A stretch of DNA of 64,000 nt from Gilliamella mensalis. GTDB taxonomy: Bacteria > Pseudomonadota > Gammaproteobacteria > Enterobacterales > Orbaceae. Both the position numbers and the translations under genes were made by a program. Of this stretch, positions 1-64,000 are shown piece after piece (the first letter of the stretch is position 1; the number at the start of each line of letters is the position of its first letter). The DNA lies in NCBI RefSeq assembly GCF_900103085.1, contig NZ_FMWR01000008.1, forward strand, positions 124,001-188,000, written 5' to 3'. The notes under the pieces were generated by a model. That model had not been told where the DNA came from, made no database searches, and worked only from the letters and a program-made list of their open reading frames with translations.

Positions 1-64
1 CTTCTAGATAGCTACGAATTGCAGGGGTAATATCCATTTGTTTACTGGTAATACTTAACGCCAT
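1..64 (-). CDS. raiA: Ribosome hibernation factor RaiA/HPF, N-terminus only
   Basis: Partial gene cut by the window edge. The 21 visible residues begin MALSITSKQMDITPAIR, matching the start of RaiA (YfiA), which binds the small ribosomal subunit in stationary phase and blocks translation. The start is fixed by a strong GGAGGT ribosome binding site at 67-76. Identification rests on this short N-terminus, so RaiA versus HPF is not settled. Confidence 0.75.
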   Translation of the reverse strand, partial: MALSITSKQMDITPAIRSYLE

Positions 65-299
65 AGTTGACCTCCGCTTTTTATCAATAAATCTAACCTT
101 TTTAAAAATTGTTATCACTACATTGGCAAATTATTTTAGTCTCGTCAATAAGATATTGGTTATTGATCACATTTTTGTGAATTTAATTCAAAAATAGATT
201 CTATTAATTAGCTATTGCATAACAGTGGGGCTGAAACTGATTTTACTATATACTGTGTCAATAAGTATTTAGTTTATTCTGCGTTATAAGATATTTTCA
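65..299. other. Intergenic region raiA/trmJ (divergent)
   Basis: AT-rich spacer between two divergently transcribed genes, so it must hold both promoters. I see no protein-coding frame and no clear operator. Confidence 0.5.
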
Positions 300-1061
300 A
301 TGAATGAGGATAATGTGAGTTATTTAGATAATGTAAAGATTGTTTTGGTTGAAACATCTCATACAGGTAATATGGGATCTGCTGCAAGAGCAATGAAAAC
401 TATGGGATTAACGAATCTTTGTTTAGTTAATCCCGTCATCAAGCCTGATTCTCAATCGATTTCGTTAGCGGCAGGTGCAAGTGATATTATTAAAAATGCA
501 CAAATTTTTTCGTCGCTTGAACAAGCTATTGCCGATTGTACTTTAGTGATTGGCACTAGTGCCCGTTCCCGTAGTTTGCAATGGCCACACTTAACTCCAA
601 AAACATGTGGAGATAAGATTATTCAAGAAGCAACTAAGAGCTATGCCCAAGTCGCTTTGGTGTTTGGGCGTGAACGTGTCGGTTTAACGAATGAAGAATT
701 GCAAAAGTGCCATTATCATGTTGGCATTCCTGCTAATCCTGATTATAGTTCTTTAAATCTTGCCATGTCGGTGCAAGTTTTGTGTTATGAAATTCGTATG
801 TCAATGTTAAACCTTGAAAATAACATATCAGAGCTAAAAAATATGAATATGTCAGAAACTGAATTTCCTATTGATGCCGATATAGAGCGTTTTTACCAGC
901 ATTTAGAACAGACTTTATTATACACAGGTTTTATTAAGTCCAACCATCCGGGGCAAATTATGGGGCGTTTACGTCGATTGTTTACACGTGCACGTATTGA
1001 ACAACAGGAGCTGAATATTTTGCGAGGTATTTTAACTTCGATTGATAAAACGTTACGCTAA
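300..1061 (+). CDS. trmJ: tRNA (cytidine/uridine-32-2'-O)-methyltransferase TrmJ
   Basis: SPOUT-class methyltransferase of 253 residues that 2'-O-methylates position 32 in the anticodon loop of several tRNAs using S-adenosylmethionine. Visible family motifs are [10 protein letters not shown] (21-30), GTSARSR (85-91), [13 protein letters not shown] (121-133) and SLNLAMSV (151-158); the last two form the trefoil-knot cofactor site. A C-terminal helical extension of about 80 residues is typical of TrmJ. The gene stands alone and ends 8 bp before a strong terminator. Confidence 0.95.
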
Positions 1062-1069
1062 TCACAAAT

Positions 1070-1102
1070 AATAACACCCACGAGGTTGTGGGTGTTATTT
1101 TT
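1070..1102 (+). terminator. Rho-independent terminator after trmJ
   Basis: Twelve-base-pair stem AATAACACCCAC / GTGGGTGTTATT with a six-base loop followed by Ts. The stem is symmetrical with As on the left side, so it may also stop transcription coming from cysS on the other strand. Confidence 0.9.
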
Positions 1103-1157
1103 CAATCGACAATGTTTAATGCGCTATTTATTCATCAAACTTCTTATTTTGATAATA

Positions 1158-2549
1158 TTAACTTTTTTTCCGCCATGTTGTACCATTCGCGCCATCTTCA
1201 AGTACAATATTCATTGCATTTAATTTATCGCGAGCTTCGTCGGCTTGTGCCCAATTTTTGCTTGCTCTGGCTTCGTTTCGTTGTTTAATTAACGCTTCGA
1301 CTAATGTAATGTCAACATCATCTTGCTGATTACTTTGTAAAAATTCTACGGGATCTTGCTCTAATAGTCCAAGTACTGCTGATAAATAACGTAATTCGGC
1401 AGCTAATTCATTTGCAAGTGACATATTATTGTCAGCTTTGGCTTTATTGATTTCACGAGCCAAATCAAAAAGAGTTGAATAAGCTTCCGGTGTATTAAAG
1501 TCATCATTCATTGCATCACAAAATTGGCGATAATAATCGCTGTCAGGTGTTATGTGTGGATGAGTTGGATCCGTATCTCGTAGTGCTGTATAGAGTCTCT
1601 CTAGTGCCATCCTCGCTTGTTTTAGATTTTCTTCACTATAGTTGAGTTGGCTTCGATAATGACCTGATAGTAAAAAGTAACGCACTGTTTCGGCATCATA
1701 ATGTTTTAATACATCGCGAATTGTGAAAAAATTATTGAGTGATTTTGACATTTTTTCTTGGTCTATCATAACCATGCCGGAATGCATCCAATAATTGACG
1801 TATTGACCATCATGCGCACAGGTTGATTGGGCAATTTCGTTTTCATGATGTGGGAACATTAAATCTGAGCCACCACCGTGAATATCAAAGTGATTACCTA
1901 ACTGATAACTATTCATCGCCGAACATTCAATGTGCCAACCTGGGCGACCTTTACCCCATGGCGAATCCCAACTTGGTTCATTCGGTTTTGACATTTTCCA
2001 TAACACAAAATCCATTGGATTACGTTTAACATCAACCACATCAACACGAGCACCAGCTTGTAGTTGTTCTAAATTTTGTCGCGATAAAACACCATAATTA
2101 GGATCACTGTCTACTGAAAACATTACATCGCCGTTATCGGCAATATAAGCATGATTTTTGGCAATTAATTTTTCAACTAATTGGATGATTTGTGGCATGT
2201 GATGAGTAGCACGTGGTTCTATATCAGGGCGTTTTATATTCAGTGCATCAAAATCTGCATACATTTCTTGTAGCATTCGATCGGTAAGTTGATCGCAACT
2301 CTCGCCGTTTTCGAGTGCACGTTTAATGATTTTGTCATCCACATCAGTAATATTACGTACATAAGTTAAATCATAACCTAAAAAACGTAAATAACGGGTG
2401 ACAACATCAAATGCAACAAAAGTACGCCCGTGACCAATATGGCAAAGATCGTAAATGGTTACTCCACAAACATATAGCCCAACTTTATTTGGGATAATAG
2501 ACTGAAAAATTTCCTTTTCTCGGGTTAATGTGTTGAATATTTTTAACAT
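1158..2549 (-). CDS. cysS: Cysteinyl-tRNA synthetase
   Basis: Class I aminoacyl-tRNA synthetase of 463 residues (E. coli 461) that charges tRNA-Cys. The zinc-ligand Cys of CGVTIYD is at 28, the HIGH motif is at 37-40 and KMSKS lies near 266-270. The GWHIECSAM segment carries another zinc-binding cysteine and HHENEIAQS follows. It is convergent with trmJ and shares its terminator region. Confidence 0.97.
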
Positions 2550-2681
2550 TATAATCTACAAGTTGAAATTGATAGGTTTAATTAAATAATATAACAAAAT
2601 TCTGGATATGACGAAATTACTTATTACGAACTTTGAACTAAAAAGGGAAATATATTTAAGGGTATAAAACTTAAGAGTTAG

Positions 2682-2710
2682 TTAAATTGGCGGTAAAACC
2701 GCCAATTTAA
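2682..2710 (-). terminator. Hairpin downstream of the GlsB/YeaQ-like gene
   Basis: Perfect inverted repeat TTAAATTGGCGG / CCGCCAATTTAA around a five-base loop, directly beyond the stop of the 2722-2967 gene. The sequence following the stem on the minus strand is not a clean T tract, so this is a likely but not textbook terminator. Confidence 0.55.
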
Positions 2711-2721
2711 CTAAAAACAAA

Positions 2722-2967
2722 TTATTTCTTTATGTGACGATAGATATAAATGACTATAACCGAACCAAGTACTGAAATTAACAAACTAGGGAAGTTAAAT
2801 CCAGTCACACTACCCCAACCAAAGAAGGTGCTAATATAGCCACCCACTAAAGCACCTGCAATGCCTAATAAAATAGTTTTAAGTACACCTACACTTCCTA
2901 GTGGCATAAAAAACTTGGCAATCCAGCCGGCAATTAATCCTAGAATTATCCAACTTATAATACCCAT
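2722..2967 (-). CDS. GlsB/YeaQ/YmgE family small membrane protein
   Basis: An 81-residue, almost wholly hydrophobic protein with three predicted membrane segments (about 3-20, 27-49 and 58-77) and Gly-rich helices. It begins with the family-typical IISWIILGLIAGWIAK pattern. The transglycosylase-associated family (PF04226) occurs in stress-inducible single-gene units; its biochemical role is unknown. The start follows a GAGGAAAT ribosome binding site at about 2974-2981. Monocistronic. Confidence 0.85.
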   Translation of the reverse strand: MGIISWIILGLIAGWIAKFFMPLGSVGVLKTILLGIAGALVGGYISTFFGWGSVTGFNFPSLLISVLGSVIVIYIYRHIKK

Positions 2968-3266
2968 GATAATTTCCTCTTGTTATTGAAATTAATTTTA
3001 GTTTACTCAAATTAATTAAAAAATCTAACAGAAGTTGATGTTCAATGTAATAGCTTTAATCGATTAATTAAGAGTAATAAATCATATTCAAAATATATTA
3101 ATAACTAATTATAATAAAGAAGATAGATATTTAATTTAAAGACTAACGTTATGAATACAATAGTTAAAAAATTATTGATTCATTGATGATATTTTATAAT
3201 CATTTTTAATGAAAGTTAATTTATTTTACAGTGATTTTCTAAATCTTAACATCTGTTTGAGGTAAG
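2968..3266. other. Intergenic region
   Basis: Very AT-rich spacer holding the promoter of the small membrane protein gene. I see no frame with coding character and no recognisable RNA. Confidence 0.5.
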
Positions 3267-3288
3267 AAGGGAGAGTTAATCTCCCTTT
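3267..3288 (-). terminator. Terminator hairpin after lysC
   Basis: Stem AAGGGAGA / TCTCCCTT with a five-base loop, immediately past the lysC stop. The following bases on the minus strand are pyrimidine-rich but not a pure T run. Confidence 0.6.
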
Positions 3289-3293
3289 TAGTA

Positions 3294-4658
3294 TTATGAT
3301 TCAAAAATGGTTTTATGCAGAATTTTAATAATTGACTCTGCGTCGTTACTTTTTGCTAATAGGCAAAGATTGTGAGTACTTGCCCCATAACAGCAAAGTC
3401 TAATAATAAAATCATCTAATACACCAAACACCTCTTTTGCTATACCTTGTGTTGAAGTTAGGTTATTTCCAATAATAGCAATTAATGCTAAGTCCTCTTC
3501 AACTGTTACATGACACACGGTTGATAGTTCATCAAATAATTCTTTTGTTAACAAACTATTGCCGTTAGTGTTAGTGCCTGTAGTATCAATAGTTAATGCG
3601 ATACTTACTTCTGATGTTGTGACTAAATCGACCGAAATATTATGTTTGGCTAATATTGTAAACACATTAGCTAGAAAACCTTGTGCATGTAGCATGTTTA
3701 AACTAGTAAGTGTTAATAATGTTTGCTTGCGACGTAGCGCTAACGCTCTAAATACTGGTAATTTAGATGTAATGCTGTTAGTGTTGTAAACAATAGTTCC
3801 TCCTTCTTGAGGCGCTTTGCTTGAACCAACAAAAACAGGGATATTGCTACGCACTGCTGGTACTAGTGTTGCTGGGTGTAGTACTTTTGCACCAAATGTT
3901 GCCATTTCGGTTGCTTCTGCAAATGATATTTCATCAATGCGTTTAGCTGCTGGCGTAATACGAGGATCGTTAGTATAAATTCCTGCAACATCAGTCCAAA
4001 TGTCAATTTGGGTGGCATTCAATGCTTCACCTAATAACGCTGCGGTATAATCGCTTCCCCCACGGCCTAAAGTGGTGGTTTTGCCTGAACTTTCACTACC
4101 GATAAATCCTTGTGTTACAACGATGCTATGACTGTTTAGTGATTTTAAATGCGCACAGCAAAGCTGTTTAATATCTTCAATTTTAGGTGTGGCTTTACCA
4201 AATTTATCATCGGTGCGCATAACTTTACGGACGTCAAACCATATGGCATTTTTTTGTTTTTCTTTCAATATTTCGACAAACAGTTTTGAAGACATAATTT
4301 CACCGTGACTAACAAGCTCGTCTGTTAATGCTGGTGAAGTAGCTAAACTTGCGGCTTCTGACAAAGAGGCTATGTTAGCAATAATTTTGTCAATTTCAGT
4401 TCGTAGTGCGGGATTTTCAGGTAATTGTTCTAAGATGTTGTATTGGATTGATTGGATTTTGGCAATATGTTGAGATCGAACTTCGATATCACGTCCTTCA
4501 GCTAAGGCGACTAATAAATTTGTCACGCCAGCAGATGCCGATAGTACCACAACTTTTACGTTAGGATTATTTATTACAATATTGGCACTATTTACCATTG
4601 AAGGATAATCGGCAACACTAGTACCACCAAATTTAGCAATTACAAATGATGTTTCCAT
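3294..4658 (-). CDS. lysC: Lysine-sensitive aspartokinase III
   Basis: Phosphorylates aspartate at the entry to the lysine/threonine/methionine pathway. The 454-residue protein (E. coli LysC 449) has the kinase motif KFGGTSV at 9-15, the TLGRGGSDYTAALLG substrate/ATP loop near 200, and two C-terminal ACT-type domains (about 310-450). It is monofunctional, with no homoserine dehydrogenase domain. The lysine riboswitch directly upstream and the length place it as the lysine-inhibited isozyme rather than ThrA or MetL. Confidence 0.95.
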   Translation of the reverse strand: METSFVIAKFGGTSVADYPSMVNSANIVINNPNVKVVVLSASAGVTNLLVALAEGRDIEVRSQHIAKIQSIQYNILEQLPENPALRTEIDKIIANIASLSEAASLATSPALTDELVSHGEIMSSKLFVEILKEKQKNAIWFDVRKVMRTDDKFGKATPKIEDIKQLCCAHLKSLNSHSIVVTQGFIGSESSGKTTTLGRGGSDYTAALLGEALNATQIDIWTDVAGIYTNDPRITPAAKRIDEISFAEATEMATFGAKVLHPATLVPAVRSNIPVFVGSSKAPQEGGTIVYNTNSITSKLPVFRALALRRKQTLLTLTSLNMLHAQGFLANVFTILAKHNISVDLVTTSEVSIALTIDTTGTNTNGNSLLTKELFDELSTVCHVTVEEDLALIAIIGNNLTSTQGIAKEVFGVLDDFIIRLCCYGASTHNLCLLAKSNDAESIIKILHKTIFES

Positions 4659-4724
4659 GAATTCCTCATATTAAAAATTTTTATTTTTAACAGAGTTAGA
4701 GCGGGCGTGTCCTATTTACAATTA

Positions 4725-4931
4725 AAAAAGTACAAACCATGAAGTGCTCCACCTGTTAAGGTGACAACCCAAGGGATTCAGCCCTTGCAGTCGATTTGAT
4801 TGTTTCTGGATAGGCAATCAAACCTCGGCATTACATCCCCTCAATCATTTATTAATGGTTCCAGTCCCTAAAATGATTTACCTGAGTAATGCGCCTCTTC
4901 GTTTTGCAACTTCTGTAACGAAGTCAGCGTT
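4725..4931 (-). promoter_or_regulatory. Lysine riboswitch (L box) of lysC
   Basis: Read on the minus strand, the lysC leader contains the conserved L-box blocks in order: AGAGGCGC near the 5' end, then GAGGGG, GCCGAGG, and finally GTCACCTTAACAGGTGGAGC. These build the five-helix junction that binds lysine. The 3' part lies about 65-80 bases before the lysC start, so repression probably acts on an expression platform there. Boundaries are approximate. Confidence 0.92.
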
Positions 4932-5014
4932 ATATAAGATTAACGATTTTATTAATTGTGTCAATAGGTTAAATGTTAAAAATTATTAGCTGTAATGCGG
5001 GGACATTGCAATTA

Positions 5015-5473
5015 CTATAATTCTCGTTCAAATAATTCGATAATGGTTTGATACAATTTTTTTACTGTACACTCTTTAGTTGGTGTACTAAAAATTGTGT
5101 CGTCACCCGCAATGGAACCTAAAATACCTTCTGATTTACCAATTGAATCGAGTAACCGAGCAATGAGTTGGGCTGCACCTGGGCTGGTGCGTATCACCAC
5201 CATTGAACTATTAAAATCAATATCAATTACTAAATTTTTTAATGGGCTACTTGTAGTTGGTACGCTGATTTCAGCAGGTAAACAATAGACCATTTCGGAT
5301 TTTGCATTTCGAGTTCTCACTGCGCCAAACTTGGTTAGCATGCGTGAAACTTTGGATTGATTGATATTATCAAAACCTTGTTCTTGTAGCGCTTGTACGA
5401 TTTCTACTTGCGAACTAAACTTCTCTTGACGAAGCATCTCTTTAAATGTTTTAGTGAGATTAGCTTGTTTCAT
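5015..5473 (-). CDS. argR: Arginine repressor ArgR
   Basis: Hexameric, arginine-dependent DNA-binding protein of 152 residues. The N-terminal winged helix-turn-helix (about 1-75) includes [15 protein letters not shown]. The C-terminal oligomerisation/arginine domain carries [10 protein letters not shown] at 119-128, the arginine-contact motif. In E. coli it represses arginine biosynthesis and assists cer recombination. Monocistronic. Confidence 0.97.
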
Positions 5474-5595
5474 AATGTTCCTTGGCTTTTACATTGTTAC
5501 TGTTTTTGCTAATACATGAAGTTATAACACTTATAATAAAATTTTTTTGCTATTTAAATAAAAATAACTTCAGCCATTTTAAATGTATTAGCAGT

Positions 5596-5632
5596 CATTT
5601 TTTATACATAATTATGCATTAAATTTGCATAA
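5596..5632 (-). promoter_or_regulatory. Candidate ARG boxes upstream of argR
   Basis: The argR upstream region holds overlapping AT-rich palindromes, ATACATAATTATGCAT and TATGCATTAAATTTGCATA, resembling the ArgR box in size and in their TATGCAT/ATTAT half-sites. Autoregulation of argR is known in enterobacteria. The match is by eye only. Confidence 0.4.
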
Positions 5633-5634
5633 AA

Positions 5635-6213
5635 TTAAAGATTTGATTTAATTGCATCCTTAGGACGGAAAGATTTAACTATTTGATCATGGGTTTCAAT
5701 GTAAGGGCCTCCTAATAGTTGTATACAATAGGGGATGCTGGCAAATATACCACTAACAATTACATTGCCTTGATTGTCTTTAACGCCTTCAAGTGTCTCT
5801 TTGATTGATTTTGGTCTGCCTGGTAGGTTTATGATTAAACACTTTTTGCGAATAACAGCAACTTGCCTTGATAAAATCGCGGTTGGTACAAAATGCAAAC
5901 TGATTTGACGCATTTGTTCTCCATATCCCGGCATCACCCGATCAGAGATCGCAAGTGTTGCATCAGGTGTTACGTCTCTAATTGCAGGACCGGTGCCTCC
6001 GGTAGTTAAAATTAAGTGGCAATGTAGATTATCAACAAATTCGCATAATGTTTGTTCAATGATAGATTGTTCATCGGGAATAATACGATTTTCAGTTACA
6101 AAAGGCATTTTCAATGCGGTTTGTAACCATGAAACTAATGATGGAATGCCTTCATCTTGGTAAACGCCACTTGAAGCTCTATCTGATACTGAAACTAATC
6201 CAATTTTAAACAT
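5635..6213 (-). CDS. mog: Molybdopterin adenylyltransferase Mog
   Basis: Adenylates molybdopterin before molybdate insertion in cofactor synthesis. The 192-residue protein (E. coli Mog 195) has the MoCF fold with TTGGTG at 70-75 followed by RDVTPD, and NLPGRPKS near 150. The start follows a TTAAGGGATAAGT leader. It stands alone; no other moa, mob or moe gene lies in the window. Confidence 0.93.
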   Translation of the reverse strand: MFKIGLVSVSDRASSGVYQDEGIPSLVSWLQTALKMPFVTENRIIPDEQSIIEQTLCEFVDNLHCHLILTTGGTGPAIRDVTPDATLAISDRVMPGYGEQMRQISLHFVPTAILSRQVAVIRKKCLIINLPGRPKSIKETLEGVKDNQGNVIVSGIFASIPYCIQLLGGPYIETHDQIVKSFRPKDAIKSNL

Positions 6214-6427
6214 GATACTTATCCCTTAAGTAATAAAGGCACTTCGCTCCAAACTTGAAACCACACTATTTGTGCCCGATCAATAATATATACTCTATAA
6301 TCTATACATAATAATTTATGATATAGATAAATCTAAAAATACCTTTACAATGGTTGATTATATTGCCTATTGATTTAACATGATATCATATTATTCCAAT
6401 AGCAATTTATTCAATTAGGATATATTT

Positions 6428-7372
6428 ATGCCATCAATTCCTGCACTTGAGTTAATCTCACTGAAAAAAATTTATAAAAATGGTATAGAAGCATTAAAAG
6501 GTATCAATTTAACTGTACAAGACGGCGATTTTTATGCCTTGCTAGGACCAAATGGTGCTGGGAAGTCAACAACTATTGGTATTATCAGTTCATTAGTTAC
6601 TAAGACATCAGGGCAAGTAAAAATTTTTGGTTATGACTTAGATAACGATGTTGTCAATGCTAAAAGGCAATTAGGGCTTGTCCCGCAAGAATTTAATTTT
6701 AATCAATTTGAAGAGGTGCTACAAATAGTTACTAATCAAGGTGGTTATTATGGATTGCCACGAAAACTTGCATTAGAGCGTGCTGAAAAGTATTTGAGAA
6801 TCTTAGATTTATGGGACAAACGCCACAGTCGAGCTAGCATGTTGTCCGGTGGCATGAAAAGGCGATTAATGATAGCTAGAGCACTGATACATGAACCCAA
6901 ATTATTGATTCTTGATGAACCAACCGCAGGTGTTGATATTGAATTACGCCGTTCTATGTGGGATTTTCTACGCGAAATAAATCGGCAAGGTATCACAATT
7001 ATTTTAACCACCCATTATTTAGAAGAAGCGGAAATGCTATGTCGAAATATCGGTATTATTCAGAGAGGTCAATTGATTGCGAACTCCTCAATGCGTGATC
7101 TATTGGCGAAAAGCCAATCTGAAACAATTGTTATTGATTATGTCCCCACATCTGAGCCAATTAAATTACAAAGCTATAATTATTCTGATGTGGAGCCCGG
7201 CATGTTAGAAGTGCAAGTAGATAAGCAACATGGATTAAACCAATTATTTGAACAATTAAATCAACAAAATATTAAAGTGATCAGCGTACGAAATAAAGCA
7301 AATCGTTTAGAAGAGTTATTTGTTGATCTGTTGCATAATGATACCAACCAAAAAGGTGTTTTTAATGAATAA
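6428..7372 (+). CDS. yadG: ABC-2 type exporter, ATP-binding subunit (YadG-like)
   Basis: The 314-residue ATPase has Walker A GPNGAGKST at 40-48, the Q-loop PQEFNF, signature LSGGMKRRL near 140, Walker B LLILDEP near 160, and the H-loop TTHYLEEAE. It pairs with the next gene, whose start overlaps its stop by 8 bp, giving a two-gene operon. The substrate of E. coli YadGH is not established. Confidence 0.9.
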   Translation: MPSIPALELISLKKIYKNGIEALKGINLTVQDGDFYALLGPNGAGKSTTIGIISSLVTKTSGQVKIFGYDLDNDVVNAKRQLGLVPQEFNFNQFEEVLQIVTNQGGYYGLPRKLALERAEKYLRILDLWDKRHSRASMLSGGMKRRLMIARALIHEPKLLILDEPTAGVDIELRRSMWDFLREINRQGITIILTTHYLEEAEMLCRNIGIIQRGQLIANSSMRDLLAKSQSETIVIDYVPTSEPIKLQSYNYSDVEPGMLEVQVDKQHGLNQLFEQLNQQNIKVISVRNKANRLEELFVDLLHNDTNQKGVFNE

Positions 7373-8135
7373 TTTATATTGGATTGCCTTAAAAAGTATT
7401 TGGCGTAAAGAAGTGACACGTTTTTTAAGAATTTGGGTTCAAACGCTAATTCCACCCGTTATTACCATGTCTCTTTATTTTATTATCTTTGGTAATTTAA
7501 TTGGCTCTCGTGTTGGTGAGATGGGGGGATTTAGCTATATGGCATTTATTGTACCGGGATTAATCATGATGTCAGTTATTACCAATTCTTATACCAATGT
7601 TTGTTCATCCTTTTTTAGCGCTAAATTTCAACGTAATATTGAAGAGTTATTGGTCGCACCTGTACCAACGCATATTCTTATTTTGGGGTATGTTGGTGGT
7701 GGCGTGATGCGTGGTATTTTAACTGGTATTTTAGTGACTATCGTATCACTATTTTTTGTTCGTTACGAAGTTCATTCTTGGTTATTTGTTGTTTGTACAT
7801 TGCTATTGACCTCAATTCTGTTTTCATTAGCTGGCTTATTAAATGCTGTATTTGCCAAGTCATTTGATGATATAAGCATTATTCCAACATTTGTATTAAC
7901 ACCATTAACTTATCTTGGTGGTGTTTTCTATTCAATTACTATGTTACCGGCATTTTGGCAGTGGGTTTCAAAAATTAATCCAATCGTTTATATGATTAAC
8001 GGTTTTCGTTATGGATTTTTGGGCGTGACAGACGTGTCGTTATGGATCACATTTTCAATGCTGATTTTGTTTGTTACCGGACTATATGTAATTGCATGGA
8101 GACTTATTGAAAGTGGGCGAGGATTAAGAAGTTAA
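7365..8135 (+). CDS. yadH: ABC-2 type exporter, permease subunit (YadH-like)
   Basis: Inner-membrane permease of 256 residues, the same length as E. coli YadH, with six hydrophobic segments and the ABC-2 family pattern. I chose the ATG at 7365 because it follows AAAAGGTG within the end of yadG and gives the standard N-terminus MNNLYWIALKSIWRKE. An upstream in-frame ATG at 7320 would add 15 residues with no ribosome site. Translationally coupled to yadG. Confidence 0.9.
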   Translation: MNNLYWIALKSIWRKEVTRFLRIWVQTLIPPVITMSLYFIIFGNLIGSRVGEMGGFSYMAFIVPGLIMMSVITNSYTNVCSSFFSAKFQRNIEELLVAPVPTHILILGYVGGGVMRGILTGILVTIVSLFFVRYEVHSWLFVVCTLLLTSILFSLAGLLNAVFAKSFDDISIIPTFVLTPLTYLGGVFYSITMLPAFWQWVSKINPIVYMINGFRYGFLGVTDVSLWITFSMLILFVTGLYVIAWRLIESGRGLRS

Positions 8136-8162
8136 TAAAGATAGATGGCTAGTAGTAGCTAA

Positions 8163-8183
8163 CCGCCGATATTATATCGGCGG
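8163..8183. terminator. Shared hairpin between yadH and eda
   Basis: Inverted repeat CCGCCGATA / TATCGGCGG between two convergent genes. It lacks a good T tract on either side. A close relative, CCGCCGA / TCGGCGG, occurs between mreB and mreC, so it may belong to a hairpin family repeated in this genome. Confidence 0.6.
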
Positions 8184-8194
8184 AATAATAACAG

Positions 8195-8833
8195 TTATTG
8201 CGCACCAGCAACGGCTTGTTTTGCCATTTCAGTAATTTTAGCAAAATCACCTTTTGCAATTGCATCAGTTGGAATAAACCAAGTGCCACCGACGCAAAGT
8301 ACATTATCCAGTGCAAGGTAATCGCGATAGTTTTTAGGGTTTACTCCCCCAGTTGGACAGAATTTCATATATCCACAAGGGCCAGCAAAAGCTTTTAAAG
8401 CTGCAACGCCGCCATTGATTTCAGCAGGGAAGAATTTTAATGCCGTTAAACCATATTCTTGTGCTGTTAATAGTTCAGAAATAGTTGCAATACCTGGAAT
8501 AACAGGAATAGGGCCATCAACTGCAGCTTTTAAAATAGCGTCAGTAATACCAGGAGTGATAATAAATTGAACGCCGGCTTCGGTGACTTGTTTTAGTTGC
8601 TCAACACTTGTAACTGTTCCTGCTCCAACCACTGCTTCAGGAACTTCTTTGATGATTTTTTTTATGGCATCAATTGCACAAGCTGTTCGTAACGTCACTT
8701 CCAATACTTTGACGCCACCAGCAATGAGAGCTTTGGCTAGTGGTACAGCATCTTCAAGTCGTTCAATGACAATAACCGGAACAACAGGCCCCATGGTTAA
8801 AATTTCTTCAGCACTTTTTTGCCAATTTTTCAT
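8195..8833 (-). CDS. eda: KHG/KDPG aldolase
   Basis: Class I aldolase of 212 residues (E. coli Eda 213) cleaving 2-keto-3-deoxy-6-phosphogluconate to pyruvate and glyceraldehyde-3-phosphate in the Entner-Doudoroff pathway. The Schiff-base lysine is in LKFFPAE near residue 132, and the phosphate loop [12 protein letters not shown] follows. Neither edd nor kdgK adjoins it, so it may serve hexuronate or KDPG use from elsewhere. Convergent with yadH. Confidence 0.96.
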
Positions 8834-8901
8834 TTATATCTACCCATATCTTATTGATACTTAAATATAGCAATAATCCCTAATTGATAGGGATTATTTT
8901 G

Positions 8902-10248
8902 TTATTCATAAATACCTAATTTTTTTTCTAAATAATGAATGTTGGTACCACCTTCTTCGAAGCCTTCATCATTCATGATTTCAATATGAAGATCAATATT
9001 GGTTTTAATACCATCGATAACCAGCTCCGCTAAGGCATTTTTCATCCGGGCAATAGCAACTTCGCGAGTTTCACCATAAGCAATTAATTTACCAATCATT
9101 GAATCATAGTAAGGAGGGACAGTATAACCAGCATAAATATGCGATTCCCAACGAATACCAAAGCCACCTGGCGCATGAAAACGGGTAATTTTTCCTGGTG
9201 ATGGCATAAAGGTTTTTGGATCTTCAGCATTAATTCGGCATTCAATCGCATGGCCTTTGATTTCAATATCACTTTGTTTAATTGAAAGTGGTCTACCTGA
9301 AGCGATTAAAATTTGTTCTCTTATTAAATCAACACCGGTTACCATTTCAGTTACCGGATGCTCTACTTGAATACGGGTATTCATTTCAATGAAATAAAAT
9401 TCCCCATTTTCAAATAAAAATTCGAATGTACCAGCACCACGATAACCAATCTCAATACATGCATTAACGCAACGCTCACCAATGAATTTACGCATTTCAG
9501 GGGTAATGCCAAGTGCTGGAGCTTCTTCCACAACTTTTTGATGACGTCTTTGCATTGAGCAATCTCGTTCACCTAAATAAACAGCATGGCCTTGACCGTC
9601 AGAAAGTACTTGAATTTCGATATGACGTGGGTTTTCTAGGAATTTTTCCATATAAACCATATCATTATTGAAAGCTGTTTTGGCTTCCAATTTGGTCATT
9701 TTGATTGATTGTTCCAGATCTTTTTCTTCACGAACAATACGCATACCGCGGCCGCCACCACCGCCAGAGGCTTTAATGATAACAGGATAGCCGATTTGTT
9801 TAGCGATTTGTTTATTGGCTTCAATATCATTACTTAGTGGTCCATCTGAACCAGGTACACAAGGGACGCCTGCATTTTTCATAGCGTGAATTGCTGACAC
9901 TTTATCACCCATAAGGCGTATAGTGTCAGGTTTTGGACCAATAAAAATAAAGCCTGAACGCTCGACTTGCTCAGCAAAGTCGGCATTTTCCGATAAGAAT
10001 CCATATCCTGGGTGAATAGCAGATGCACCGGTTACTTCAGCTGCTGAAATTAATGCCGGAACGTTAAGGTAACTTTTTGCTGAAGCGGCAGGGCCAATGC
10101 AGACTGTTTCATCTGCTAGTAAAACATGTTTTAAATCTTTATCTGCCGTAGAATGAACTGCAACAGTTTTAATTCCAAGTTCTTTACATGCTCGTAATAT
10201 ACGTAGAGCTATTTCTCCACGATTCGCAATAAGAATTTTATCAAGCAT
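8902..10248 (-). CDS. accC: Acetyl-CoA carboxylase, biotin carboxylase subunit
   Basis: ATP-dependent carboxylation of biotin on AccB, the first step of fatty acid synthesis. ATP-grasp enzyme of 448 residues (E. coli 449) with the glycine-rich loop [21 protein letters not shown] and [19 protein letters not shown] start at the ATG at 10248, which has AAGAGA six bases upstream and yields [19 protein letters not shown]; an in-frame TTG two codons earlier is less likely. Second gene of the accB-accC operon, 39 bp after accB. Confidence 0.97.
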
Positions 10249-10287
10249 ATTCAATCTCTTAATCGTATAGTCAATAATAAATTCAGA

Positions 10288-10743
10288 TTATTCAATAATG
10301 AATAGTGGCTGATCAAATTCAACTGGTTGACCATTTTCAACCAAGATGGCTTTTATTGTACCAGCTTTTTCTGACTCGATTTGGTTCATCATTTTCATCG
10401 CTTCAACGATGCAAAGCACATCGCCAACATTTACAGTTTGACCAACTTCAACAAAAGCTTTTGATTCTGGACTTGGTGTACGATAAAAAGTACCAACCAT
10501 TGGTGATTTGATTGTTGAGCCGTCAGCTACAACACTCTCTGTTACGACTTCAGTTTGAACTGTTGGAGCTACAACAACAGGAGCTGGTTGAGGAATTTGT
10601 ATATTTTGTACTGGCGCCGAATAGTTTGTAGTAGGCGCTGAACGACTAATTCGAACAGATTCTTCACCTTCAGAAATTTCAAGTTCAGAAATACCTGATT
10701 CTTCAACTAATTCAATTAATTTTTTAATTTTGCGTATATCCAT
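10288..10743 (-). CDS. accB: Biotin carboxyl carrier protein of acetyl-CoA carboxylase
   Basis: 151-residue carrier. An N-terminal oligomerisation segment (1-35) is followed by a Pro/Ala/Val-rich linker (about 36-75) and a C-terminal biotinyl domain with EAMKM at 114-118, so Lys117 is the predicted biotin site. First gene of the accBC operon. In E. coli, accBC expression is autoregulated by AccB at its promoter. Confidence 0.97.
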
Positions 10744-12161
<1,418 letters not shown>

Positions 12162-12229
12162 TTGCTACCTGATTGTTAATTAGTTTCATGTTGATGAAGC
12201 GATTAGTCAGTAAACATCTCATATTTTCT

Positions 12230-12250
12230 TCCGCCGACATTGTCGGCGGA
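12230..12250 (+). terminator. Hairpin between mreB and mreC
   Basis: Stem TCCGCCGA / TCGGCGGA with a short loop, followed by TTCATTTCTT. It is too T-poor to be a strong terminator and could be a partial terminator or an mRNA-processing/stability element that sets MreB above MreC and MreD. Confidence 0.55.
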
Positions 12251-12303
12251 TTCATTTCTTGGAATAATTAGATCTTGAATATAAAACAGGTAAGTACTGG
12301 ACA

Positions 12304-13146
12304 ATGAAATTACTTTTTTCTAAGCGCTCTCCCCTCAGTGTACAATTATTTACTTCTTTGGCGTTAGCCTTGGTGCTAATTGTATTAGATATCAATTATC
12401 GCCCGTTTAAAGAAATTCGTTATTATTTAGATACCATTATTTCGCCTCTTTATTATGTATCAAATGCACCAAGATCTTCGTTTGATTCGCTATATGAGAT
12501 GTCAAAAACGCGAGAAACCTTAATAAAAGAAAACGAAAAATTACACGCAGATTTATTGGAACAAAAAAACGATTTATTATTACTTGAGCATTTAAAACAT
12601 GAAAACAATAGACTTCGCGAATTATTAGGTTCCCCATTAAGACATGATGAACATAAAATGGCTGTACAAGTATTGCTTGCTGATACGGATCCTTATGCTT
12701 ATCAATTTGTTGTAAATAAAGGCGCACAAGATGGAGTTTATGTTGGACAGCCTGTCGTTGATGAAAAAGGTATTGTAGGACAAATTTATGAAACATCTCA
12801 GTCCACCAGCCGTGCAATTTTAGTATGTGATTATCAACATGCAATACCAGTACAAGTACTAAGGAACGATATTGGCATGGTTGCTGTGGGTAATGGGTGT
12901 AATAATGATTTAACATTAGAGTTTATGCCTAGTAACGTTGATATAAAAGTAGGTGATGTTTTAGTGACTTCCGGACTTGATGGTCGTTTTCCGGAAGGAT
13001 ACCCAGTAGCAGTAGTCAGTTCAGTAAAACTTGATATTACCGATTCAACCCCGATTATTTCAGCAACACCAACAGCAGATCTGAAGCGTTTACGTTATTT
13101 ATTGTTATTGTGGGGAAATCAAGGAGTAAAATATGAGGGATCGTAA
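12304..13146 (+). CDS. mreC: Rod shape-determining protein MreC
   Basis: Bitopic inner-membrane protein of 280 residues linking MreB to the periplasmic elongation machinery (PBP2, RodA). One N-terminal membrane helix (about 13-30) is followed by a coiled coil (about 63-106) and the MreC beta-barrel domain. It lacks the long C-terminal tail of E. coli MreC (367 residues). Its end overlaps the mreD start by 14 bp. Confidence 0.95.
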   Translation: MKLLFSKRSPLSVQLFTSLALALVLIVLDINYRPFKEIRYYLDTIISPLYYVSNAPRSSFDSLYEMSKTRETLIKENEKLHADLLEQKNDLLLLEHLKHENNRLRELLGSPLRHDEHKMAVQVLLADTDPYAYQFVVNKGAQDGVYVGQPVVDEKGIVGQIYETSQSTSRAILVCDYQHAIPVQVLRNDIGMVAVGNGCNNDLTLEFMPSNVDIKVGDVLVTSGLDGRFPEGYPVAVVSSVKLDITDSTPIISATPTADLKRLRYLLLLWGNQGVKYEGS

Positions 13147-13618
13147 TCGAATATTGATTATTTGGATGACACTATTAATTGGCTTATGTTTACAAATTAT
13201 CCCGTGGTCATCATCATATAACATATTTAAACCACATTTGCTGATCCTCATTTTAGCTTATTGGTTGATAGCGCTTCCTCATCGTGTTGGGATTGGTACC
13301 GCTTTTGTATTTGGTGTGATGATGGATTTAAGTTCTGGCTCAATTTTGGGGATCCACGCTTTTATTTATTCATTTATTGCTTATTTAATTGTTTTTAATT
13401 TCCAATTAATACGCAATTTAGCTTTATGGCAACAGTCGTTTATCATTTTAGGGATTTCGATTTGTTATAATTTATTGGTATTTTTATTTCAAGTCAGTAT
13501 TTATCATACGATAACGATATCACCATTGATTTTGCTATCAAGTTTTATTGATGGCTTATTATGGATTGCCATCTATCTATTTTTACGACTAATAAGACGA
13601 AGCTTTGCTATCGATTAA
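13133..13618 (+). CDS. mreD: Rod shape-determining protein MreD
   Basis: 161-residue polytopic inner-membrane protein with about five hydrophobic helices, sized like E. coli MreD (162). It acts with MreC and RodA/PBP2. The start ATG lies inside the end of mreC (14-bp overlap) and is preceded by AAGGAG, so translation is coupled. Confidence 0.92.
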   Translation: MRDRNRILIIWMTLLIGLCLQIIPWSSSYNIFKPHLLILILAYWLIALPHRVGIGTAFVFGVMMDLSSGSILGIHAFIYSFIAYLIVFNFQLIRNLALWQQSFIILGISICYNLLVFLFQVSIYHTITISPLILLSSFIDGLLWIAIYLFLRLIRRSFAID

Positions 13619-13629
13619 AAGGGAATCTT

Positions 13630-15105
13630 ATGTCTGTTGAATTATTAATGAATGTAACGCCATCTGAAACTAGAGTTGCTTACATAGAAGATGGTGTATT
13701 GCAAGAAATCCACGTCGATCGTGAATCTAGACGTGGTATCGTTGGGAATATCTATAAAGGAAAAGTGATCCGTATTTTACCGGGTATGCAAGCTGCGTTT
13801 GTAGATATCGGCCTTGAGAAAGCCGCTTTTTTGCATGCATCAGATATTATGCCTCATACAGAGTGTGTATCTGATACTGATCAAGAACAATTCCAAGTAA
13901 AAGATATCTCTGAACTTGTGCGCCAAGGACAGGACTTAATGGTGCAAGTGGTGAAAGATCCACTCGGAACCAAAGGCGCTAGACTTACAACCGATATTAC
14001 TTTGCCATCACGTTATTTAGTATTAATGCCAGGTCCAAATTCTGCGCATGTGGCAACTTCACAACGCATAGAGAGCGAACAAGAGCGCGAAAGGTTAAAA
14101 AATATTGTTGAGCAATATGTGACTGACGAAGGTGGTTTTATTGTTAGAACAGCTGCTGAAGGTGCGAATGCACATGAGTTAGAGCAAGATGCTAATTTTT
14201 TAAAAAGACTTTGGACTAAAATTCAACAGCGTATGGCTCGTCCGGTAAGTAAGAATCTAGTTTATGGGGAATTAGTATTATCACAACGAGTATTACGTGA
14301 TTTTGTTGGTGATCCCATTGAACGAATTTTGGTAGATTCAAAATTAACTTATGATTTACTGGTTGAGTTTACGCAAGAATTTATGCCCGAAGTGACCAGT
14401 AAATTATCACATTATCGTGGTAATATTCCGATATTCGATCTTTATGATACCGAAAATGAGATTCAAAGAGCACTAGATCGTAAAGTAAAGTTAAAGTCCG
14501 GCGGATATTTGATTATTGATCAAACCGAAGCTATGACAACAATTGATATTAATACTGGTGCATTTGTTGGCCACCGAAATTTAGAAGAAACTATCTTTAA
14601 TACCAATATCGAGGCAACAATAGCGATTGCTCGTCAATTGCGTTTACGTAATTTGGGCGGCATTATTATTATTGATTTTATTGACATGCAAGAAGAATTG
14701 CATCGTGAGAGAGTTTTGCAATCGCTTCAAGATTCTTTATCTAAAGATAGGGCTAAAACGACTGTTAATTTATTTTCGACCTTAGGTTTAGTCGAAATGA
14801 CACGCAAGCGAACACGCGAAAGTATAGGCCATATTTTGTGTGAACAATGCCCCGCATGTAAAGGTCGTGGTATGGTCAAGTCAGTTGAAACTATCTGTAA
14901 CGAAATATTACGTGAAATCGTTCGTATTTATAAAGCGCATCACTCAGAGTACTTTTTGGTTTATGCCTCAGCAGCTGTAGCTAATGCTTTAACTAATGAT
15001 GAGTCTCATGCATTAGCTGAAGTCGAGGTGTTCGTTGGTAAACGCGTTGAAGTAAAAGTTGAACCGCTTTATATTCAAGAACAATATGATGTAGTGTTAA
15101 TGTAG
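13630..15105 (+). CDS. rng: Ribonuclease G
   Basis: Endoribonuclease of the RNase E/G family that matures 16S rRNA 5' ends and degrades mRNAs. 491 residues (E. coli 489). Contains an S1 domain (about 37-125), DINTGAF with catalytic aspartates near 317, a second metal-site region around GGIIIIDFIDM, and the zinc-link CEQCPACKGRG. I use the ATG at 13630 (MSVELLMNVTPSETR), which follows AAGGGAATCTT; longer frames run into mreD. Last gene of mreBCD-rng; E. coli has maf (yhdE) between mreD and rng. Confidence 0.97.
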   Translation: MSVELLMNVTPSETRVAYIEDGVLQEIHVDRESRRGIVGNIYKGKVIRILPGMQAAFVDIGLEKAAFLHASDIMPHTECVSDTDQEQFQVKDISELVRQGQDLMVQVVKDPLGTKGARLTTDITLPSRYLVLMPGPNSAHVATSQRIESEQERERLKNIVEQYVTDEGGFIVRTAAEGANAHELEQDANFLKRLWTKIQQRMARPVSKNLVYGELVLSQRVLRDFVGDPIERILVDSKLTYDLLVEFTQEFMPEVTSKLSHYRGNIPIFDLYDTENEIQRALDRKVKLKSGGYLIIDQTEAMTTIDINTGAFVGHRNLEETIFNTNIEATIAIARQLRLRNLGGIIIIDFIDMQEELHRERVLQSLQDSLSKDRAKTTVNLFSTLGLVEMTRKRTRESIGHILCEQCPACKGRGMVKSVETICNEILREIVRIYKAHHSEYFLVYASAAVANALTNDESHALAEVEVFVGKRVEVKVEPLYIQEQYDVVLM

Positions 15106-15126
15106 TAACCACTATTAAAAAAATAG

Positions 15127-15157
15127 TTTCAGGGAACTATGCGTTTGAGTATAAAAA
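15127..15157 (+). repeat. Copy 1 of a 31-bp dispersed intergenic repeat
   Basis: The 31 bases match 25349-25379 at 26 positions, including TTTCAGG at the left and a shared 15-base right end, GTTTGAGTATAAAAA. Both copies are in the same orientation, 85-90 bp upstream of a plus-strand gene (here tldD). Function unknown. Confidence 0.6.
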
Positions 15158-15241
15158 TGATGTAAGCTAAAAATTATTATGATCGAATATTTATAAACGG
15201 TCATCAAAAAGCTTGCATCCACAATTAAAATTAAGGATTTT

Positions 15242-16699
15242 ATGACACTAATTCAAGTGAGCGAACGATTGCTCAATACAAACAATCTAAGCCAACAAGA
15301 TATTTTGCATTTACTTGATATGCTAAGTTCAAGGCAAATTGATTTTGGTGATTTGTATTTTTTATCTGGCTATTATGAAAGCTGGTTACTTGAAGATGGA
15401 ATTATAAAAAATGCCTCATTCCATCGTGATCAAGGTGTTGGTGTTAGAGCTGTTGTGGGTGAAAAAACAGGCTTTGCTTATACCGATCAGCTTTCCTTAG
15501 CACGTTTAGAACAAAGTGTATTAGCGGCAAATTCAATCACTAAATTACAAACACCCATAGCTGTGACGCCGATTAAATCTACTAAAACAGTATCAATCTA
15601 TTCATCAACCAATCCGATCAATTCGTTTTGCCAGGAGCAGAAAATTGCGTTGTTGCAACAAGTTGACATGTTAGCGCGCTCAATTGATCCAAGTGTTATT
15701 GAAGTATCAGCCAGCTTAACGGGTAGTTATGAAGATATTCTAATTGCAGCAACAGATGGTACACTATGTGCCGATATTCGTCCTTTAGTTCGTTTGTCGA
15801 TTTCTGTTTTGGTCGAAAAAGAAGGTAAACGTGAGCGTGGGAGTAGTGGCGGAGGGGGACGTTTTGGGTATGAATATTTCCTAACAATCAATCCTAAAAC
15901 ATCAGAAAGTTATGCTAATAGCTACACGCGAGAAGCCGTACGCCAAGCACTCGTGTCCCTGTCAGCAAAAGCCGCACCCGCTGGCACTATGCCTGTTATT
16001 TTAGGTGCTGGTTGGCCTGGTGTATTGTTACATGAAGCTGTAGGCCATGGTTTAGAAGGTGATTTTAACCGTAAAAATAGTTCAGTGTTTTCCAGAAAAA
16101 TTGGTGAACAAGTTACCTCAGAATTTTGTACCATTGTCGATGATGGTACCATCGACAATCGCCGAGGATCACTTTCTATAGATGACGAAGGTACACCAAG
16201 CCAAAAAACAGTCCTTATCGAAAATGGTATCCTAAAGGGCTATATGTTTGATAAACTCAACGCAAAACTGATGAATACGCATTCAACGGGCAATGGGCGT
16301 CGTGAAGGGTATGCTTGCCTACCTATGCCAAGAATGACAAACACCTATATGCTGGCGGGGAATTCCTCTTTTGACGATATCATTAGCAGTGTTGATTATG
16401 GGCTTTATGCACCGAATTTTGCTGGTGGGCAAGTTGATATCACTTCCGGTAAGTTTGTTTTTTCAGCCTCAGAGGCCTATTTGATTGAAAAGGGTAAAAT
16501 AACAACGCCGGTAAAAGGTGCAACACTAATTGGTTCAGGTATTGAAACCATGCAACAAATATCTATGGTGGGTAATGACCTTGAACTAGATTCAGGTGTA
16601 GGAGTTTGTGGTAAAGCAGGTCAAAGTGTTCCTGTTGGGGTTGGGCAACCGACTTTGAAAGTGAATAATTTGACCGTTGGCGGTACCATTAACCACTAA
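15242..16699 (+). CDS. tldD: Metalloprotease TldD
   Basis: 485-residue subunit of the TldD/TldE zinc protease, which trims peptides such as microcin B17 precursor and degrades CcdA in E. coli. The zinc motif HEAVGH is at about 264-269, with further conserved GLEGDFNRK and the C-terminal [19 protein letters not shown] block. E. coli yhdP, which normally lies between rng and tldD, is missing. tldE (pmbA) is not in the window. Confidence 0.96.
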
Positions 16700-16738
16700 A
16701 ACCACTAATAACGATACATCAATAGGATTTCAAAATAG

Positions 16739-17434
16739 ATGGAAACAATAATTACACTTTATCATGCGTTTATTAATTTGGATATTGCAACGCTCTCAAA
16801 TCCTAATGTGCTATGGACACTATATGGCATGTTGTTTGTTATTATCCTTTTAGAAAATGGAGTCTTACCAGCAGCTTTTTTGCCTGGAGACAGTCTATTA
16901 TTCTTAACGGGTGTATTAATTAGTCAAAATGTGTTTCATTTTGGTTTAATTAATCTTATTTTGATTGCTGGCGCAGCTTTAGGTACTTGGTTAGGTTATG
17001 CACAAGGTTTGTGGCTTGGTAATACTAAGCTTGTACAAGGTTGGATGGCGCATATACCAGAAAAATATCATCATAAATCTGAAGTATTATTCCATAACTA
17101 TGGATTACAGGCACTATTTATTGGACGATTTATTGCTTTCGTACGTACATTATTACCAATGATGGCTGGATTATCAGGATTACATAGCCGAAAATTCCAT
17201 ATTTATAATTTGATTAGTGCAACATTATGGATTTTCTTGATTGTGACCTTAGGTTATCTGTTTGGGTTATCGGCAATTTTCAAAGATTATGAAAAGCAGA
17301 TCATGGTTCTGCTAATGTTAATACCTATCTTTTTATTGGTGGTAGGATTGATCTTTTCGGTTTTTCTTGCAGTTAAACGCTCAGTCAGCAATAAAAAGCA
17401 ATCTAAAGTTGCATCAAATCATAATAAAAATTAG
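16739..17434 (+). CDS. DedA family inner-membrane protein (YqjA/YghB-like)
   Basis: 231-residue membrane protein with the DedA/SNARE-associated fold: ENGVLPAAFLPGDSLL near 38, then GRFIAFVRTLLPMMAGLSG near 128-146. The family scrambles or flips phospholipids and undecaprenyl carriers and supports membrane potential and envelope integrity. About five membrane helices and a basic C-terminal tail. It lies 39 bp after tldD and ends against rnpB. Confidence 0.9.
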   Translation: METIITLYHAFINLDIATLSNPNVLWTLYGMLFVIILLENGVLPAAFLPGDSLLFLTGVLISQNVFHFGLINLILIAGAALGTWLGYAQGLWLGNTKLVQGWMAHIPEKYHHKSEVLFHNYGLQALFIGRFIAFVRTLLPMMAGLSGLHSRKFHIYNLISATLWIFLIVTLGYLFGLSAIFKDYEKQIMVLLMLIPIFLLVVGLIFSVFLAVKRSVSNKKQSKVASNHNKN

Positions 17435-17435
17435 A

Positions 17436-17824
17436 AGGTGAAATTAACCGATAAGCCGGGTTCTGTCGTGGACAATCATTCCTCTAGGCTAATACTCACG
17501 TATTAGCTCAAGCAGTCTACCCGGATTCAACGCGGGCCGCGCCAATGAATCCCTATTTGACCTTGCTCCGAGTGGAGTTTACCGTGCCACAACTGTTACC
17601 AGTTGCGCGGTGTGCTCTTACCACACCCTTTCATCCTTACCTGATCTTATAACATAAGCCATCGGCGGTTTACTTTCTGTTGCACTAGTCGTGAATTTTC
17701 GCTCTCACAAAAATCCCCCAGGCGTTACCTGGCACTCTGCCCTATGGAGCCCGGACTTTCCTCCCCTCTGTTTGTCTCCTTTAATCAAGGACAACAACAA
17801 AGCAGCGATTGTCTGGTTAATTTC
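17436..17824 (-). ncRNA. rnpB: RNase P RNA (M1-type)
   Basis: The plus strand reads as the reverse complement of enterobacterial RNase P RNA throughout, including GATAAGCCGGGTTCTGTCGT at the 3' end, CCTTGCTCCGAGTGGAGTTT, CCATCGGCGGTTT, CCAGGCGTTACCTGG and CCCTATGGAGCCCGGACTTT, with pairing blocks preserved. It is the catalytic RNA that cuts tRNA 5' leaders. The 5' end is set by GAAATTAACCAGACAATCGC. It is convergent with the dedA-family gene and ends within 2 bp of that stop. Confidence 0.97.
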
Positions 17825-17832
17825 ACCGATTG

Positions 17833-17860
17833 AGTATAACGTAATGTATAATTTTGTCCA
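17833..17860 (-). promoter_or_regulatory. rnpB promoter
   Basis: On the minus strand, TGGACA and TATACT are separated by 16 bp, with TATACT ending 9 bases before the inferred RNase P RNA 5' end. This fits a sigma-70 promoter. Confidence 0.7.
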
Positions 17861-18004
17861 GCATTGTATTTTCTTTTAATCATTTTGTTAATGAAAGAAT
17901 CACGGGAAAAATTGTTTTGAAATAGGGTATCTATTGATAAAATAACCGATACTATCTAAATAGCACATCCAGCGATGTGCTTTGAGTTTAGGGTATAAAT
18001 TTAA

Positions 18005-18367
18005 CTACCATTTTTTCTGTTCGTAAGATTCATCATAGTTAAACCAAGTTACCACGCCGTTTGACAGGATAATATCAAGCGTGCCTTCAATAATATTGAA
18101 TTGTGTTTCACCGATAATCATATGGCTGGTTGAACTTTTTTTTACATATTTATATGTCCATTGTGTTTCATTTTCATTAATTTTTTTTTGGTTTGTTGGT
18201 TTACCAAATAGGGTCATTATCTGGGATTGTGTCGTGGAACCTTCGACTATATTCCTTACTTTTTCTTTACTTAGCGGGGTACCTTGCTCTACAAAATTTT
18301 TTTGTGAACAGCTTGATAATAGTATGATGGAGAGTAATGCGATAAGGTATTTTTTTGCATTTTTCAT
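18005..18367 (-). CDS. BamE/SmpA-OmlA-like outer-membrane lipoprotein
   Basis: 120-residue lipoprotein. The signal peptide has lipobox LLSSC with the acylated cysteine at 20. The mature part has the BamE-type fold signature, EGSTTQSQIMTLFGKPTNQ followed by WTYKYV. This resembles the small phage-type or stress SmpA-domain lipoproteins more than housekeeping BamE. Residue 21 is Ser, so sorting to the outer membrane is expected. Monocistronic; function unknown. Confidence 0.8.
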   Translation of the reverse strand: MKNAKKYLIALLSIILLSSCSQKNFVEQGTPLSKEKVRNIVEGSTTQSQIMTLFGKPTNQKKINENETQWTYKYVKKSSTSHMIIGETQFNIIEGTLDIILSNGVVTWFNYDESYEQKKW

Positions 18368-18604
18368 TGTATTATTACCTGATGATTAATACTTTTTATT
18401 GGTAATCACTAATAATAACATATGTTGGATAACGTTCAATATGAACTAATATTTATATTTTTTGAAAAATCAACTAATATTCAATCACACCAAAATCGTT
18501 ATTAATAAAAGAATATGGAAACAATTATTTGTGTTTCTGTATGTTTCCATATTTTCTATAGTATTGTTTTTGATTTGTTTTTTGCTTATAGATTATTCTA
18601 AAAA

Positions 18605-18868
18605 TTATTCTTTACTCTGCCTGATTACGCGCTTTATCGGTTGCTTTGTTTTCGAATTAATATAACGACTAGGCCAAATTTGATGGGGTTCTAAATTTAA
18701 TGCTTTGGCTATAATGATCTCTCCTTTCGTCCAGGGACGGACTAATGCATTGCTAAGTGTTGATGAACTTAAACCTGATTGGCGAGATAGATTTGCAAGT
18801 GTAGTACCTTTCTTTTTTAGAGCGGCGATAATATCTGCAGGATGCCAATCATTCGACTTTATTTTCAT
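18605..18868 (-). CDS. Ner/Nlp (SfsB)-like transcriptional regulator
   Basis: 87-residue DNA-binding protein of the Mu Ner family. It shows DWHPADIIAALKKKGTT, then a helix-turn-helix SRQSGLSSSTLSNAL, RPWTKGEIIIAKAL and IWPSRY, all as in E. coli Nlp/SfsB. Ner represses Mu early transcription; Nlp can activate maltose genes when overproduced. It is divergent from a Mu-type HTH gene across a 178-bp region. Confidence 0.9.
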   Translation of the reverse strand: MKIKSNDWHPADIIAALKKKGTTLANLSRQSGLSSSTLSNALVRPWTKGEIIIAKALNLEPHQIWPSRYINSKTKQPIKRVIRQSKE

Positions 18869-19046
18869 TTTTTATTTCCTCTTAGTTTATAACCTTATAT
18901 ATCTATGTTATGCTCTGAAGTTACTAAAGCGAGTAAGTTTGCTTTCGAACTTGAATTATTAATAATTATGTGTTTCTTATTTATTGTATCAAAGTTTCTT
19001 TAGTTTCTGTAATTTTTTCTTAATGTGTTAAAATAGGATAGTGAAA

Positions 19047-19403
19047 ATGAAAGAGTGGTTTTCATCAAAAGAGCTATCAAGTATTGCTGGGATGCCATCA
19101 ACGATACAAGGCGTTAATCGAAAAGCAAGAGTTGAAAATTGGACTGCACGAAAAAGAGTGGGTGTTAGAGGGAAAGCTTTAGAATATCATATTGGTAGCT
19201 TACCGCCTAATGTCAAAAGAGCATTATATAGTGAAGAAGAGAGTGCTAGTTATGTTGTTTCGCCGATTGAACCGTTACAACTGTGGATGACTGCATTTGA
19301 ACAGTTAACCACTGATGAACAATCTATTGTTGCTTCGTGGTTGATGCGAAACGGTATTAAAGATTTTATTACTTTTATTAATAAACAGAAAAAAGATGAT
19401 TAG
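19047..19403 (+). CDS. Mu-type HTH DNA-binding protein
   Basis: 118-residue protein whose N-terminus (about 3-60: KEWFSSKELSSIAGMPST, then NWTARKRVGVRGKALEYHI) matches the MuA-repressor winged helix family. The C-terminal FEQLTTDEQSIVASWLMRNG, ending in IKDFITFI, resembles the tail of E. coli YfeC-like regulators. The ATG at 19047 has AGGA eight bases upstream; an in-frame GTG sits two codons earlier. No transposase domain, so a regulator. Paired divergently with the Ner-like gene. Confidence 0.75.
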   Translation: MKEWFSSKELSSIAGMPSTIQGVNRKARVENWTARKRVGVRGKALEYHIGSLPPNVKRALYSEEESASYVVSPIEPLQLWMTAFEQLTTDEQSIVASWLMRNGIKDFITFINKQKKDD

Positions 19404-19466
19404 TGTTATTGTGTAAGCTGCGATATACTTTAACGCTTGTAAAATTTAGTTACTATGGAATAAACA

Positions 19467-20018
19467 ATGGAAAGTCAGTTTCAATTAACAAATAGTAAAG
19501 AGATTATTGCTTATTTAGCTCAACAATTCCCGAATTGTTTTACCCTTGAGGGTGAAGCAAAACCATTAAAAATTGGTATTTTTCAAGATATTATTTCTCG
19601 TCTAGAGGGTAGTGGTGAAGCGCTTAGTAAAACTAAACTGCGTGCTGCGCTGCGCGCATACACAATGAGTTGGCGCTACTTGTATAGTATAAAAGAAGGA
19701 GCTAACCGTGTTGATTTAGATGGTAAACTTCATGAAGTTATCAATCAAGAACAGATGGATCATGCTCAACAACAGTTGAAAGAGAGTAAAGAAAAAGCTA
19801 AAGAGCGCTTTAAAGGGCGTTCAAAAGAAAAACGTAAACTTATTCGTTCACCTTCTAAAAAAGCGAAAACTCTAAAAATTGGTGATTTTGTTAAAGTTGT
19901 TGTAGGCAATAAACCTATAAAAGTACAAATCATTAACATTGAAAAAGAGCACATTAAAGTAAAGCTTGGTGCGGGTATGGAATTAACGGTAAAACCTGAA
20001 CTTATTATCAATAAGTAG
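19467..20018 (+). CDS. proQ: RNA chaperone ProQ
   Basis: 183-residue FinO-domain RNA-binding protein. The N-terminal ProQ/FinO domain (about 1-115) includes [22 protein letters not shown] and [15 protein letters not shown] highly basic linker rich in Lys (about 105-140) leads to a C-terminal Tudor-like domain (about 140-183). It binds many sRNAs and mRNA 3' ends. Shorter than E. coli ProQ (232), mainly in the linker. Nine bp upstream of prc, as in E. coli. Confidence 0.95.
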
Positions 20019-20027
20019 AGAATTTTA

Positions 20028-22118
20028 ATGAATAAATTACTGAAAGGTATTATTACACTAAGCCTTGTTTTGGGGATTGTTAGCCAAAACGTTCAGGCAA
20101 AACCGCAAGCAAAAGAACAAATACCGGTTTTAATGCAAGACGAGGTCCATCAAGTTGTTGCTAGACGTGTAACCAATTTTTTTACTCAATCACATTATCG
20201 TAATTTTGCTTTGAATGGTGCATTTTCTGCTCAGATTTTTGATCGCTATTTCAAATTATTAGATGGTAATAAATCTATATTTATTCAAAGTGATGTTGAT
20301 AGCTTTAGAAATAGACAAGAGAATTTAGGTCAGGAATTACTTGATGGTGATTTAAAAACGGCTTATGACATTTATAATCTTTTTTTACAAAAACGTTATA
20401 ACCGTTATCAATATGCACTTGAAGTTTTATTACGCCCAATGGATTTTTCTGCTAATGATGAAATCGATTTCAATCGTGAAGAGATTGCATGGCCAGTTTC
20501 TGAGGCCGAACTTAATAGTTATTGGGATAAACGCGTTAAATATGATGAGCTAAGTTTATCCTTATCGGGGAAAAATGAAAAAGAGATCCGGGAAGTATTA
20601 ACTAAACGTTACAATCGCGTTTTAAAAACAGTAATGCAATCAAATAATGAAGATGCTTTCCAAGTATTTATGAATGCATTTGCAAGAGAGATTGATCCCC
20701 ACACTAGCTATTTAGCGCCACGTAAAAAACGAGATTTTGATTCTGAAATGAGTTTATCCTTTGAAGGTATTGGCGCAACATTAAGTCAGCAAGATGATTA
20801 TACAGTGATTATGTCTTTTGTAACCGGTGGTCCTGCTGAAAAAAGCAAGCAACTTTCTGTAGGGGATAAAATTATTGGCGTAGGTCAAAGCAATTCTGCA
20901 ATTGAAGATGTTATTGGTTGGCGTTTAGATGATATTGTCGATAAAATTCGTGGACCAAAAGGAACTGTGGTGAAATTAGAAATTTTACCTACAGGTAATA
21001 ATAGTAAGGCCAAAGTCATTGAACTTACTCGAGATAAAATTCATTTTGAAGATCGCGAGGCAAAATTAAAGATTATTGATAATCCGCGCGGTAAAGTAGG
21101 TATTATTGAAATACCAAGTTTCTATTTGGGACTTACCGAAAAAGTTCAATCACTTTTAGCGAAAGCAAATAGAGATAATTTGCAAGGGTTGGTGATTGAT
21201 TTACGTGATAATGGAGGGGGTTCATTAGCCGAAGCTATTACTTTAACAGGTTTGTTTATCGATAGCGGGCCTATAGTGCAGGTTCGTGATAATTTACAAA
21301 AAGTCATTACTTACGATGACAAGAAGAAAGGTATTGAGTACGCTGGGCCACTTGTTGTGATGGTTAACCGCTATAGCGCATCAGCATCAGAAATATTTTC
21401 TGCCGCTATGCAAGATTATGGACGAGCATTAATCGTTGGTGAAACAACTTATGGTAAAGGAACTGTACAAACATCTCGTAATATTTCTTATCCGATTGAC
21501 GCAAGATTGCATCCAAAATGGCCTGAGCTTGGTGGTGCTCAATACACTATTCAGAAGTTCTATCGTATCAATGGGGGAAGTACTCAATTAAAAGGTGTTG
21601 AACCAGACATTGACATGAATAAAGTGAAATATGTCGATGAGACGGGAGAGCGCTTCTTAGACAATGCATTACCTTGGGATAAAATTCCCTCAGCTGATTA
21701 TTTGACTCTTGCTAATATTAAGCCATTGTTACCTGATTTAGAATCGCAACATTTGGCTCGCATTTCAAATAATCCTGAATTTATTTATATTGATGAAGAT
21801 ATCAAAACGCTTAATGGTAAGAAAGATCGACAATATATTGTTTCGCTTAATAAGGAAACACGAGAAGCGGAACAAAAAACTAATGAGGAACGTGGTTTAA
21901 AAAGAATGAACGAACGTTTGCATAAAGCCGGTTTACCAACAATTATTAAGCTAGAAGATTTACCAAAAGATTATAAACAGCCTGATGCTTACTTAGATGA
22001 ATCGATCGAGATACTTCTTGATTTCGCCTCTAAATATCCAAAAATTGAAAGTAATGGCTCTATTAACAAGATTATTTCGTTTGATTCACCAATCGAAAAG
22101 ATTAATAATAAAAAATAA
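20028..22118 (+). CDS. prc: Tail-specific periplasmic protease Prc (Tsp)
   Basis: 696-residue S41 protease that, with NlpI, degrades periplasmic proteins such as MepS. It has a signal peptide ending at about NVQA (24), a PDZ domain (about 240-325), and the catalytic Ser/Lys pair at Ser452 (RYSASASEI) and Lys477 (TYGKGT), the same numbering as E. coli. It follows proQ in one operon. Its adaptor nlpI is at 29261. Confidence 0.97.
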   Translation: MNKLLKGIITLSLVLGIVSQNVQAKPQAKEQIPVLMQDEVHQVVARRVTNFFTQSHYRNFALNGAFSAQIFDRYFKLLDGNKSIFIQSDVDSFRNRQENLGQELLDGDLKTAYDIYNLFLQKRYNRYQYALEVLLRPMDFSANDEIDFNREEIAWPVSEAELNSYWDKRVKYDELSLSLSGKNEKEIREVLTKRYNRVLKTVMQSNNEDAFQVFMNAFAREIDPHTSYLAPRKKRDFDSEMSLSFEGIGATLSQQDDYTVIMSFVTGGPAEKSKQLSVGDKIIGVGQSNSAIEDVIGWRLDDIVDKIRGPKGTVVKLEILPTGNNSKAKVIELTRDKIHFEDREAKLKIIDNPRGKVGIIEIPSFYLGLTEKVQSLLAKANRDNLQGLVIDLRDNGGGSLAEAITLTGLFIDSGPIVQVRDNLQKVITYDDKKKGIEYAGPLVVMVNRYSASASEIFSAAMQDYGRALIVGETTYGKGTVQTSRNISYPIDARLHPKWPELGGAQYTIQKFYRINGGSTQLKGVEPDIDMNKVKYVDETGERFLDNALPWDKIPSADYLTLANIKPLLPDLESQHLARISNNPEFIYIDEDIKTLNGKKDRQYIVSLNKETREAEQKTNEERGLKRMNERLHKAGLPTIIKLEDLPKDYKQPDAYLDESIEILLDFASKYPKIESNGSINKIISFDSPIEKINNKK

Positions 22119-22132
22119 TTGGAGATAATAAA

Positions 22133-22222
22133 ATGTGTTCAGATATAAAATATGCTTTGCTCACAACAGTTGGTATACTCGCTGTTTTAGCCACATTTGG
22201 TATCATTGTTTGTATGAATTAA
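22133..22222 (+). CDS. Putative 29-residue membrane peptide
   Basis: Short frame of 29 residues beginning MCSDIKYALL and ending IIVCMN, with one hydrophobic helix (about residues 8-27). A clean GGAG stands eight bases before the ATG and the gene starts 14 bp after prc, suggesting co-transcription. I do not recognise it. Small single-helix proteins of this size are common regulators of membrane complexes, but its role here is unknown. Confidence 0.5.
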   Translation: MCSDIKYALLTTVGILAVLATFGIIVCMN

Positions 22223-22262
22223 AAAAGCTTGATTAATTATCGCTTGGTTATTATAGTATGCA

Positions 22263-22282
22263 GCCTGCTGAAAAAAGCAGGC
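22263..22282 (+). terminator. Hairpin before tRNA-Ser
   Basis: Stem GCCTGCT / AGCAGGC with a six-base A-rich loop, located between the small membrane peptide and tRNA-Ser. There is no T tract, so it may mark an mRNA end or a processing boundary. Confidence 0.45.
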
Positions 22283-22292
22283 ACTAATAATT

Positions 22293-22380
22293 GGTGAGGT
22301 GTCCGAGTGGTTGAAGGAGCACGCCTGGAAAGTGTGTATACGGCAACGTATCAAGGGTTCGAATCCCTTCCTCACCGCCA
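22293..22380 (+). tRNA. tRNA-Ser (anticodon GGA)
   Basis: Class II tRNA of 88 bases with an encoded CCA. Acceptor arms GGTGAGG / CCTCACC, anticodon loop reading GGA within CTGGAAAG, a long variable arm and the T loop GGTTCGAATCC are all visible. Confidence 0.97.
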
Positions 22381-22527
22381 TAAATAGTTAGTCATTTAAG
22401 GGTAGAACATCAGGCTTAACATTATTGTAAGAAGTAATAGTCAAGGTTACTTTTGCAAAACCCTATTGAGGGTTGTCACCTAAAATGACAAGTAACACCT
22501 TCCTCTCCTGGATCATTTGGAGTCATT

Positions 22528-23421
22528 ATGGAAAACTTACGCACAGTTCAGGACTTTATACGCTGGACAGCATCGCAACTTAATCTATCAGATGTCTTTT
22601 TAGGGCATGGTACGGATAATGCTATTGATGAATCTAAACAACTCATTTTAGCAACATTAGGACTATCGTTGTTTATTCCTACGGAATTTTATTCGGCAAA
22701 TCTGACTAATGATGAGAAAAAACAACTTTTTGATATTATACAAAAACGAATTGAAGATCGCGTACCAACTCCTTATTTAACTAATCAAGCTTGGTTTTGT
22801 GGACATACTTTTTATGTCGATGAACGTGTATTAATACCTCGTTCTCCTATTGGTGAACTCATCAATAATCATTTTGCATCGCTAATATCAACTACGCCAA
22901 AAAATATTTTAGATTTGTGTACTGGCAGTGGTTGTATTGGTATTGCTTGTGCTTATGAATTTGCTGATGCTCAAGTTGATATAACCGATATTTCATTAGA
23001 GGCATTAGATATTGCACAAACGAATATTGAAATGCATGAAATGGATTTTCGAGTTAAGCCTATTTTATCAGATCTATTTAATGATGTGCCTGCAAAACAA
23101 TATGATCTAATTGTCACAAATCCGCCTTATGTTGATAGTGAAGATATGAGTGATTTGCCCGATGAGTTTTTATATGAACCTAAATTAGCATTACAGGCGG
23201 GTTTTGATGGTTTAGATTTGGTAAAAAGAATTTTACGAGATGCGATAGATTATTTAACTCCAGAGGGTGTATTAGTCTGTGAAGTTGGCAATAGTTGGAT
23301 TAGCTTACAACAACAATACCCAGATGTTCCTTTTAATTGGATAGAATTTGAACGTGGTGGTCTGGGCGTATTTTCGATCACCTATAAAGAGCTAGTTCAA
23401 TATCATGAATGTTTTAAATAA
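22528..23421 (+). CDS. prmB: Protein-(glutamine-N5) methyltransferase, ribosomal protein L3-specific
   Basis: 297-residue methyltransferase modifying Gln150 of ribosomal protein uL3. It has the AdoMet motif LDLCTGSGCIGIA near 130 and the catalytic NPPY motif in IVTNPPYVD near 190. The following YEPKLALQAGFDGLDL segment is typical of PrmB/PrmC. As in E. coli it precedes aroC, 30 bp away. Confidence 0.95.
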   Translation: MENLRTVQDFIRWTASQLNLSDVFLGHGTDNAIDESKQLILATLGLSLFIPTEFYSANLTNDEKKQLFDIIQKRIEDRVPTPYLTNQAWFCGHTFYVDERVLIPRSPIGELINNHFASLISTTPKNILDLCTGSGCIGIACAYEFADAQVDITDISLEALDIAQTNIEMHEMDFRVKPILSDLFNDVPAKQYDLIVTNPPYVDSEDMSDLPDEFLYEPKLALQAGFDGLDLVKRILRDAIDYLTPEGVLVCEVGNSWISLQQQYPDVPFNWIEFERGGLGVFSITYKELVQYHECFK

Positions 23422-23451
23422 ACTGTTTTCAACAATTGGAATAAATTTATT

Positions 23452-24525
23452 ATGGCTGGAAACTCAATCGGAAAATTATTTAAAGTGACCACATTTGGTG
23501 AGTCACACGGCATAGCATTAGGATGTGTTGTCGATGGTGTTCCTCCTGGACTTGCATTAACTGAATCCGATATGCAACATGATCTTGACCGCCGTCGACC
23601 GGGTTCATCTCGTTATACTACTCAGCGCCGAGAAGCCGACCAAGTTAAAATTTTATCTGGCGTATTTGAGGGTGTGACAACAGGTACAAGTATTGGATTA
23701 CTAATTGAAAACACTGACCAACGTTCTCAAGATTATAGTAAAATTAAAGATATCTTTAGGCCGAGTCATGCCGATTATACTTATCAAAATAAATATGGCA
23801 TACGCGATTATCGTGGAGGTGGTCGTTCTTCTGCTCGTGAAACTGCCATGCGCGTTGCTGCTGGCGCGATTGCCAAAAAATATTTGCAAGAAAAGCTTGG
23901 CATAACCATTCGTGGTTATTTGGCTCAGATGGGCGATGTAAAATGTGAATTAAAGGACTGGCAACAAGTTGAACAAAATCCATTTTTTTGTGCTGATGAA
24001 AGTAAATTAGAGGCGCTTGATCAGTTACTCAGAGCGCTGAAAAAAGAGGGGGACTCAATTGGGGCTAAAGTCTGTATTGTTGCCGAAAATGTTCCTGTAG
24101 GGTTTGGTGAACCTGTATTTGACAAGTTAGATGCTGAACTTGCACATGCGTTAATGAGTATTAATGCGGTGAAAGGTGTTGAAATTGGCGATGGTTATGC
24201 GGTTATCAATAAACGAGGCAGTGAAAATCGAGATGAGATAACCAAGCAAGGTTTTTTGTCTAACCATGCTGGTGGCATTTTAGGGGGGATTAGCTCAGGA
24301 CAAACGATATTAGCCAGTATTGCCTTAAAGCCAACACCCAGTATTGAAATTGCAGGGCAATCAATCAATATTCATGGTGAAACCGTTGAAGTATCAACTC
24401 ATGGTCGACATGATCCGTGTGTAGGAATTCGTGCAGTACCTATAGCCGAGGCGATGGTCGCTATTGTGCTCATGGATCATTATCTTCGTTATCGTGCTCA
24501 ATGTAATGATGTCAATTCGCTATGA
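23452..24525 (+). CDS. aroC: Chorismate synthase
   Basis: Final shikimate-pathway enzyme, converting 5-enolpyruvylshikimate-3-phosphate to chorismate with reduced FMN as cofactor. 357 residues (E. coli 361). Signatures are [49 protein letters not shown] and [19 protein letters not shown]. The stop overlaps the next start (ATGA). Confidence 0.98.
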
Positions 24526-25274
24526 GTTATGAGTTACTTATTTTACTGTTTATTATTGCTACTTTAGCCGGTTTTATTGATTCAATTGCTGGTGGCGGAG
24601 GTCTATTGACTGTGCCGGCTTTACTTGCAGTTGGACTGCCACCAGCCAGTGCTTTGGCAACCAATAAATTACAAAGCTGTGGTGGTTCATTTTCAGCTAG
24701 TTTATATTTTATCCGTCAGCATATGGTGGATTTAAAACAGCAAAAATGGGCAATCGCGTTTGCATTTATTGGTTCGGCAGTTGGCACGTTACTGGTTATG
24801 CATATCCAAGCTGATTTTTTAAAGCTATTACTACCTATTTTAACCATTGGCGTCGGACTTTATTTTTTACTTTCTCCAACCATTGGTGAAAACGACTGTA
24901 AAAGTCGCTTTTCAGTTATCCAATTTGCACTAATACCAGCTTTGGCAATTGGTTTTTATGATGGATTTTTTGGGCCTGGCGCGGGTTCATTTTATGCGTT
25001 AGCCTATATCACACTGGCAGGTTTTAATTTAACTAAAGCCACAGCACATACCAAAGTGTTAAACTTCACTTCAAATTTAGCCGGTTTACTGTTTTTTATT
25101 ATTGGTGGCGAAGTGATATGGTCAATTGGACTTGTCATGTTAGTTGGTCAATTTATAGGTGCAAGACTTGGCGCTAAGATGGTCATTGCTAAAGGTCGCA
25201 AATTAATCAGACCAATGCTAATTACTGTTTCAACGCTTATGAGTATAAAATTAATTTACGAAAACTTCTTTTAA
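24522..25274 (+). CDS. yfcA: TSUP family membrane transporter (YfcA-like)
   Basis: 250-residue inner-membrane protein with about eight helices. It carries the TSUP pattern [20 protein letters not shown] at the start and its inverted repeat [14 protein letters not shown] in the middle. The family exports or imports sulfur-containing or organic anions. It follows aroC with a 4-bp overlap; E. coli places mepA between them, absent here. Confidence 0.9.
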
Positions 25275-25348
25275 TTACTCATCATCCTAATCATTAATAT
25301 TTGTTTTTCATCACTATTTTATAGCGCAACAAAATCGTTGTTAAAAAC

Positions 25349-25379
25349 TTTCAGGAAAGCATATGTTTGAGTATAAAAA
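25349..25379 (+). repeat. Copy 2 of the 31-bp dispersed intergenic repeat
   Basis: Matches 15127-15157 at 26 of 31 positions, same orientation, 89 bp before the LysR-type gene. Confidence 0.6.
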
Positions 25380-25467
25380 CAATAACAATTATTTACTTCA
25401 CTTAAATATGATTTAGTATATATTTGTGTTAAGCAAGATAGTTTGTGTTAAGACATTAACTGATATT

Positions 25468-26391
25468 ATGAAACTTCAACAACTACGTTATATTTTAGAA
25501 ATTGCACGTTCAGGCTCAATTAATGAGGCAGCTAAAAATTTGTATATTACACAACCGAGTTTATCAACGGCGGTAAAGGATTTAGAAGCTGAATTTGGAA
25601 TTGAAATTTTTGTGCGTACTTCTAAAGGTGTTTCACTTTCTACCGATGGCGTTGAGTTTTTAGGTTATGCTAAACAAGTTTTAGACCAAGCTGAACTATT
25701 GGAACAACACTATTCTAAAAAAGCACCATCTAAACAGTTATGTAGCATATCAACTCAACATTATGCTTTTGCGGTTAATGCCTTTGTTAATCTAATTAAA
25801 AAAAATCATACTGACGAATACGAGTTTACACTCAGAGAAACAAGAACATACGATATTATTACCGATGTCGCAAATTTACGCAGTGAAGTTGGTATTTTAT
25901 ATTTGACTGATTTTAACCAAAAGGTAATTTTGCGACTACTGAAAGAACATCGATTGACCTTTAATCCACTTTTTGAAGCGCATCCTCATGTATTTATTAG
26001 TACTCATCATCCATTAGCGGAAATGAAGTCATTAACGTTAGATGATTTAGAGGATTATCCTTATCTCTCTTTTGAGCAGGGTGAATATAACTCATTTTAT
26101 TTTTCCGAAGAGATTTTAAGTACGGTTTACCATAAAAAAAGTATTCATGTTAGTGATAGGGCAACGTTATTTAATCTATTGCATGGACTTAATGGTTATA
26201 CTATTAGTACAGGGGTTTTAAGTACTGATTTAAATGGCTCTGATATTTTATCAATACCGTTAGATGTAGAAGAAAAAATTTTAATTGGTTGGATCACATC
26301 GCAAAAAGCTCAATTAAGTCTATCAGCACAAAATTATATTGAGGCGCTTAAAAAGCTCATTGAAGAAGAGTACGGTTTTGAACTCAAGTAA
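25468..26391 (+). CDS. LysR-type transcriptional regulator
   Basis: 307-residue regulator with an N-terminal winged HTH (about 1-60; INEAAKNLYITQPSLSTAVKDLE) and a periplasmic-binding-like effector domain (about 90-300). I start at ATG 25468, giving MKLQQLRYIL, the standard LysR start; upstream codons in frame look non-coding. The first residues resemble CysB but the remainder does not, so I give no gene name. No clear target gene adjoins it. Confidence 0.85.
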   Translation: MKLQQLRYILEIARSGSINEAAKNLYITQPSLSTAVKDLEAEFGIEIFVRTSKGVSLSTDGVEFLGYAKQVLDQAELLEQHYSKKAPSKQLCSISTQHYAFAVNAFVNLIKKNHTDEYEFTLRETRTYDIITDVANLRSEVGILYLTDFNQKVILRLLKEHRLTFNPLFEAHPHVFISTHHPLAEMKSLTLDDLEDYPYLSFEQGEYNSFYFSEEILSTVYHKKSIHVSDRATLFNLLHGLNGYTISTGVLSTDLNGSDILSIPLDVEEKILIGWITSQKAQLSLSAQNYIEALKKLIEEEYGFELK

Positions 26392-26418
26392 ATCCTACTA
26401 TTAACTAAATAAATCGAA

Positions 26419-26446
26419 TTGCTATTTTAATAAATTTCAGTATAAT
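26419..26446 (+). promoter_or_regulatory. rpsO promoter
   Basis: TTGCTA and a perfect TATAAT separated by 16 bp, about 100 bp before the rpsO start, which leaves a structured leader. Confidence 0.7.
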
Positions 26447-26453
26447 TACGCAG

Positions 26454-26473
26454 TTCATATAGAACTATATGAA
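26454..26473 (+). promoter_or_regulatory. rpsO leader hairpin
   Basis: Perfect nine-base-pair stem TTCATATAG / CTATATGAA with a two-base gap, in the rpsO leader. In E. coli, S15 represses its own translation through a leader structure, so this is a candidate control element. Confidence 0.5.
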
Positions 26474-26542
26474 AAATAGCGAGGAGTGTCTGAATTAGAG
26501 ATCGGTCACTCCACATTTTATTTTGATTTTAAGAGGTTTGTT

Positions 26543-26812
26543 ATGTCTCTAACTGTAGAAACTAAAGCGAAAATTGTTGCTGAATATGGTCGTGATGCTA
26601 AAGATACTGGTTCAACTGAAGTTCAAGTTGCTCTTTTAACTGCGCGTATTAATGATTTACAAGGTCATTTTTCTGAGCATAAAAAAGATCACCATAGCCG
26701 TCGTGGTCTATTACGTATGGTATCTAGCCGTCGTAAATTATTAGATTATTTACGTCGTAAGGATATTGAACGTTATAACCAATTAATTAAAAAACTAGGT
26801 TTACGTCGCTAA
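26543..26812 (+). CDS. rpsO: 30S ribosomal protein S15
   Basis: 89-residue S15, the same length as E. coli, with [13 protein letters not shown] and [16 protein letters not shown], which contact 16S rRNA. The ATG at 26543 follows AAGAGG; a longer in-frame opening upstream lacks homology. Precedes pnp, as in E. coli. Confidence 0.98.
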
Positions 26813-26827
26813 TTAATAATCTACTTG

Positions 26828-26851
26828 AAAAGAGGCTTAGGCCTCTTTTTC
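26828..26851 (+). terminator. Terminator between rpsO and pnp
   Basis: Stem AAAAGAGGC / GCCTCTTTT with loop TTAG and a T run. In E. coli the equivalent site lets part of transcription continue into pnp. Confidence 0.9.
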
Positions 26852-26947
26852 GTTGTGAAAAATTGATGCTCTGATATAATACTGAGCTAAAAAAATTAAT
26901 ATTTTATGTTAATTCAATAAAATAAAGATTATATCTCATGTTTCGCG

Positions 26948-26990
26948 CGACTAATGAGAGCTCTATAATTTATAGATTTGTCATTAGTCG
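26948..26990 (+). promoter_or_regulatory. pnp leader double hairpin (RNase III-type)
   Basis: Ten-base-pair outer stem CGACTAATGA / TCATTAGTCG enclosing an inner stem CTATAA / TTATAG. The arrangement and position upstream of pnp match the E. coli leader hairpin that RNase III cuts, after which PNPase represses its own mRNA. Confidence 0.75.
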
Positions 26991-27120
26991 TGACAGTGAA
27001 ATAATCTTTTTGTTGAATATATCCCCACATTGTTGAAGAGAGTATCAATAAGCGCAGTGTAATAGTGCGTCCTGTCGAAATATCAAACTTCAACATAATA
27101 AATAACAAGAGGACATTATT

Positions 27121-29235
27121 TTGTTTAATCCGACATATCAAAAATTTCAATATGGTCGTCATACTGTGACTTTAGAAACCGGTATTATGGCACGTCAGGC
27201 AACAGCAGCTGTTATGGTTAATATGGATGACACCGCTGTATTTGTTACAGTTGTTGCCGATAAAAAAGTGAAAGAAGGTCAAGATTTCTTCCCACTAACA
27301 GTTAATTACCAAGAACGAACCTATGCTGCTGGTCGTATTCCTGGTGGTTTTTTTAAACGAGAAGGTCGCCCAAGTGAAGGTGAAACCTTAATTGCACGTT
27401 TGATTGACCGCCCACTTCGCCCATTATTTCCAGAAGGATTTGTTAATGAAATCCAAATTATTGCAACAGTTGTTTCCGTTAATCCTGATGTGAGCCCAGA
27501 CTTAGTTGCTATGATCGGCGCTTCTGCTGCGCTTTGCTTATCTGGTGTACCATTCCATGGTCCTATCGGTGCTGCACGTGTCGGCTTTATCAATGATGAA
27601 TTTGTATTAAATCCATCAGTAAAAGAGCTTGCAACGAGTCGTTTAGATTTAGTTGTTGCAGGAACTAAAAGTGCAGTATTAATGGTTGAATCTGAAGCTG
27701 ATCTACTGACTGAAGATCAAATGTTAGCTGCAGTAGTGTTTGGTCATGAACAACAACAAGTTGTTATTGATAATATCAATGAATTTGTAGGAAAAGCCAA
27801 TTGTGAAAAATGGGATTGGGTAGCGCCAGCTAAAAATGAAGCGCTATATAATACTATTGTTGAACTCGCTAAAGAGCGCCTAGGAGAGGCTTATCGTATC
27901 ACTGAAAAACAAGCGCGCTATGCTCAAATTGATTTAATCAAAGAAGAAGTATTAGCAGCACTAAAAGAACAGAATGAAGAATTAGATGAAAACGAAGTTA
28001 TCAATATCATCGTCGATTTAGAAAGCCAAATTGTTCGTAAGCGTGTCATTGCTGGTGAGCCACGTATTGATGGTCGCGAAAAAGATATGATTCGTGCGCT
28101 TGATATCCGTACAGGTGTTTTACCAAGAACACATGGTAGTGCTTTGTTTACTCGTGGAGAAACCCAAGCATTAGTTACTGCAACTTTAGGGACAGAGCGT
28201 GATGCTCAGATTATTGATGAATTAACGGGTGAATATACTGAACGTTTCTTACTTCATTACAATTTTCCACCCTATTCTGTTGGTGAAACTGGCATGGTTG
28301 GATCACCAAAACGCCGTGAAATTGGTCATGGTCGTTTAGCTAAACGTGGTGTTGCAGCCGTAATGCCAAGTCGTGAAGAATTTCCATACACTGTCCGCGT
28401 TGTGTCAGAAATTACCGAATCAAATGGTTCATCTTCAATGGCTTCTGTTTGTGGTGCTTCACTTGCTCTAATGGATGCTGGTGTGCCAATTAAGTCATCG
28501 GTTGCTGGTATTGCGATGGGGCTGGTAAAAGAAGGCGAGCAGTTTGTGGTATTGTCAGATATTCTTGGTGATGAAGACCACCTTGGTGATATGGACTTTA
28601 AAGTAGCAGGTACACGTGAAGGTGTTAGTGCATTACAAATGGATATCAAAATTGAAGGTATCACTAAAGAAATTATGCAAGTGGCACTTAATCAAGCGAA
28701 AGGCGCACGTTTACACATTTTAGGTGTAATGGAACAAGCAATTAATAAACCTCGTCAAGAAATATCAGAATTTGCACCACGTATTTATACAATGAACGTA
28801 AATCCAGATAAAATCCGCGATATTATCGGTAAAGGTGGCGCAACTATTCGAGCCTTAACTGAAGAAACAGGAACAACTATTGAAATTACTGACGATGGTA
28901 CAGTTAAAATTGCCGCTTCAGATGGTAATAAAGCGAAAGATGCCATGGCGCGTATTACTAATTTAGTTGCTGATGTCGAAATTGGTAAAATTTATGCAGG
29001 AAAAGTAACTCGAATTGTTGATTTTGGTGCTTTTGTATCTGTTATTGGTGGAAAAGAAGGACTTGTCCATGTTTCTCAAATTGCTGATCATCGAGTCGAA
29101 AAAGTGGCTGATTATCTAAAAGTAGGACAAGAAGTAAATGTTAAAGTACTTGAAATTGATCGCCAAGGCAGAATCCGTTTGAGTATGAAAGATGCTGTTG
29201 AGCCGGTAGCAGAAGTTGCTCCAACAGCCGAATAA
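27121..29235 (+). CDS. pnp: Polynucleotide phosphorylase
   Basis: Phosphorolytic 3'-5' exoribonuclease of 704 residues and degradosome component. It has two RNase PH domains (about 1-230 and 310-540), a KH domain ([15 protein letters not shown] near 565) and an S1 domain (about 620-690). Translation starts at TTG 27121 after AAGAGGAC; a rare start also used by E. coli pnp and consistent with autoregulation. The last residues form a short acidic tail. Confidence 0.97.
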
Positions 29236-29260
29236 AAGTATTATTCACTAGGGGATAAAA

Positions 29261-30121
29261 GTGGGATTATTCAACCTGAGAACTGTATACTGCTTTTTGC
29301 TAGCCGTTATTCTTTTGTCGGGTTGTTCTAACTCCCAGCTTTTGCTGGCTGTGCCTGAGCAAGTTTCATATGATGATGAATTAAAAATTGCTCAAATCAG
29401 CCAACAGTTATCACGAAAAGATCTTGATACTGTAACGCAAATGCAACTCATCTTTGAGCGCGGTATTACTTACGATTCACTAGGTTTTAAAGCCTTTGCA
29501 CAAAGCGATTTTTCGTATTTATTAAATTTCAATCCTGAAGTTCCCGATATCTATAATTTTTTGGGGACTTATGCGCTTAGAGAAGGTAACTTTGATGAAG
29601 CTTTAACGTCATTTAATACAGCCTTAGAGCTAGATCCTACTTATGCTTATGCCTACTTAAATCGGGCAATTGCGTTATATCGCACGGGGCATTATCAAGC
29701 TGCTGAGCAAGATGCATTGCAGTTTTATCAATATGATGTGAATGATCCTCTTAGAATTTTATGGCTTTATCTGATTGAGCAGGAAAACGACAATAAAGTT
29801 GCCAAAAACGAGCTACAAAAACGTTATGATCTGATTAATGACAAAACGATATATAGTGGCAATATTATTGCATTTTATTTAGGTCAAATAAGCGAGTCTA
29901 AATTAATGCAGAACCTTCAACAAGGTGTAGAAGATAATCGGCAGTTAGCTGAACGCCTTTGTGAAGCCTACTTTTACTTAGGTAAATACTATCAAAGTAA
30001 AGGTGACAACGAGCGTGCCAAAATGTTATTTAAATATGCTTTAGCCAATAATATTTATAACTTTGTTGAACATCAACAGGCACTCTACGAAATAAAGTTA
30101 CTTGAAGAAAAAGAAAAGTAA
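29261..30121 (+). CDS. nlpI: Lipoprotein NlpI
   Basis: 286-residue outer-membrane lipoprotein with lipobox LLSGC (Cys22) and tetratricopeptide repeats (about 60-170, including DPTYAYAYLNRAIALYRTG). It is the adaptor for the Prc protease in MepS turnover and helps scaffold wall synthesis. The start is a GTG preceded by AGGGGATAAAA. Sits between pnp and deaD, as in E. coli. Confidence 0.95.
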   Translation: MGLFNLRTVYCFLLAVILLSGCSNSQLLLAVPEQVSYDDELKIAQISQQLSRKDLDTVTQMQLIFERGITYDSLGFKAFAQSDFSYLLNFNPEVPDIYNFLGTYALREGNFDEALTSFNTALELDPTYAYAYLNRAIALYRTGHYQAAEQDALQFYQYDVNDPLRILWLYLIEQENDNKVAKNELQKRYDLINDKTIYSGNIIAFYLGQISESKLMQNLQQGVEDNRQLAERLCEAYFYLGKYYQSKGDNERAKMLFKYALANNIYNFVEHQQALYEIKLLEEKEK

Positions 30122-30476
30122 CAAGGGTCATGCCAGTTTTAAAAGTGAAAATATTGTTATAGCGTAGTTCTGATTTGCTAAATAATATGTACTCAACATA
30201 AGATAATGCAGTGAGTTTTATCTCCGATTATATAAACATCATTAACCTTTAAATTTATGCTGTTTTTATACTAGTTAGTTGTTGAGTCAATATTGGCAGT
30301 TAGTTATTGGGGTGAGTTGTAAATTTTCAATTTAGTGAGCTGGCATAAATTTATATCTGCTTTATTTGTTTCAGCAAAAATAAGATAAATTTTAATTAAT
30401 ATTAGTTAATCATTATCAATCTTTTTGCTAACTAAACAAGCAAGCTTATATATTCAAAATTTTTAAGCGAGTTTAC
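30122..30476 (+). other. Long AT-rich leader of deaD
   Basis: 355 bp without a gene. Cold-shock helicase genes usually have long untranslated leaders, and this may be one. I see no strong hairpin or coding frame. Confidence 0.45.
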
Positions 30477-32243
30477 ATGACAAAAGACATTTCTTTTATT
30501 GACCTTGGTTTATCCGAGGATATTCTTAATGCATTAAATGATCTTGGTTTTAACAAACCATCACCAATCCAATCTGAATGTATACCTCTATTATTAGCAG
30601 GTAACGATGTATTGGGTATGGCACAAACAGGTAGTGGCAAAACAGCGGCATTTTCAATTCCTTTTCTAATGAACATTGATGCAAGCTTAAAAGCACCACA
30701 ACTTTTAGTTCTAGCTCCAACACGTGAGCTGGCTATGCAAGTTGCTGATGCTTGCTCTGAATATTCAAAATATATGAAAGGAGTAAAAGTACTAGCTTTA
30801 TATGGCGGGCAGCGTTATGACGTGCAATTACGAGCGTTAAAACAAGGGCCACAAATTGTGGTTGGTACACCAGGGCGTTTGCTTGATCACTTAAATCGTA
30901 AAACATTGGATCTTTCCAATTTGAAAGGTTTAGTGCTTGATGAAGCTGACGAAATGTTAAGAATGGGCTTTATTGATGATGTTGAAAGCATCATGGCAAC
31001 GATTCCCGAAAATCATCAAACAGCATTATTTTCAGCAACGATGCCTGCACCAATTCGTCGTATTACTAAACGATTTATGCATAATCCTAAAGAAGTTCAA
31101 ATTAAAGGAACCAAACAAACGGCACCTGATATTGATCAAAGCTATTGGCTTGTTCGAGGTATGCGTAAAAATGAAGCGATTGTTCGCTTTTTAGAAGCAG
31201 AAGATTTTGACGCAGCAATTATTTTTGTTCGAACAAAATCAGCAACTTTGGATGTGGCAGAAGTGCTTGAAAAACATGGTTATAGTTGTGCCGCTTTAAA
31301 TGGCGATATGACACAACAATTGCGTGAACAAACATTAGATCGTTTACGTAATGGTCGATTAGATATTTTAATTGCAACTGATGTTGCAGCTCGTGGTTTG
31401 GATGTAGAGCGTATTAGTTTGGTTATCAATTATGATATTACCTTAGATTCTGAATCTTATGTGCATCGTATCGGACGAACAGGTCGAGCAGGTCGAGCAG
31501 GTCGCGCTATTTTATTTGTTGATAGCCGTGAACGTCGCTTGCTCAAAAATATCGAACAAACGATCAAAAAACCGATTCCTGAAGTTGGCTTACCATCTAA
31601 AGAGCTGCTCGAAAAACGTCGTTTAGCTAAATTTACGGAGCAAGTCCAAAAACAGTTAGAGAGTAGTGATTTAGATCAATACCAAAATTTATTAGCGCAA
31701 ATACAAGCCGAAAGTGGTGCTGATCTTGAAACAATTGCAACTGCATTGCTCAAATTAGCACAAGGTGAACGTCCATTGATTCTTCCACCTGATCCGGTAT
31801 TTAAACCATCACGCGATAGTCGTGATCGTGATAATCGTGGTGGTGAGCGCCGTTTACGAGGAGACAATCGTGAAGCACCAAAGCGTCGTGAACGCCGAGA
31901 TGTGGGTGATATGGATATGTACCGTATCGAAATTGGTAAAGAAAACGGTGTTGAAGTGCGTCATATTGTTGGAGCAATTGCCAATGAGGCCGATATTAGT
32001 AGCCGTTATATTGGTAATATCAAGCTTTATGATACTTATTCAACCGTTGAGTTACCAAAAGGCATGCCGAAAGATATATTAAAACACTTTGAAAAGGTAA
32101 GAGTGCTTAATCAACCAATGAAGATGAGCCTAGTTAATGGCACAATGTCCGAACCTAAGCGAGGTCGTAAAGGTAATAAATCTGATACATCTGATAAAGG
32201 ATTTGCTAAAAAACGAGGTCGTCCTTCAGCACCTAAATTTTAA
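30477..32243 (+). CDS. deaD: DEAD-box RNA helicase DeaD/CsdA
   Basis: Cold-shock RNA helicase for ribosome assembly and mRNA decay, 588 residues. Q motif [13 protein letters not shown], Walker [13 protein letters not shown] box [11 protein letters not shown], and the helicase C-domain [15 protein letters not shown] are all present. A dimerisation segment follows, then an Arg/Asp-rich stretch (about 440-475) and the DbpA-like RNA-binding domain. A Lys/Arg-rich tail ends the protein. Confidence 0.97.
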
Positions 32244-32250
32244 TGATATG

Positions 32251-32277
32251 ACCTCTGCCGTCAGGCAGAGGTTTGTT
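32251..32277 (+). terminator. Terminator after deaD
   Basis: Stem ACCTCTGCC / GGCAGAGGT with a four-base loop followed by a short T-rich run. Confidence 0.85.
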
Positions 32278-33120
32278 CACTTCACCCGATTTATCCTACC
32301 TCTAACAAAGTAATTTGGCGTTATATACTGCTAACATTTATTCAGAAAACTAATTATATGGCTGGTCGGAATACTTCGGGTTGTTTACACTTCATGATGA
32401 AAATAATCATCTAAAAAGCTCATAAAACGTTTTACCTGTAATCGCTTAAACTTTTAGTTTTCTATCTTTTGAATGACTCATTATTTGCGGATTATGGCAC
32501 ATCGCCATTAAAGTACGTATTACGCTTTTGACTTACCCATTTATTTTAGGGCTGGTTGGTTTTGTGTATTTCTAATGGATACGATGGCGAGCGCACGTTT
32601 TAACCAATGAACGATGGCAAAGTCTCAATTTATCCCGAAACGGTATAGAATCCTGAATATTTTTTACAAAAAATATAACCTAAAAGGTGAATAGTTGGGT
32701 AAATATCCGATAGTGAGCACGCAACTCATCTAGAAAATGATGCTATCTGTTCTTGTGTTTTATATTCAATAGCAGTCATGTTATTGAATGTTTAATGAGA
32801 TCTTTCAGTGCTATAAATAGTTGGACGATTAGCCATAAATATAAAGTAGTTAGCCAAATCAGAGACGTGATTTTTTATAGTATAAACACCGTATCGCTTG
32901 TTTGGGGGAGACGGCGTTATACAGTCGATTTTCAAATTACGGTAAACAACGCGAATAATTCCGATATATGACTTAAAAACTCAATCAAAATTTGTTAAAG
33001 CGGTTAGTTATCGAGTTATTATAAATAACAAAACTAAAACAAAACAGAGTTAGCACTTTGCCCTAAGTGATGATAGAGAGTATACTACTAGCAATATTAA
33101 TGGCTAAACAGAGGTGTAGC
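32278..33120. other. Gene-free region with decayed sequence
   Basis: About 840 bp with no intact gene. Around 32515-32650 one frame reads a hydrophobic stretch (VRITLLTYPFILGLVGFVYF) that hits a stop and resumes as WIRWRAHVLTNERWQSLNLS, as if an old membrane-protein gene had decayed. It carries one copy of a 33-bp repeat also found in the prophage. E. coli fadJ/fadI-type genes expected near yfcZ-sixA are not visible. Confidence 0.5.
32638..32670 (+). repeat. 33-bp repeat, copy 1
   Basis: Identical to 53423-53455 at 32 of 33 positions, same orientation. Core text includes AATCCTGAATATTTTTTAC. The other copy lies inside the P2-like element. Confidence 0.7.
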
Positions 33121-33417
33121 ATGACAGATTCTTTAAACAAATGTAAAGCAAACGAAACAGCAGCATGCTGTTGTGTGGATGTTGGTACAATCATTGACAA
33201 CGAAGATTGTAGCGCTGAATATGAGCGTGTTTTTGCGACAGAATCTGAAGCTCAACAAAAGTTGGCATCATTAACACAAGCCGCCAAAGATGTTGAAACC
33301 GAGCCTTGCAAAATTGAAAGTAATATTGAAAAAATTAATGATGGTTTTAAATTATCAGTAAAATTCACTTTTTGCTGTGGTGCAGAATCCATGATTTTTC
33401 AATTAAAATTACGTTAA
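33121..33417 (+). CDS. yfcZ: YfcZ/YiiS family protein (DUF406)
   Basis: 98-residue protein with the family features ETAACCCVDVGTIIDNEDC near the start, ESEAQQKLASLT, and the C-terminal TFCCGAESMIFQLKLR. I start at ATG 33121, which has AGAGGTG upstream; an earlier in-frame ATG gives a non-conserved extension. Function unknown. Eight conserved cysteines, including a CCC cluster, suggest metal or redox chemistry, which is inference. Confidence 0.92.
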   Translation: MTDSLNKCKANETAACCCVDVGTIIDNEDCSAEYERVFATESEAQQKLASLTQAAKDVETEPCKIESNIEKINDGFKLSVKFTFCCGAESMIFQLKLR

Positions 33418-33427
33418 TTAAATATTG

Positions 33428-33886
33428 ATGAAAGTTTGTATTATGAGACATGGTGAAGCAGGATTTTCTGCTTCATCCGATTCAAGTCGAACATTAACAG
33501 ATTATGGTATTATTCAGTCAAATCAAGCTGGAATATGGCTTAAACAGCAGGATTATCAATTTGATTTTGGCTTAGTGAGTCCTTATCTCCGAGCACAACA
33601 AACATTGACTGAATTATCATCGCATGTTCATGTTGAAAAAGTTGAAACTAATCAATTTTTAGTGCCCGGTGGTAGCCCATCTCATATTGTTGACGTATTA
33701 ACATTATTGTTAGCTGATGGGGTTGATAATGTGATCGTGGTGTCGCATTTGCCATTGGTGGGATATTTAGTTAATGAACTGTGCCCGCAAGTTTCTCCGC
33801 CTATGTTTCCTACTGCTGCCATTGCTTGTATTAATTTATTGCCAGACTCTGCAGGAAAGCTTGAATGGTTTCATCAAGTGGAGTAA
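33428..33886 (+). CDS. sixA: Phosphohistidine phosphatase SixA
   Basis: 152-residue histidine-phosphatase family enzyme with the RHG motif at residues 7-9 (His8 nucleophile) and VSHLPLVGYLVNELCP carrying the second catalytic His. E. coli SixA dephosphorylates the nitrogen-PTS carrier NPr. No clear ribosome site; translation may be coupled to yfcZ 10 bp upstream. Its end overlaps the recB start by 22 bp. Confidence 0.93.
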   Translation: MKVCIMRHGEAGFSASSDSSRTLTDYGIIQSNQAGIWLKQQDYQFDFGLVSPYLRAQQTLTELSSHVHVEKVETNQFLVPGGSPSHIVDVLTLLLADGVDNVIVVSHLPLVGYLVNELCPQVSPPMFPTAAIACINLLPDSAGKLEWFHQVE

Positions 33887-36800
33887 AAAAACTCAATCTT
33901 TTTGATTTACCTTTAACTGGTCGAACCTTAATTGAAGCATCGGCTGGAACAGGTAAAACTTATTCACTTGCCTTTATTTACTTAAGATTGTTGCTTGGTA
34001 TCGGTCAAAATAGTTATCCAAGACCTTTAGAAGTTAACGAAATTCTGGTTGTTACTTTTACTAAAGCTGCAACTCAAGAACTACGTTCCCGAATAAGAAA
34101 AAATATTCAAGAATTGCGAATTGGACTGCTACAAGGGCAGCATCAAGATCCGATTTATCAACAACTGATAGAGTTAATTGATGATCGCCAATTAGCAATA
34201 CAACGGCTAACAGATGCTCAACAATCAATGGATGATGCGGCAATTTATACTATTCATAGTTTTTGTCAGCGTATCTTAACTAGCCATGCGTTTGAGTCTG
34301 GTGTTTTATTTGAACAAAAGCTAATTTCTGATGAATCTCAACTGAAATTAAGGGTAACACAAGAGTTTTGGCGTCACTACTTTACGCCACTTGATAAACA
34401 GCTTGCTTATTTAGTACTTGCAACATGGCAAGATCCAACCGCTTTATTAAAAGATATCAATCCTTATTTAAGTTTGGAAATTAATAATACTAACAAGGTA
34501 AATCCAGATATTGGTACAACAATTAAGGCATTTTACCAACAAAATTTTGAAAGAATTGAAAGCGCCAAACAGTCTTGGTTAGCCTTGTCTGATGAATTAG
34601 TCAATATCATTACGCAATCAGGTGTTAGCAAACAATCTTATAGTAGCCGACATTTACCCAATTGGGTAATTAAAGTATCAGCATGGGCTAATAGCGCAAC
34701 TCAAACGTTTAAATTACCAGAGGAACTTAAAAAATTTAAGCAATCGGTATTAATCGAAAAGACAAAAGAAGGAAAGAGCGCACCTTGTCATTTTGTCTTT
34801 GAACAAATTGATGATCTATATTCACAACCGCTTGACTTACGTAGCCAAATCTTAATGGATATTGTCAGTGTGATTCAACAAGGGCTCTATAGCGAAAAAA
34901 GCAAAAATGGCGAAATGAGCTTTGATGATCTTATAGGGCAACTTAATCGCGCATTACAAGCAAAAACAGGTGAAAGATTAGCGCAAAGTATTGCGTCAAA
35001 ATACTGCGTTGCTTTGATTGATGAATTCCAAGATACCGATCCCACGCAGTATCAAATTTTTAACCGTATTTATGATAACCAACGGCTAGATCGAGGTTTA
35101 CTATTTATTGGCGACCCAAAGCAAGCGATTTACAGCTTTCGAGGGGCTGATATATTCACTTATCTAAAGGCTAAACAATCGACTGGAGAAAATTATTTTA
35201 CCATGGATGTCAACCATCGTTCATCAGCTTCGATGGTTAAAGCGGTTAATCAATTGTTTGCTAATTGCAATAATCCATTTATATTTGAAGATATTCCTTT
35301 TTTACCCATGGAGGCAGCAAAACGCAATCAGCAAAAGTTTTTGCAAGTTAACAACCAAGAGTTTGCAGCATTAACGGCTTATTTACTGCCTGATGAGATT
35401 GCCAACAATACAGATTATCAAGAACATATAGCAAGCTGTTGTGCTAATCAAATTGTGACTTTATTGTCTAATTCGACAATATTAATTGATAATGAACAAC
35501 AGCAACGACCTGTAACTACAGCTGATATTGCGATCTTAGTGCGCACTGGGCGTGAAGCCGAAATTATTCAACAAAAATTAGCTAATTGTGGCGTTAAAAG
35601 TGTCTATTTATCAAACCATAGTAGCGTCTTTTCTTCAATAGAGGCAAAAGATGTTTTGAGCCTATTGCAAGCTGTCTTAATGCCTGAAAACGAAACAATG
35701 CTCAAGCTTGCATTAATGACCTCGCTATTAGGGCAAACCATGACTGAACTTGAACAAATCACTGATGATCAAGATAAATGGGAAAGTTTAGTGGAAGAGT
35801 TCAAACAATACCAAGCAATTTGGCAATACTATGGTGTGTTAGTTATGTTACGCCGAATGATGAAAAAACGTCATTTAGCTGAAAATATTTTAGCTCGCCA
35901 AGATGGTGAAAGAATATTAACTAACTTAATGCATTTAGGTGAATTACTCCAAGAAGCGTCAAATGAATTAGATAGTCCACATGCGTTAATTCGCTGGTTG
36001 ACAAAACAAATCGTTAGTCCCGACCCTAATTTAGAAAATCATCAGCAACGCCTTGAAAGTGATGAAAATCTGGTGAAGATTATTACCATTCATAAATCAA
36101 AAGGGTTGGAATTTCCGATTGTTTGGTTACCATTTATTTCGATGTGTCGTGCATCGGACAGTCAATTTTATCATGATAAAGACAATGACTATCAGCTAAC
36201 TTATGCATGGTTACTGACTGATGAGATCAAGCAACAGATAGAAAACGAACGTCTTGCCGAAGATTTACGATTATTGTATGTAGCCATGACCCGTTCGGTT
36301 TATCATTGTAGTATTGGGCTTGCCTCGTTGAAGAAAAACCAATCAGCGATTAATCATTTATTAAAAAGTGAATTACGATCAATTGCAAGTATAGCTAATC
36401 TGGTTGATGTACAACTACCAATTGATAGCAAGCAGTATATTCCCCAAATTTTGCCAAGCCAATCCTTATCGGCTAATGCGTTTTCACGTAACCTCTCGAG
36501 TGATTGGCGGGTCACAAGCTATACTGAGTTACAAAAACACAATCATACAGTATCGACTTACAATCCCGATATTATTAATGATTGGGATGAACTCCAACTT
36601 GAATCTGCTAGTGCTCCGTCAACTGATATACAATATGATATCCACCACTTTCCGAAAGGGGCATATGTGGGTACATTAATGCACAGCATTATGGAAGAGA
36701 TCACACCAGATAATCTTGATGAATTATGTAATCAAATGGTAAAAAAACTCAATTTAGAGCCAGCATGGAGTGGTGTAGTAACAAATTGGATGCAACAAGT

Positions 36801-37338
36801 ATTGACAACACAACTGCATGAGCCAAATTTAATATTATCGCAAGTATTAATGGGGCAGCATATTAATGAATTACAATTTTATCTTCCTATACGTAAAACA
36901 GTAACTAGCCAGCAATTAGATAGCTTATGTAAAAAATATGATAGCTTATCAAGAATATGTCCTGAGTTAGATTTTGATTCGGTACAAGGCATGCTAAGGG
37001 GATTTATTGATTTAGTCTTTAAATTTGAAGGTAAATATTATGTGGTCGATTATAAATCTAATTGGTTAGGGGAATGCGCTGATTCTTATAACCAAGAAGC
37101 ATTAGAAAAAGTGATGTGTGAACATCGCTACGACCTACAATACCAACTTTATTGTTTAGCCTTGCATCGCTTTTTAAAAAGTCGCTTAGCAAATTACCAA
37201 TATCAAACCCATTTTGGGGGCGTTTACTATCTGTTTTTGCGTGGTATGCCAGAGCATGGCATCTTTTACCATCTACCTGAGCAAGCGTTTATCGAAGAGC
37301 TTGATAAGTTATTTGAGGGTGAAGTGTTAACTAATTAA
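33865..37338 (+). CDS. recB: Exodeoxyribonuclease V beta subunit RecB
   Basis: 1157-residue helicase-nuclease (E. coli RecB 1180) of the RecBCD complex for double-strand-break repair and degradation of foreign linear DNA. Walker A EASAGTGKT is at 24-32. UvrD-type motifs ALIDEFQDTDPTQY, GDPKQAIYSFRGAD and TIHKSKGLEFPIVWLP follow. The C-terminal nuclease has GFIDLVF and VDYKSN with Asp1062. recC and recD are not adjacent, unlike E. coli. It overlaps sixA by 22 bp. Confidence 0.97.
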   Translation: MVSSSGVKKLNLFDLPLTGRTLIEASAGTGKTYSLAFIYLRLLLGIGQNSYPRPLEVNEILVVTFTKAATQELRSRIRKNIQELRIGLLQGQHQDPIYQQLIELIDDRQLAIQRLTDAQQSMDDAAIYTIHSFCQRILTSHAFESGVLFEQKLISDESQLKLRVTQEFWRHYFTPLDKQLAYLVLATWQDPTALLKDINPYLSLEINNTNKVNPDIGTTIKAFYQQNFERIESAKQSWLALSDELVNIITQSGVSKQSYSSRHLPNWVIKVSAWANSATQTFKLPEELKKFKQSVLIEKTKEGKSAPCHFVFEQIDDLYSQPLDLRSQILMDIVSVIQQGLYSEKSKNGEMSFDDLIGQLNRALQAKTGERLAQSIASKYCVALIDEFQDTDPTQYQIFNRIYDNQRLDRGLLFIGDPKQAIYSFRGADIFTYLKAKQSTGENYFTMDVNHRSSASMVKAVNQLFANCNNPFIFEDIPFLPMEAAKRNQQKFLQVNNQEFAALTAYLLPDEIANNTDYQEHIASCCANQIVTLLSNSTILIDNEQQQRPVTTADIAILVRTGREAEIIQQKLANCGVKSVYLSNHSSVFSSIEAKDVLSLLQAVLMPENETMLKLALMTSLLGQTMTELEQITDDQDKWESLVEEFKQYQAIWQYYGVLVMLRRMMKKRHLAENILARQDGERILTNLMHLGELLQEASNELDSPHALIRWLTKQIVSPDPNLENHQQRLESDENLVKIITIHKSKGLEFPIVWLPFISMCRASDSQFYHDKDNDYQLTYAWLLTDEIKQQIENERLAEDLRLLYVAMTRSVYHCSIGLASLKKNQSAINHLLKSELRSIASIANLVDVQLPIDSKQYIPQILPSQSLSANAFSRNLSSDWRVTSYTELQKHNHTVSTYNPDIINDWDELQLESASAPSTDIQYDIHHFPKGAYVGTLMHSIMEEITPDNLDELCNQMVKKLNLEPAWSGVVTNWMQQVLTTQLHEPNLILSQVLMGQHINELQFYLPIRKTVTSQQLDSLCKKYDSLSRICPELDFDSVQGMLRGFIDLVFKFEGKYYVVDYKSNWLGECADSYNQEALEKVMCEHRYDLQYQLYCLALHRFLKSRLANYQYQTHFGGVYYLFLRGMPEHGIFYHLPEQAFIEELDKLFEGEVLTN

Positions 37339-37373
37339 AAATAAGGCACTAATTATTTGTGCCTTATTTTTTT
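37338..37373. terminator. Terminator between recB and lacZ
   Basis: Stem AATAAGGCAC / GTGCCTTATT with a nine-base loop and a T run on the plus strand and an A run on the left, so it can serve both converging genes. Confidence 0.9.
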
Positions 37374-37391
37374 AGAATTAAGTATTTTTAA

Positions 37392-40490
<3,099 letters not shown>

Positions 40491-40601
40491 CTAATTCAGT
40501 TTGTTTGTGTAATGCTGATAACTCAATTACTAGCATTATCATTGTGCTTTTATGAATTATAAATTACAGGTGATTAAAAACAGTGATGAAGTTAACATTT
40601 A

Positions 40602-40615
40602 TGTAATCGTATACA
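40602..40615 (-). promoter_or_regulatory. Candidate GalR operator upstream of lacZ
   Basis: TGTAATCGTATACA matches the GalR/GalS-type operator TGTAAACGTTTACA at 12 of 14 positions, and the differences are symmetrical about the centre CG. It lies 115 bp before the lacZ start. Confidence 0.65.
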
Positions 40616-40708
40616 TTTTTATATGATATGTGTTTTATTGTTTTGCAATCTTTTTAAGAATGACCGATTACACTTGTTTGTGTTGTTATATAAAGTGATA
40701 ATTTTTAA

Positions 40709-40724
40709 TGTGATATCAATCACA
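40709..40724. promoter_or_regulatory. CRP binding site
   Basis: TGTGATATCAATCACA is a perfect TGTGA-N6-TCACA site, between divergent lacZ and the BglH-type porin gene and usable by either. It implies catabolite control of this locus. Confidence 0.8.
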
Positions 40725-40792
40725 ATATTAGTATTTAGTTTTTGAATAGTCGTTTTTATTGGTTATATTGAAACCACCTATTAAAAGGTATT

Positions 40793-40823
40793 GGATTGTT
40801 ACCGACTTCTAGCGGGCAAAACC
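40793..40823 (+). promoter_or_regulatory. BglG/LicT-type ribonucleic antiterminator (RAT)
   Basis: GGATTGTTACCGACTT begins the element and GCGGGCAAAACC ends it, matching the RAT sites of the E. coli bgl leader (GGATTGTTACTGC, then GGCAAAACC). Its last bases overlap the left arm of the terminator at 40818, so the two RNA folds are mutually exclusive. A PTS-controlled antiterminator protein would stabilise this fold. Confidence 0.85.
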
Positions 40824-40861
40824 TAAAGAATAGTTATAACTATTCTTTAGGTTTTTTTTTG
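40818..40861 (+). terminator. Leader terminator upstream of the BglH-type porin
   Basis: Sixteen-base-pair stem AACCTAAAGAATAGTT / AACTATTCTTTAGGTT followed by nine Ts, about 60 bp before the porin start. Located upstream of the gene, it acts as an attenuator controlled by the overlapping RAT. Confidence 0.92.
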
Positions 40862-40904
40862 TCTCAAATTTAAAAGATGTTTATATATATTTTTAAAATA
40901 ATGA

Positions 40905-42632
<1,728 letters not shown>

Positions 42633-42669
42633 TGACAATTTCACATAATAGGAGATAATATTAAACTCA

Positions 42670-42715
42670 TCATCTGAACTATTATTAAGTCAAAGTTACT
42701 TATATAGTTCAGATG
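42670..42715. terminator. Long hairpin between porin and galR
   Basis: Twelve-base-pair stem CATCTGAACTAT / ATAGTTCAGATG with a loop of about 22 bases, between two convergent genes. It probably serves as a bidirectional transcript end. Confidence 0.6.
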
Positions 42716-42774
42716 AAAAGTGAATAGCTTGTTGATGTTTATATACTGGATGTGTAAATTTCATTAAATATTAA

Positions 42775-43779
42775 CTATTTTATACAATTTACTGAATAAC
42801 GTTTGGTAAGTGTTGGTATAAAAATATTAATTAAATTTGATGGTGGAGCTTCACCTTTAGCCAGCTTTAATGCTAATTCAGCGGCTTGTTCTGCCATTGT
42901 TTGTAATGGGTAACGAATAGTGGTTAATTTAGGGTGTAAATAACGCGATAAAACAAGATCATCAAATCCAATAATCGAAATATTATTTGGAATCTTAATA
43001 TCATTCTCATAAAGTACCGACATTGCACCAGCTGCCATTGAGTCGTTGTAACAAGCGATTGCGGTGATATGACAGTTTCTTTCAAGCAACGACATCATTG
43101 CTTGTTCTCCACCTATTTCATTGGGTAAGCCAATAGCAATCAAGTTCTCATTAACATCGATTCCATGTTCTAATAAAGCATCTTTATAACCTTGTAAACG
43201 ATCAGATGAGTCAGAAATGTTATGATTTGAACATAAATAACCAATTTTGGTATGCCCATGTTGAATTAAATGCTTGACGGCAAGATAAGAACCGTAACGG
43301 TCATCAAGCGCAATACAGCGTTTTTCAAATCCCTTTAAGATACGGTTAATCAGAACCATCCCAGGCACTTGTTGCATCAATTTCTTAAGTGCATTATCGG
43401 GGATCATTTTGGCGTGCACAACTAACGACGAACAGCGATGCTCAATTAATTGGGTAATGGCATTATATTCTTGTTGCTCATTATGATAACCATTGCCAAT
43501 CAACAAAAAATGCCCAGTTCGTGAAGCAACTTTTTCAACGGTGCTAACCATTGCTCCAAAAAACGGATCTGAAACATCGGCTACAATAATACCAATGGTA
43601 TTCGAATTTTGTTGTGACAAAGCTCGCGCATTAGCATCTGGATAGTAATTTAACTTTTCCATGGCATTTTTTACGATATTTCGCGTATTATCTCGTACGT
43701 TATTTGCGTTATTAATCACGCGGGATACGGTTGCAACAGAAACTTTTGCTAAACGTGCAACATCTTTTATTGTCGCCAT
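42775..43779 (-). CDS. galR: GalR/GalS-type LacI-family repressor
   Basis: 334-residue repressor. The HTH MATIKDVARLAKVSVATVSR (1-20) and hinge NANARALSQQ are followed by a periplasmic-binding effector domain with GNGYHNEQQEY, ALDDRYGS, CSNHNISDSSDRLQGY and YNDSMAAGAM, all as in E. coli GalR. Galactose or a related sugar is the likely inducer. It sits between the porin and GH36 genes; candidate targets are the operators at 40602 and 46345. Confidence 0.92.
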   Translation of the reverse strand: MATIKDVARLAKVSVATVSRVINNANNVRDNTRNIVKNAMEKLNYYPDANARALSQQNSNTIGIIVADVSDPFFGAMVSTVEKVASRTGHFLLIGNGYHNEQQEYNAITQLIEHRCSSLVVHAKMIPDNALKKLMQQVPGMVLINRILKGFEKRCIALDDRYGSYLAVKHLIQHGHTKIGYLCSNHNISDSSDRLQGYKDALLEHGIDVNENLIAIGLPNEIGGEQAMMSLLERNCHITAIACYNDSMAAGAMSVLYENDIKIPNNISIIGFDDLVLSRYLHPKLTTIRYPLQTMAEQAAELALKLAKGEAPPSNLINIFIPTLTKRYSVNCIK

Positions 43780-44052
43780 AAAAAACCTTTTAATTAATTA
43801 CTACTAATAAAATATTTATAATTTCTATGTTTAATGTTTGTCAATATAGAGTTTTGTTGATTATAAACAATATAAGACAAAATAGGCGCATAAAACGCAA
43901 GTTAATGATCTTTTGGCTGGTACTTTAAGCTTATTAGTTTTCAACACTTTTGATATATGACTAAATTAGCCATCATAAGGTAACAAAAAATGTTTGCCAA
44001 TAATATCATTAATGTATTAACAACCTAAATTTTCTCAGTAGTAATTCAAAAT
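43780..44052. other. Control region upstream of galR
   Basis: Part of a 346-bp gene-free stretch. AT-rich; it should hold the galR promoter. I see no GalR-type operator here, so autoregulation by the same site type is not apparent. Confidence 0.4.
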
Positions 44053-44087
44053 TAAGGAGAATTAGCGATATGGTTAATTCCCCCTTA
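44053..44087 (-). terminator. Terminator hairpin after the GH36 gene
   Basis: Imperfect stem TAAGGAGAATTA / TTAATTCCCCCTTA just beyond the GH36 stop, followed on the minus strand by a T-rich sequence. Confidence 0.55.
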
Positions 44088-44125
44088 TTTATTGTTAAAC
44101 AATTAAATTAAGAGTGTTAATAATA

Positions 44126-46243
44126 TTACCTATTGGTCACTTTTATTAACATTGCTGTTGCAGGATCAAGCACTGGCAAAGGTAAGCCTACATTCATTAA
44201 CCAATCACCAGACAGTGTTGTTTCAGTCATCATCCATTGCGGTAAAGCCTTCATCACATGACCGTTTATTTTAGGATCGATATTATCAGGCATATCTAGC
44301 ACCTCAATTTGGTATTGCTTATCGGCTAACAAACCTGACAATCGCAAATTGCCACTTAAAGCATAAGTTGGTAATGTTAGTTGAGCAATAATAAATGCAG
44401 CTTCTTTTTGGTCTTGACTGACAACACCATAACTTTGCATCGCTGGAGTATCATCAACATCTAAACGCACAAAGCTACCATTATGTAATAAAGGGCGCAA
44501 TTGTTTGTGTAAACTAATATAATGCGCAAACCCTTTTTGTTCTTGCTCAGACTCTTTTACTGGATCGAGTTCAACACCCATATGACCAAATAAGGCTGTT
44601 AGACCACGCAAATTCATATGTAGTTCGCGGAATGTGGTATGACATAATGCACCACCAATATGTGCACCCATTACTTCAGGAGGGAAGAAATAGCTCATGC
44701 CTCGTTGAATAATTTGTCTATCTAATGCATCATTAGAGTCTGAAGTCCAAAAACGTTGTGTACGTTTTAAAATCTCATAATCAATGCGTCCACCTCCAGA
44801 TGAGCAAGATTCAATTTCAATATTCGGGAATTTTTCTTGCAAAATATCAAGTAATCGGTAAAGCGCTTTAGTTTGACCTACAATTGCAGGCTTACTCTCA
44901 TGACCTGGTTGCACAATTTCTCGATTCATATCCCATTTTATATAATCAACATCATAACTACCAAGTAACCATGTTAGTCTTTCAAGCAAATATTCAAAAA
45001 CATCAGGGTTTTGTAAATCCAGCAAATACTGATGGCGACCTTCTGGTTGATGGTAACCTGGTAGCTCGAGCAACCAATCTGGATGAGCACGATAAAGATC
45101 TGAGTTTTTATTAATCATCTCTGGTTCAACCCAAATACCAAATTCCATACCAAGGTCTTTAACGTGTTTAATTACTGGTTCTAATCCGTTTGGATATTTT
45201 CTCTTATCAATATACCAATCTCCTAACCCTTGATAATCATCATCACGTTTCCCAAACCAGCCATCATCAATAATAAAACGTTCAACACCAATTTGGGCCG
45301 CTTTAGTGGCCATTTTCATAATGTAATCAGGGTTGTGATCAAAAAAGATGCCTTCCCATGTATTAAGATGGACTGGTCTAGATTTGTTATGACAAAACTT
45401 AATAATATTATTACGCAAGTATTGATGAAAATGCTGACTCATTTTATTTAAGCCTTCATCGCTATAGGTTGCATATAACCAAGGTGTGCTTAACGACTCA
45501 CCTTTAGCCAGAGATATTTCACCAGCAAGATAAAGGGCTTCGGCTTGAATAAAACGCTTACCGTTACTTTTAACGGCAACTTGAATTCGGTGGTTGCCAC
45601 TCCAACCCAAATGGACTCCCCAGACTTCTCCTGTTTGTTCTTTAAAACCTTCCGTACCAATCATCATACCAGGGAAATACTCATGTGATGTTCGACCTCG
45701 ACGATTTTCTTGTAAATAACCGCAGTGTGATATTTTTGTTCTATGAGGGAAGAACTCTTTAATCCAACGACCACTAAATGCCATTAGTTCTTGTGCACGT
45801 TCAGGAATGGGTAACGTAACCGAAAGTCGGTTAACTTGATATGGTTCGTCTCCCAAATTGGTTAAAGTATTTTGGCATTGTAGCACGCCGCTGTTATCTA
45901 AAATGAAATGGTTGGTCAAACGGAGTTTAGCAATGCTATCTTCACTAATAATGGTAATGTCATTATCGGTTTGATTAACTTCTTTGGTAGTAAAAACGGG
46001 AGACCAATCTTTACCATTTCGGTGACCTTCAAGTCCTGGTGTACTAAAATTACCTAATCCTTCTTCTGGACAAAGGGTAAATGGTACATGGACATCTATA
46101 CGAGAATTAGGTACAGCCGGGATTAGCAAGTCAACAACCTCAGATTGTAAGTTTTGTAATCGTTTACCAAAATAACATAATTCAGGATAAGGTGTTGTGT
46201 GAAATATGACATCGATATAGCTATTTTTAAGACGGTAATTCAT
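44126..46243 (-). CDS. Alpha-galactosidase (GH36, RafA type)
   Basis: 705-residue GH36 enzyme like plasmid RafA and AgaA, hydrolysing raffinose, melibiose or stachyose. The nucleophile Asp438 is in DYIKWDMNRE, CSSGGGRID follows, and the acid/base Asp502 is in FWTSDSNDALDR. An N-terminal beta-sandwich (about 1-290), a TIM barrel and a short C-terminal beta domain are in family order. No signal peptide, so cytoplasmic; substrate must be imported by an unidentified transporter. Upstream lie a CRP-like site and GalR-like operator. Confidence 0.95.
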   Translation of the reverse strand: MNYRLKNSYIDVIFHTTPYPELCYFGKRLQNLQSEVVDLLIPAVPNSRIDVHVPFTLCPEEGLGNFSTPGLEGHRNGKDWSPVFTTKEVNQTDNDITIISEDSIAKLRLTNHFILDNSGVLQCQNTLTNLGDEPYQVNRLSVTLPIPERAQELMAFSGRWIKEFFPHRTKISHCGYLQENRRGRTSHEYFPGMMIGTEGFKEQTGEVWGVHLGWSGNHRIQVAVKSNGKRFIQAEALYLAGEISLAKGESLSTPWLYATYSDEGLNKMSQHFHQYLRNNIIKFCHNKSRPVHLNTWEGIFFDHNPDYIMKMATKAAQIGVERFIIDDGWFGKRDDDYQGLGDWYIDKRKYPNGLEPVIKHVKDLGMEFGIWVEPEMINKNSDLYRAHPDWLLELPGYHQPEGRHQYLLDLQNPDVFEYLLERLTWLLGSYDVDYIKWDMNREIVQPGHESKPAIVGQTKALYRLLDILQEKFPNIEIESCSSGGGRIDYEILKRTQRFWTSDSNDALDRQIIQRGMSYFFPPEVMGAHIGGALCHTTFRELHMNLRGLTALFGHMGVELDPVKESEQEQKGFAHYISLHKQLRPLLHNGSFVRLDVDDTPAMQSYGVVSQDQKEAAFIIAQLTLPTYALSGNLRLSGLLADKQYQIEVLDMPDNIDPKINGHVMKALPQWMMTETTLSGDWLMNVGLPLPVLDPATAMLIKVTNR

Positions 46244-46323
46244 AATGGCTCCAAATTTATAATTTAATTACTCCTATAAAATAAGGGCTATTTGTCTCAA
46301 ACAGTATCTTAAATTTTATATTT

Positions 46324-46339
46324 TGTGATTAAGATCTCA
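46324..46339 (-). promoter_or_regulatory. Probable CRP site upstream of the GH36 gene
   Basis: TGTGATTAAGATCTCA matches TGTGA-N6-TCACA with one mismatch, 5-6 bp from the GalR-like operator. Confidence 0.6.
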
Positions 46340-46344
46340 TAAAA

Positions 46345-46358
46345 TGTAAACGATTTCA
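46345..46358 (-). promoter_or_regulatory. Candidate GalR operator upstream of the GH36 gene
   Basis: TGTAAACGATTTCA matches TGTAAACGTTTACA at 12 of 14 positions; the left half-site TGTAAACG is perfect. About 100 bp before the start codon. Confidence 0.65.
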
Positions 46359-46478
46359 TTTGTGGTAGTTACTATCTTAGTCTTAAACTTTAAAACCATT
46401 TATCATAAAATGAATATGCGAATTGCTGTTTTTTTGTGTTATTATGTCATCATTTATGGGTAATTATTTAGGAATGTA

Positions 46479-47093
46479 ATGAAAAAACAAAATATTATTG
46501 CGATGCTTTCACTTTTTGCGATTTCTTTTGATACTTACGCTATAGACAAATATGTGACTGATAATGTTGATGTTTATTTGCATCGTGGTCCTGGCTCACA
46601 ATATGCGTTTTCTAACGCAGTGAAAGCCGGCGAAAAGGTCATCGAGCTTGAAAAAAGCGCAGATGGTAAATACACTCGCATCCAGCTTAAAAATGGTCGT
46701 GCAGCTTGGATTGAAACTGCTAAATTAAATGAAGAACCTAGCTATAAAGAACGCTTTCCATTATTAGAAGCAAAGCTTGCAGAATATCAAGATAAAGTTG
46801 ATAACGCTGAGGCAAATCAACAAAAATTGGTGAGTGAATATATCCAAAAGTTGCAATTGGCCGAAAAATCAATTGAAACACTACAAAATAAAAATGAAGC
46901 TTTAGAGGAAAAGGTCAAGGAGCAAGGAGCAAGAATTGAGTCAATGCTAAATCAAGTTGATGATAAACGTCGTGATCTTATTGTAACTTGGTTTACTTAT
47001 GGTGGTCTTGTTGCTGGAGGGGGGCTTATTTTAGGGCTTATATTACCAAGCATTATCACTAGCAGACGCAAAAAAGAACGTTGGATGCGATAG
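46479..47093 (+). CDS. ygiM: SH3-domain envelope protein (YgiM-like)
   Basis: 204-residue protein (E. coli YgiM 206). Signal peptide to about residue 21, bacterial SH3 domain (about 22-85, HRGPGSQYAF), long coiled coil (about 95-160), then one C-terminal membrane helix (about 172-193) and a basic cytoplasmic tail. The function of YgiM is not settled. Abuts cca with no gap, as in E. coli. Confidence 0.93.
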   Translation: MKKQNIIAMLSLFAISFDTYAIDKYVTDNVDVYLHRGPGSQYAFSNAVKAGEKVIELEKSADGKYTRIQLKNGRAAWIETAKLNEEPSYKERFPLLEAKLAEYQDKVDNAEANQQKLVSEYIQKLQLAEKSIETLQNKNEALEEKVKEQGARIESMLNQVDDKRRDLIVTWFTYGGLVAGGGLILGLILPSIITSRRKKERWMR

Positions 47094-48191
47094 ATGAGTA
47101 AAATCTATCTTGTAGGCGGAAGTGTACGCGATAGATTGTTACATTTGCCTGTTTCCGACCATGATTGGGTTGTTGTTGGTGCTACACCTGACGAACTTTT
47201 GGCTTTGGGATATCAACAAGTCGGTAAACACTTTCCAGTATTTTTGCATCCCGATACAAAAGAAGAATACGCATTGGCTCGCACTGAGCGCAAATCAGGT
47301 AAAGGTTATACTGGATTTATTTGCGATTTTGGTAAAGAAATTACATTAGAGCAAGATCTGATTCGCCGAGATTTAACTATTAACGCCATTGCCATGGACG
47401 AAAACGGCAATATTGTCGATCCTTATCATGGTATTGATGACATTAAACATAAAGTCTTACGCCATGTCTCACCAGCCTTCCGAGAAGATCCACTACGTAT
47501 ATTGCGTGTGGCGCGTTTTGCAGCGCGTTTTCATCAGTTAGATTTTACAGTCGCGCCACAAACTCTAGAACTAATGAAACAGATGGTATCAGCTGGTGAA
47601 GTTAGTTACCTAACACCAGAACGCATATGGAAGGAAACCGAAAAGGCCTTATCGGCTTTAAATCCTCAAATCTATTTTCAAGTACTGGCACAATGTGGAG
47701 CACTTACATTACTGTTTCCATCATTAGATTTAACTACCAATATTATTGAAGCACTAAAAAAATCAGCCTTGTTAACTGACGATTTAACTATCCGTTTTGC
47801 CGTGCTGTGTGCTCAGTTACCTAACAAGTCAACAGTCGAAGCGTTATGTAGAAAAATTAAAGTACCCAACAACTATACGAAAGTTGCCATCATGGTTCAG
47901 CAATATCGTAACGATCTTGAGCGAGTGCAAACACTATCTGCTGAGCAAATTGTTTCTTTACTAAATAGTATAGATGTATGGCGCAATCCTTTGCACCTTG
48001 AACAATTAATTATTGCAAGCCAAGCTTTTGCTAAAATAACATCATTTGAACAAGGAAATTATTTAAAAGATGCTTATGAAATAGCCAATAAAGTTAATGT
48101 GCAACCTATCCTTGCTGAAGGATATGTAGGAAAACAAATTTATTTTGAGTTGCAAAAAAGGAGAATTGAAGCGTTATTAAACTGGATTTGA
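47094..48191 (+). CDS. cca: CCA-adding tRNA nucleotidyltransferase, short form
   Basis: Adds or repairs the 3' CCA of tRNAs. It has the class II motifs VGGSVRDRLL, DHDW with catalytic Asp22 and Asp24, the basic RRDLTINAIAM segment, DPYHGIDD and FREDPLRILRVARFAARF. At 365 residues it is about 47 shorter than E. coli Cca, and the histidine-aspartate (HD) phosphohydrolase motif is not visible, so the 2',3'-cyclic phosphodiesterase activity is probably absent. Confidence 0.94.
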   Translation: MSKIYLVGGSVRDRLLHLPVSDHDWVVVGATPDELLALGYQQVGKHFPVFLHPDTKEEYALARTERKSGKGYTGFICDFGKEITLEQDLIRRDLTINAIAMDENGNIVDPYHGIDDIKHKVLRHVSPAFREDPLRILRVARFAARFHQLDFTVAPQTLELMKQMVSAGEVSYLTPERIWKETEKALSALNPQIYFQVLAQCGALTLLFPSLDLTTNIIEALKKSALLTDDLTIRFAVLCAQLPNKSTVEALCRKIKVPNNYTKVAIMVQQYRNDLERVQTLSAEQIVSLLNSIDVWRNPLHLEQLIIASQAFAKITSFEQGNYLKDAYEIANKVNVQPILAEGYVGKQIYFELQKRRIEALLNWI

Positions 48192-48241
48192 TTGCATCTT
48201 AATCAATCGTCACTTTTTTTCAAAATATCTTAAAAAAAGGG

Positions 48242-48270
48242 TTGACGATTTGGCGTAACACAAGCATAAT
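48242..48270 (+). promoter_or_regulatory. tRNA operon promoter
   Basis: TTGACG and CATAAT with 17-bp spacing, followed by the GC-rich run GCGCCTCGC, typical of stringently controlled stable-RNA promoters. Confidence 0.8.
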
Positions 48271-48308
48271 GCGCCTCGCAGTGTTGCTTACGACGTTGCG
48301 AATGAAAT

Positions 48309-48385
48309 GGCTACGTAGCTCAGTTGGTTAGAGCACATCACTCATAATGATGGGGTCACAGGTTCGAATCCCGTCGTAGCCACCA
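48309..48385 (+). tRNA. tRNA-Met (elongator, CAT)
   Basis: 77 bases with encoded CCA. Acceptor GGCTACG / CGTAGCC, anticodon loop CTCATAA reading CAT, and T loop GGTTCGAATCC. Confidence 0.97.
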
Positions 48386-48422
48386 CAAAGATTAGATAGT
48401 ACTTTTACCGGAAGTATTCAGT

Positions 48423-48507
48423 GCGGGTGTGGCGAAATTGGTAGACGCACCAGATTTAGGTTCTGGCGCCGCAAGGTGTGTGAGTTCAAGTCTCTCCACC
48501 CGCACCA
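48423..48507 (+). tRNA. tRNA-Leu (TAG)
   Basis: 85-base class II tRNA with encoded CCA. Acceptor GCGGGTG / CACCCGC, anticodon arm CCAGA-TTTAGGT-TCTGG reading TAG, and a long variable arm. Confidence 0.97.
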
Positions 48508-48532
48508 TTTAATCTTAAACTCTATCCTTTAT

Positions 48533-48607
48533 TGGGGTATAGCCAAGCGGTAAGGCAGCGGGTTTTGATCCCGCCACGCCCAGGTTCGAATCCTGGTACC
48601 CCAGCCA
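48533..48607 (+). tRNA. tRNA-Gln (TTG)
   Basis: 75 bases with encoded CCA. Acceptor TGGGGTA / TACCCCA, anticodon loop TTTTGAT reading TTG. Met-Leu-Gln in this order is the start of the E. coli metT operon; the remaining genes are absent. Confidence 0.97.
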
Positions 48608-49094
48608 TTTCAATATAATCGGCGTTTTATTTTTTCTTATTCAATTTATTTTCTCATGTTTCACCTTTTTAGTTATCACACTATAGGCATAGTGAAATAA
48701 ACTGTACGCGAGATTCAAATTCCAATTTAGAAAACTATCTGCTTCAACCCTCACAACTTGTATTAAATATCACTTTTTTACTGCGGTATAATCGAATATC
48801 TCCAAAGCGGATTCCAATTCCGCATTGGTATTTCATAAAACCTAAATAATTTAAAATAAATAAATTAAAATCAATTTGTTGAAATATATTTTTTTATAGT
48901 TGTTTTTTATTGTTTATTTTATGGCGGTAAAATGGCGGTTGCTTTTGGTTTAAAAATGATCTAATTATTTATTGTGTTAATATTTTAATTTATTCCTGAT
49001 TTTTATGTGGTTTTATATTTTAAATATTAATATATTAGAATATTGACCTATAAGTTGTAAAATTTCTACTTGATAATCAGTCTTATAATAAATA
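48608..49094. other. tRNA operon 3' flank and left arm of the element
   Basis: No gene. Contains the attL core (48811-48830) and, inside the element, a tandem ATGGCGGTAAAATGGCGG at 48931 that recurs beside attR and is a likely integrase arm-binding site. The rest is AT-rich. Confidence 0.6.
48811..48830. repeat. attL core
   Basis: ATTCCAATTCCGCATTGGTA, identical to 62174-62193. It contains the inverted repeat CCAAT-TCCGC-ATTGG expected at a tyrosine-recombinase crossover site. Located 203 bp past tRNA-Gln, not inside a tRNA gene. Confidence 0.85.
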
Positions 49095-49114
49095 TACTGT
49101 ATATAATTACAGTA
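49095..49114 (+). promoter_or_regulatory. LexA (SOS) box
   Basis: TACTGTATATAATTACAGTA is a near-perfect match to the gammaproteobacterial LexA operator (CTGT-N8-ACAG; only two spacer bases differ from the ideal palindrome). Its centre contains TATAAT, so LexA would sit on the -10 box. It lies 17 bp before the small ORF at 49131. Confidence 0.85.
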
Positions 49115-49130
49115 TAAAGAGGGATAGGCG

Positions 49131-49310
49131 ATGGGTGAAAGAAGTGAAGTAACAAATCATATTAAACTAGAGCAAGCCGAATTTGTTAATAAATTAATGA
49201 TAGATGCAGAGCTATCAGAAGATGATATAAAAATAGGGTTGTGTTTATTGCATGAATTATTATTGAAGATTAAAAGTAGAAATGATTCTGAAGTTAAAGG
49301 CAATCAATAA
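49131..49310 (+). CDS. Putative SOS-controlled 59-residue protein
   Basis: Short frame beginning MGERSEVTNHIKLEQAEF, mostly helical, with an acidic middle (AELSEDDIKI) and a hydrophobic LCLLHELLLKI segment. GAGGGATAGGCG precedes the ATG. I do not recognise the family. In phage 186 an SOS-controlled gene (tum) makes a CI antirepressor; position and control suggest a similar induction role, which is inference. Confidence 0.7.
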   Translation: MGERSEVTNHIKLEQAEFVNKLMIDAELSEDDIKIGLCLLHELLLKIKSRNDSEVKGNQ

Positions 49311-49311
49311 T

Positions 49312-49336
49312 AGCGGGGGGAAAGCCCCGTTTTTTA
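49312..49336 (+). terminator. Terminator after the SOS-controlled ORF
   Basis: Stem CGGGG / CCCCG around GGAAAG, followed by six Ts. Confidence 0.85.
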
Positions 49337-49340
49337 TTTA

Positions 49341-49770
49341 TATTTATTAACAACCATTTTTTTAATTACTATAAACAGCACAAAGATTTTTTTACACGAA
49401 CCTGTGCAGTTTGAATATTTAACATTAAATATTATTAACCCCACCAAAATAATTAAATGAACGATAAACACCATTAATATAGTTCCGAGTTGATGCCAGC
49501 AATAGAGTTATTAAGTTATATCGCATTACGCTTAGAATTTTATTTGTAAAATAAACTAAATTTTTTGTAAATTAAATTTGCATTATTATGTCGAAAGTGA
49601 TATCGTTTTTTTTGCGGTCGTCATCTTCGTAAAAACATTGCCATACGAGATAAATACAAGGTAACCGCTTTTAATTCTTTTTTTCAAAACGTTTTTGTGA
49701 AGTTTTTAGACAACAATAACAATAATAAAATAACAATAATTATAAAATAATAATAAGTAAGGAAGTTTAG
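49341..49770. other. Intergenic region before the lipase gene
   Basis: 430 bp, AT-rich, no coding frame. It should contain the lipase promoter; GTAAGGAAG lies just before the lipase ATG. I see no clear operator. Confidence 0.45.
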
Positions 49771-50670
49771 ATGTATAAAATTAAACCTAAAGAAAAACTC
49801 GTTAAAACAAAATATCCACTCGTACTTGTCCATGGGTTATTTGGTTTCGACCGAATTATGGGATATCCATATTTCTTTAATATTGCTGAATCTTTAAGAA
49901 AACAAGGTACTGAAGTTTATACTGTTGCAATTTCAGCTACCAATTCAACTGAAACACGTGGTGAACAGCTGCTGGCTGAAGTTAAAAAAATACTTAAAAA
50001 AACGGGTGCCCAAAAAGTAAATCTGATTGGTCATAGCCAAGGTGCGCCTACGAGCCGTTATGTTGCTGCGATCCATCCTGAAATTGTCGGTTCAGTAACT
50101 TCTGTAAATGGTGTGAATTTCGGTTCTGAAATTGCAGATTTAATGTTGGAAATTCTTTCTGGCAAATTGGTTGGCCCTACTGCTGATGTGATTGTTGAAA
50201 CATTTATGAAGTTTGTTGGTCTATTTAGTACTAAGCCATTTTTACCACAAGATTTTAGAAGCGCCCTAAAAAGCTTGTCGACTAAAGGTACTAAAGCGTT
50301 TAATAAAAAATATCCGCAAGGTCTACCTAAACGATGGGGTGGTGAGGGTAAAGAGCTAGAAACTAATGGTGTTTACTACTATTCTTGGAGTGGTATTATT
50401 AAATCAAAACCACTTAATGAAGGTTTAAATATGGCAGATCCATCGCATGCTATTTTGGTTGCATTAGGTACTTTCTTCAAAAAAGAGCGTAGACAAAATG
50501 ATGGTCTGGTTGGCCGTTATAGCACTCACTTGGGTAAAGTTATCAGTTCTAACTACCAGATGGACCATTTCGATGCAGTCAATCAAATTGCTGGTGTGCA
50601 TCCGATTAAACCAGATCCGGTAAAACTTTATTTAGAACATGCTGCACGCTTGAAATCTAAAGGTCTATAA
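49771..50670 (+). CDS. Triacylglycerol lipase, Proteus type (family I.1)
   Basis: 299-residue alpha/beta hydrolase. HG at 21-22 (oxyanion hole), nucleophile Ser89 in GHSQG, and predicted Asp244 (NDGLVGR) and His266 (DHFD) complete the triad. [15 protein letters not shown] and [14 protein letters not shown] match Proteus mirabilis lipase, which likewise lacks a signal peptide and a lipase-specific foldase. How it leaves the cell is unknown. Cargo of the element: it has its own terminator and faces the lysis genes. Confidence 0.92.
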
Positions 50671-50689
50671 ATTATTTTTATGGCAAAAG

Positions 50690-50724
50690 CTGAATCCTGT
50701 GATTTTACAGGGTTCAGTTTTTTT
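50690..50724 (+). terminator. Terminator after the lipase gene
   Basis: Stem CTGAATCCTGT / ACAGGGTTCAG with a six-base loop and seven Ts. Confidence 0.93.
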
Positions 50725-50939
50725 ATTTATATTGGGCATTTATTTGTTGGTGCTGTGTGGGAATTAGGCTGAATTTAAATAACTAAATATTAACAAGCAC
50801 ACTGTTGGAAACAGTGTTGTTTATTATTATTAACATACTTGTGTAAATACGTTAACAACGGTTAGCCGTCGATGATAGGTGTTTTTTCTTGTTATTACAA
50901 TCTTCGAGTACTTTTTAAAGCGAGTTAATTTTTTTAATG

Positions 50940-51203
50940 TTAGTGTTGATTTTGTTCTTGCTGACATTGGTAAATTATTTCGACTTGTAACGCACATTGA
51001 TGCCATGCTGTTAAGATTGCTTGGTTATCATCAAGTAATGATCGATTATGTCTTAAATTATTCATGGGAAGATAGCAGGGTGTTACGACTGGACAACCAG
51101 CTTTGATAATCTGTACTTCCTTTGATTTCTGGCCGTGTGTACAACCGTTTAACAGTATCGGGCAGATCACTATCAGACCACATACGTATTTGTTCATTTT
51201 CAT
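50940..51203 (-). CDS. Outer-membrane spanin subunit (Rz1/LysC-like lipoprotein)
   Basis: 87-residue lipoprotein with lipobox LLNGC (Cys21). Its start lies inside the i-spanin gene in a different frame, overlapping by 146 bp, the nested arrangement of P2 lysB/lysC. The mature part keeps the family pattern AGCPVVTPCYLP. With the inner-membrane spanin it bridges and fuses the membranes in the last lysis step. A second in-frame ATG at codon 3 could be the start. Confidence 0.88.
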   Translation of the reverse strand: MKMNKYVCGLIVICPILLNGCTHGQKSKEVQIIKAGCPVVTPCYLPMNNLRHNRSLLDDNQAILTAWHQCALQVEIIYQCQQEQNQH

Positions 51204-51504
51204 TAATAAGTTGCTCCAATTGTTGTTGATATTGACGATTTAACGTATCTGCTACTTGCAGTTGATTTTTTTGTGCGATTAGTTTGCGCTCATTGGCTTG
51301 ATACTGATCGCTGAGTTTAATAAATTCATTGTTTTTAACATCAATGAGTTCAATTAATGTTTGCTTATCATCCTGTAGTTGCTGATTGCTGGCGTATAAT
51401 TGTTTATTTTTGGTGCTCAATAGCCGATTTTGAAAATAGCTAAATAACAAACAAATAAGCAATAGCAACCAGGGTAACAGTTTGCTTGTCAGTCTATTTT
51501 GCAT
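51058..51504 (-). CDS. Inner-membrane spanin subunit (Rz/LysB-like)
   Basis: 148-residue protein with one N-terminal membrane helix (about 8-25) followed by a long coiled coil (about 30-115), the i-spanin plan. LPDTVKRLYTRPEIKGSTDYQ near the end is common in P2 LysB-like proteins. Its start overlaps the end of the endolysin gene by 11 bp. Confidence 0.88.
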   Translation of the reverse strand: MQNRLTSKLLPWLLLLICLLFSYFQNRLLSTKNKQLYASNQQLQDDKQTLIELIDVKNNEFIKLSDQYQANERKLIAQKNQLQVADTLNRQYQQQLEQLINENEQIRMWSDSDLPDTVKRLYTRPEIKGSTDYQSWLSSRNTLLSSHE

Positions 51505-52069
51505 AGTTTTCGTATGCCTCCTTGAGTTTTATGTCATAGTTATTTTTTTTGTAGGCTGGGCCGTTGTATAGTTTTGCAAACGTTGAAAAATCTTTATCTT
51601 TCATCGCTTTTAATAGTTTACAATTTGATTGATGCGAGATAAAACGATAAAACGCATCTAACTGTTGTGCTTCGCTTTCAATCATATGTTGTTCGAAGTG
51701 CTGGGCTGAGGGATAACCGAGCAATTGCCAGTAAAAGCCCATGATTTGGAATAGCCCCCAACTAGTACTTTCGATTGCCGAATCAATATCAATTTTTTTT
51801 GCCTGTGCTAATCGATAATTTTCACTTATTCCACCTAAGTAACCGCCTGCAGATGAGTTGACTAAATCAGGATGTTTTTTAGCAAGCTGTTCGACATTAA
51901 ATCCCTGTTTTTGTAGCTGGCGATAGAAAATATGCCGCTCAAATAAGATTACCGGTAACCCTTTTTGAAAGCCTGCTGATCGAGATTCCACTTTTGTTAT
52001 AGCCTGCATTATGGCTAATTCAATGCCAAGTTTGTTGGCGATATTTTGTAATAGTTCAATTGTTATCAT
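51494..52069 (-). CDS. Phage endolysin, N-acetylmuramidase (DUF3380) family
   Basis: 191-residue peptidoglycan hydrolase. TKVESRSAGF includes the predicted catalytic Glu28, followed by ILFERHIFYRQL, and later ESTSWGLFQIMGFYW and FAKLYNGPAYKKNNYD, all family blocks. No signal peptide, so it depends on the holin encoded just upstream. Its ATG directly follows the holin stop. Confidence 0.92.
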   Translation of the reverse strand: MITIELLQNIANKLGIELAIMQAITKVESRSAGFQKGLPVILFERHIFYRQLQKQGFNVEQLAKKHPDLVNSSAGGYLGGISENYRLAQAKKIDIDSAIESTSWGLFQIMGFYWQLLGYPSAQHFEQHMIESEAQQLDAFYRFISHQSNCKLLKAMKDKDFSTFAKLYNGPAYKKNNYDIKLKEAYENYAK

Positions 52070-52447
52070 TTATGGTTTTTTTCCTCTAAAGTTATTAAAT
52101 ATGTCGGTTGGGTCATCAAATTTTTTGATTATCCAAAGCAGTAGTTTGACGCTCACCGCCGAGGAGACTAATGCCCCAAATCCGAGTGGTATTGTTGGTT
52201 GAATATTCGATGGAAAGAACGGTATCAATAGATTTAACGTCATTTCGGACAGTAGCATGCCTATCGAAAAAGAGATAAAAAATAGGATGATACGGCGAAG
52301 TGTGCTGATGCGATCTTCACTAATTACCAGTAATATTGAGCCACAAAGTGCGCCTAAAATAACGCCATTTTCGATATTTGGATAGATAACCGATATCAAA
52401 AAATGGTTGATAATAGCTGTGAATGTTGTTGTAGTTTGTTCTGTCAT
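52070..52447 (-). CDS. Phage holin
   Basis: 125-residue membrane protein with three hydrophobic helices (about 25-43, 49-73 and 80-108) and a charged tail, the class I holin layout. Located directly upstream of the endolysin in the P2 gene Y position, after the remains of gene X. Confidence 0.8.
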   Translation of the reverse strand: MTEQTTTTFTAIINHFLISVIYPNIENGVILGALCGSILLVISEDRISTLRRIILFFISFSIGMLLSEMTLNLLIPFFPSNIQPTIPLGFGALVSSAVSVKLLLWIIKKFDDPTDIFNNFRGKKP

Positions 52448-52457
52448 TCCATTAATC

Positions 52458-52636
52458 TCATTTTAGTTTAAACGTATGTTGCTCAGGCACTGCTTCGGGC
52501 ACATTTAACACGGTATTGATTGGCAATATTGCAGGTGATTTTTATAGCATTGAGTTATTTTGATAGATAATTTCAGCAAGCTTTTGGGGTTTGCTAAAAA
52601 TGCTATAGGCTAGGGCATCAACGGTTTATTTGACAT
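52458..52636 (-). pseudogene. Tail protein X (P2 gpX) pseudogene
   Basis: If one A is restored in the run near the fourth codon, the frame reads MSNKTVDALAYSIFS, KPQKLAEIIYQNNSML, a premature TAA, then KSPAILPINTVLNVPEAVPE and HTFKLK. This is the LysM-like gpX pattern (start YG-x, middle A-x-NP, end LP-x-GT-x-P). So it carries a frameshift and an internal stop. In P2, gene X lies directly before the holin gene Y, as here, showing the element derives from a phage that had tail genes. Confidence 0.75.
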
Positions 52637-52811
52637 TGCATAAACAATCATTAAATCAATTGTAGGGTTGATCGTCATTTGCCTAAAATATCACAAATTG
52701 CATAATGTGCATTGCGATATACATTGTCCGTTCTGTCTATATTCGCTTTTTGCTTTTGCGGTTACATTAAAATTAATTTATTCATCAATAAACCGCTTGC
52801 TTATATAGAAT

Positions 52812-52985
52812 TCAATACGTTGATTCGTTATTGATTAATTCGTTTGTTAACTCATTTATAGATGTAAAGCTTTCGGCTTGTTGGCTAACCGCCAGAAATG
52901 TACATGATTTTGCACTGCAATAATCGCACTGTTTAGATGTAGCGTTGTGACGGTCCCGTCCCACCATTGTTTTTCCGTACATCAT
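52812..52985 (-). CDS. Putative 57-residue cysteine-containing protein
   Basis: Frame of 57 codons starting MMYGKTMVGRDRHN, with CDYCSAKSC at residues 20-28 and a helical tail. The three cysteines suggest metal binding, but no known phage zinc-finger family (Ogr, Com) matches clearly. No good ribosome site. It may be a real small early gene or a decayed frame. Confidence 0.35.
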   Translation of the reverse strand: MMYGKTMVGRDRHNATSKQCDYCSAKSCTFLAVSQQAESFTSINELTNELINNESTY

Positions 52986-53493
52986 TAATCGTGATTACAT
53001 ATATAGCAAAATATTACATATTTTCAGATTGTTATCAAGTGATTAGCTAAAAGAAACGTTATTTTTTTTCGATCTCTTCAAATATCAATCGCAGTTTAAA
53101 TAAGCTACGATTAATTTATCCCATTAATAATCGGCGAAGTTATTGACCAGTTGTGGAAGATTGAGGTAAGCATGATAAAAAATATGGTTATTGAATAGAC
53201 CAAACGATAAATTTGCATAACAAGCGATTAAAAAGGCTGATTATCAGACCCGAGAGTATCAAAATAAAGGAATAGAAAAAACTATAACAATGTAAACAGA
53301 AAACAATATGCTCAAAACCCTCGTTGAGTTTTAAATAGTTTATCTTATTAGGTGATCTTGTTTGCTTAGCCGTTAGATAAGCAGAGGCACTTTATGTAAC
53401 TATATCTATCGTTTTAATATTCAAACGGTATACAATCCTGAATATTTTTTACAAATTTTAGCTATTCCAACCTATATTTGGCTCTATTCCGCG
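52986..53493. other. Scar region between replication and lysis modules
   Basis: About 500 bp without a convincing gene, where a P2-like phage would have its capsid and tail genes. It holds copy 2 of the 33-bp repeat (53423-53455). Confidence 0.5.
53423..53455 (+). repeat. 33-bp repeat, copy 2
   Basis: Matches 32638-32670 at 32 of 33 positions; located 38 bp beyond the 3' end of the replication gene. Confidence 0.7.
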
Positions 53494-55524
53494 CTATTTT
53501 TGGCGTAAATCGATGATAATCAACTTGTCGTTAACCCATTTTATGAGCAATTTGTCACTAAATTTTAGTTCTAACCCCGCCAAAAGATGATTTAACTGAT
53601 GCGGGTTGTAATTTATTTGGTATTTTTTTAGCGCATTTATCACTTTTTGACGCCGATCGTACTGCGATGATTTTTTAATCTGCGTACAGTTATTGACAGA
53701 ACTCCGAGCGTCGCTATCGCTCCTATTTTTAGAGACAATAGCCCACTTGATCAGACGTGTACAGATAAAAGAGACCATGCCAATAATCGGGGAAAATACC
53801 CCTTTAATCTTTTTGACGTCCTCCTCAAATTGGTTTTGTGCTTCTTCGTATGCAATCCTGACCCGCAACTCTTTACGCTTAACCATAGCGCCACCTTGTA
53901 ATTGTGTGTATGCTGCCCAGTCGCCCGCATCAGCTGCCGCAAGCACAGGGTCGATTGCAGCGCTGTCAACTTTTTGGCTACCGAGCCGACGCAGTTCTCG
54001 CCACACAGTCACCGGCGCGCCGCCGATTTGTTGGAATTGACGAATACCCCAACGGCTAGCCCACGCCGTTACGTTCTTCGCCATCTCTTTTAAGTTTTGC
54101 CCGGTTTCATCATCGACTTCGTTATCAAGTTGATAACCGTCAATATTTTTAGAAATATATTTGGCAATGTAGCCGGTTGCCGAGCCTTTTTCTTTTTCGA
54201 TATTCTCAAACTTGAAACGGTTTTCTTGTGCGCCCGGTTCGTTGCCGTCTTCTTTTAGTGCGTACGAGTACATAATGTTATGAACTTTATCTTTGTTTTC
54301 AGGTAGCATAAAAACCAATATATGCCAATGTGGTGTGCCGTCGTGATGGGGTTCGGCAACTCGAAATCCAAAGATTTTGATATTTTCACGATTGAGCTTT
54401 GCCCTGATTTTTGCCCATACGCCGCATAGGTAACGTTGTGCGTCCCGTGGTGTACCGCCGTTCCAGTTTTTGACAAATCCACCTTTAGCATGTACGGCGT
54501 GATATTTTGACGGTGCAGTCAATGTAATAAATGCTCCCTCGTAGCCGAATTCATCCGCAATATCTTCAAACCCTCGCATACGGACCATAAGCTCACAACG
54601 ACGAATGGCTGGGTTGGCATTGGATTTATCGACCTGTAAAACGAGTTCGAATTGCTCACCCGTTTCAGTATTTTCTATACATTGATTTTTCAGCCACTCC
54701 CGATTTTTCCTTTTTTGCTCTCTCCATTCACCTACGCATGTGCGACTGGCATATGGGCTTGCGGATTTCTGAACTTGTCCGGCAGCAATAGCCAAGTGTT
54801 CTCGTTGAAAAGCCCAAGTGCGTTTTAACTTGCTTTGCCACCAGCTATCATCTGATAATTTTGCTAAGGCGATAACAATTTGCTGTTCACTGATTTCATC
54901 TTTTTTATAATCAGCAAAGTAGGGTGCTGTAATTTTTAACGGCTTGAGCTGCTCTAATGCAAATTTATAGATAGCCAGTTCATGGGCGTTATTGCTTAAC
55001 TTAAATTCATCTGTTTCTAAAAATTTGATGATTAGATTTTGCATATAGCTAGCAATTTGCCCACCAAGCTGTTCAACATCGACTTTATCTAAGGTTGGTA
55101 ATATCGATAGCTGTTTATAGAATGCTTGAGCGATTAGGCTTTTACCGGTATTTAATGAATATTTTTTTTGCACTTCAGTGCAGCGAGTTAGCCCACTGGT
55201 TCGCAAATAGGTGTTAGCCGTTTTTGCGCCTTTTTCTTGATATAGTGTTAGGTATTTTCGGGCGAAGTATCTGCCAATGAACTGAGGCGTATCACTAAAA
55301 TAGGGGTGGAAATAGTCATACTCATCCGGGATTTGCTCCCAAAGCGGACGTTCGATAATTGTTAAATCTTTTGGTGGTTTGCGATCTGTGGCATATTGTG
55401 ATTTAGGTTGAATAGATTTGCTTGGCAAAAACTTGCCGACGGTTTCGTAAAAATCACGCATACCACAAAGCAGGGCAAATTTAGCCCTGTTGCTAAGAGG
55501 GGGGAGTTGCGTGATAGTGGTCAT
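53494..55524 (-). CDS. Phage replication endonuclease (P2 gpA-like)
   Basis: 676-residue rolling-circle initiator of the Phage_GPA family. The HUH metal motif is His399-Trp400-His401 (GTPHWHILVF), and the twin catalytic tyrosines are Tyr452 and Tyr456 in GYIAKYISKN. GpA nicks the origin and stays bound to the 5' end. The intact reading frame suggests the element can still replicate. It is the last early gene before the scar. Confidence 0.95.
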   Translation of the reverse strand: MTTITQLPPLSNRAKFALLCGMRDFYETVGKFLPSKSIQPKSQYATDRKPPKDLTIIERPLWEQIPDEYDYFHPYFSDTPQFIGRYFARKYLTLYQEKGAKTANTYLRTSGLTRCTEVQKKYSLNTGKSLIAQAFYKQLSILPTLDKVDVEQLGGQIASYMQNLIIKFLETDEFKLSNNAHELAIYKFALEQLKPLKITAPYFADYKKDEISEQQIVIALAKLSDDSWWQSKLKRTWAFQREHLAIAAGQVQKSASPYASRTCVGEWREQKRKNREWLKNQCIENTETGEQFELVLQVDKSNANPAIRRCELMVRMRGFEDIADEFGYEGAFITLTAPSKYHAVHAKGGFVKNWNGGTPRDAQRYLCGVWAKIRAKLNRENIKIFGFRVAEPHHDGTPHWHILVFMLPENKDKVHNIMYSYALKEDGNEPGAQENRFKFENIEKEKGSATGYIAKYISKNIDGYQLDNEVDDETGQNLKEMAKNVTAWASRWGIRQFQQIGGAPVTVWRELRRLGSQKVDSAAIDPVLAAADAGDWAAYTQLQGGAMVKRKELRVRIAYEEAQNQFEEDVKKIKGVFSPIIGMVSFICTRLIKWAIVSKNRSDSDARSSVNNCTQIKKSSQYDRRQKVINALKKYQINYNPHQLNHLLAGLELKFSDKLLIKWVNDKLIIIDLRQK

Positions 55525-55769
55525 ATTATTTGCTACCTTGTTTATTAAAAATCTTTTTAGCGGGCTGCGAGCCGTGTTATGCCTGTGGGCTAGTGCACCT
55601 TTTTGCCTTTTTATTACCTTTTTGAATTTTTTATTCTATTACTGTCGCTTTATTGTCAGCAGCAATCATGGCGTTAATTGTGTGATGTGCTGATGTGGCA
55701 CAATTTGATCGTAAAATGGTTTTAAATGTGGATTTCATTATTTTGTTAGCTCCTTTGTATAGTCAGTGG
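55525..55769 (-). other. Spacer between dam and the replication gene
   Basis: 245 bp including a possible small gene at 55631-55738; the remainder is AT-rich. Confidence 0.4.
55631..55738 (-). CDS. Putative 35-residue protein
   Basis: Short frame beginning MKSTFKTILRSNCATSAHHT, with AAAGGAG eleven bases before the ATG. Similar tiny genes of unknown function occur between dam and gene A in P2-like phages. Low confidence because of its length. Confidence 0.35.
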   Translation of the reverse strand: MKSTFKTILRSNCATSAHHTINAMIAADNKATVIE

Positions 55770-56585
55770 TTAAATCATTGCTGGTGTTAACACGCCAATA
55801 ATTTCTGTTGCCAGCTTTCGGTTACCGTTAGCGGCAATCATACGTGGAGCTTGGATTGCGTGAATTTTGAATTTATTAAATAGTTCACGTGTTTGAGGAT
55901 TATCACTATTGGAAATAATGGCAATTGCACCGCGCTTAACTGCATCAAACAGACAATTTGCTAACGCTTGAGTTTTGGAGTAATCAAAACCGCTGGGAGT
56001 ATAACCTACAAATGATCCATTAAACGGACTCAGGTATGGCGGATCGCAATAAATAATATCGCCAGATTTTGCATGCGTAATGGTTGATTTAAAATCACAT
56101 GCAACAAGTACAACATCGACATCACATAATTTTTTACTAAATTTGATAAGTTCCTCTTTGGGGAAATAGATATTGTTATATTTACCTTTTGGCACGTTGA
56201 AGTTGCCATTTTTGTTATATCGGCAAAGACCATTGAAGCAGTGTCGATTTAACCAAATAAATTTTGCTGCCTGTGCTAAGGTATGCCTTTTAGGGGATAA
56301 ATTAAACTGGCTTCTTAAATCATAATAATCAATCTGGCTATCAAAAAGTGCTTTTGTTTCATTTATCAAGAGGGTTGAATCACTTTTTAACCATCGATAA
56401 ACGTTAATCAAATCAGGGTTGTTATCTGCTAAAATATAACTTTTAGCATCAACATTAATAAAAACATTGCCTGCACCAACAAATGGCTCGATAAATCGTC
56501 CATTGGTAGGTAAATGAGGTCGTAATAATTCTATAATGCGCCCCTTTCCCCCTGGCCATTTTAAAAATGATTTTTTAATATTCAT
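55770..56585 (-). CDS. Phage DNA adenine methyltransferase (Dam type)
   Basis: 271-residue class D12 (alpha) N6-adenine methyltransferase. FVGAGNVF at 35-42 binds AdoMet, FLKWPGGKGR near the start is family-typical, and the catalytic DPPY is at 181-184. GATC is the probable target. ATG has GGAG six bases upstream. Phage Dam may protect from restriction or time replication. Confidence 0.93.
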   Translation of the reverse strand: MNIKKSFLKWPGGKGRIIELLRPHLPTNGRFIEPFVGAGNVFINVDAKSYILADNNPDLINVYRWLKSDSTLLINETKALFDSQIDYYDLRSQFNLSPKRHTLAQAAKFIWLNRHCFNGLCRYNKNGNFNVPKGKYNNIYFPKEELIKFSKKLCDVDVVLVACDFKSTITHAKSGDIIYCDPPYLSPFNGSFVGYTPSGFDYSKTQALANCLFDAVKRGAIAIISNSDNPQTRELFNKFKIHAIQAPRMIAANGNRKLATEIIGVLTPAMI

Positions 56586-56679
56586 TGATACTCCTTAATC
56601 CAGATGTATGTTATTTGAGATTGAAAAGATTTGGGGCAAGTGCCCCAATTAGATGATTGATAAGTGAAATTTGTTTTGC

Positions 56680-56928
56680 TTATGCGTCTTTGATTTCAAA
56701 TTCAATAATATCGAATGATCGATCAACATCTGAATCATATGCACCAATGGTTTCACAAATTATGACTGCATCACCACATGAAATCCCAAAAATTGAGTTG
56801 TGGTTTAAGGTATTAGACTGCTCTTTAGGAACGATAATCACTCGCTGGTTATAACCGGCAATTAATTCAAATAAAGTAGCTTCTACATTTATGATTTTAT
56901 GTGAATTTTCTGGAAATCTATTAAACAT
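56680..56928 (-). CDS. Hypothetical early phage protein
   Basis: 82 residues from the ATG at 56928, preceded by TTGAGAAT. It begins MFNRFPENSHKI and contains ATLFELIAGYNQRVIIVPKE and GISCGDAVIICETIGAYDSD. An upstream in-frame ATG (57060) overlaps the preceding gene and adds a low-complexity Asn-rich stretch, so I prefer the shorter form. The pattern of a short beta-rich domain with a GD-x-VII element recalls ASCH/DUF3850 proteins, but this is a guess. Confidence 0.55.
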   Translation of the reverse strand: MFNRFPENSHKIINVEATLFELIAGYNQRVIIVPKEQSNTLNHNSIFGISCGDAVIICETIGAYDSDVDRSFDIIEFEIKDA

Positions 56929-57022
56929 TTTTTTATTCTCAATTGTATTATTAAAGTTATTGTTAGATGTTGCTAACCAATGACAATTTGAGCGCAGGGT
57001 ATTAAATTCCGACCATATTTGT

Positions 57023-57244
57023 TTATCTTTGTTTTCTGCTAACTGACCTTTGCATTTCATTTAATTGCTGGCAGTCTGCACAAAGTTGACATCCTTTAAT
57101 TAATTGCCGGCGTTTTTCAGGGATCGGCTCGTTACATTCAATGCAGTGTGTTGCTGATTCACCTTGAAACGTTTTGCGCTCCGCAATGAGATGATCAAGC
57201 TCTAATTGAGCAATCTCATTGGCTTGGTCGATAACATCACGCAT
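57023..57244 (-). CDS. TraR/DksA family zinc-finger protein
   Basis: 73 residues. The C4 zinc finger is CIEC (34-37) and CADC (55-58) with a 17-residue gap, plus N-terminal DVIDQANEIAQLELDHLIAE and PIPEKRR, as in TraR-like phage proteins. TraR proteins bind RNA polymerase and mimic DksA with ppGpp. Overlaps the gene upstream by 3 bp (TGATG). Confidence 0.9.
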   Translation of the reverse strand: MRDVIDQANEIAQLELDHLIAERKTFQGESATHCIECNEPIPEKRRQLIKGCQLCADCQQLNEMQRSVSRKQR

Positions 57245-57459
57245 CAGGAATCATGCTCATAATTTTCGCATCGCATCGCTTCGGCTTCTTGTTCAAGGAG
57301 TTGGGCAGATTCAGAGGCCGTTAAGTAATCAGTACGAATGTGAGCGGCTAACCGTTCAAGTTTTGCTGTAAATACGTCACATAGTCCACGTTTGGTTTCT
57401 TCTTTTGCTTGTTTTAACGCTTGCAATAATGCATCGCCAGATAATGTAGTTATTTTCAT
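57244..57459 (-). CDS. P2-like early protein (DUF2732)
   Basis: 71-residue helical protein beginning MKITTLSGDALLQALKQAKE and including SESAQLLEQEAEAM, which fits the DUF2732 proteins found between cox and gene A in P2-like phages. Function unknown. It begins just after the previous gene's stop. Confidence 0.75.
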   Translation of the reverse strand: MKITTLSGDALLQALKQAKEETKRGLCDVFTAKLERLAAHIRTDYLTASESAQLLEQEAEAMRCENYEHDS

Positions 57460-57804
57460 TCATGCCACCTTTTTCGTTTCTTTGATAAAATCCTGCTCTT
57501 CGCAAATTGCAAACGCATCAATGATTGATTGCAATCGACGCAAACCTTTTTTTAGCGCATCAATTTCTTTGTCGTTCAGATCGTCATAACGCATCTCCCA
57601 AGTGTGGGTAAATTGACTATCTGCGTTGTAAATAGTTGTTGTACGCTGTTCGATGCCTGATGCGCTCAGCAGTAAACGCTTTTGACCCGGCTTTAAACGG
57701 TTAAAAGCCGATCTGGCTAAACTACGCTTACCGCTTAATATCTGATGAAACTCACGCAAAATACTGCGTTGATTAGTTGCTTGGTTGTTTTGCGTTGTGT
57801 TCAT
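57460..57804 (-). CDS. P2-like early protein of unknown function
   Basis: 114 residues. I start at ATG 57804 with AGGTGATC just upstream; an in-frame GTG three codons earlier is possible. KRSLARSAFNRLKPGQKRLLLSASG and DLNDKEIDALKKGLRRLQ are conserved-looking basic, helical blocks, perhaps of the DUF5347 group. Overlaps the small gene upstream by 32 bp. Part of the early operon. Confidence 0.7.
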   Translation of the reverse strand: MNTTQNNQATNQRSILREFHQILSGKRSLARSAFNRLKPGQKRLLLSASGIEQRTTTIYNADSQFTHTWEMRYDDLNDKEIDALKKGLRRLQSIIDAFAICEEQDFIKETKKVA

Positions 57805-57952
57805 GCTGATCACCTGTTATCGGCTGATGCAATTTAATGACATGCCCATTTGGCTTCTCAACCCAACCTTTAGGATTATGGTTGTTAATTTGGATATAAA
57901 TTAAAACTGGTTTATTTGCGACTTTAGGGCTTAAATAGATTGCGTGGCTCAT
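57773..57952 (-). CDS. Hypothetical 59-residue early protein
   Basis: Frame of 59 codons starting MSHAIYLSPKVANKPVLIYI, with AAAGG eight bases before the ATG, followed by QINNHNPKGWVEKPNGHVI. The beta-rich composition and position just after cox argue for a real gene. I do not recognise the family. Confidence 0.6.
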   Translation of the reverse strand: MSHAIYLSPKVANKPVLIYIQINNHNPKGWVEKPNGHVIKLHQPITGDQHEHNAKQPSN

Positions 57953-57963
57953 GTCTAAACCTT

Positions 57964-58188
57964 TTAAATATTAATTGTTGGGCTTCTGTCTGCGAGCGCT
58001 TCGGCAACTAACGCTGCGTTATTGATTAAAATGATTGAGCGCTTGCCGGTGATAGTCTTTTTTCGAATTGGTAAATAACCCTTGTGGACATAATCTTTTA
58101 TGGTTTTTTCTTTCATGCCTGAGTGTTTTGCATATTCCTCAACAGTCATATATGCCGCACCGAAAGTTATTGATAAATCTTGTTTCAT
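57964..58188 (-). CDS. Cox-like excisionase/repressor
   Basis: 74-residue winged-helix protein with MTVEEYAKHSGMKEKTIKDY and GYLPIRKKTITGKRS, the HP1/P2 Cox pattern of a MerR-like HTH reading GKLPI. Cox represses the lysogenic promoter and directs excision with Int. ATG after AGAGGAAATG. First gene of the early operon, divergent from the repressor. Repeat motifs upstream and beside attR are its probable binding sites. Confidence 0.85.
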   Translation of the reverse strand: MKQDLSITFGAAYMTVEEYAKHSGMKEKTIKDYVHKGYLPIRKKTITGKRSIILINNAALVAEALADRSPTINI

Positions 58189-58346
58189 AGTGCATCATTT
58201 CCTCTTTATGGTTTATATTCAGTTATATTCGGTTTGATTAGGATAAAAAAATAACCGAATCGGTATTTTTTATTATGATTACCTTTTAGGTTTGTGTCAA
58301 TACCTTATGGGTATGTTTTTTCTTTTTGGTATTTTTTGGAGTTAAT
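58189..58346. promoter_or_regulatory. Lysis-lysogeny switch (cox / cI promoters)
   Basis: Contains direct repeats TTATATTCAG and TTATATTCGG (58213-58232), the inverted repeat ACCGA-A-TCGGT (58254-58264), and ATACC-TTATG-GGTAT (58300-58314). The first motif recurs near attR (62085-62117), which fits Cox sites; the palindromes fit CI operators. Both assignments are inferred from P2/186 organisation. Confidence 0.7.
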
Positions 58347-58715
58347 ATGATTCAGTTCGACAGTGCTAAAAACATAATAGATAGAATGGTTAGCGCTTAC
58401 AGATTAAAAACAATGAAAGCGTTATGTGAATATTTTGGTGTTGGCATTAGCGTTCTTTCCAATAGGGTAGTGCGAAATACAATCCCTGCAGAATATATAA
58501 TACAGTGCGCATTAGATACGGGTGCTAATCTATTATGGCTTTGTACTGGCGAAGGTGAATCGAACATTGACGGCGTAAAAACAGAGAAAAAATCAATCGA
58601 AATATCCAATGAAACATTGGAAAAATTAGAGCGTATTGTGGCGTTAAAAAATAGCGGTGCAATAACTAATGATGAATATCAATTATTGAAAGGTAGTATT
58701 TTAAAAAAAGACTAA
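58347..58715 (+). CDS. CI-type phage repressor with SHOCT-like tail
   Basis: 122 residues from ATG 58347 (GGAG six bases upstream). Residues 1-70 match the Phage_CI_repr HTH domain (DRMVSAYRLKTMKALCEYFG, SVLSNRV, NLLWLCTGEG) of 186-like repressors. The usual C-terminal oligomerisation domain (186 CI is 192 residues) is missing. Instead residues 92-120 read LEKLERIVALKNSGAITNDE then YQLLKGSIL, which fits the short SHOCT tail seen at protein C-termini. Divergent from cox. Confidence 0.8.
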   Translation: MIQFDSAKNIIDRMVSAYRLKTMKALCEYFGVGISVLSNRVVRNTIPAEYIIQCALDTGANLLWLCTGEGESNIDGVKTEKKSIEISNETLEKLERIVALKNSGAITNDEYQLLKGSILKKD

Positions 58716-58982
58716 TGATAAAAGATGAGTGAGCGTTCGGGTGGTAGATAAATTAAACTTTACAGATATGAATAAAAATAAAGAACTTTTAGTTCGCATT
58801 GTCCATTATCTTCAAGGCATAAATATAACATCTAATCAAAATAGGCAACCGCTTATGCACAGTTGTATCGCTCATAATTGCCAAAAAATTGATACATTTG
58901 CATTTCACCTGTGTGGAATAAGCCGGTAAGCAATTAATGATTTATAAGCTAAGTTGATCTGATAAATATTTAGGTGAATATC

Positions 58983-61046
58983 ATGATTGAAATAAACACG
59001 CTCGCTGATATTGAATCTTTAACCGAAACAGAAGAAATCGAGGTTAAATCTGCACAAGGGAAAGATCACCAAGGGCAGCTACCCAAAGATTTCTGGCCCA
59101 CTTATTCAGCAATGGCAAATTCTAAAGGTGGTTGGGTTATTCTTGGCGTGGAAGAAAAATCCAATAAATTTAATCTTATTGGTATTAAAGATGTAACCAA
59201 AATAAAGAAAGAGTTAGTTACCTCATTAAATAATAAAGAAAAAGTTAATTATAATTTATTAACTGATAAGGATATTTTAGAAAAAAAAATTGATAACAAA
59301 ACGATATTAATTATTCGTATTCATCCAGCAGCAAGAGATAAAAAACCTATTTATATTAACAATAGCCTAGTTAATGCTTACATTAGAATGAATGACAGTG
59401 ATATTAAATGTGATGAAGCAAAAATACGGCAAATGATTGTAGAGCAAGATCCACAAGGAACAGACTCACGCATTTTAGATAATTTTACGATGGATGACAT
59501 CGACATAAAAAGCTTGCAACAATACAGAAATTTATTCTCTGCTAGGCATCCAGATCATCCTTTTTTAAAAGGCGATTTACTTTCATTTTTAAGTAAAATT
59601 GGTGGTTGGAGAAAAGATCGACATACGAAAAAAGACGGATTAACCATTGCAGGATTACTCATGTTTGGTAAATGGGATGCTATTACTGAACTTAACCCCA
59701 AATATGCCTTGGACTACATAGAACGACCTGAAAATAAAATAGATACACGTTGGATAGATCGCGTATTTTATGATGGTAGTTGGTCAGGTAATGTATTTGA
59801 TTTTTATCAACTTATTTATCCTAAATTAGTATCTGATTTAAAAGTGCCTTTCAAGATTAAAGATGGTGTACGGCAATCTGATTCTGAAATACATCAAGCA
59901 CTTCGTGAGGCTTTAGTTAATACCTTAGTTCACGCTGATTACCTAACCGGCAGAGTTTCGATTTTAGTGGTTAAAAGACCTGATCTGTTTGGATTTCGAA
60001 ATCCCGGTTTAATGCTCATCTCTAAAGAAGATGCCATAAAAGGCGGGAACAGTGAATGTCGCAACCCCAAAATGCATCAAATGTTTTTATATATTGGTTT
60101 AGGGGAGCGAGCCGGTTCTGGTATTCCACGAATATACTCAGGTTGGGAACAAGCTAATTGGAAAGTGCCCAATTTAAGAGAAAGATATGATATCGAGCAG
60201 ACTTTATTAGAGTTATCAACAACGAGCTTAATACCGGATAATATTGTCGATTATTTAATTAAAAAATTCGGACATGACAACTTTTCAAAATTAGATGATT
60301 TTGAAAAAATGATATTAGCAACAACCGCACAAGAAAATTGGATAAATCACCAACGAGCTTGTGAGTTAACCTCTAAGCATTCAAGAGAAGTCACACTCGC
60401 CTTACCTAATTTAGAAAGAAAAGGATTTCTTGTATCTCAAGGAGAGAAAAAAAATAAAATATATAAGCTATTTGGTGAAGAAGAATTACTCATGCCAGAA
60501 GATATTCTTAATATTAATGATAGTCAAATAGATACAGATAATGTAATTAAAAGCGCAGCGCCTTTGACATCAAAGGGCAATAACTCCGGTTATAACGATA
60601 CCGACTGCGGTTATAAAAATAATAACTCCGGTTATAAGCAGCCTAACTCCGGTTACAACGACACTTCATCCAATCATCATAAAAACTCAACAACCAACAA
60701 AGATTCATTTGGAAGAATAATAGATGAACGTGTAGACAAACCATTTATATTCGAATTGACACAACTTGACCATAACTTCCGACAAAGCTTAGAAAAAATA
60801 GCTCGACCAACGATAAAAAAGAGAATTAACTTTGATGAAATGAAAACAGTCTTAATTTCACTTTGTAAAGGACACTATATCTCATTATCTGCTCTTGCTA
60901 TACTAGTTAATAGAACACCTGATAGATTACGACAAGGGTATGTTAAACAATTAACCCAACAAGGTATTCTTCGTATGGCATTTCCTCATATGCCAAACAT
61001 TCCCAAACAAGGTTATACTACCGTGGAAGATCCTGAGGAGTCTTAA
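58983..61046 (+). CDS. AlbA_2/Schlafen-type ATP-binding protein (candidate defence gene)
   Basis: 687 residues from ATG 58983 (AGGTGA upstream). AlbA_2 (Schlafen) domain about 1-135 with ESLTETEEIEVKSAQG and GGWVILGVEE. Then a winged region and a GHKL-like ATPase (HATPase_c_4) about 300-400 with REALVNTLVHADY and GERAGSGIPRIYSGW, and winged helices to about 500. Residues 534-560 repeat NSGY-type units four times, after which another helical/winged domain closes the protein. It sits between repressor and integrase, the usual P2 cargo slot for anti-phage genes. Regulator or defence effector; unproven. Confidence 0.8.
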   Translation: MIEINTLADIESLTETEEIEVKSAQGKDHQGQLPKDFWPTYSAMANSKGGWVILGVEEKSNKFNLIGIKDVTKIKKELVTSLNNKEKVNYNLLTDKDILEKKIDNKTILIIRIHPAARDKKPIYINNSLVNAYIRMNDSDIKCDEAKIRQMIVEQDPQGTDSRILDNFTMDDIDIKSLQQYRNLFSARHPDHPFLKGDLLSFLSKIGGWRKDRHTKKDGLTIAGLLMFGKWDAITELNPKYALDYIERPENKIDTRWIDRVFYDGSWSGNVFDFYQLIYPKLVSDLKVPFKIKDGVRQSDSEIHQALREALVNTLVHADYLTGRVSILVVKRPDLFGFRNPGLMLISKEDAIKGGNSECRNPKMHQMFLYIGLGERAGSGIPRIYSGWEQANWKVPNLRERYDIEQTLLELSTTSLIPDNIVDYLIKKFGHDNFSKLDDFEKMILATTAQENWINHQRACELTSKHSREVTLALPNLERKGFLVSQGEKKNKIYKLFGEEELLMPEDILNINDSQIDTDNVIKSAAPLTSKGNNSGYNDTDCGYKNNNSGYKQPNSGYNDTSSNHHKNSTTNKDSFGRIIDERVDKPFIFELTQLDHNFRQSLEKIARPTIKKRINFDEMKTVLISLCKGHYISLSALAILVNRTPDRLRQGYVKQLTQQGILRMAFPHMPNIPKQGYTTVEDPEES

Positions 61047-61052
61047 TATAAC

Positions 61053-62060
61053 GTGAGTATCAGAAAACAAAATAACGGTAAATGGCTATTTGAAAAATAC
61101 CTGGAAAGTGGGCGTAGAATTCGCAAAACCTTCACAACAAAAGGGGAAGCGCTTGCCTACCAGGCGTATATTGATGAACAAGCAGCAACTAAGCCGTGGA
61201 TTGCTGAAAAGCAAGATCGTAGGCGATTATCTGATTTAGTTAATACATGGTATCAATCACATGGACAAACACTCAAAGACGGTGAACGAGTAAGAAAGAT
61301 ACTTGAATTTATTTGTCAATCAACAGGTGATCTAATAGCGGGTAATTTTACCACCAAAACCTTTACCGATTATCGAAAAAAACGCATGAATGGCGAACTG
61401 TACAGAACCGAATCAGTAAAAACAGTATCATTACGCACGTTAAACCTCGAATTGGTTTATCTTCGAGCCATGTTTAATGAATTGACACGATTAGGAGAGT
61501 GGGAACGCCCAAACCCCCTTGAAAATATCAAACAGTTTAAAACTGATGAATCAGAAATGGCGTTTTTGACCAATGACCAAATCAAACTATTATTAAACGA
61601 ATGCCAAAATAGCAACGTTATACATTTATCATTAATGGTAAAAATAGGACTTTCTACAGGGGCAAGGTGGTCAGAAATAGCCAACCTAAAATTATCTCAA
61701 ATCACGCCATACAAAATTACATACATCAAGACCAAAGGAAGACGTAATCGAACAGTACCAATAACAAAAGAACTATATGAACAGATCCCAAAAGAAAACA
61801 ACAAAATCTTTAGTGGCACACATGAAAACGCATTTAAAAGCGCAATTGACAGAACAGGGATAGCGTTACCAGACGGACAATTAACACATGTATTGCGCCA
61901 CACATTTGCGAGTCATTTTATGATGAATGGGGGCAATATCCTAGTTTTACAAAAAATACTTGGTCATACAGACATAAAAACAACAATGAGATACGCCCAC
62001 CTCGCCCCTGATCACCTAGAAGAAGCAACGATATTAAATCCATTATCTAATATAAAATAA
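61053..62060 (+). CDS. int: Tyrosine integrase, P2 type
   Basis: 335-residue recombinase (P2 Int 337). The catalytic set is Arg205 (STGARWSE), His279 and Arg282 (HVLRH), His305 (GHTD) and nucleophile Tyr314 (MRYAHLAP). The arm-binding N-domain covers about 1-65 and the core-binding domain about 66-165. Translation begins at GTG 61053 with GAGGAG upstream, six bp after the cargo gene. It lies 113 bp from attR. Confidence 0.96.
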   Translation: MSIRKQNNGKWLFEKYLESGRRIRKTFTTKGEALAYQAYIDEQAATKPWIAEKQDRRRLSDLVNTWYQSHGQTLKDGERVRKILEFICQSTGDLIAGNFTTKTFTDYRKKRMNGELYRTESVKTVSLRTLNLELVYLRAMFNELTRLGEWERPNPLENIKQFKTDESEMAFLTNDQIKLLLNECQNSNVIHLSLMVKIGLSTGARWSEIANLKLSQITPYKITYIKTKGRRNRTVPITKELYEQIPKENNKIFSGTHENAFKSAIDRTGIALPDGQLTHVLRHTFASHFMMNGGNILVLQKILGHTDIKTTMRYAHLAPDHLEEATILNPLSNIK

Positions 62061-62120
62061 ATGGCGGTTAAATGGCGGTTAAGTTCGGTTATACTCGGTT
62101 TTCATCAGTTATATTCAGAT
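62061..62120. promoter_or_regulatory. Right attachment arm: integrase and Cox-type repeats
   Basis: Tandem ATGGCGGTTAA units at 62061-62081 match the ones near attL (48931-48950), as expected of integrase arm sites. Just beyond come GTTCGGTTATACTCGGTT and CAGTTATATTCAG, which resemble the repeats in the cox/cI switch. Confidence 0.65.
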
Positions 62121-62173
62121 TTTAACCAATTGATTTTTTTATAAACCATTGATTTTAAAAAGACAGTATGAGA

Positions 62174-62193
62174 ATTCCAATTCCGCATTGGTA
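62174..62193. repeat. attR core
   Basis: Identical 20 bp to 48811-48830. The flank reads on as GATTCGAATCCCTGTGCATCA, which looks like a tRNA T-arm fragment but cannot fold as one. Confidence 0.85.
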
Positions 62194-62419
62194 GATTCGA
62201 ATCCCTGTGCATCAGTCAATAAAATCAATTGCCTACTTGAATCTTTTTTTATGCTATTAAATTAAACTGTAGTTTTAGTTAAAATTAAAATATCAATTTT
62301 TTGCTGAATAAGATTTGCGTAATGGAATATTACAGATTTAGTAAGGATGTTTAAGTTGTTTATGTTAAATAAAAATAAGTGGCTTTACTAAAATTAATAA
62401 TTTATCTGCATTTTTTTAC
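62194..62419. other. Host flank right of attR
   Basis: AT-rich, no gene. It carries a tRNA-like GATTCGAATCCC motif at 62194-62205. Confidence 0.45.
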
Positions 62420-62426
62420 TAGAAGC

Positions 62427-62457
62427 CCACGTGGGCAAAGCGTATTGCTCACGTGGT
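62427..62457 (-). terminator. Hairpin after the YdgH-like gene
   Basis: Stem CCACGTGGGCAA / TTGCTCACGTGG with one G-U pair and a six-base loop. No clear T run on the minus strand, so strength is uncertain. Confidence 0.6.
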
Positions 62458-62484
62458 GTTATTTTATTTAATTAAAGTACAAAA

Positions 62485-63285
62485 TTATTTATATAGATTT
62501 ACAAAAACAGTTTGCGCTGTACTTGCAGCATTGGTTGATACTTCTTTTACATAATAAAAATGTGCACCATTAGCAATAGCATGTTTTTGTGCGGCCGCAC
62601 TAATGTCTGCTGTATTGTTAAATACACCATGGAAGCTAATTGTGTTGTATGGGGTCATGTGTTTAAACGCTTCGCTGCTGATTTCGTAAGCATCTTGACC
62701 TTCTATTGCGGTGGTAACGATATAATTTCTAACTGGAGCCTCTTGTTTGTATAAAGAAACTTCAATGTCTTCTGCTTGATTATTGATATCAGCAGACGAA
62801 ATTGAATCGATATAAAACGCATAAGCATTTTTTTCAGCAGCTAATTTACTTGCGGCTTGGGTGATTTCAGAAGTGTTATTGTAATTACCTTTAAATTTAA
62901 CAATTTCAAATGGTAAATAGTAAAGGGCTTTTGAACGTTCATAAGAAACCACCCCATTATAAGTTGTTTCATCTTTCTGGACGGCTATTGGTGCGTTAGA
63001 TTGATAAATATTGGCATAAACGATAGCGCGATCTGATGAAGTCCCATTAGCTGGGCTTTCCATTGCTGTAATATGATAATATTTAGCACCTGCTTCGTCG
63101 GCAGCACGCGAAATATCATCAGCAGCATTATCGGCTTGTAAATAGCTCCCGGTTACCGAGATTTCTTTCAATGGTACTAAAAGACTGCTTTCTTTAGCTG
63201 TTAACGGTTGAGCAGCATAAAGATTGGCAACAGGTAAAGATAATAATACAGCTAAAGCAATAGATGTTTTGGTGAAACGTTTCAT
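62485..63285 (-). CDS. ydgH: Three-domain DUF1471 periplasmic protein (YdgH-like)
   Basis: 266 residues from ATG 63285 (AAGGA seven bases upstream). Signal peptide to about residue 24, then three DUF1471/BhsA repeats (about 35-108, 120-190, 200-266), each with the pattern ISVTGSYLQAD or KFKGNYNNTS then A-x-x-K/A-GA-x-YY. E. coli YdgH has the same three-domain plan. DUF1471 proteins respond to stress and biofilm conditions; the function of YdgH is not established. Confidence 0.9.
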   Translation of the reverse strand: MKRFTKTSIALAVLLSLPVANLYAAQPLTAKESSLLVPLKEISVTGSYLQADNAADDISRAADEAGAKYYHITAMESPANGTSSDRAIVYANIYQSNAPIAVQKDETTYNGVVSYERSKALYYLPFEIVKFKGNYNNTSEITQAASKLAAEKNAYAFYIDSISSADINNQAEDIEVSLYKQEAPVRNYIVTTAIEGQDAYEISSEAFKHMTPYNTISFHGVFNNTADISAAAQKHAIANGAHFYYVKEVSTNAASTAQTVFVNLYK

Positions 63286-63637
63286 GATTGAGTCCTTCAC
63301 TTTTGGATTATTAAAATAGAAAATCACTGTTTAACGCTTATTTAATTTACAGATTTATAGTATTGCTTAAGATTATTCCAACTTGTAGAGATCCACAGTG
63401 TTTTGTCCTTGTCTGCTTGTTAAAAGCGTTAAGACAAATAGTTGTTTTGGCAGGAATGAATTGTAAAACAACTAACTACCTTTATAAGACGTTCAGTAAT
63501 AATCCTCAAGATATTTTAATAAAATGGCAGATTGACTAGCACAAATTGCTTAAAATGAAGTAAATTGTTAAAAAAGGTGTTAATTTCGTACTAATTAAAC
63601 CTGTTATCACTTTGTTTAAACTATTTTGTCGATATAA
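63286..63637. other. Intergenic region nudL / ydgH
   Basis: About 350 bp carrying the ydgH promoter (minus). AT-rich; no coding frame or clear operator. Confidence 0.45.
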
Positions 63638-64000
63638 TTATTCGCCAATTTTTTCGATAAAATGCTTAATGATTTGTGCGGTTAATCCCCAAATAACCCA
63701 ATTATGATATTGATAAAAATAGACTGGATGCTCGGATCTTTTTTGCCAACCTGGTGCACGGTTAGCTATGATATCAAATGGGAAGTCATCGGCAGGTTTA
63801 TGCCCAACAAACATTGTTGCGCACTGTGGTGGATTATGAATAAACCACTCGATAGGAACGGTAAAAATTTGCTCAACTTCGTCATGGTTTAGTTGTAAAG
63901 TATCCAGCGAGTTTATTTTGCCTACAAATGGATAAATGATTATGCCTAATGTAGCAATAAATTTGGGTAATTGTCCTAAAATCGTTATTTGATTAAGGGC
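63638..64000 (-). CDS. nudL: Nudix CoA pyrophosphatase NudL, C-terminal part
   Basis: Only the last 120 codons are in the window. Residues read ITILGQLPKFIATLGIIIYP, VGKINSL, EVEQIFTVPIEWFI and end with YHNWVIWGLTAQIIKHFIEK, matching the C-terminal half of NudL/YeaB. The Nudix box itself lies outside. It hydrolyses CoA to phosphopantetheine and 3',5'-ADP. Confidence 0.85.
   Translation of the reverse strand, partial: ALNQITILGQLPKFIATLGIIIYPFVGKINSLDTLQLNHDEVEQIFTVPIEWFIHNPPQCATMFVGHKPADDFPFDIIANRAPGWQKRSEHPVYFYQYHNWVIWGLTAQIIKHFIEKIGE

What the first reader, a model, noticed from the sequence alone, without database searches (positions are those of the whole stretch)
49095..49310. Near-ideal LexA box driving an unknown 59-residue gene next to attL
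The 20-bp site differs from a perfect LexA palindrome only in two spacer bases and overlaps the TATAAT. The ORF it controls has its own terminator and sits just inside the left end. In phage 186, LexA-controlled tum encodes an antirepressor of CI. This ORF may be the element's DNA-damage sensor, acting on the unusual repressor.
Basis: partly seen in the sequence, partly recalled or inferred. Interest (0 to 1): 0.75.

Follow-up and report, generated by a model that had tools for sequence, protein, structure and literature searches.

The report
DNA-damage switch protein of a prophage
A 59-residue protein in a shrunken virus remnant of a bee-gut bacterium is a relative of the protein that wakes phage 186 after DNA damage, and is most likely the remnant's own damage-operated off-switch for its repressor.

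Summary
A near-ideal LexA box (49095-49114, two mismatches to the palindrome; 0.01 such sites expected in the window) overlaps the promoter of a 59-codon ORF with its own terminator, inside attL of a 13.4-kb P2/186-type element in Gilliamella. The -10 is better read as TATACT (49093-49098) than TATAAT.

The ORF is a stand-alone TumA: the N-terminal half of phage 186 Tum, annotated as TumA in phage PSP3. A profile of enterobacterial TumA proteins only, run on 6,285 frames, gave 26 hits at E<=1, all TumA-family; this ORF was the only one among 621 window frames. A LexA box precedes 17 of 20 Orbaceae tumA genes and 0 of 9 paralogues. The Tum analogy is thus supported as homology.

Best mechanism: RecA, LexA cleavage, TumA, loss of CI binding, early operon on. 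CI is HTH plus short tail, without a RecA-cleavable domain. The last steps are inferred.

TumA is a new member of a known kind. More surprising is its carrier: head and tail genes are gone, yet 15 of 17 genes have open counterparts with dN/dS below 0.35 in a second species.

The parts
48811..48830 (.). attL, 20-nt direct repeat
49070..49075 (+). -35 hexamer TTGATA of the tumA promoter
   Evidence: pattern found at 10 of 20 Orbaceae tumA genes
49093..49098 (+). -10 hexamer TATACT, overlapping the left end of the LexA box
49095..49114 (+). LexA box TACTGTATATAATTACAGTA
49118..49123 (+). likely ribosome-binding site AGAGGG
   Evidence: read by eye
49131..49310 (+). tumA homologue (SOS59), 59 codons, stand-alone Tum N-terminal domain
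49312..49331 (+). intrinsic terminator of tumA
49771..50670 (+). alpha/beta hydrolase (esterase/lipase-like)
50940..52447 (-). lysis cassette: holin, endolysin (muramidase), LysB/Rz-like and LysC/Rz1-like spanin genes
   Evidence: holin, endolysin, Rz-like; LysC-like by place only
52448..53493 (.). gap without a recognised gene, with sequence related to tailX/headL of a full-length prophage, next to the place where the head genes are missing
   Evidence: with the map
53494..55524 (-). P2 gpA-type replication initiator
57964..58188 (-). Cox-like excisionase and repressor
58347..58715 (+). CI repressor: PF07022 HTH plus short SHOCT-like tail (SHOCT match below its cut-off), no protease-type C-terminal domain; presumed target of TumA (the ORF list gives an upstream TTG start at 58326)
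58974..61046 (+). Schlafen/AlbA_2 domain protein
61053..62060 (+). tyrosine integrase
62174..62193 (.). attR

Best explanation
The ORF is tumA, a LexA-controlled antirepressor gene of a P2/186-type element. In the resting cell LexA sits on the box and blocks the promoter, while CI keeps the cox/early operon silent. DNA damage activates RecA, LexA is cleaved, and the short monocistronic transcript makes a 59-residue helical-hairpin protein. This protein binds the element's CI and stops it from holding its operators, so cox, dam, gpA and possibly the downstream lysis cassette are expressed. Shown by sequence: the box and promoter, the terminator, homology to Tum/TumA, conservation of box and gene, the CI lacking a cleavable domain, and low dN/dS. 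Inferred: LexA occupancy, binding of TumA to this CI, derepression, excision and lysis.
For: Homology: among 94 proteins (38 of 186, 38 of HP1, 17 of the window, 1 paralogue) profiles of the family hit, outside the family, only 186 Tum (E=0.0022 with 13 SOS59-type members; 2.6e-5 with 3 paralogues added; all others E>0.7). Profile-profile comparison with six enterobacterial Tum/TumA proteins: probability 94%, E=1.2e-7. Blind test: a profile of enterobacterial TumA only gave 26 hits (24 distinct genes) at E<=1 among 6,285 frames of the window and of fetched Orbaceae stretches (fetched because they hold such genes or CI/gpA); all 26 are TumA-family or its paralogues, and the window ORF was the only hit among 621 window frames (E=0.0064). 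PSP3 tumA is annotated 'similar to 5' end 186 tum; UV induction of prophage'. PMC3121763 (passages read): Tum = antirepressor + DinI fusion; in PSP3 the upstream gene carries the antirepressor activity (personal communication cited there).
Need: CI is HTH plus tail.
Linkage: all 17 gpA loci found in 44 Orbaceae genomes (15 genomes, E<=1e-20) have a tumA in the same element.
Selection: dN/dS 0.23 for tumA and 0.05 for CI between two species.
Family function in a lab strain: in E. coli HS a delta-tum or lexA(Ind-) mutant of P2-like DuoHS is not induced by mitomycin C (PMC12055606, passages read).
Against: No experiment on this protein. Identity to 186 Tum-N is about 20% and the window gene alone is weak in the whole-genome blind search (E=0.129, behind unrelated places from E=0.02); the link rests on intermediates. 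It matches no Pfam, PHROG or NCBIfam model. It lies near attL, not downstream of gpA as in 186. 3 of 20 Orbaceae tumA genes (G040, G035, one G015 copy) lack a proper box, as does the ENT90 relative. The C-terminal part of CI differs between 186-type phages and this element, so the contact surface may differ. No ogr gene was found, so it is unclear how the lysis cassette would be transcribed.
Confidence: 0.8

Rival explanations
1. It is a TumA, but its real target is the CI of other P2-like prophages (trans-acting antirepressor); the element's own CI is only a by-stander. A capsid-less element would profit from waking a helper.
For: Gilliamella P2-like CIs share a near-constant tail, and the TumA core is identical in two phages with different CI HTH halves (L240 and L241). 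Trans-acting antirepressors are known in Salmonella (PMC3121763, passages).
Against: Only one gpA locus was found in this genome, so no resident P2-like helper is evident. The element's own CI has dN/dS 0.05.
Confidence: 0.1
2. Relic: box and ORF are leftovers of a dead prophage, without present function.
For: Head and tail genes are gone and tailX/headL survive only as related sequence without a recognised gene. In the twin element of G008 the DksA-like early gene is broken (two stops and a frame change) and orf126 has an early stop. A solitary tumA among host genes exists in G015.
Against: 15 of the 17 mapped genes have open counterparts at the same chromosomal site in a second species, at dS 0.32-1.19, with dN/dS 0.01-0.32; host neighbours have dS 0.25-0.56. 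Box and gene are both kept.
Confidence: 0.08
3. An SOS-controlled small protein with another job: RecA modulator like DinI, or a TisB-like membrane toxin.
For: Such genes also carry LexA boxes (recalled); 186 Tum has a DinI half.
Against: The DinI half is absent; the conserved part is the Tum N-terminal half. The predicted fold is a helical hairpin of mean pLDDT 84 with a charged sequence.
Confidence: 0.02

Closest known systems
TumA of Salmonella phage PSP3 (AY135486, 29134-29316)
   Same: Stand-alone Tum N-terminal domain of about 60 residues, LexA box 40 nt upstream, P2/186-type phage.
   Different: PSP3 has tumB (DinI-like) directly downstream and tumA follows gpA; here no DinI gene was seen and tumA lies at the attL end. 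PSP3 CI reads as two HTH segments and a large C-terminal part (by eye).
Tum of coliphage 186
   Same: Homologous N-terminal half; LexA box overlapping the -10 (annotation); works with a CI whose N-terminal half resembles this one.
   Different: 186 Tum is a 146-residue fusion with a DinI-like half; 186 CI is 192 residues with a C-terminal domain.
Short Yersinia phage TumA-like genes (vB_YenM_201.16, 06.16-2, 324)
   Same: No DinI half in the reading frame, near-perfect LexA box.
   Different: Located after gpA, between it and the portal gene.
PHROG 698 and PHROG 1993 (unknown function)
   Same: TumA-type families; 186 Tum hits both, and relatives of the window protein hit them weakly (best E 0.0047 and 0.085).
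   Different: No function assigned in PHROGs; the window protein itself has no match.
LexA-controlled antirepressors GfoA/GftA (Gifsy) and AntC (N15)
   Same: Same circuit logic (PMC3121763, passages).
   Different: Other repressor families as far as I recall; sequence relation not tested here.

Membership tests
Tum/TumA antirepressors | Homology to the Tum N-terminal half | tested here: met
   weak for the window gene alone in whole genomes
Tum/TumA antirepressors | LexA box overlapping the promoter | tested here: met
Tum/TumA antirepressors | Carried by a P2/186-type element with a PF07022 CI and a Cox/Apl gene | tested here: met
Tum/TumA antirepressors | Located downstream of gpA (usual, not defining) | tested here: not met
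   here next to attL; downstream of gpA in G005, G010, G040, G013, G042 and others
Tum/TumA antirepressors | Binds CI and prevents operator binding | not testable with these tools
   needs a binding or reporter assay
DinI family | DinI domain | tested here: not met
   no Pfam/PHROG/NCBIfam match; DinI matches only the other half of Tum
Phage satellites (P4-like, PICI) | Integrative element without its own capsid genes | tested here: met
   no match to 186 or HP1 head or tail genes between the att sites
Phage satellites (P4-like, PICI) | Packaging (cos) site shared with a helper | tested here: inconclusive
   one strict cos-like motif found nothing in the window or in the relatives scanned
Phage satellites (P4-like, PICI) | Independent mobility | tested here: inconclusive
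   the only twin found is at the same site with divergence near that of its neighbours, which fits vertical descent

The most novel reading that the evidence does not exclude
A P2-derived element has shed its head and tail genes and survives across Gilliamella species as a self-contained, SOS-triggered replicate-and-lyse device or helper-packaged satellite, with TumA as its only trigger. In its full-length cousins one TumA disarms a whole tandem array of 3-4 CI repressors of different DNA specificity, by acting on a part that all of them share.
Probability: 0.2. Interest if true: 0.72.

Novelty: new member of a known kind. Interest (0 to 1): 0.45.

Why it matters
It gives a likely function to a small-protein family (PHROG 698/1993 types) listed as unknown, and shows that the LexA-Tum induction circuit of coliphage 186 is general in the P2-like prophages of Orbaceae seen here (17 of 17 gpA loci have a tumA). 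Their bee-gut neighbour Frischella makes the DNA-damaging compound colibactin, reported to induce a prophage of Serratia in the bee gut (PMC12990990, passages read), so the circuit has a plausible natural trigger. That paper, however, reports the inhibition of Gilliamella by Frischella as colibactin-independent and finds resistance genes widespread in bee-gut bacteria. The stand-alone 59-residue form is a small natural model for asking which part of CI a Tum-type antirepressor grips, with repressors that consist of just an HTH and a short tail.

Tried and rejected
Mimicry: I considered that TumA imitates the SHOCT-like hairpin of CI; profile-profile comparison gave no support (probability 0.5%), so it was dropped. 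Fold search of the TumA model in the viral library gave no match better than E=1; a short helical hairpin is not informative. No solved structure matches the family up to E=10; 186 Tum matches only DinI, in its other half.

Target on CI: among 12 group-1 elements TumA similarity follows the CI tail (Mantel r=0.58, p=0.012) more than the HTH half (r=0.20, p=0.14); over all 17 elements both correlate (0.85 and 0.73, p=0.0002 each). Shared descent is not removed, and with 186-type phages mainly the HTH half is shared. Unresolved. That test used 12 group-1 and 5 group-2 elements. For L244 CI and TumA come from two contigs with the same genome number, taken as one phage. Second TumA copies of G019 and G023, the gpA elements of G015, G022:C76 and G035, and CI loci without a known TumA (G012, G041, G017, L242, L243) were left out.

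Satellite idea: no cos-like motif found, with one strict pattern. The TATAAT reading of the -10 was rejected. Selection: two of 17 element genes (DksA-like, orf126) were left out because no full-length counterpart was there; one search shows them broken in G008. For this reason I lowered the best explanation from 0.82 to 0.80 and the novel case from 0.22 to 0.20 and raised the relic rival from 0.06 to 0.08 when checking. The dN/dS values are plain pairwise estimates without a test.

Literature: no paper held both 'Gilliamella' and 'antirepressor' or 'Gilliamella' and 'tailocin'; searches for repressor arrays found nothing relevant. These cover only the open PMC library. Shearwin 1998 and Brumby 1996 are cited through other papers; I did not see them.

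Full report
WHAT IS THERE. The 20-bp LexA box at 49095-49114 has two mismatches to the ideal palindrome and is the only match with up to three mismatches in the window, where 0.01 are expected. In the whole 2.28-Mb genome it is the only zero-mismatch match to the pattern written from it; the next (one mismatch) lies at a gene I recognise as recA, and genes I recognise as dinB and recN have weaker ones. lexA is present with two box-like sites in front (by eye). The promoter is TTGATA-17-TATACT, whose -10 overlaps the left end of the box. The ORF 49131-49310 is followed by an intrinsic terminator at 49312-49331. The element is bounded by a 20-nt repeat at 48811 and 62174.

THE ELEMENT. From attL: tumA, an alpha/beta hydrolase, spanins, endolysin, holin, gpA, dam, small early genes, cox, CI, a Schlafen/AlbA protein and integrase. 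No head, tail or ogr gene was found with 186 and HP1 proteins as queries. The 1-kb gap between gpA and holin holds sequence related to tailX/headL of a full-length prophage. Of 44 genomes of the family one other (G008, Gilliamella App4-10 by locus L023) has nearly the same gene set; the Schlafen-type protein occurs only in these two at E<=1e-20, the hydrolase in these two and in two genomes of another genus. The G008 element lies at the same chromosomal place, with a different repeat at its ends. Of 17 mapped genes, 15 have open counterparts there, with dN/dS 0.01-0.32 at dS 0.32-1.19; eight neighbouring host genes have dS 0.25-0.56. The other two, DksA-like and orf126, are broken in G008, and its Schlafen-type gene has a stop three codons from the end. 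So the shortened element is old and most of it, tumA, CI, cox, int, gpA and lysis genes included, has been kept, while some early genes have begun to decay in one lineage.

WHAT THE ORF IS. tblastn in 50,697 phage records found nothing. Within the family, 10 of 44 genomes have relatives at E<=0.01, this genome included, and viral contigs gave 6 and then 11 loci, partly the same. A profile of such relatives picked 186 Tum out of 94 proteins. The match is to the Tum N-terminal half, which exists alone as TumA in PSP3, in Fels-2 and three similar phages, and in Yersinia phages, each with a LexA box upstream. In Erwinia phage ENT90 an N-terminal-only relative lacks such a box. The reverse, blind search with enterobacterial sequences alone returned only TumA-family genes among 6,285 frames (26 hits at E<=1, 24 distinct genes). 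In 44 whole genomes its 8 hits below E=0.01 are all TumA genes; unrelated places appear from E=0.02, and the window gene comes at E=0.129. The identity therefore rests on the family, not on the window sequence alone.

CONSERVED CONTROL. 17 of 20 Orbaceae tumA genes have CTG-N10-CAG within 120 nt upstream, against 0 of 9 paralogues in the same kind of element. Over 106 distinct gene/box pairs from viral contigs, genome contigs and the window, 103 have it. Each of the 17 gpA loci found in 44 genomes (15 genomes; two split pairs counted once each) has a tumA in the same element, either downstream of gpA (the 186 tum place) or near the ogr/attachment end.

MECHANISM. The element's CI is a PF07022 HTH with a linker and a two-helix tail, SHOCT-like though below the Pfam cut-off; there is no protease-type domain that RecA could trigger. 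In 186 Tum is the anti-CI factor made from a LexA-controlled promoter (PMC7708051, passages), and in E. coli HS the P2-like DuoHS needs both LexA cleavage and tum for induction (PMC12055606, passages; whether that tum is the stand-alone form I could not see). The predicted TumA fold is two helices, 2-23 and 30-57 (mean pLDDT 84, pTM 0.59). I infer that TumA binds CI and frees the early promoter. The contact is open: within Gilliamella group 1 TumA similarity follows the CI tail, but with 186-type phages mainly the HTH half is shared.

VERDICT. Observation confirmed, interpretation supported and strengthened from analogy to homology. As a gene it is a new member of a known kind; the surprise lies in its carrier and in its cousins.

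Noticed in passing
G023:C44:127956-129455 (L092), G019:C24:3061-4268 (L093), G012:C11:102544-103674 (L094): Tandem arrays of 3-4 CI repressors, next to cox in G023 and G019. HTH halves differ, and several types recur as the only CI found in other phages; the C-terminal tail is almost constant. One G012 copy has an internal stop. Possibly multi-phage immunity.
   Followed up: partly
G013:C70:1507-27631 (L101, L247), G016:C6:74213-100806 (L104, L250), also G034:C17 as far as fetched: P2-type islands with int, CI, cox, gpA, LexA-box tumA, lysis and tail genes and several tail-fibre genes, but no match to 186 or HP1 head genes (phmmer): they look like tailocins. G003, G015, G022:C76 and G035 look similar but were only partly read, or are degraded (G003).
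   Followed up: partly
L038:2195-2410 and 2531-2905, L039:14786-15001, L040:17588-17869, L041:3441-3680 and 4244-4435, L042:6538-6756, L043:3693-3977, L044:5783-6004: Two paralogue types of TumA in the full prophages, 9 genes, none with a LexA box; role unknown.
   Followed up: partly
window 48811-62193 and G008:C35:329478-342009: Capsid-less P2-type element at the same tRNA-cluster site in two Gilliamella species; 15 of 17 genes open in both with low dN/dS, two broken in G008.
   Followed up: yes
L060:1219-2079 (PSP3 cI): PSP3 CI reads as two HTH segments in a row before the C-terminal part (by eye).
   Followed up: no
L045:15252-15440 (G015:C1): Solitary tumA with LexA box and promoter among host genes, no matches to 186/HP1 phage proteins around: a leftover that may still be SOS-expressed.
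   Followed up: partly
window 60579-60679: Four imperfect copies of a repeat spaced 21 nt apart inside the Schlafen-type gene; in G008 the stretch is shorter.
   Followed up: no
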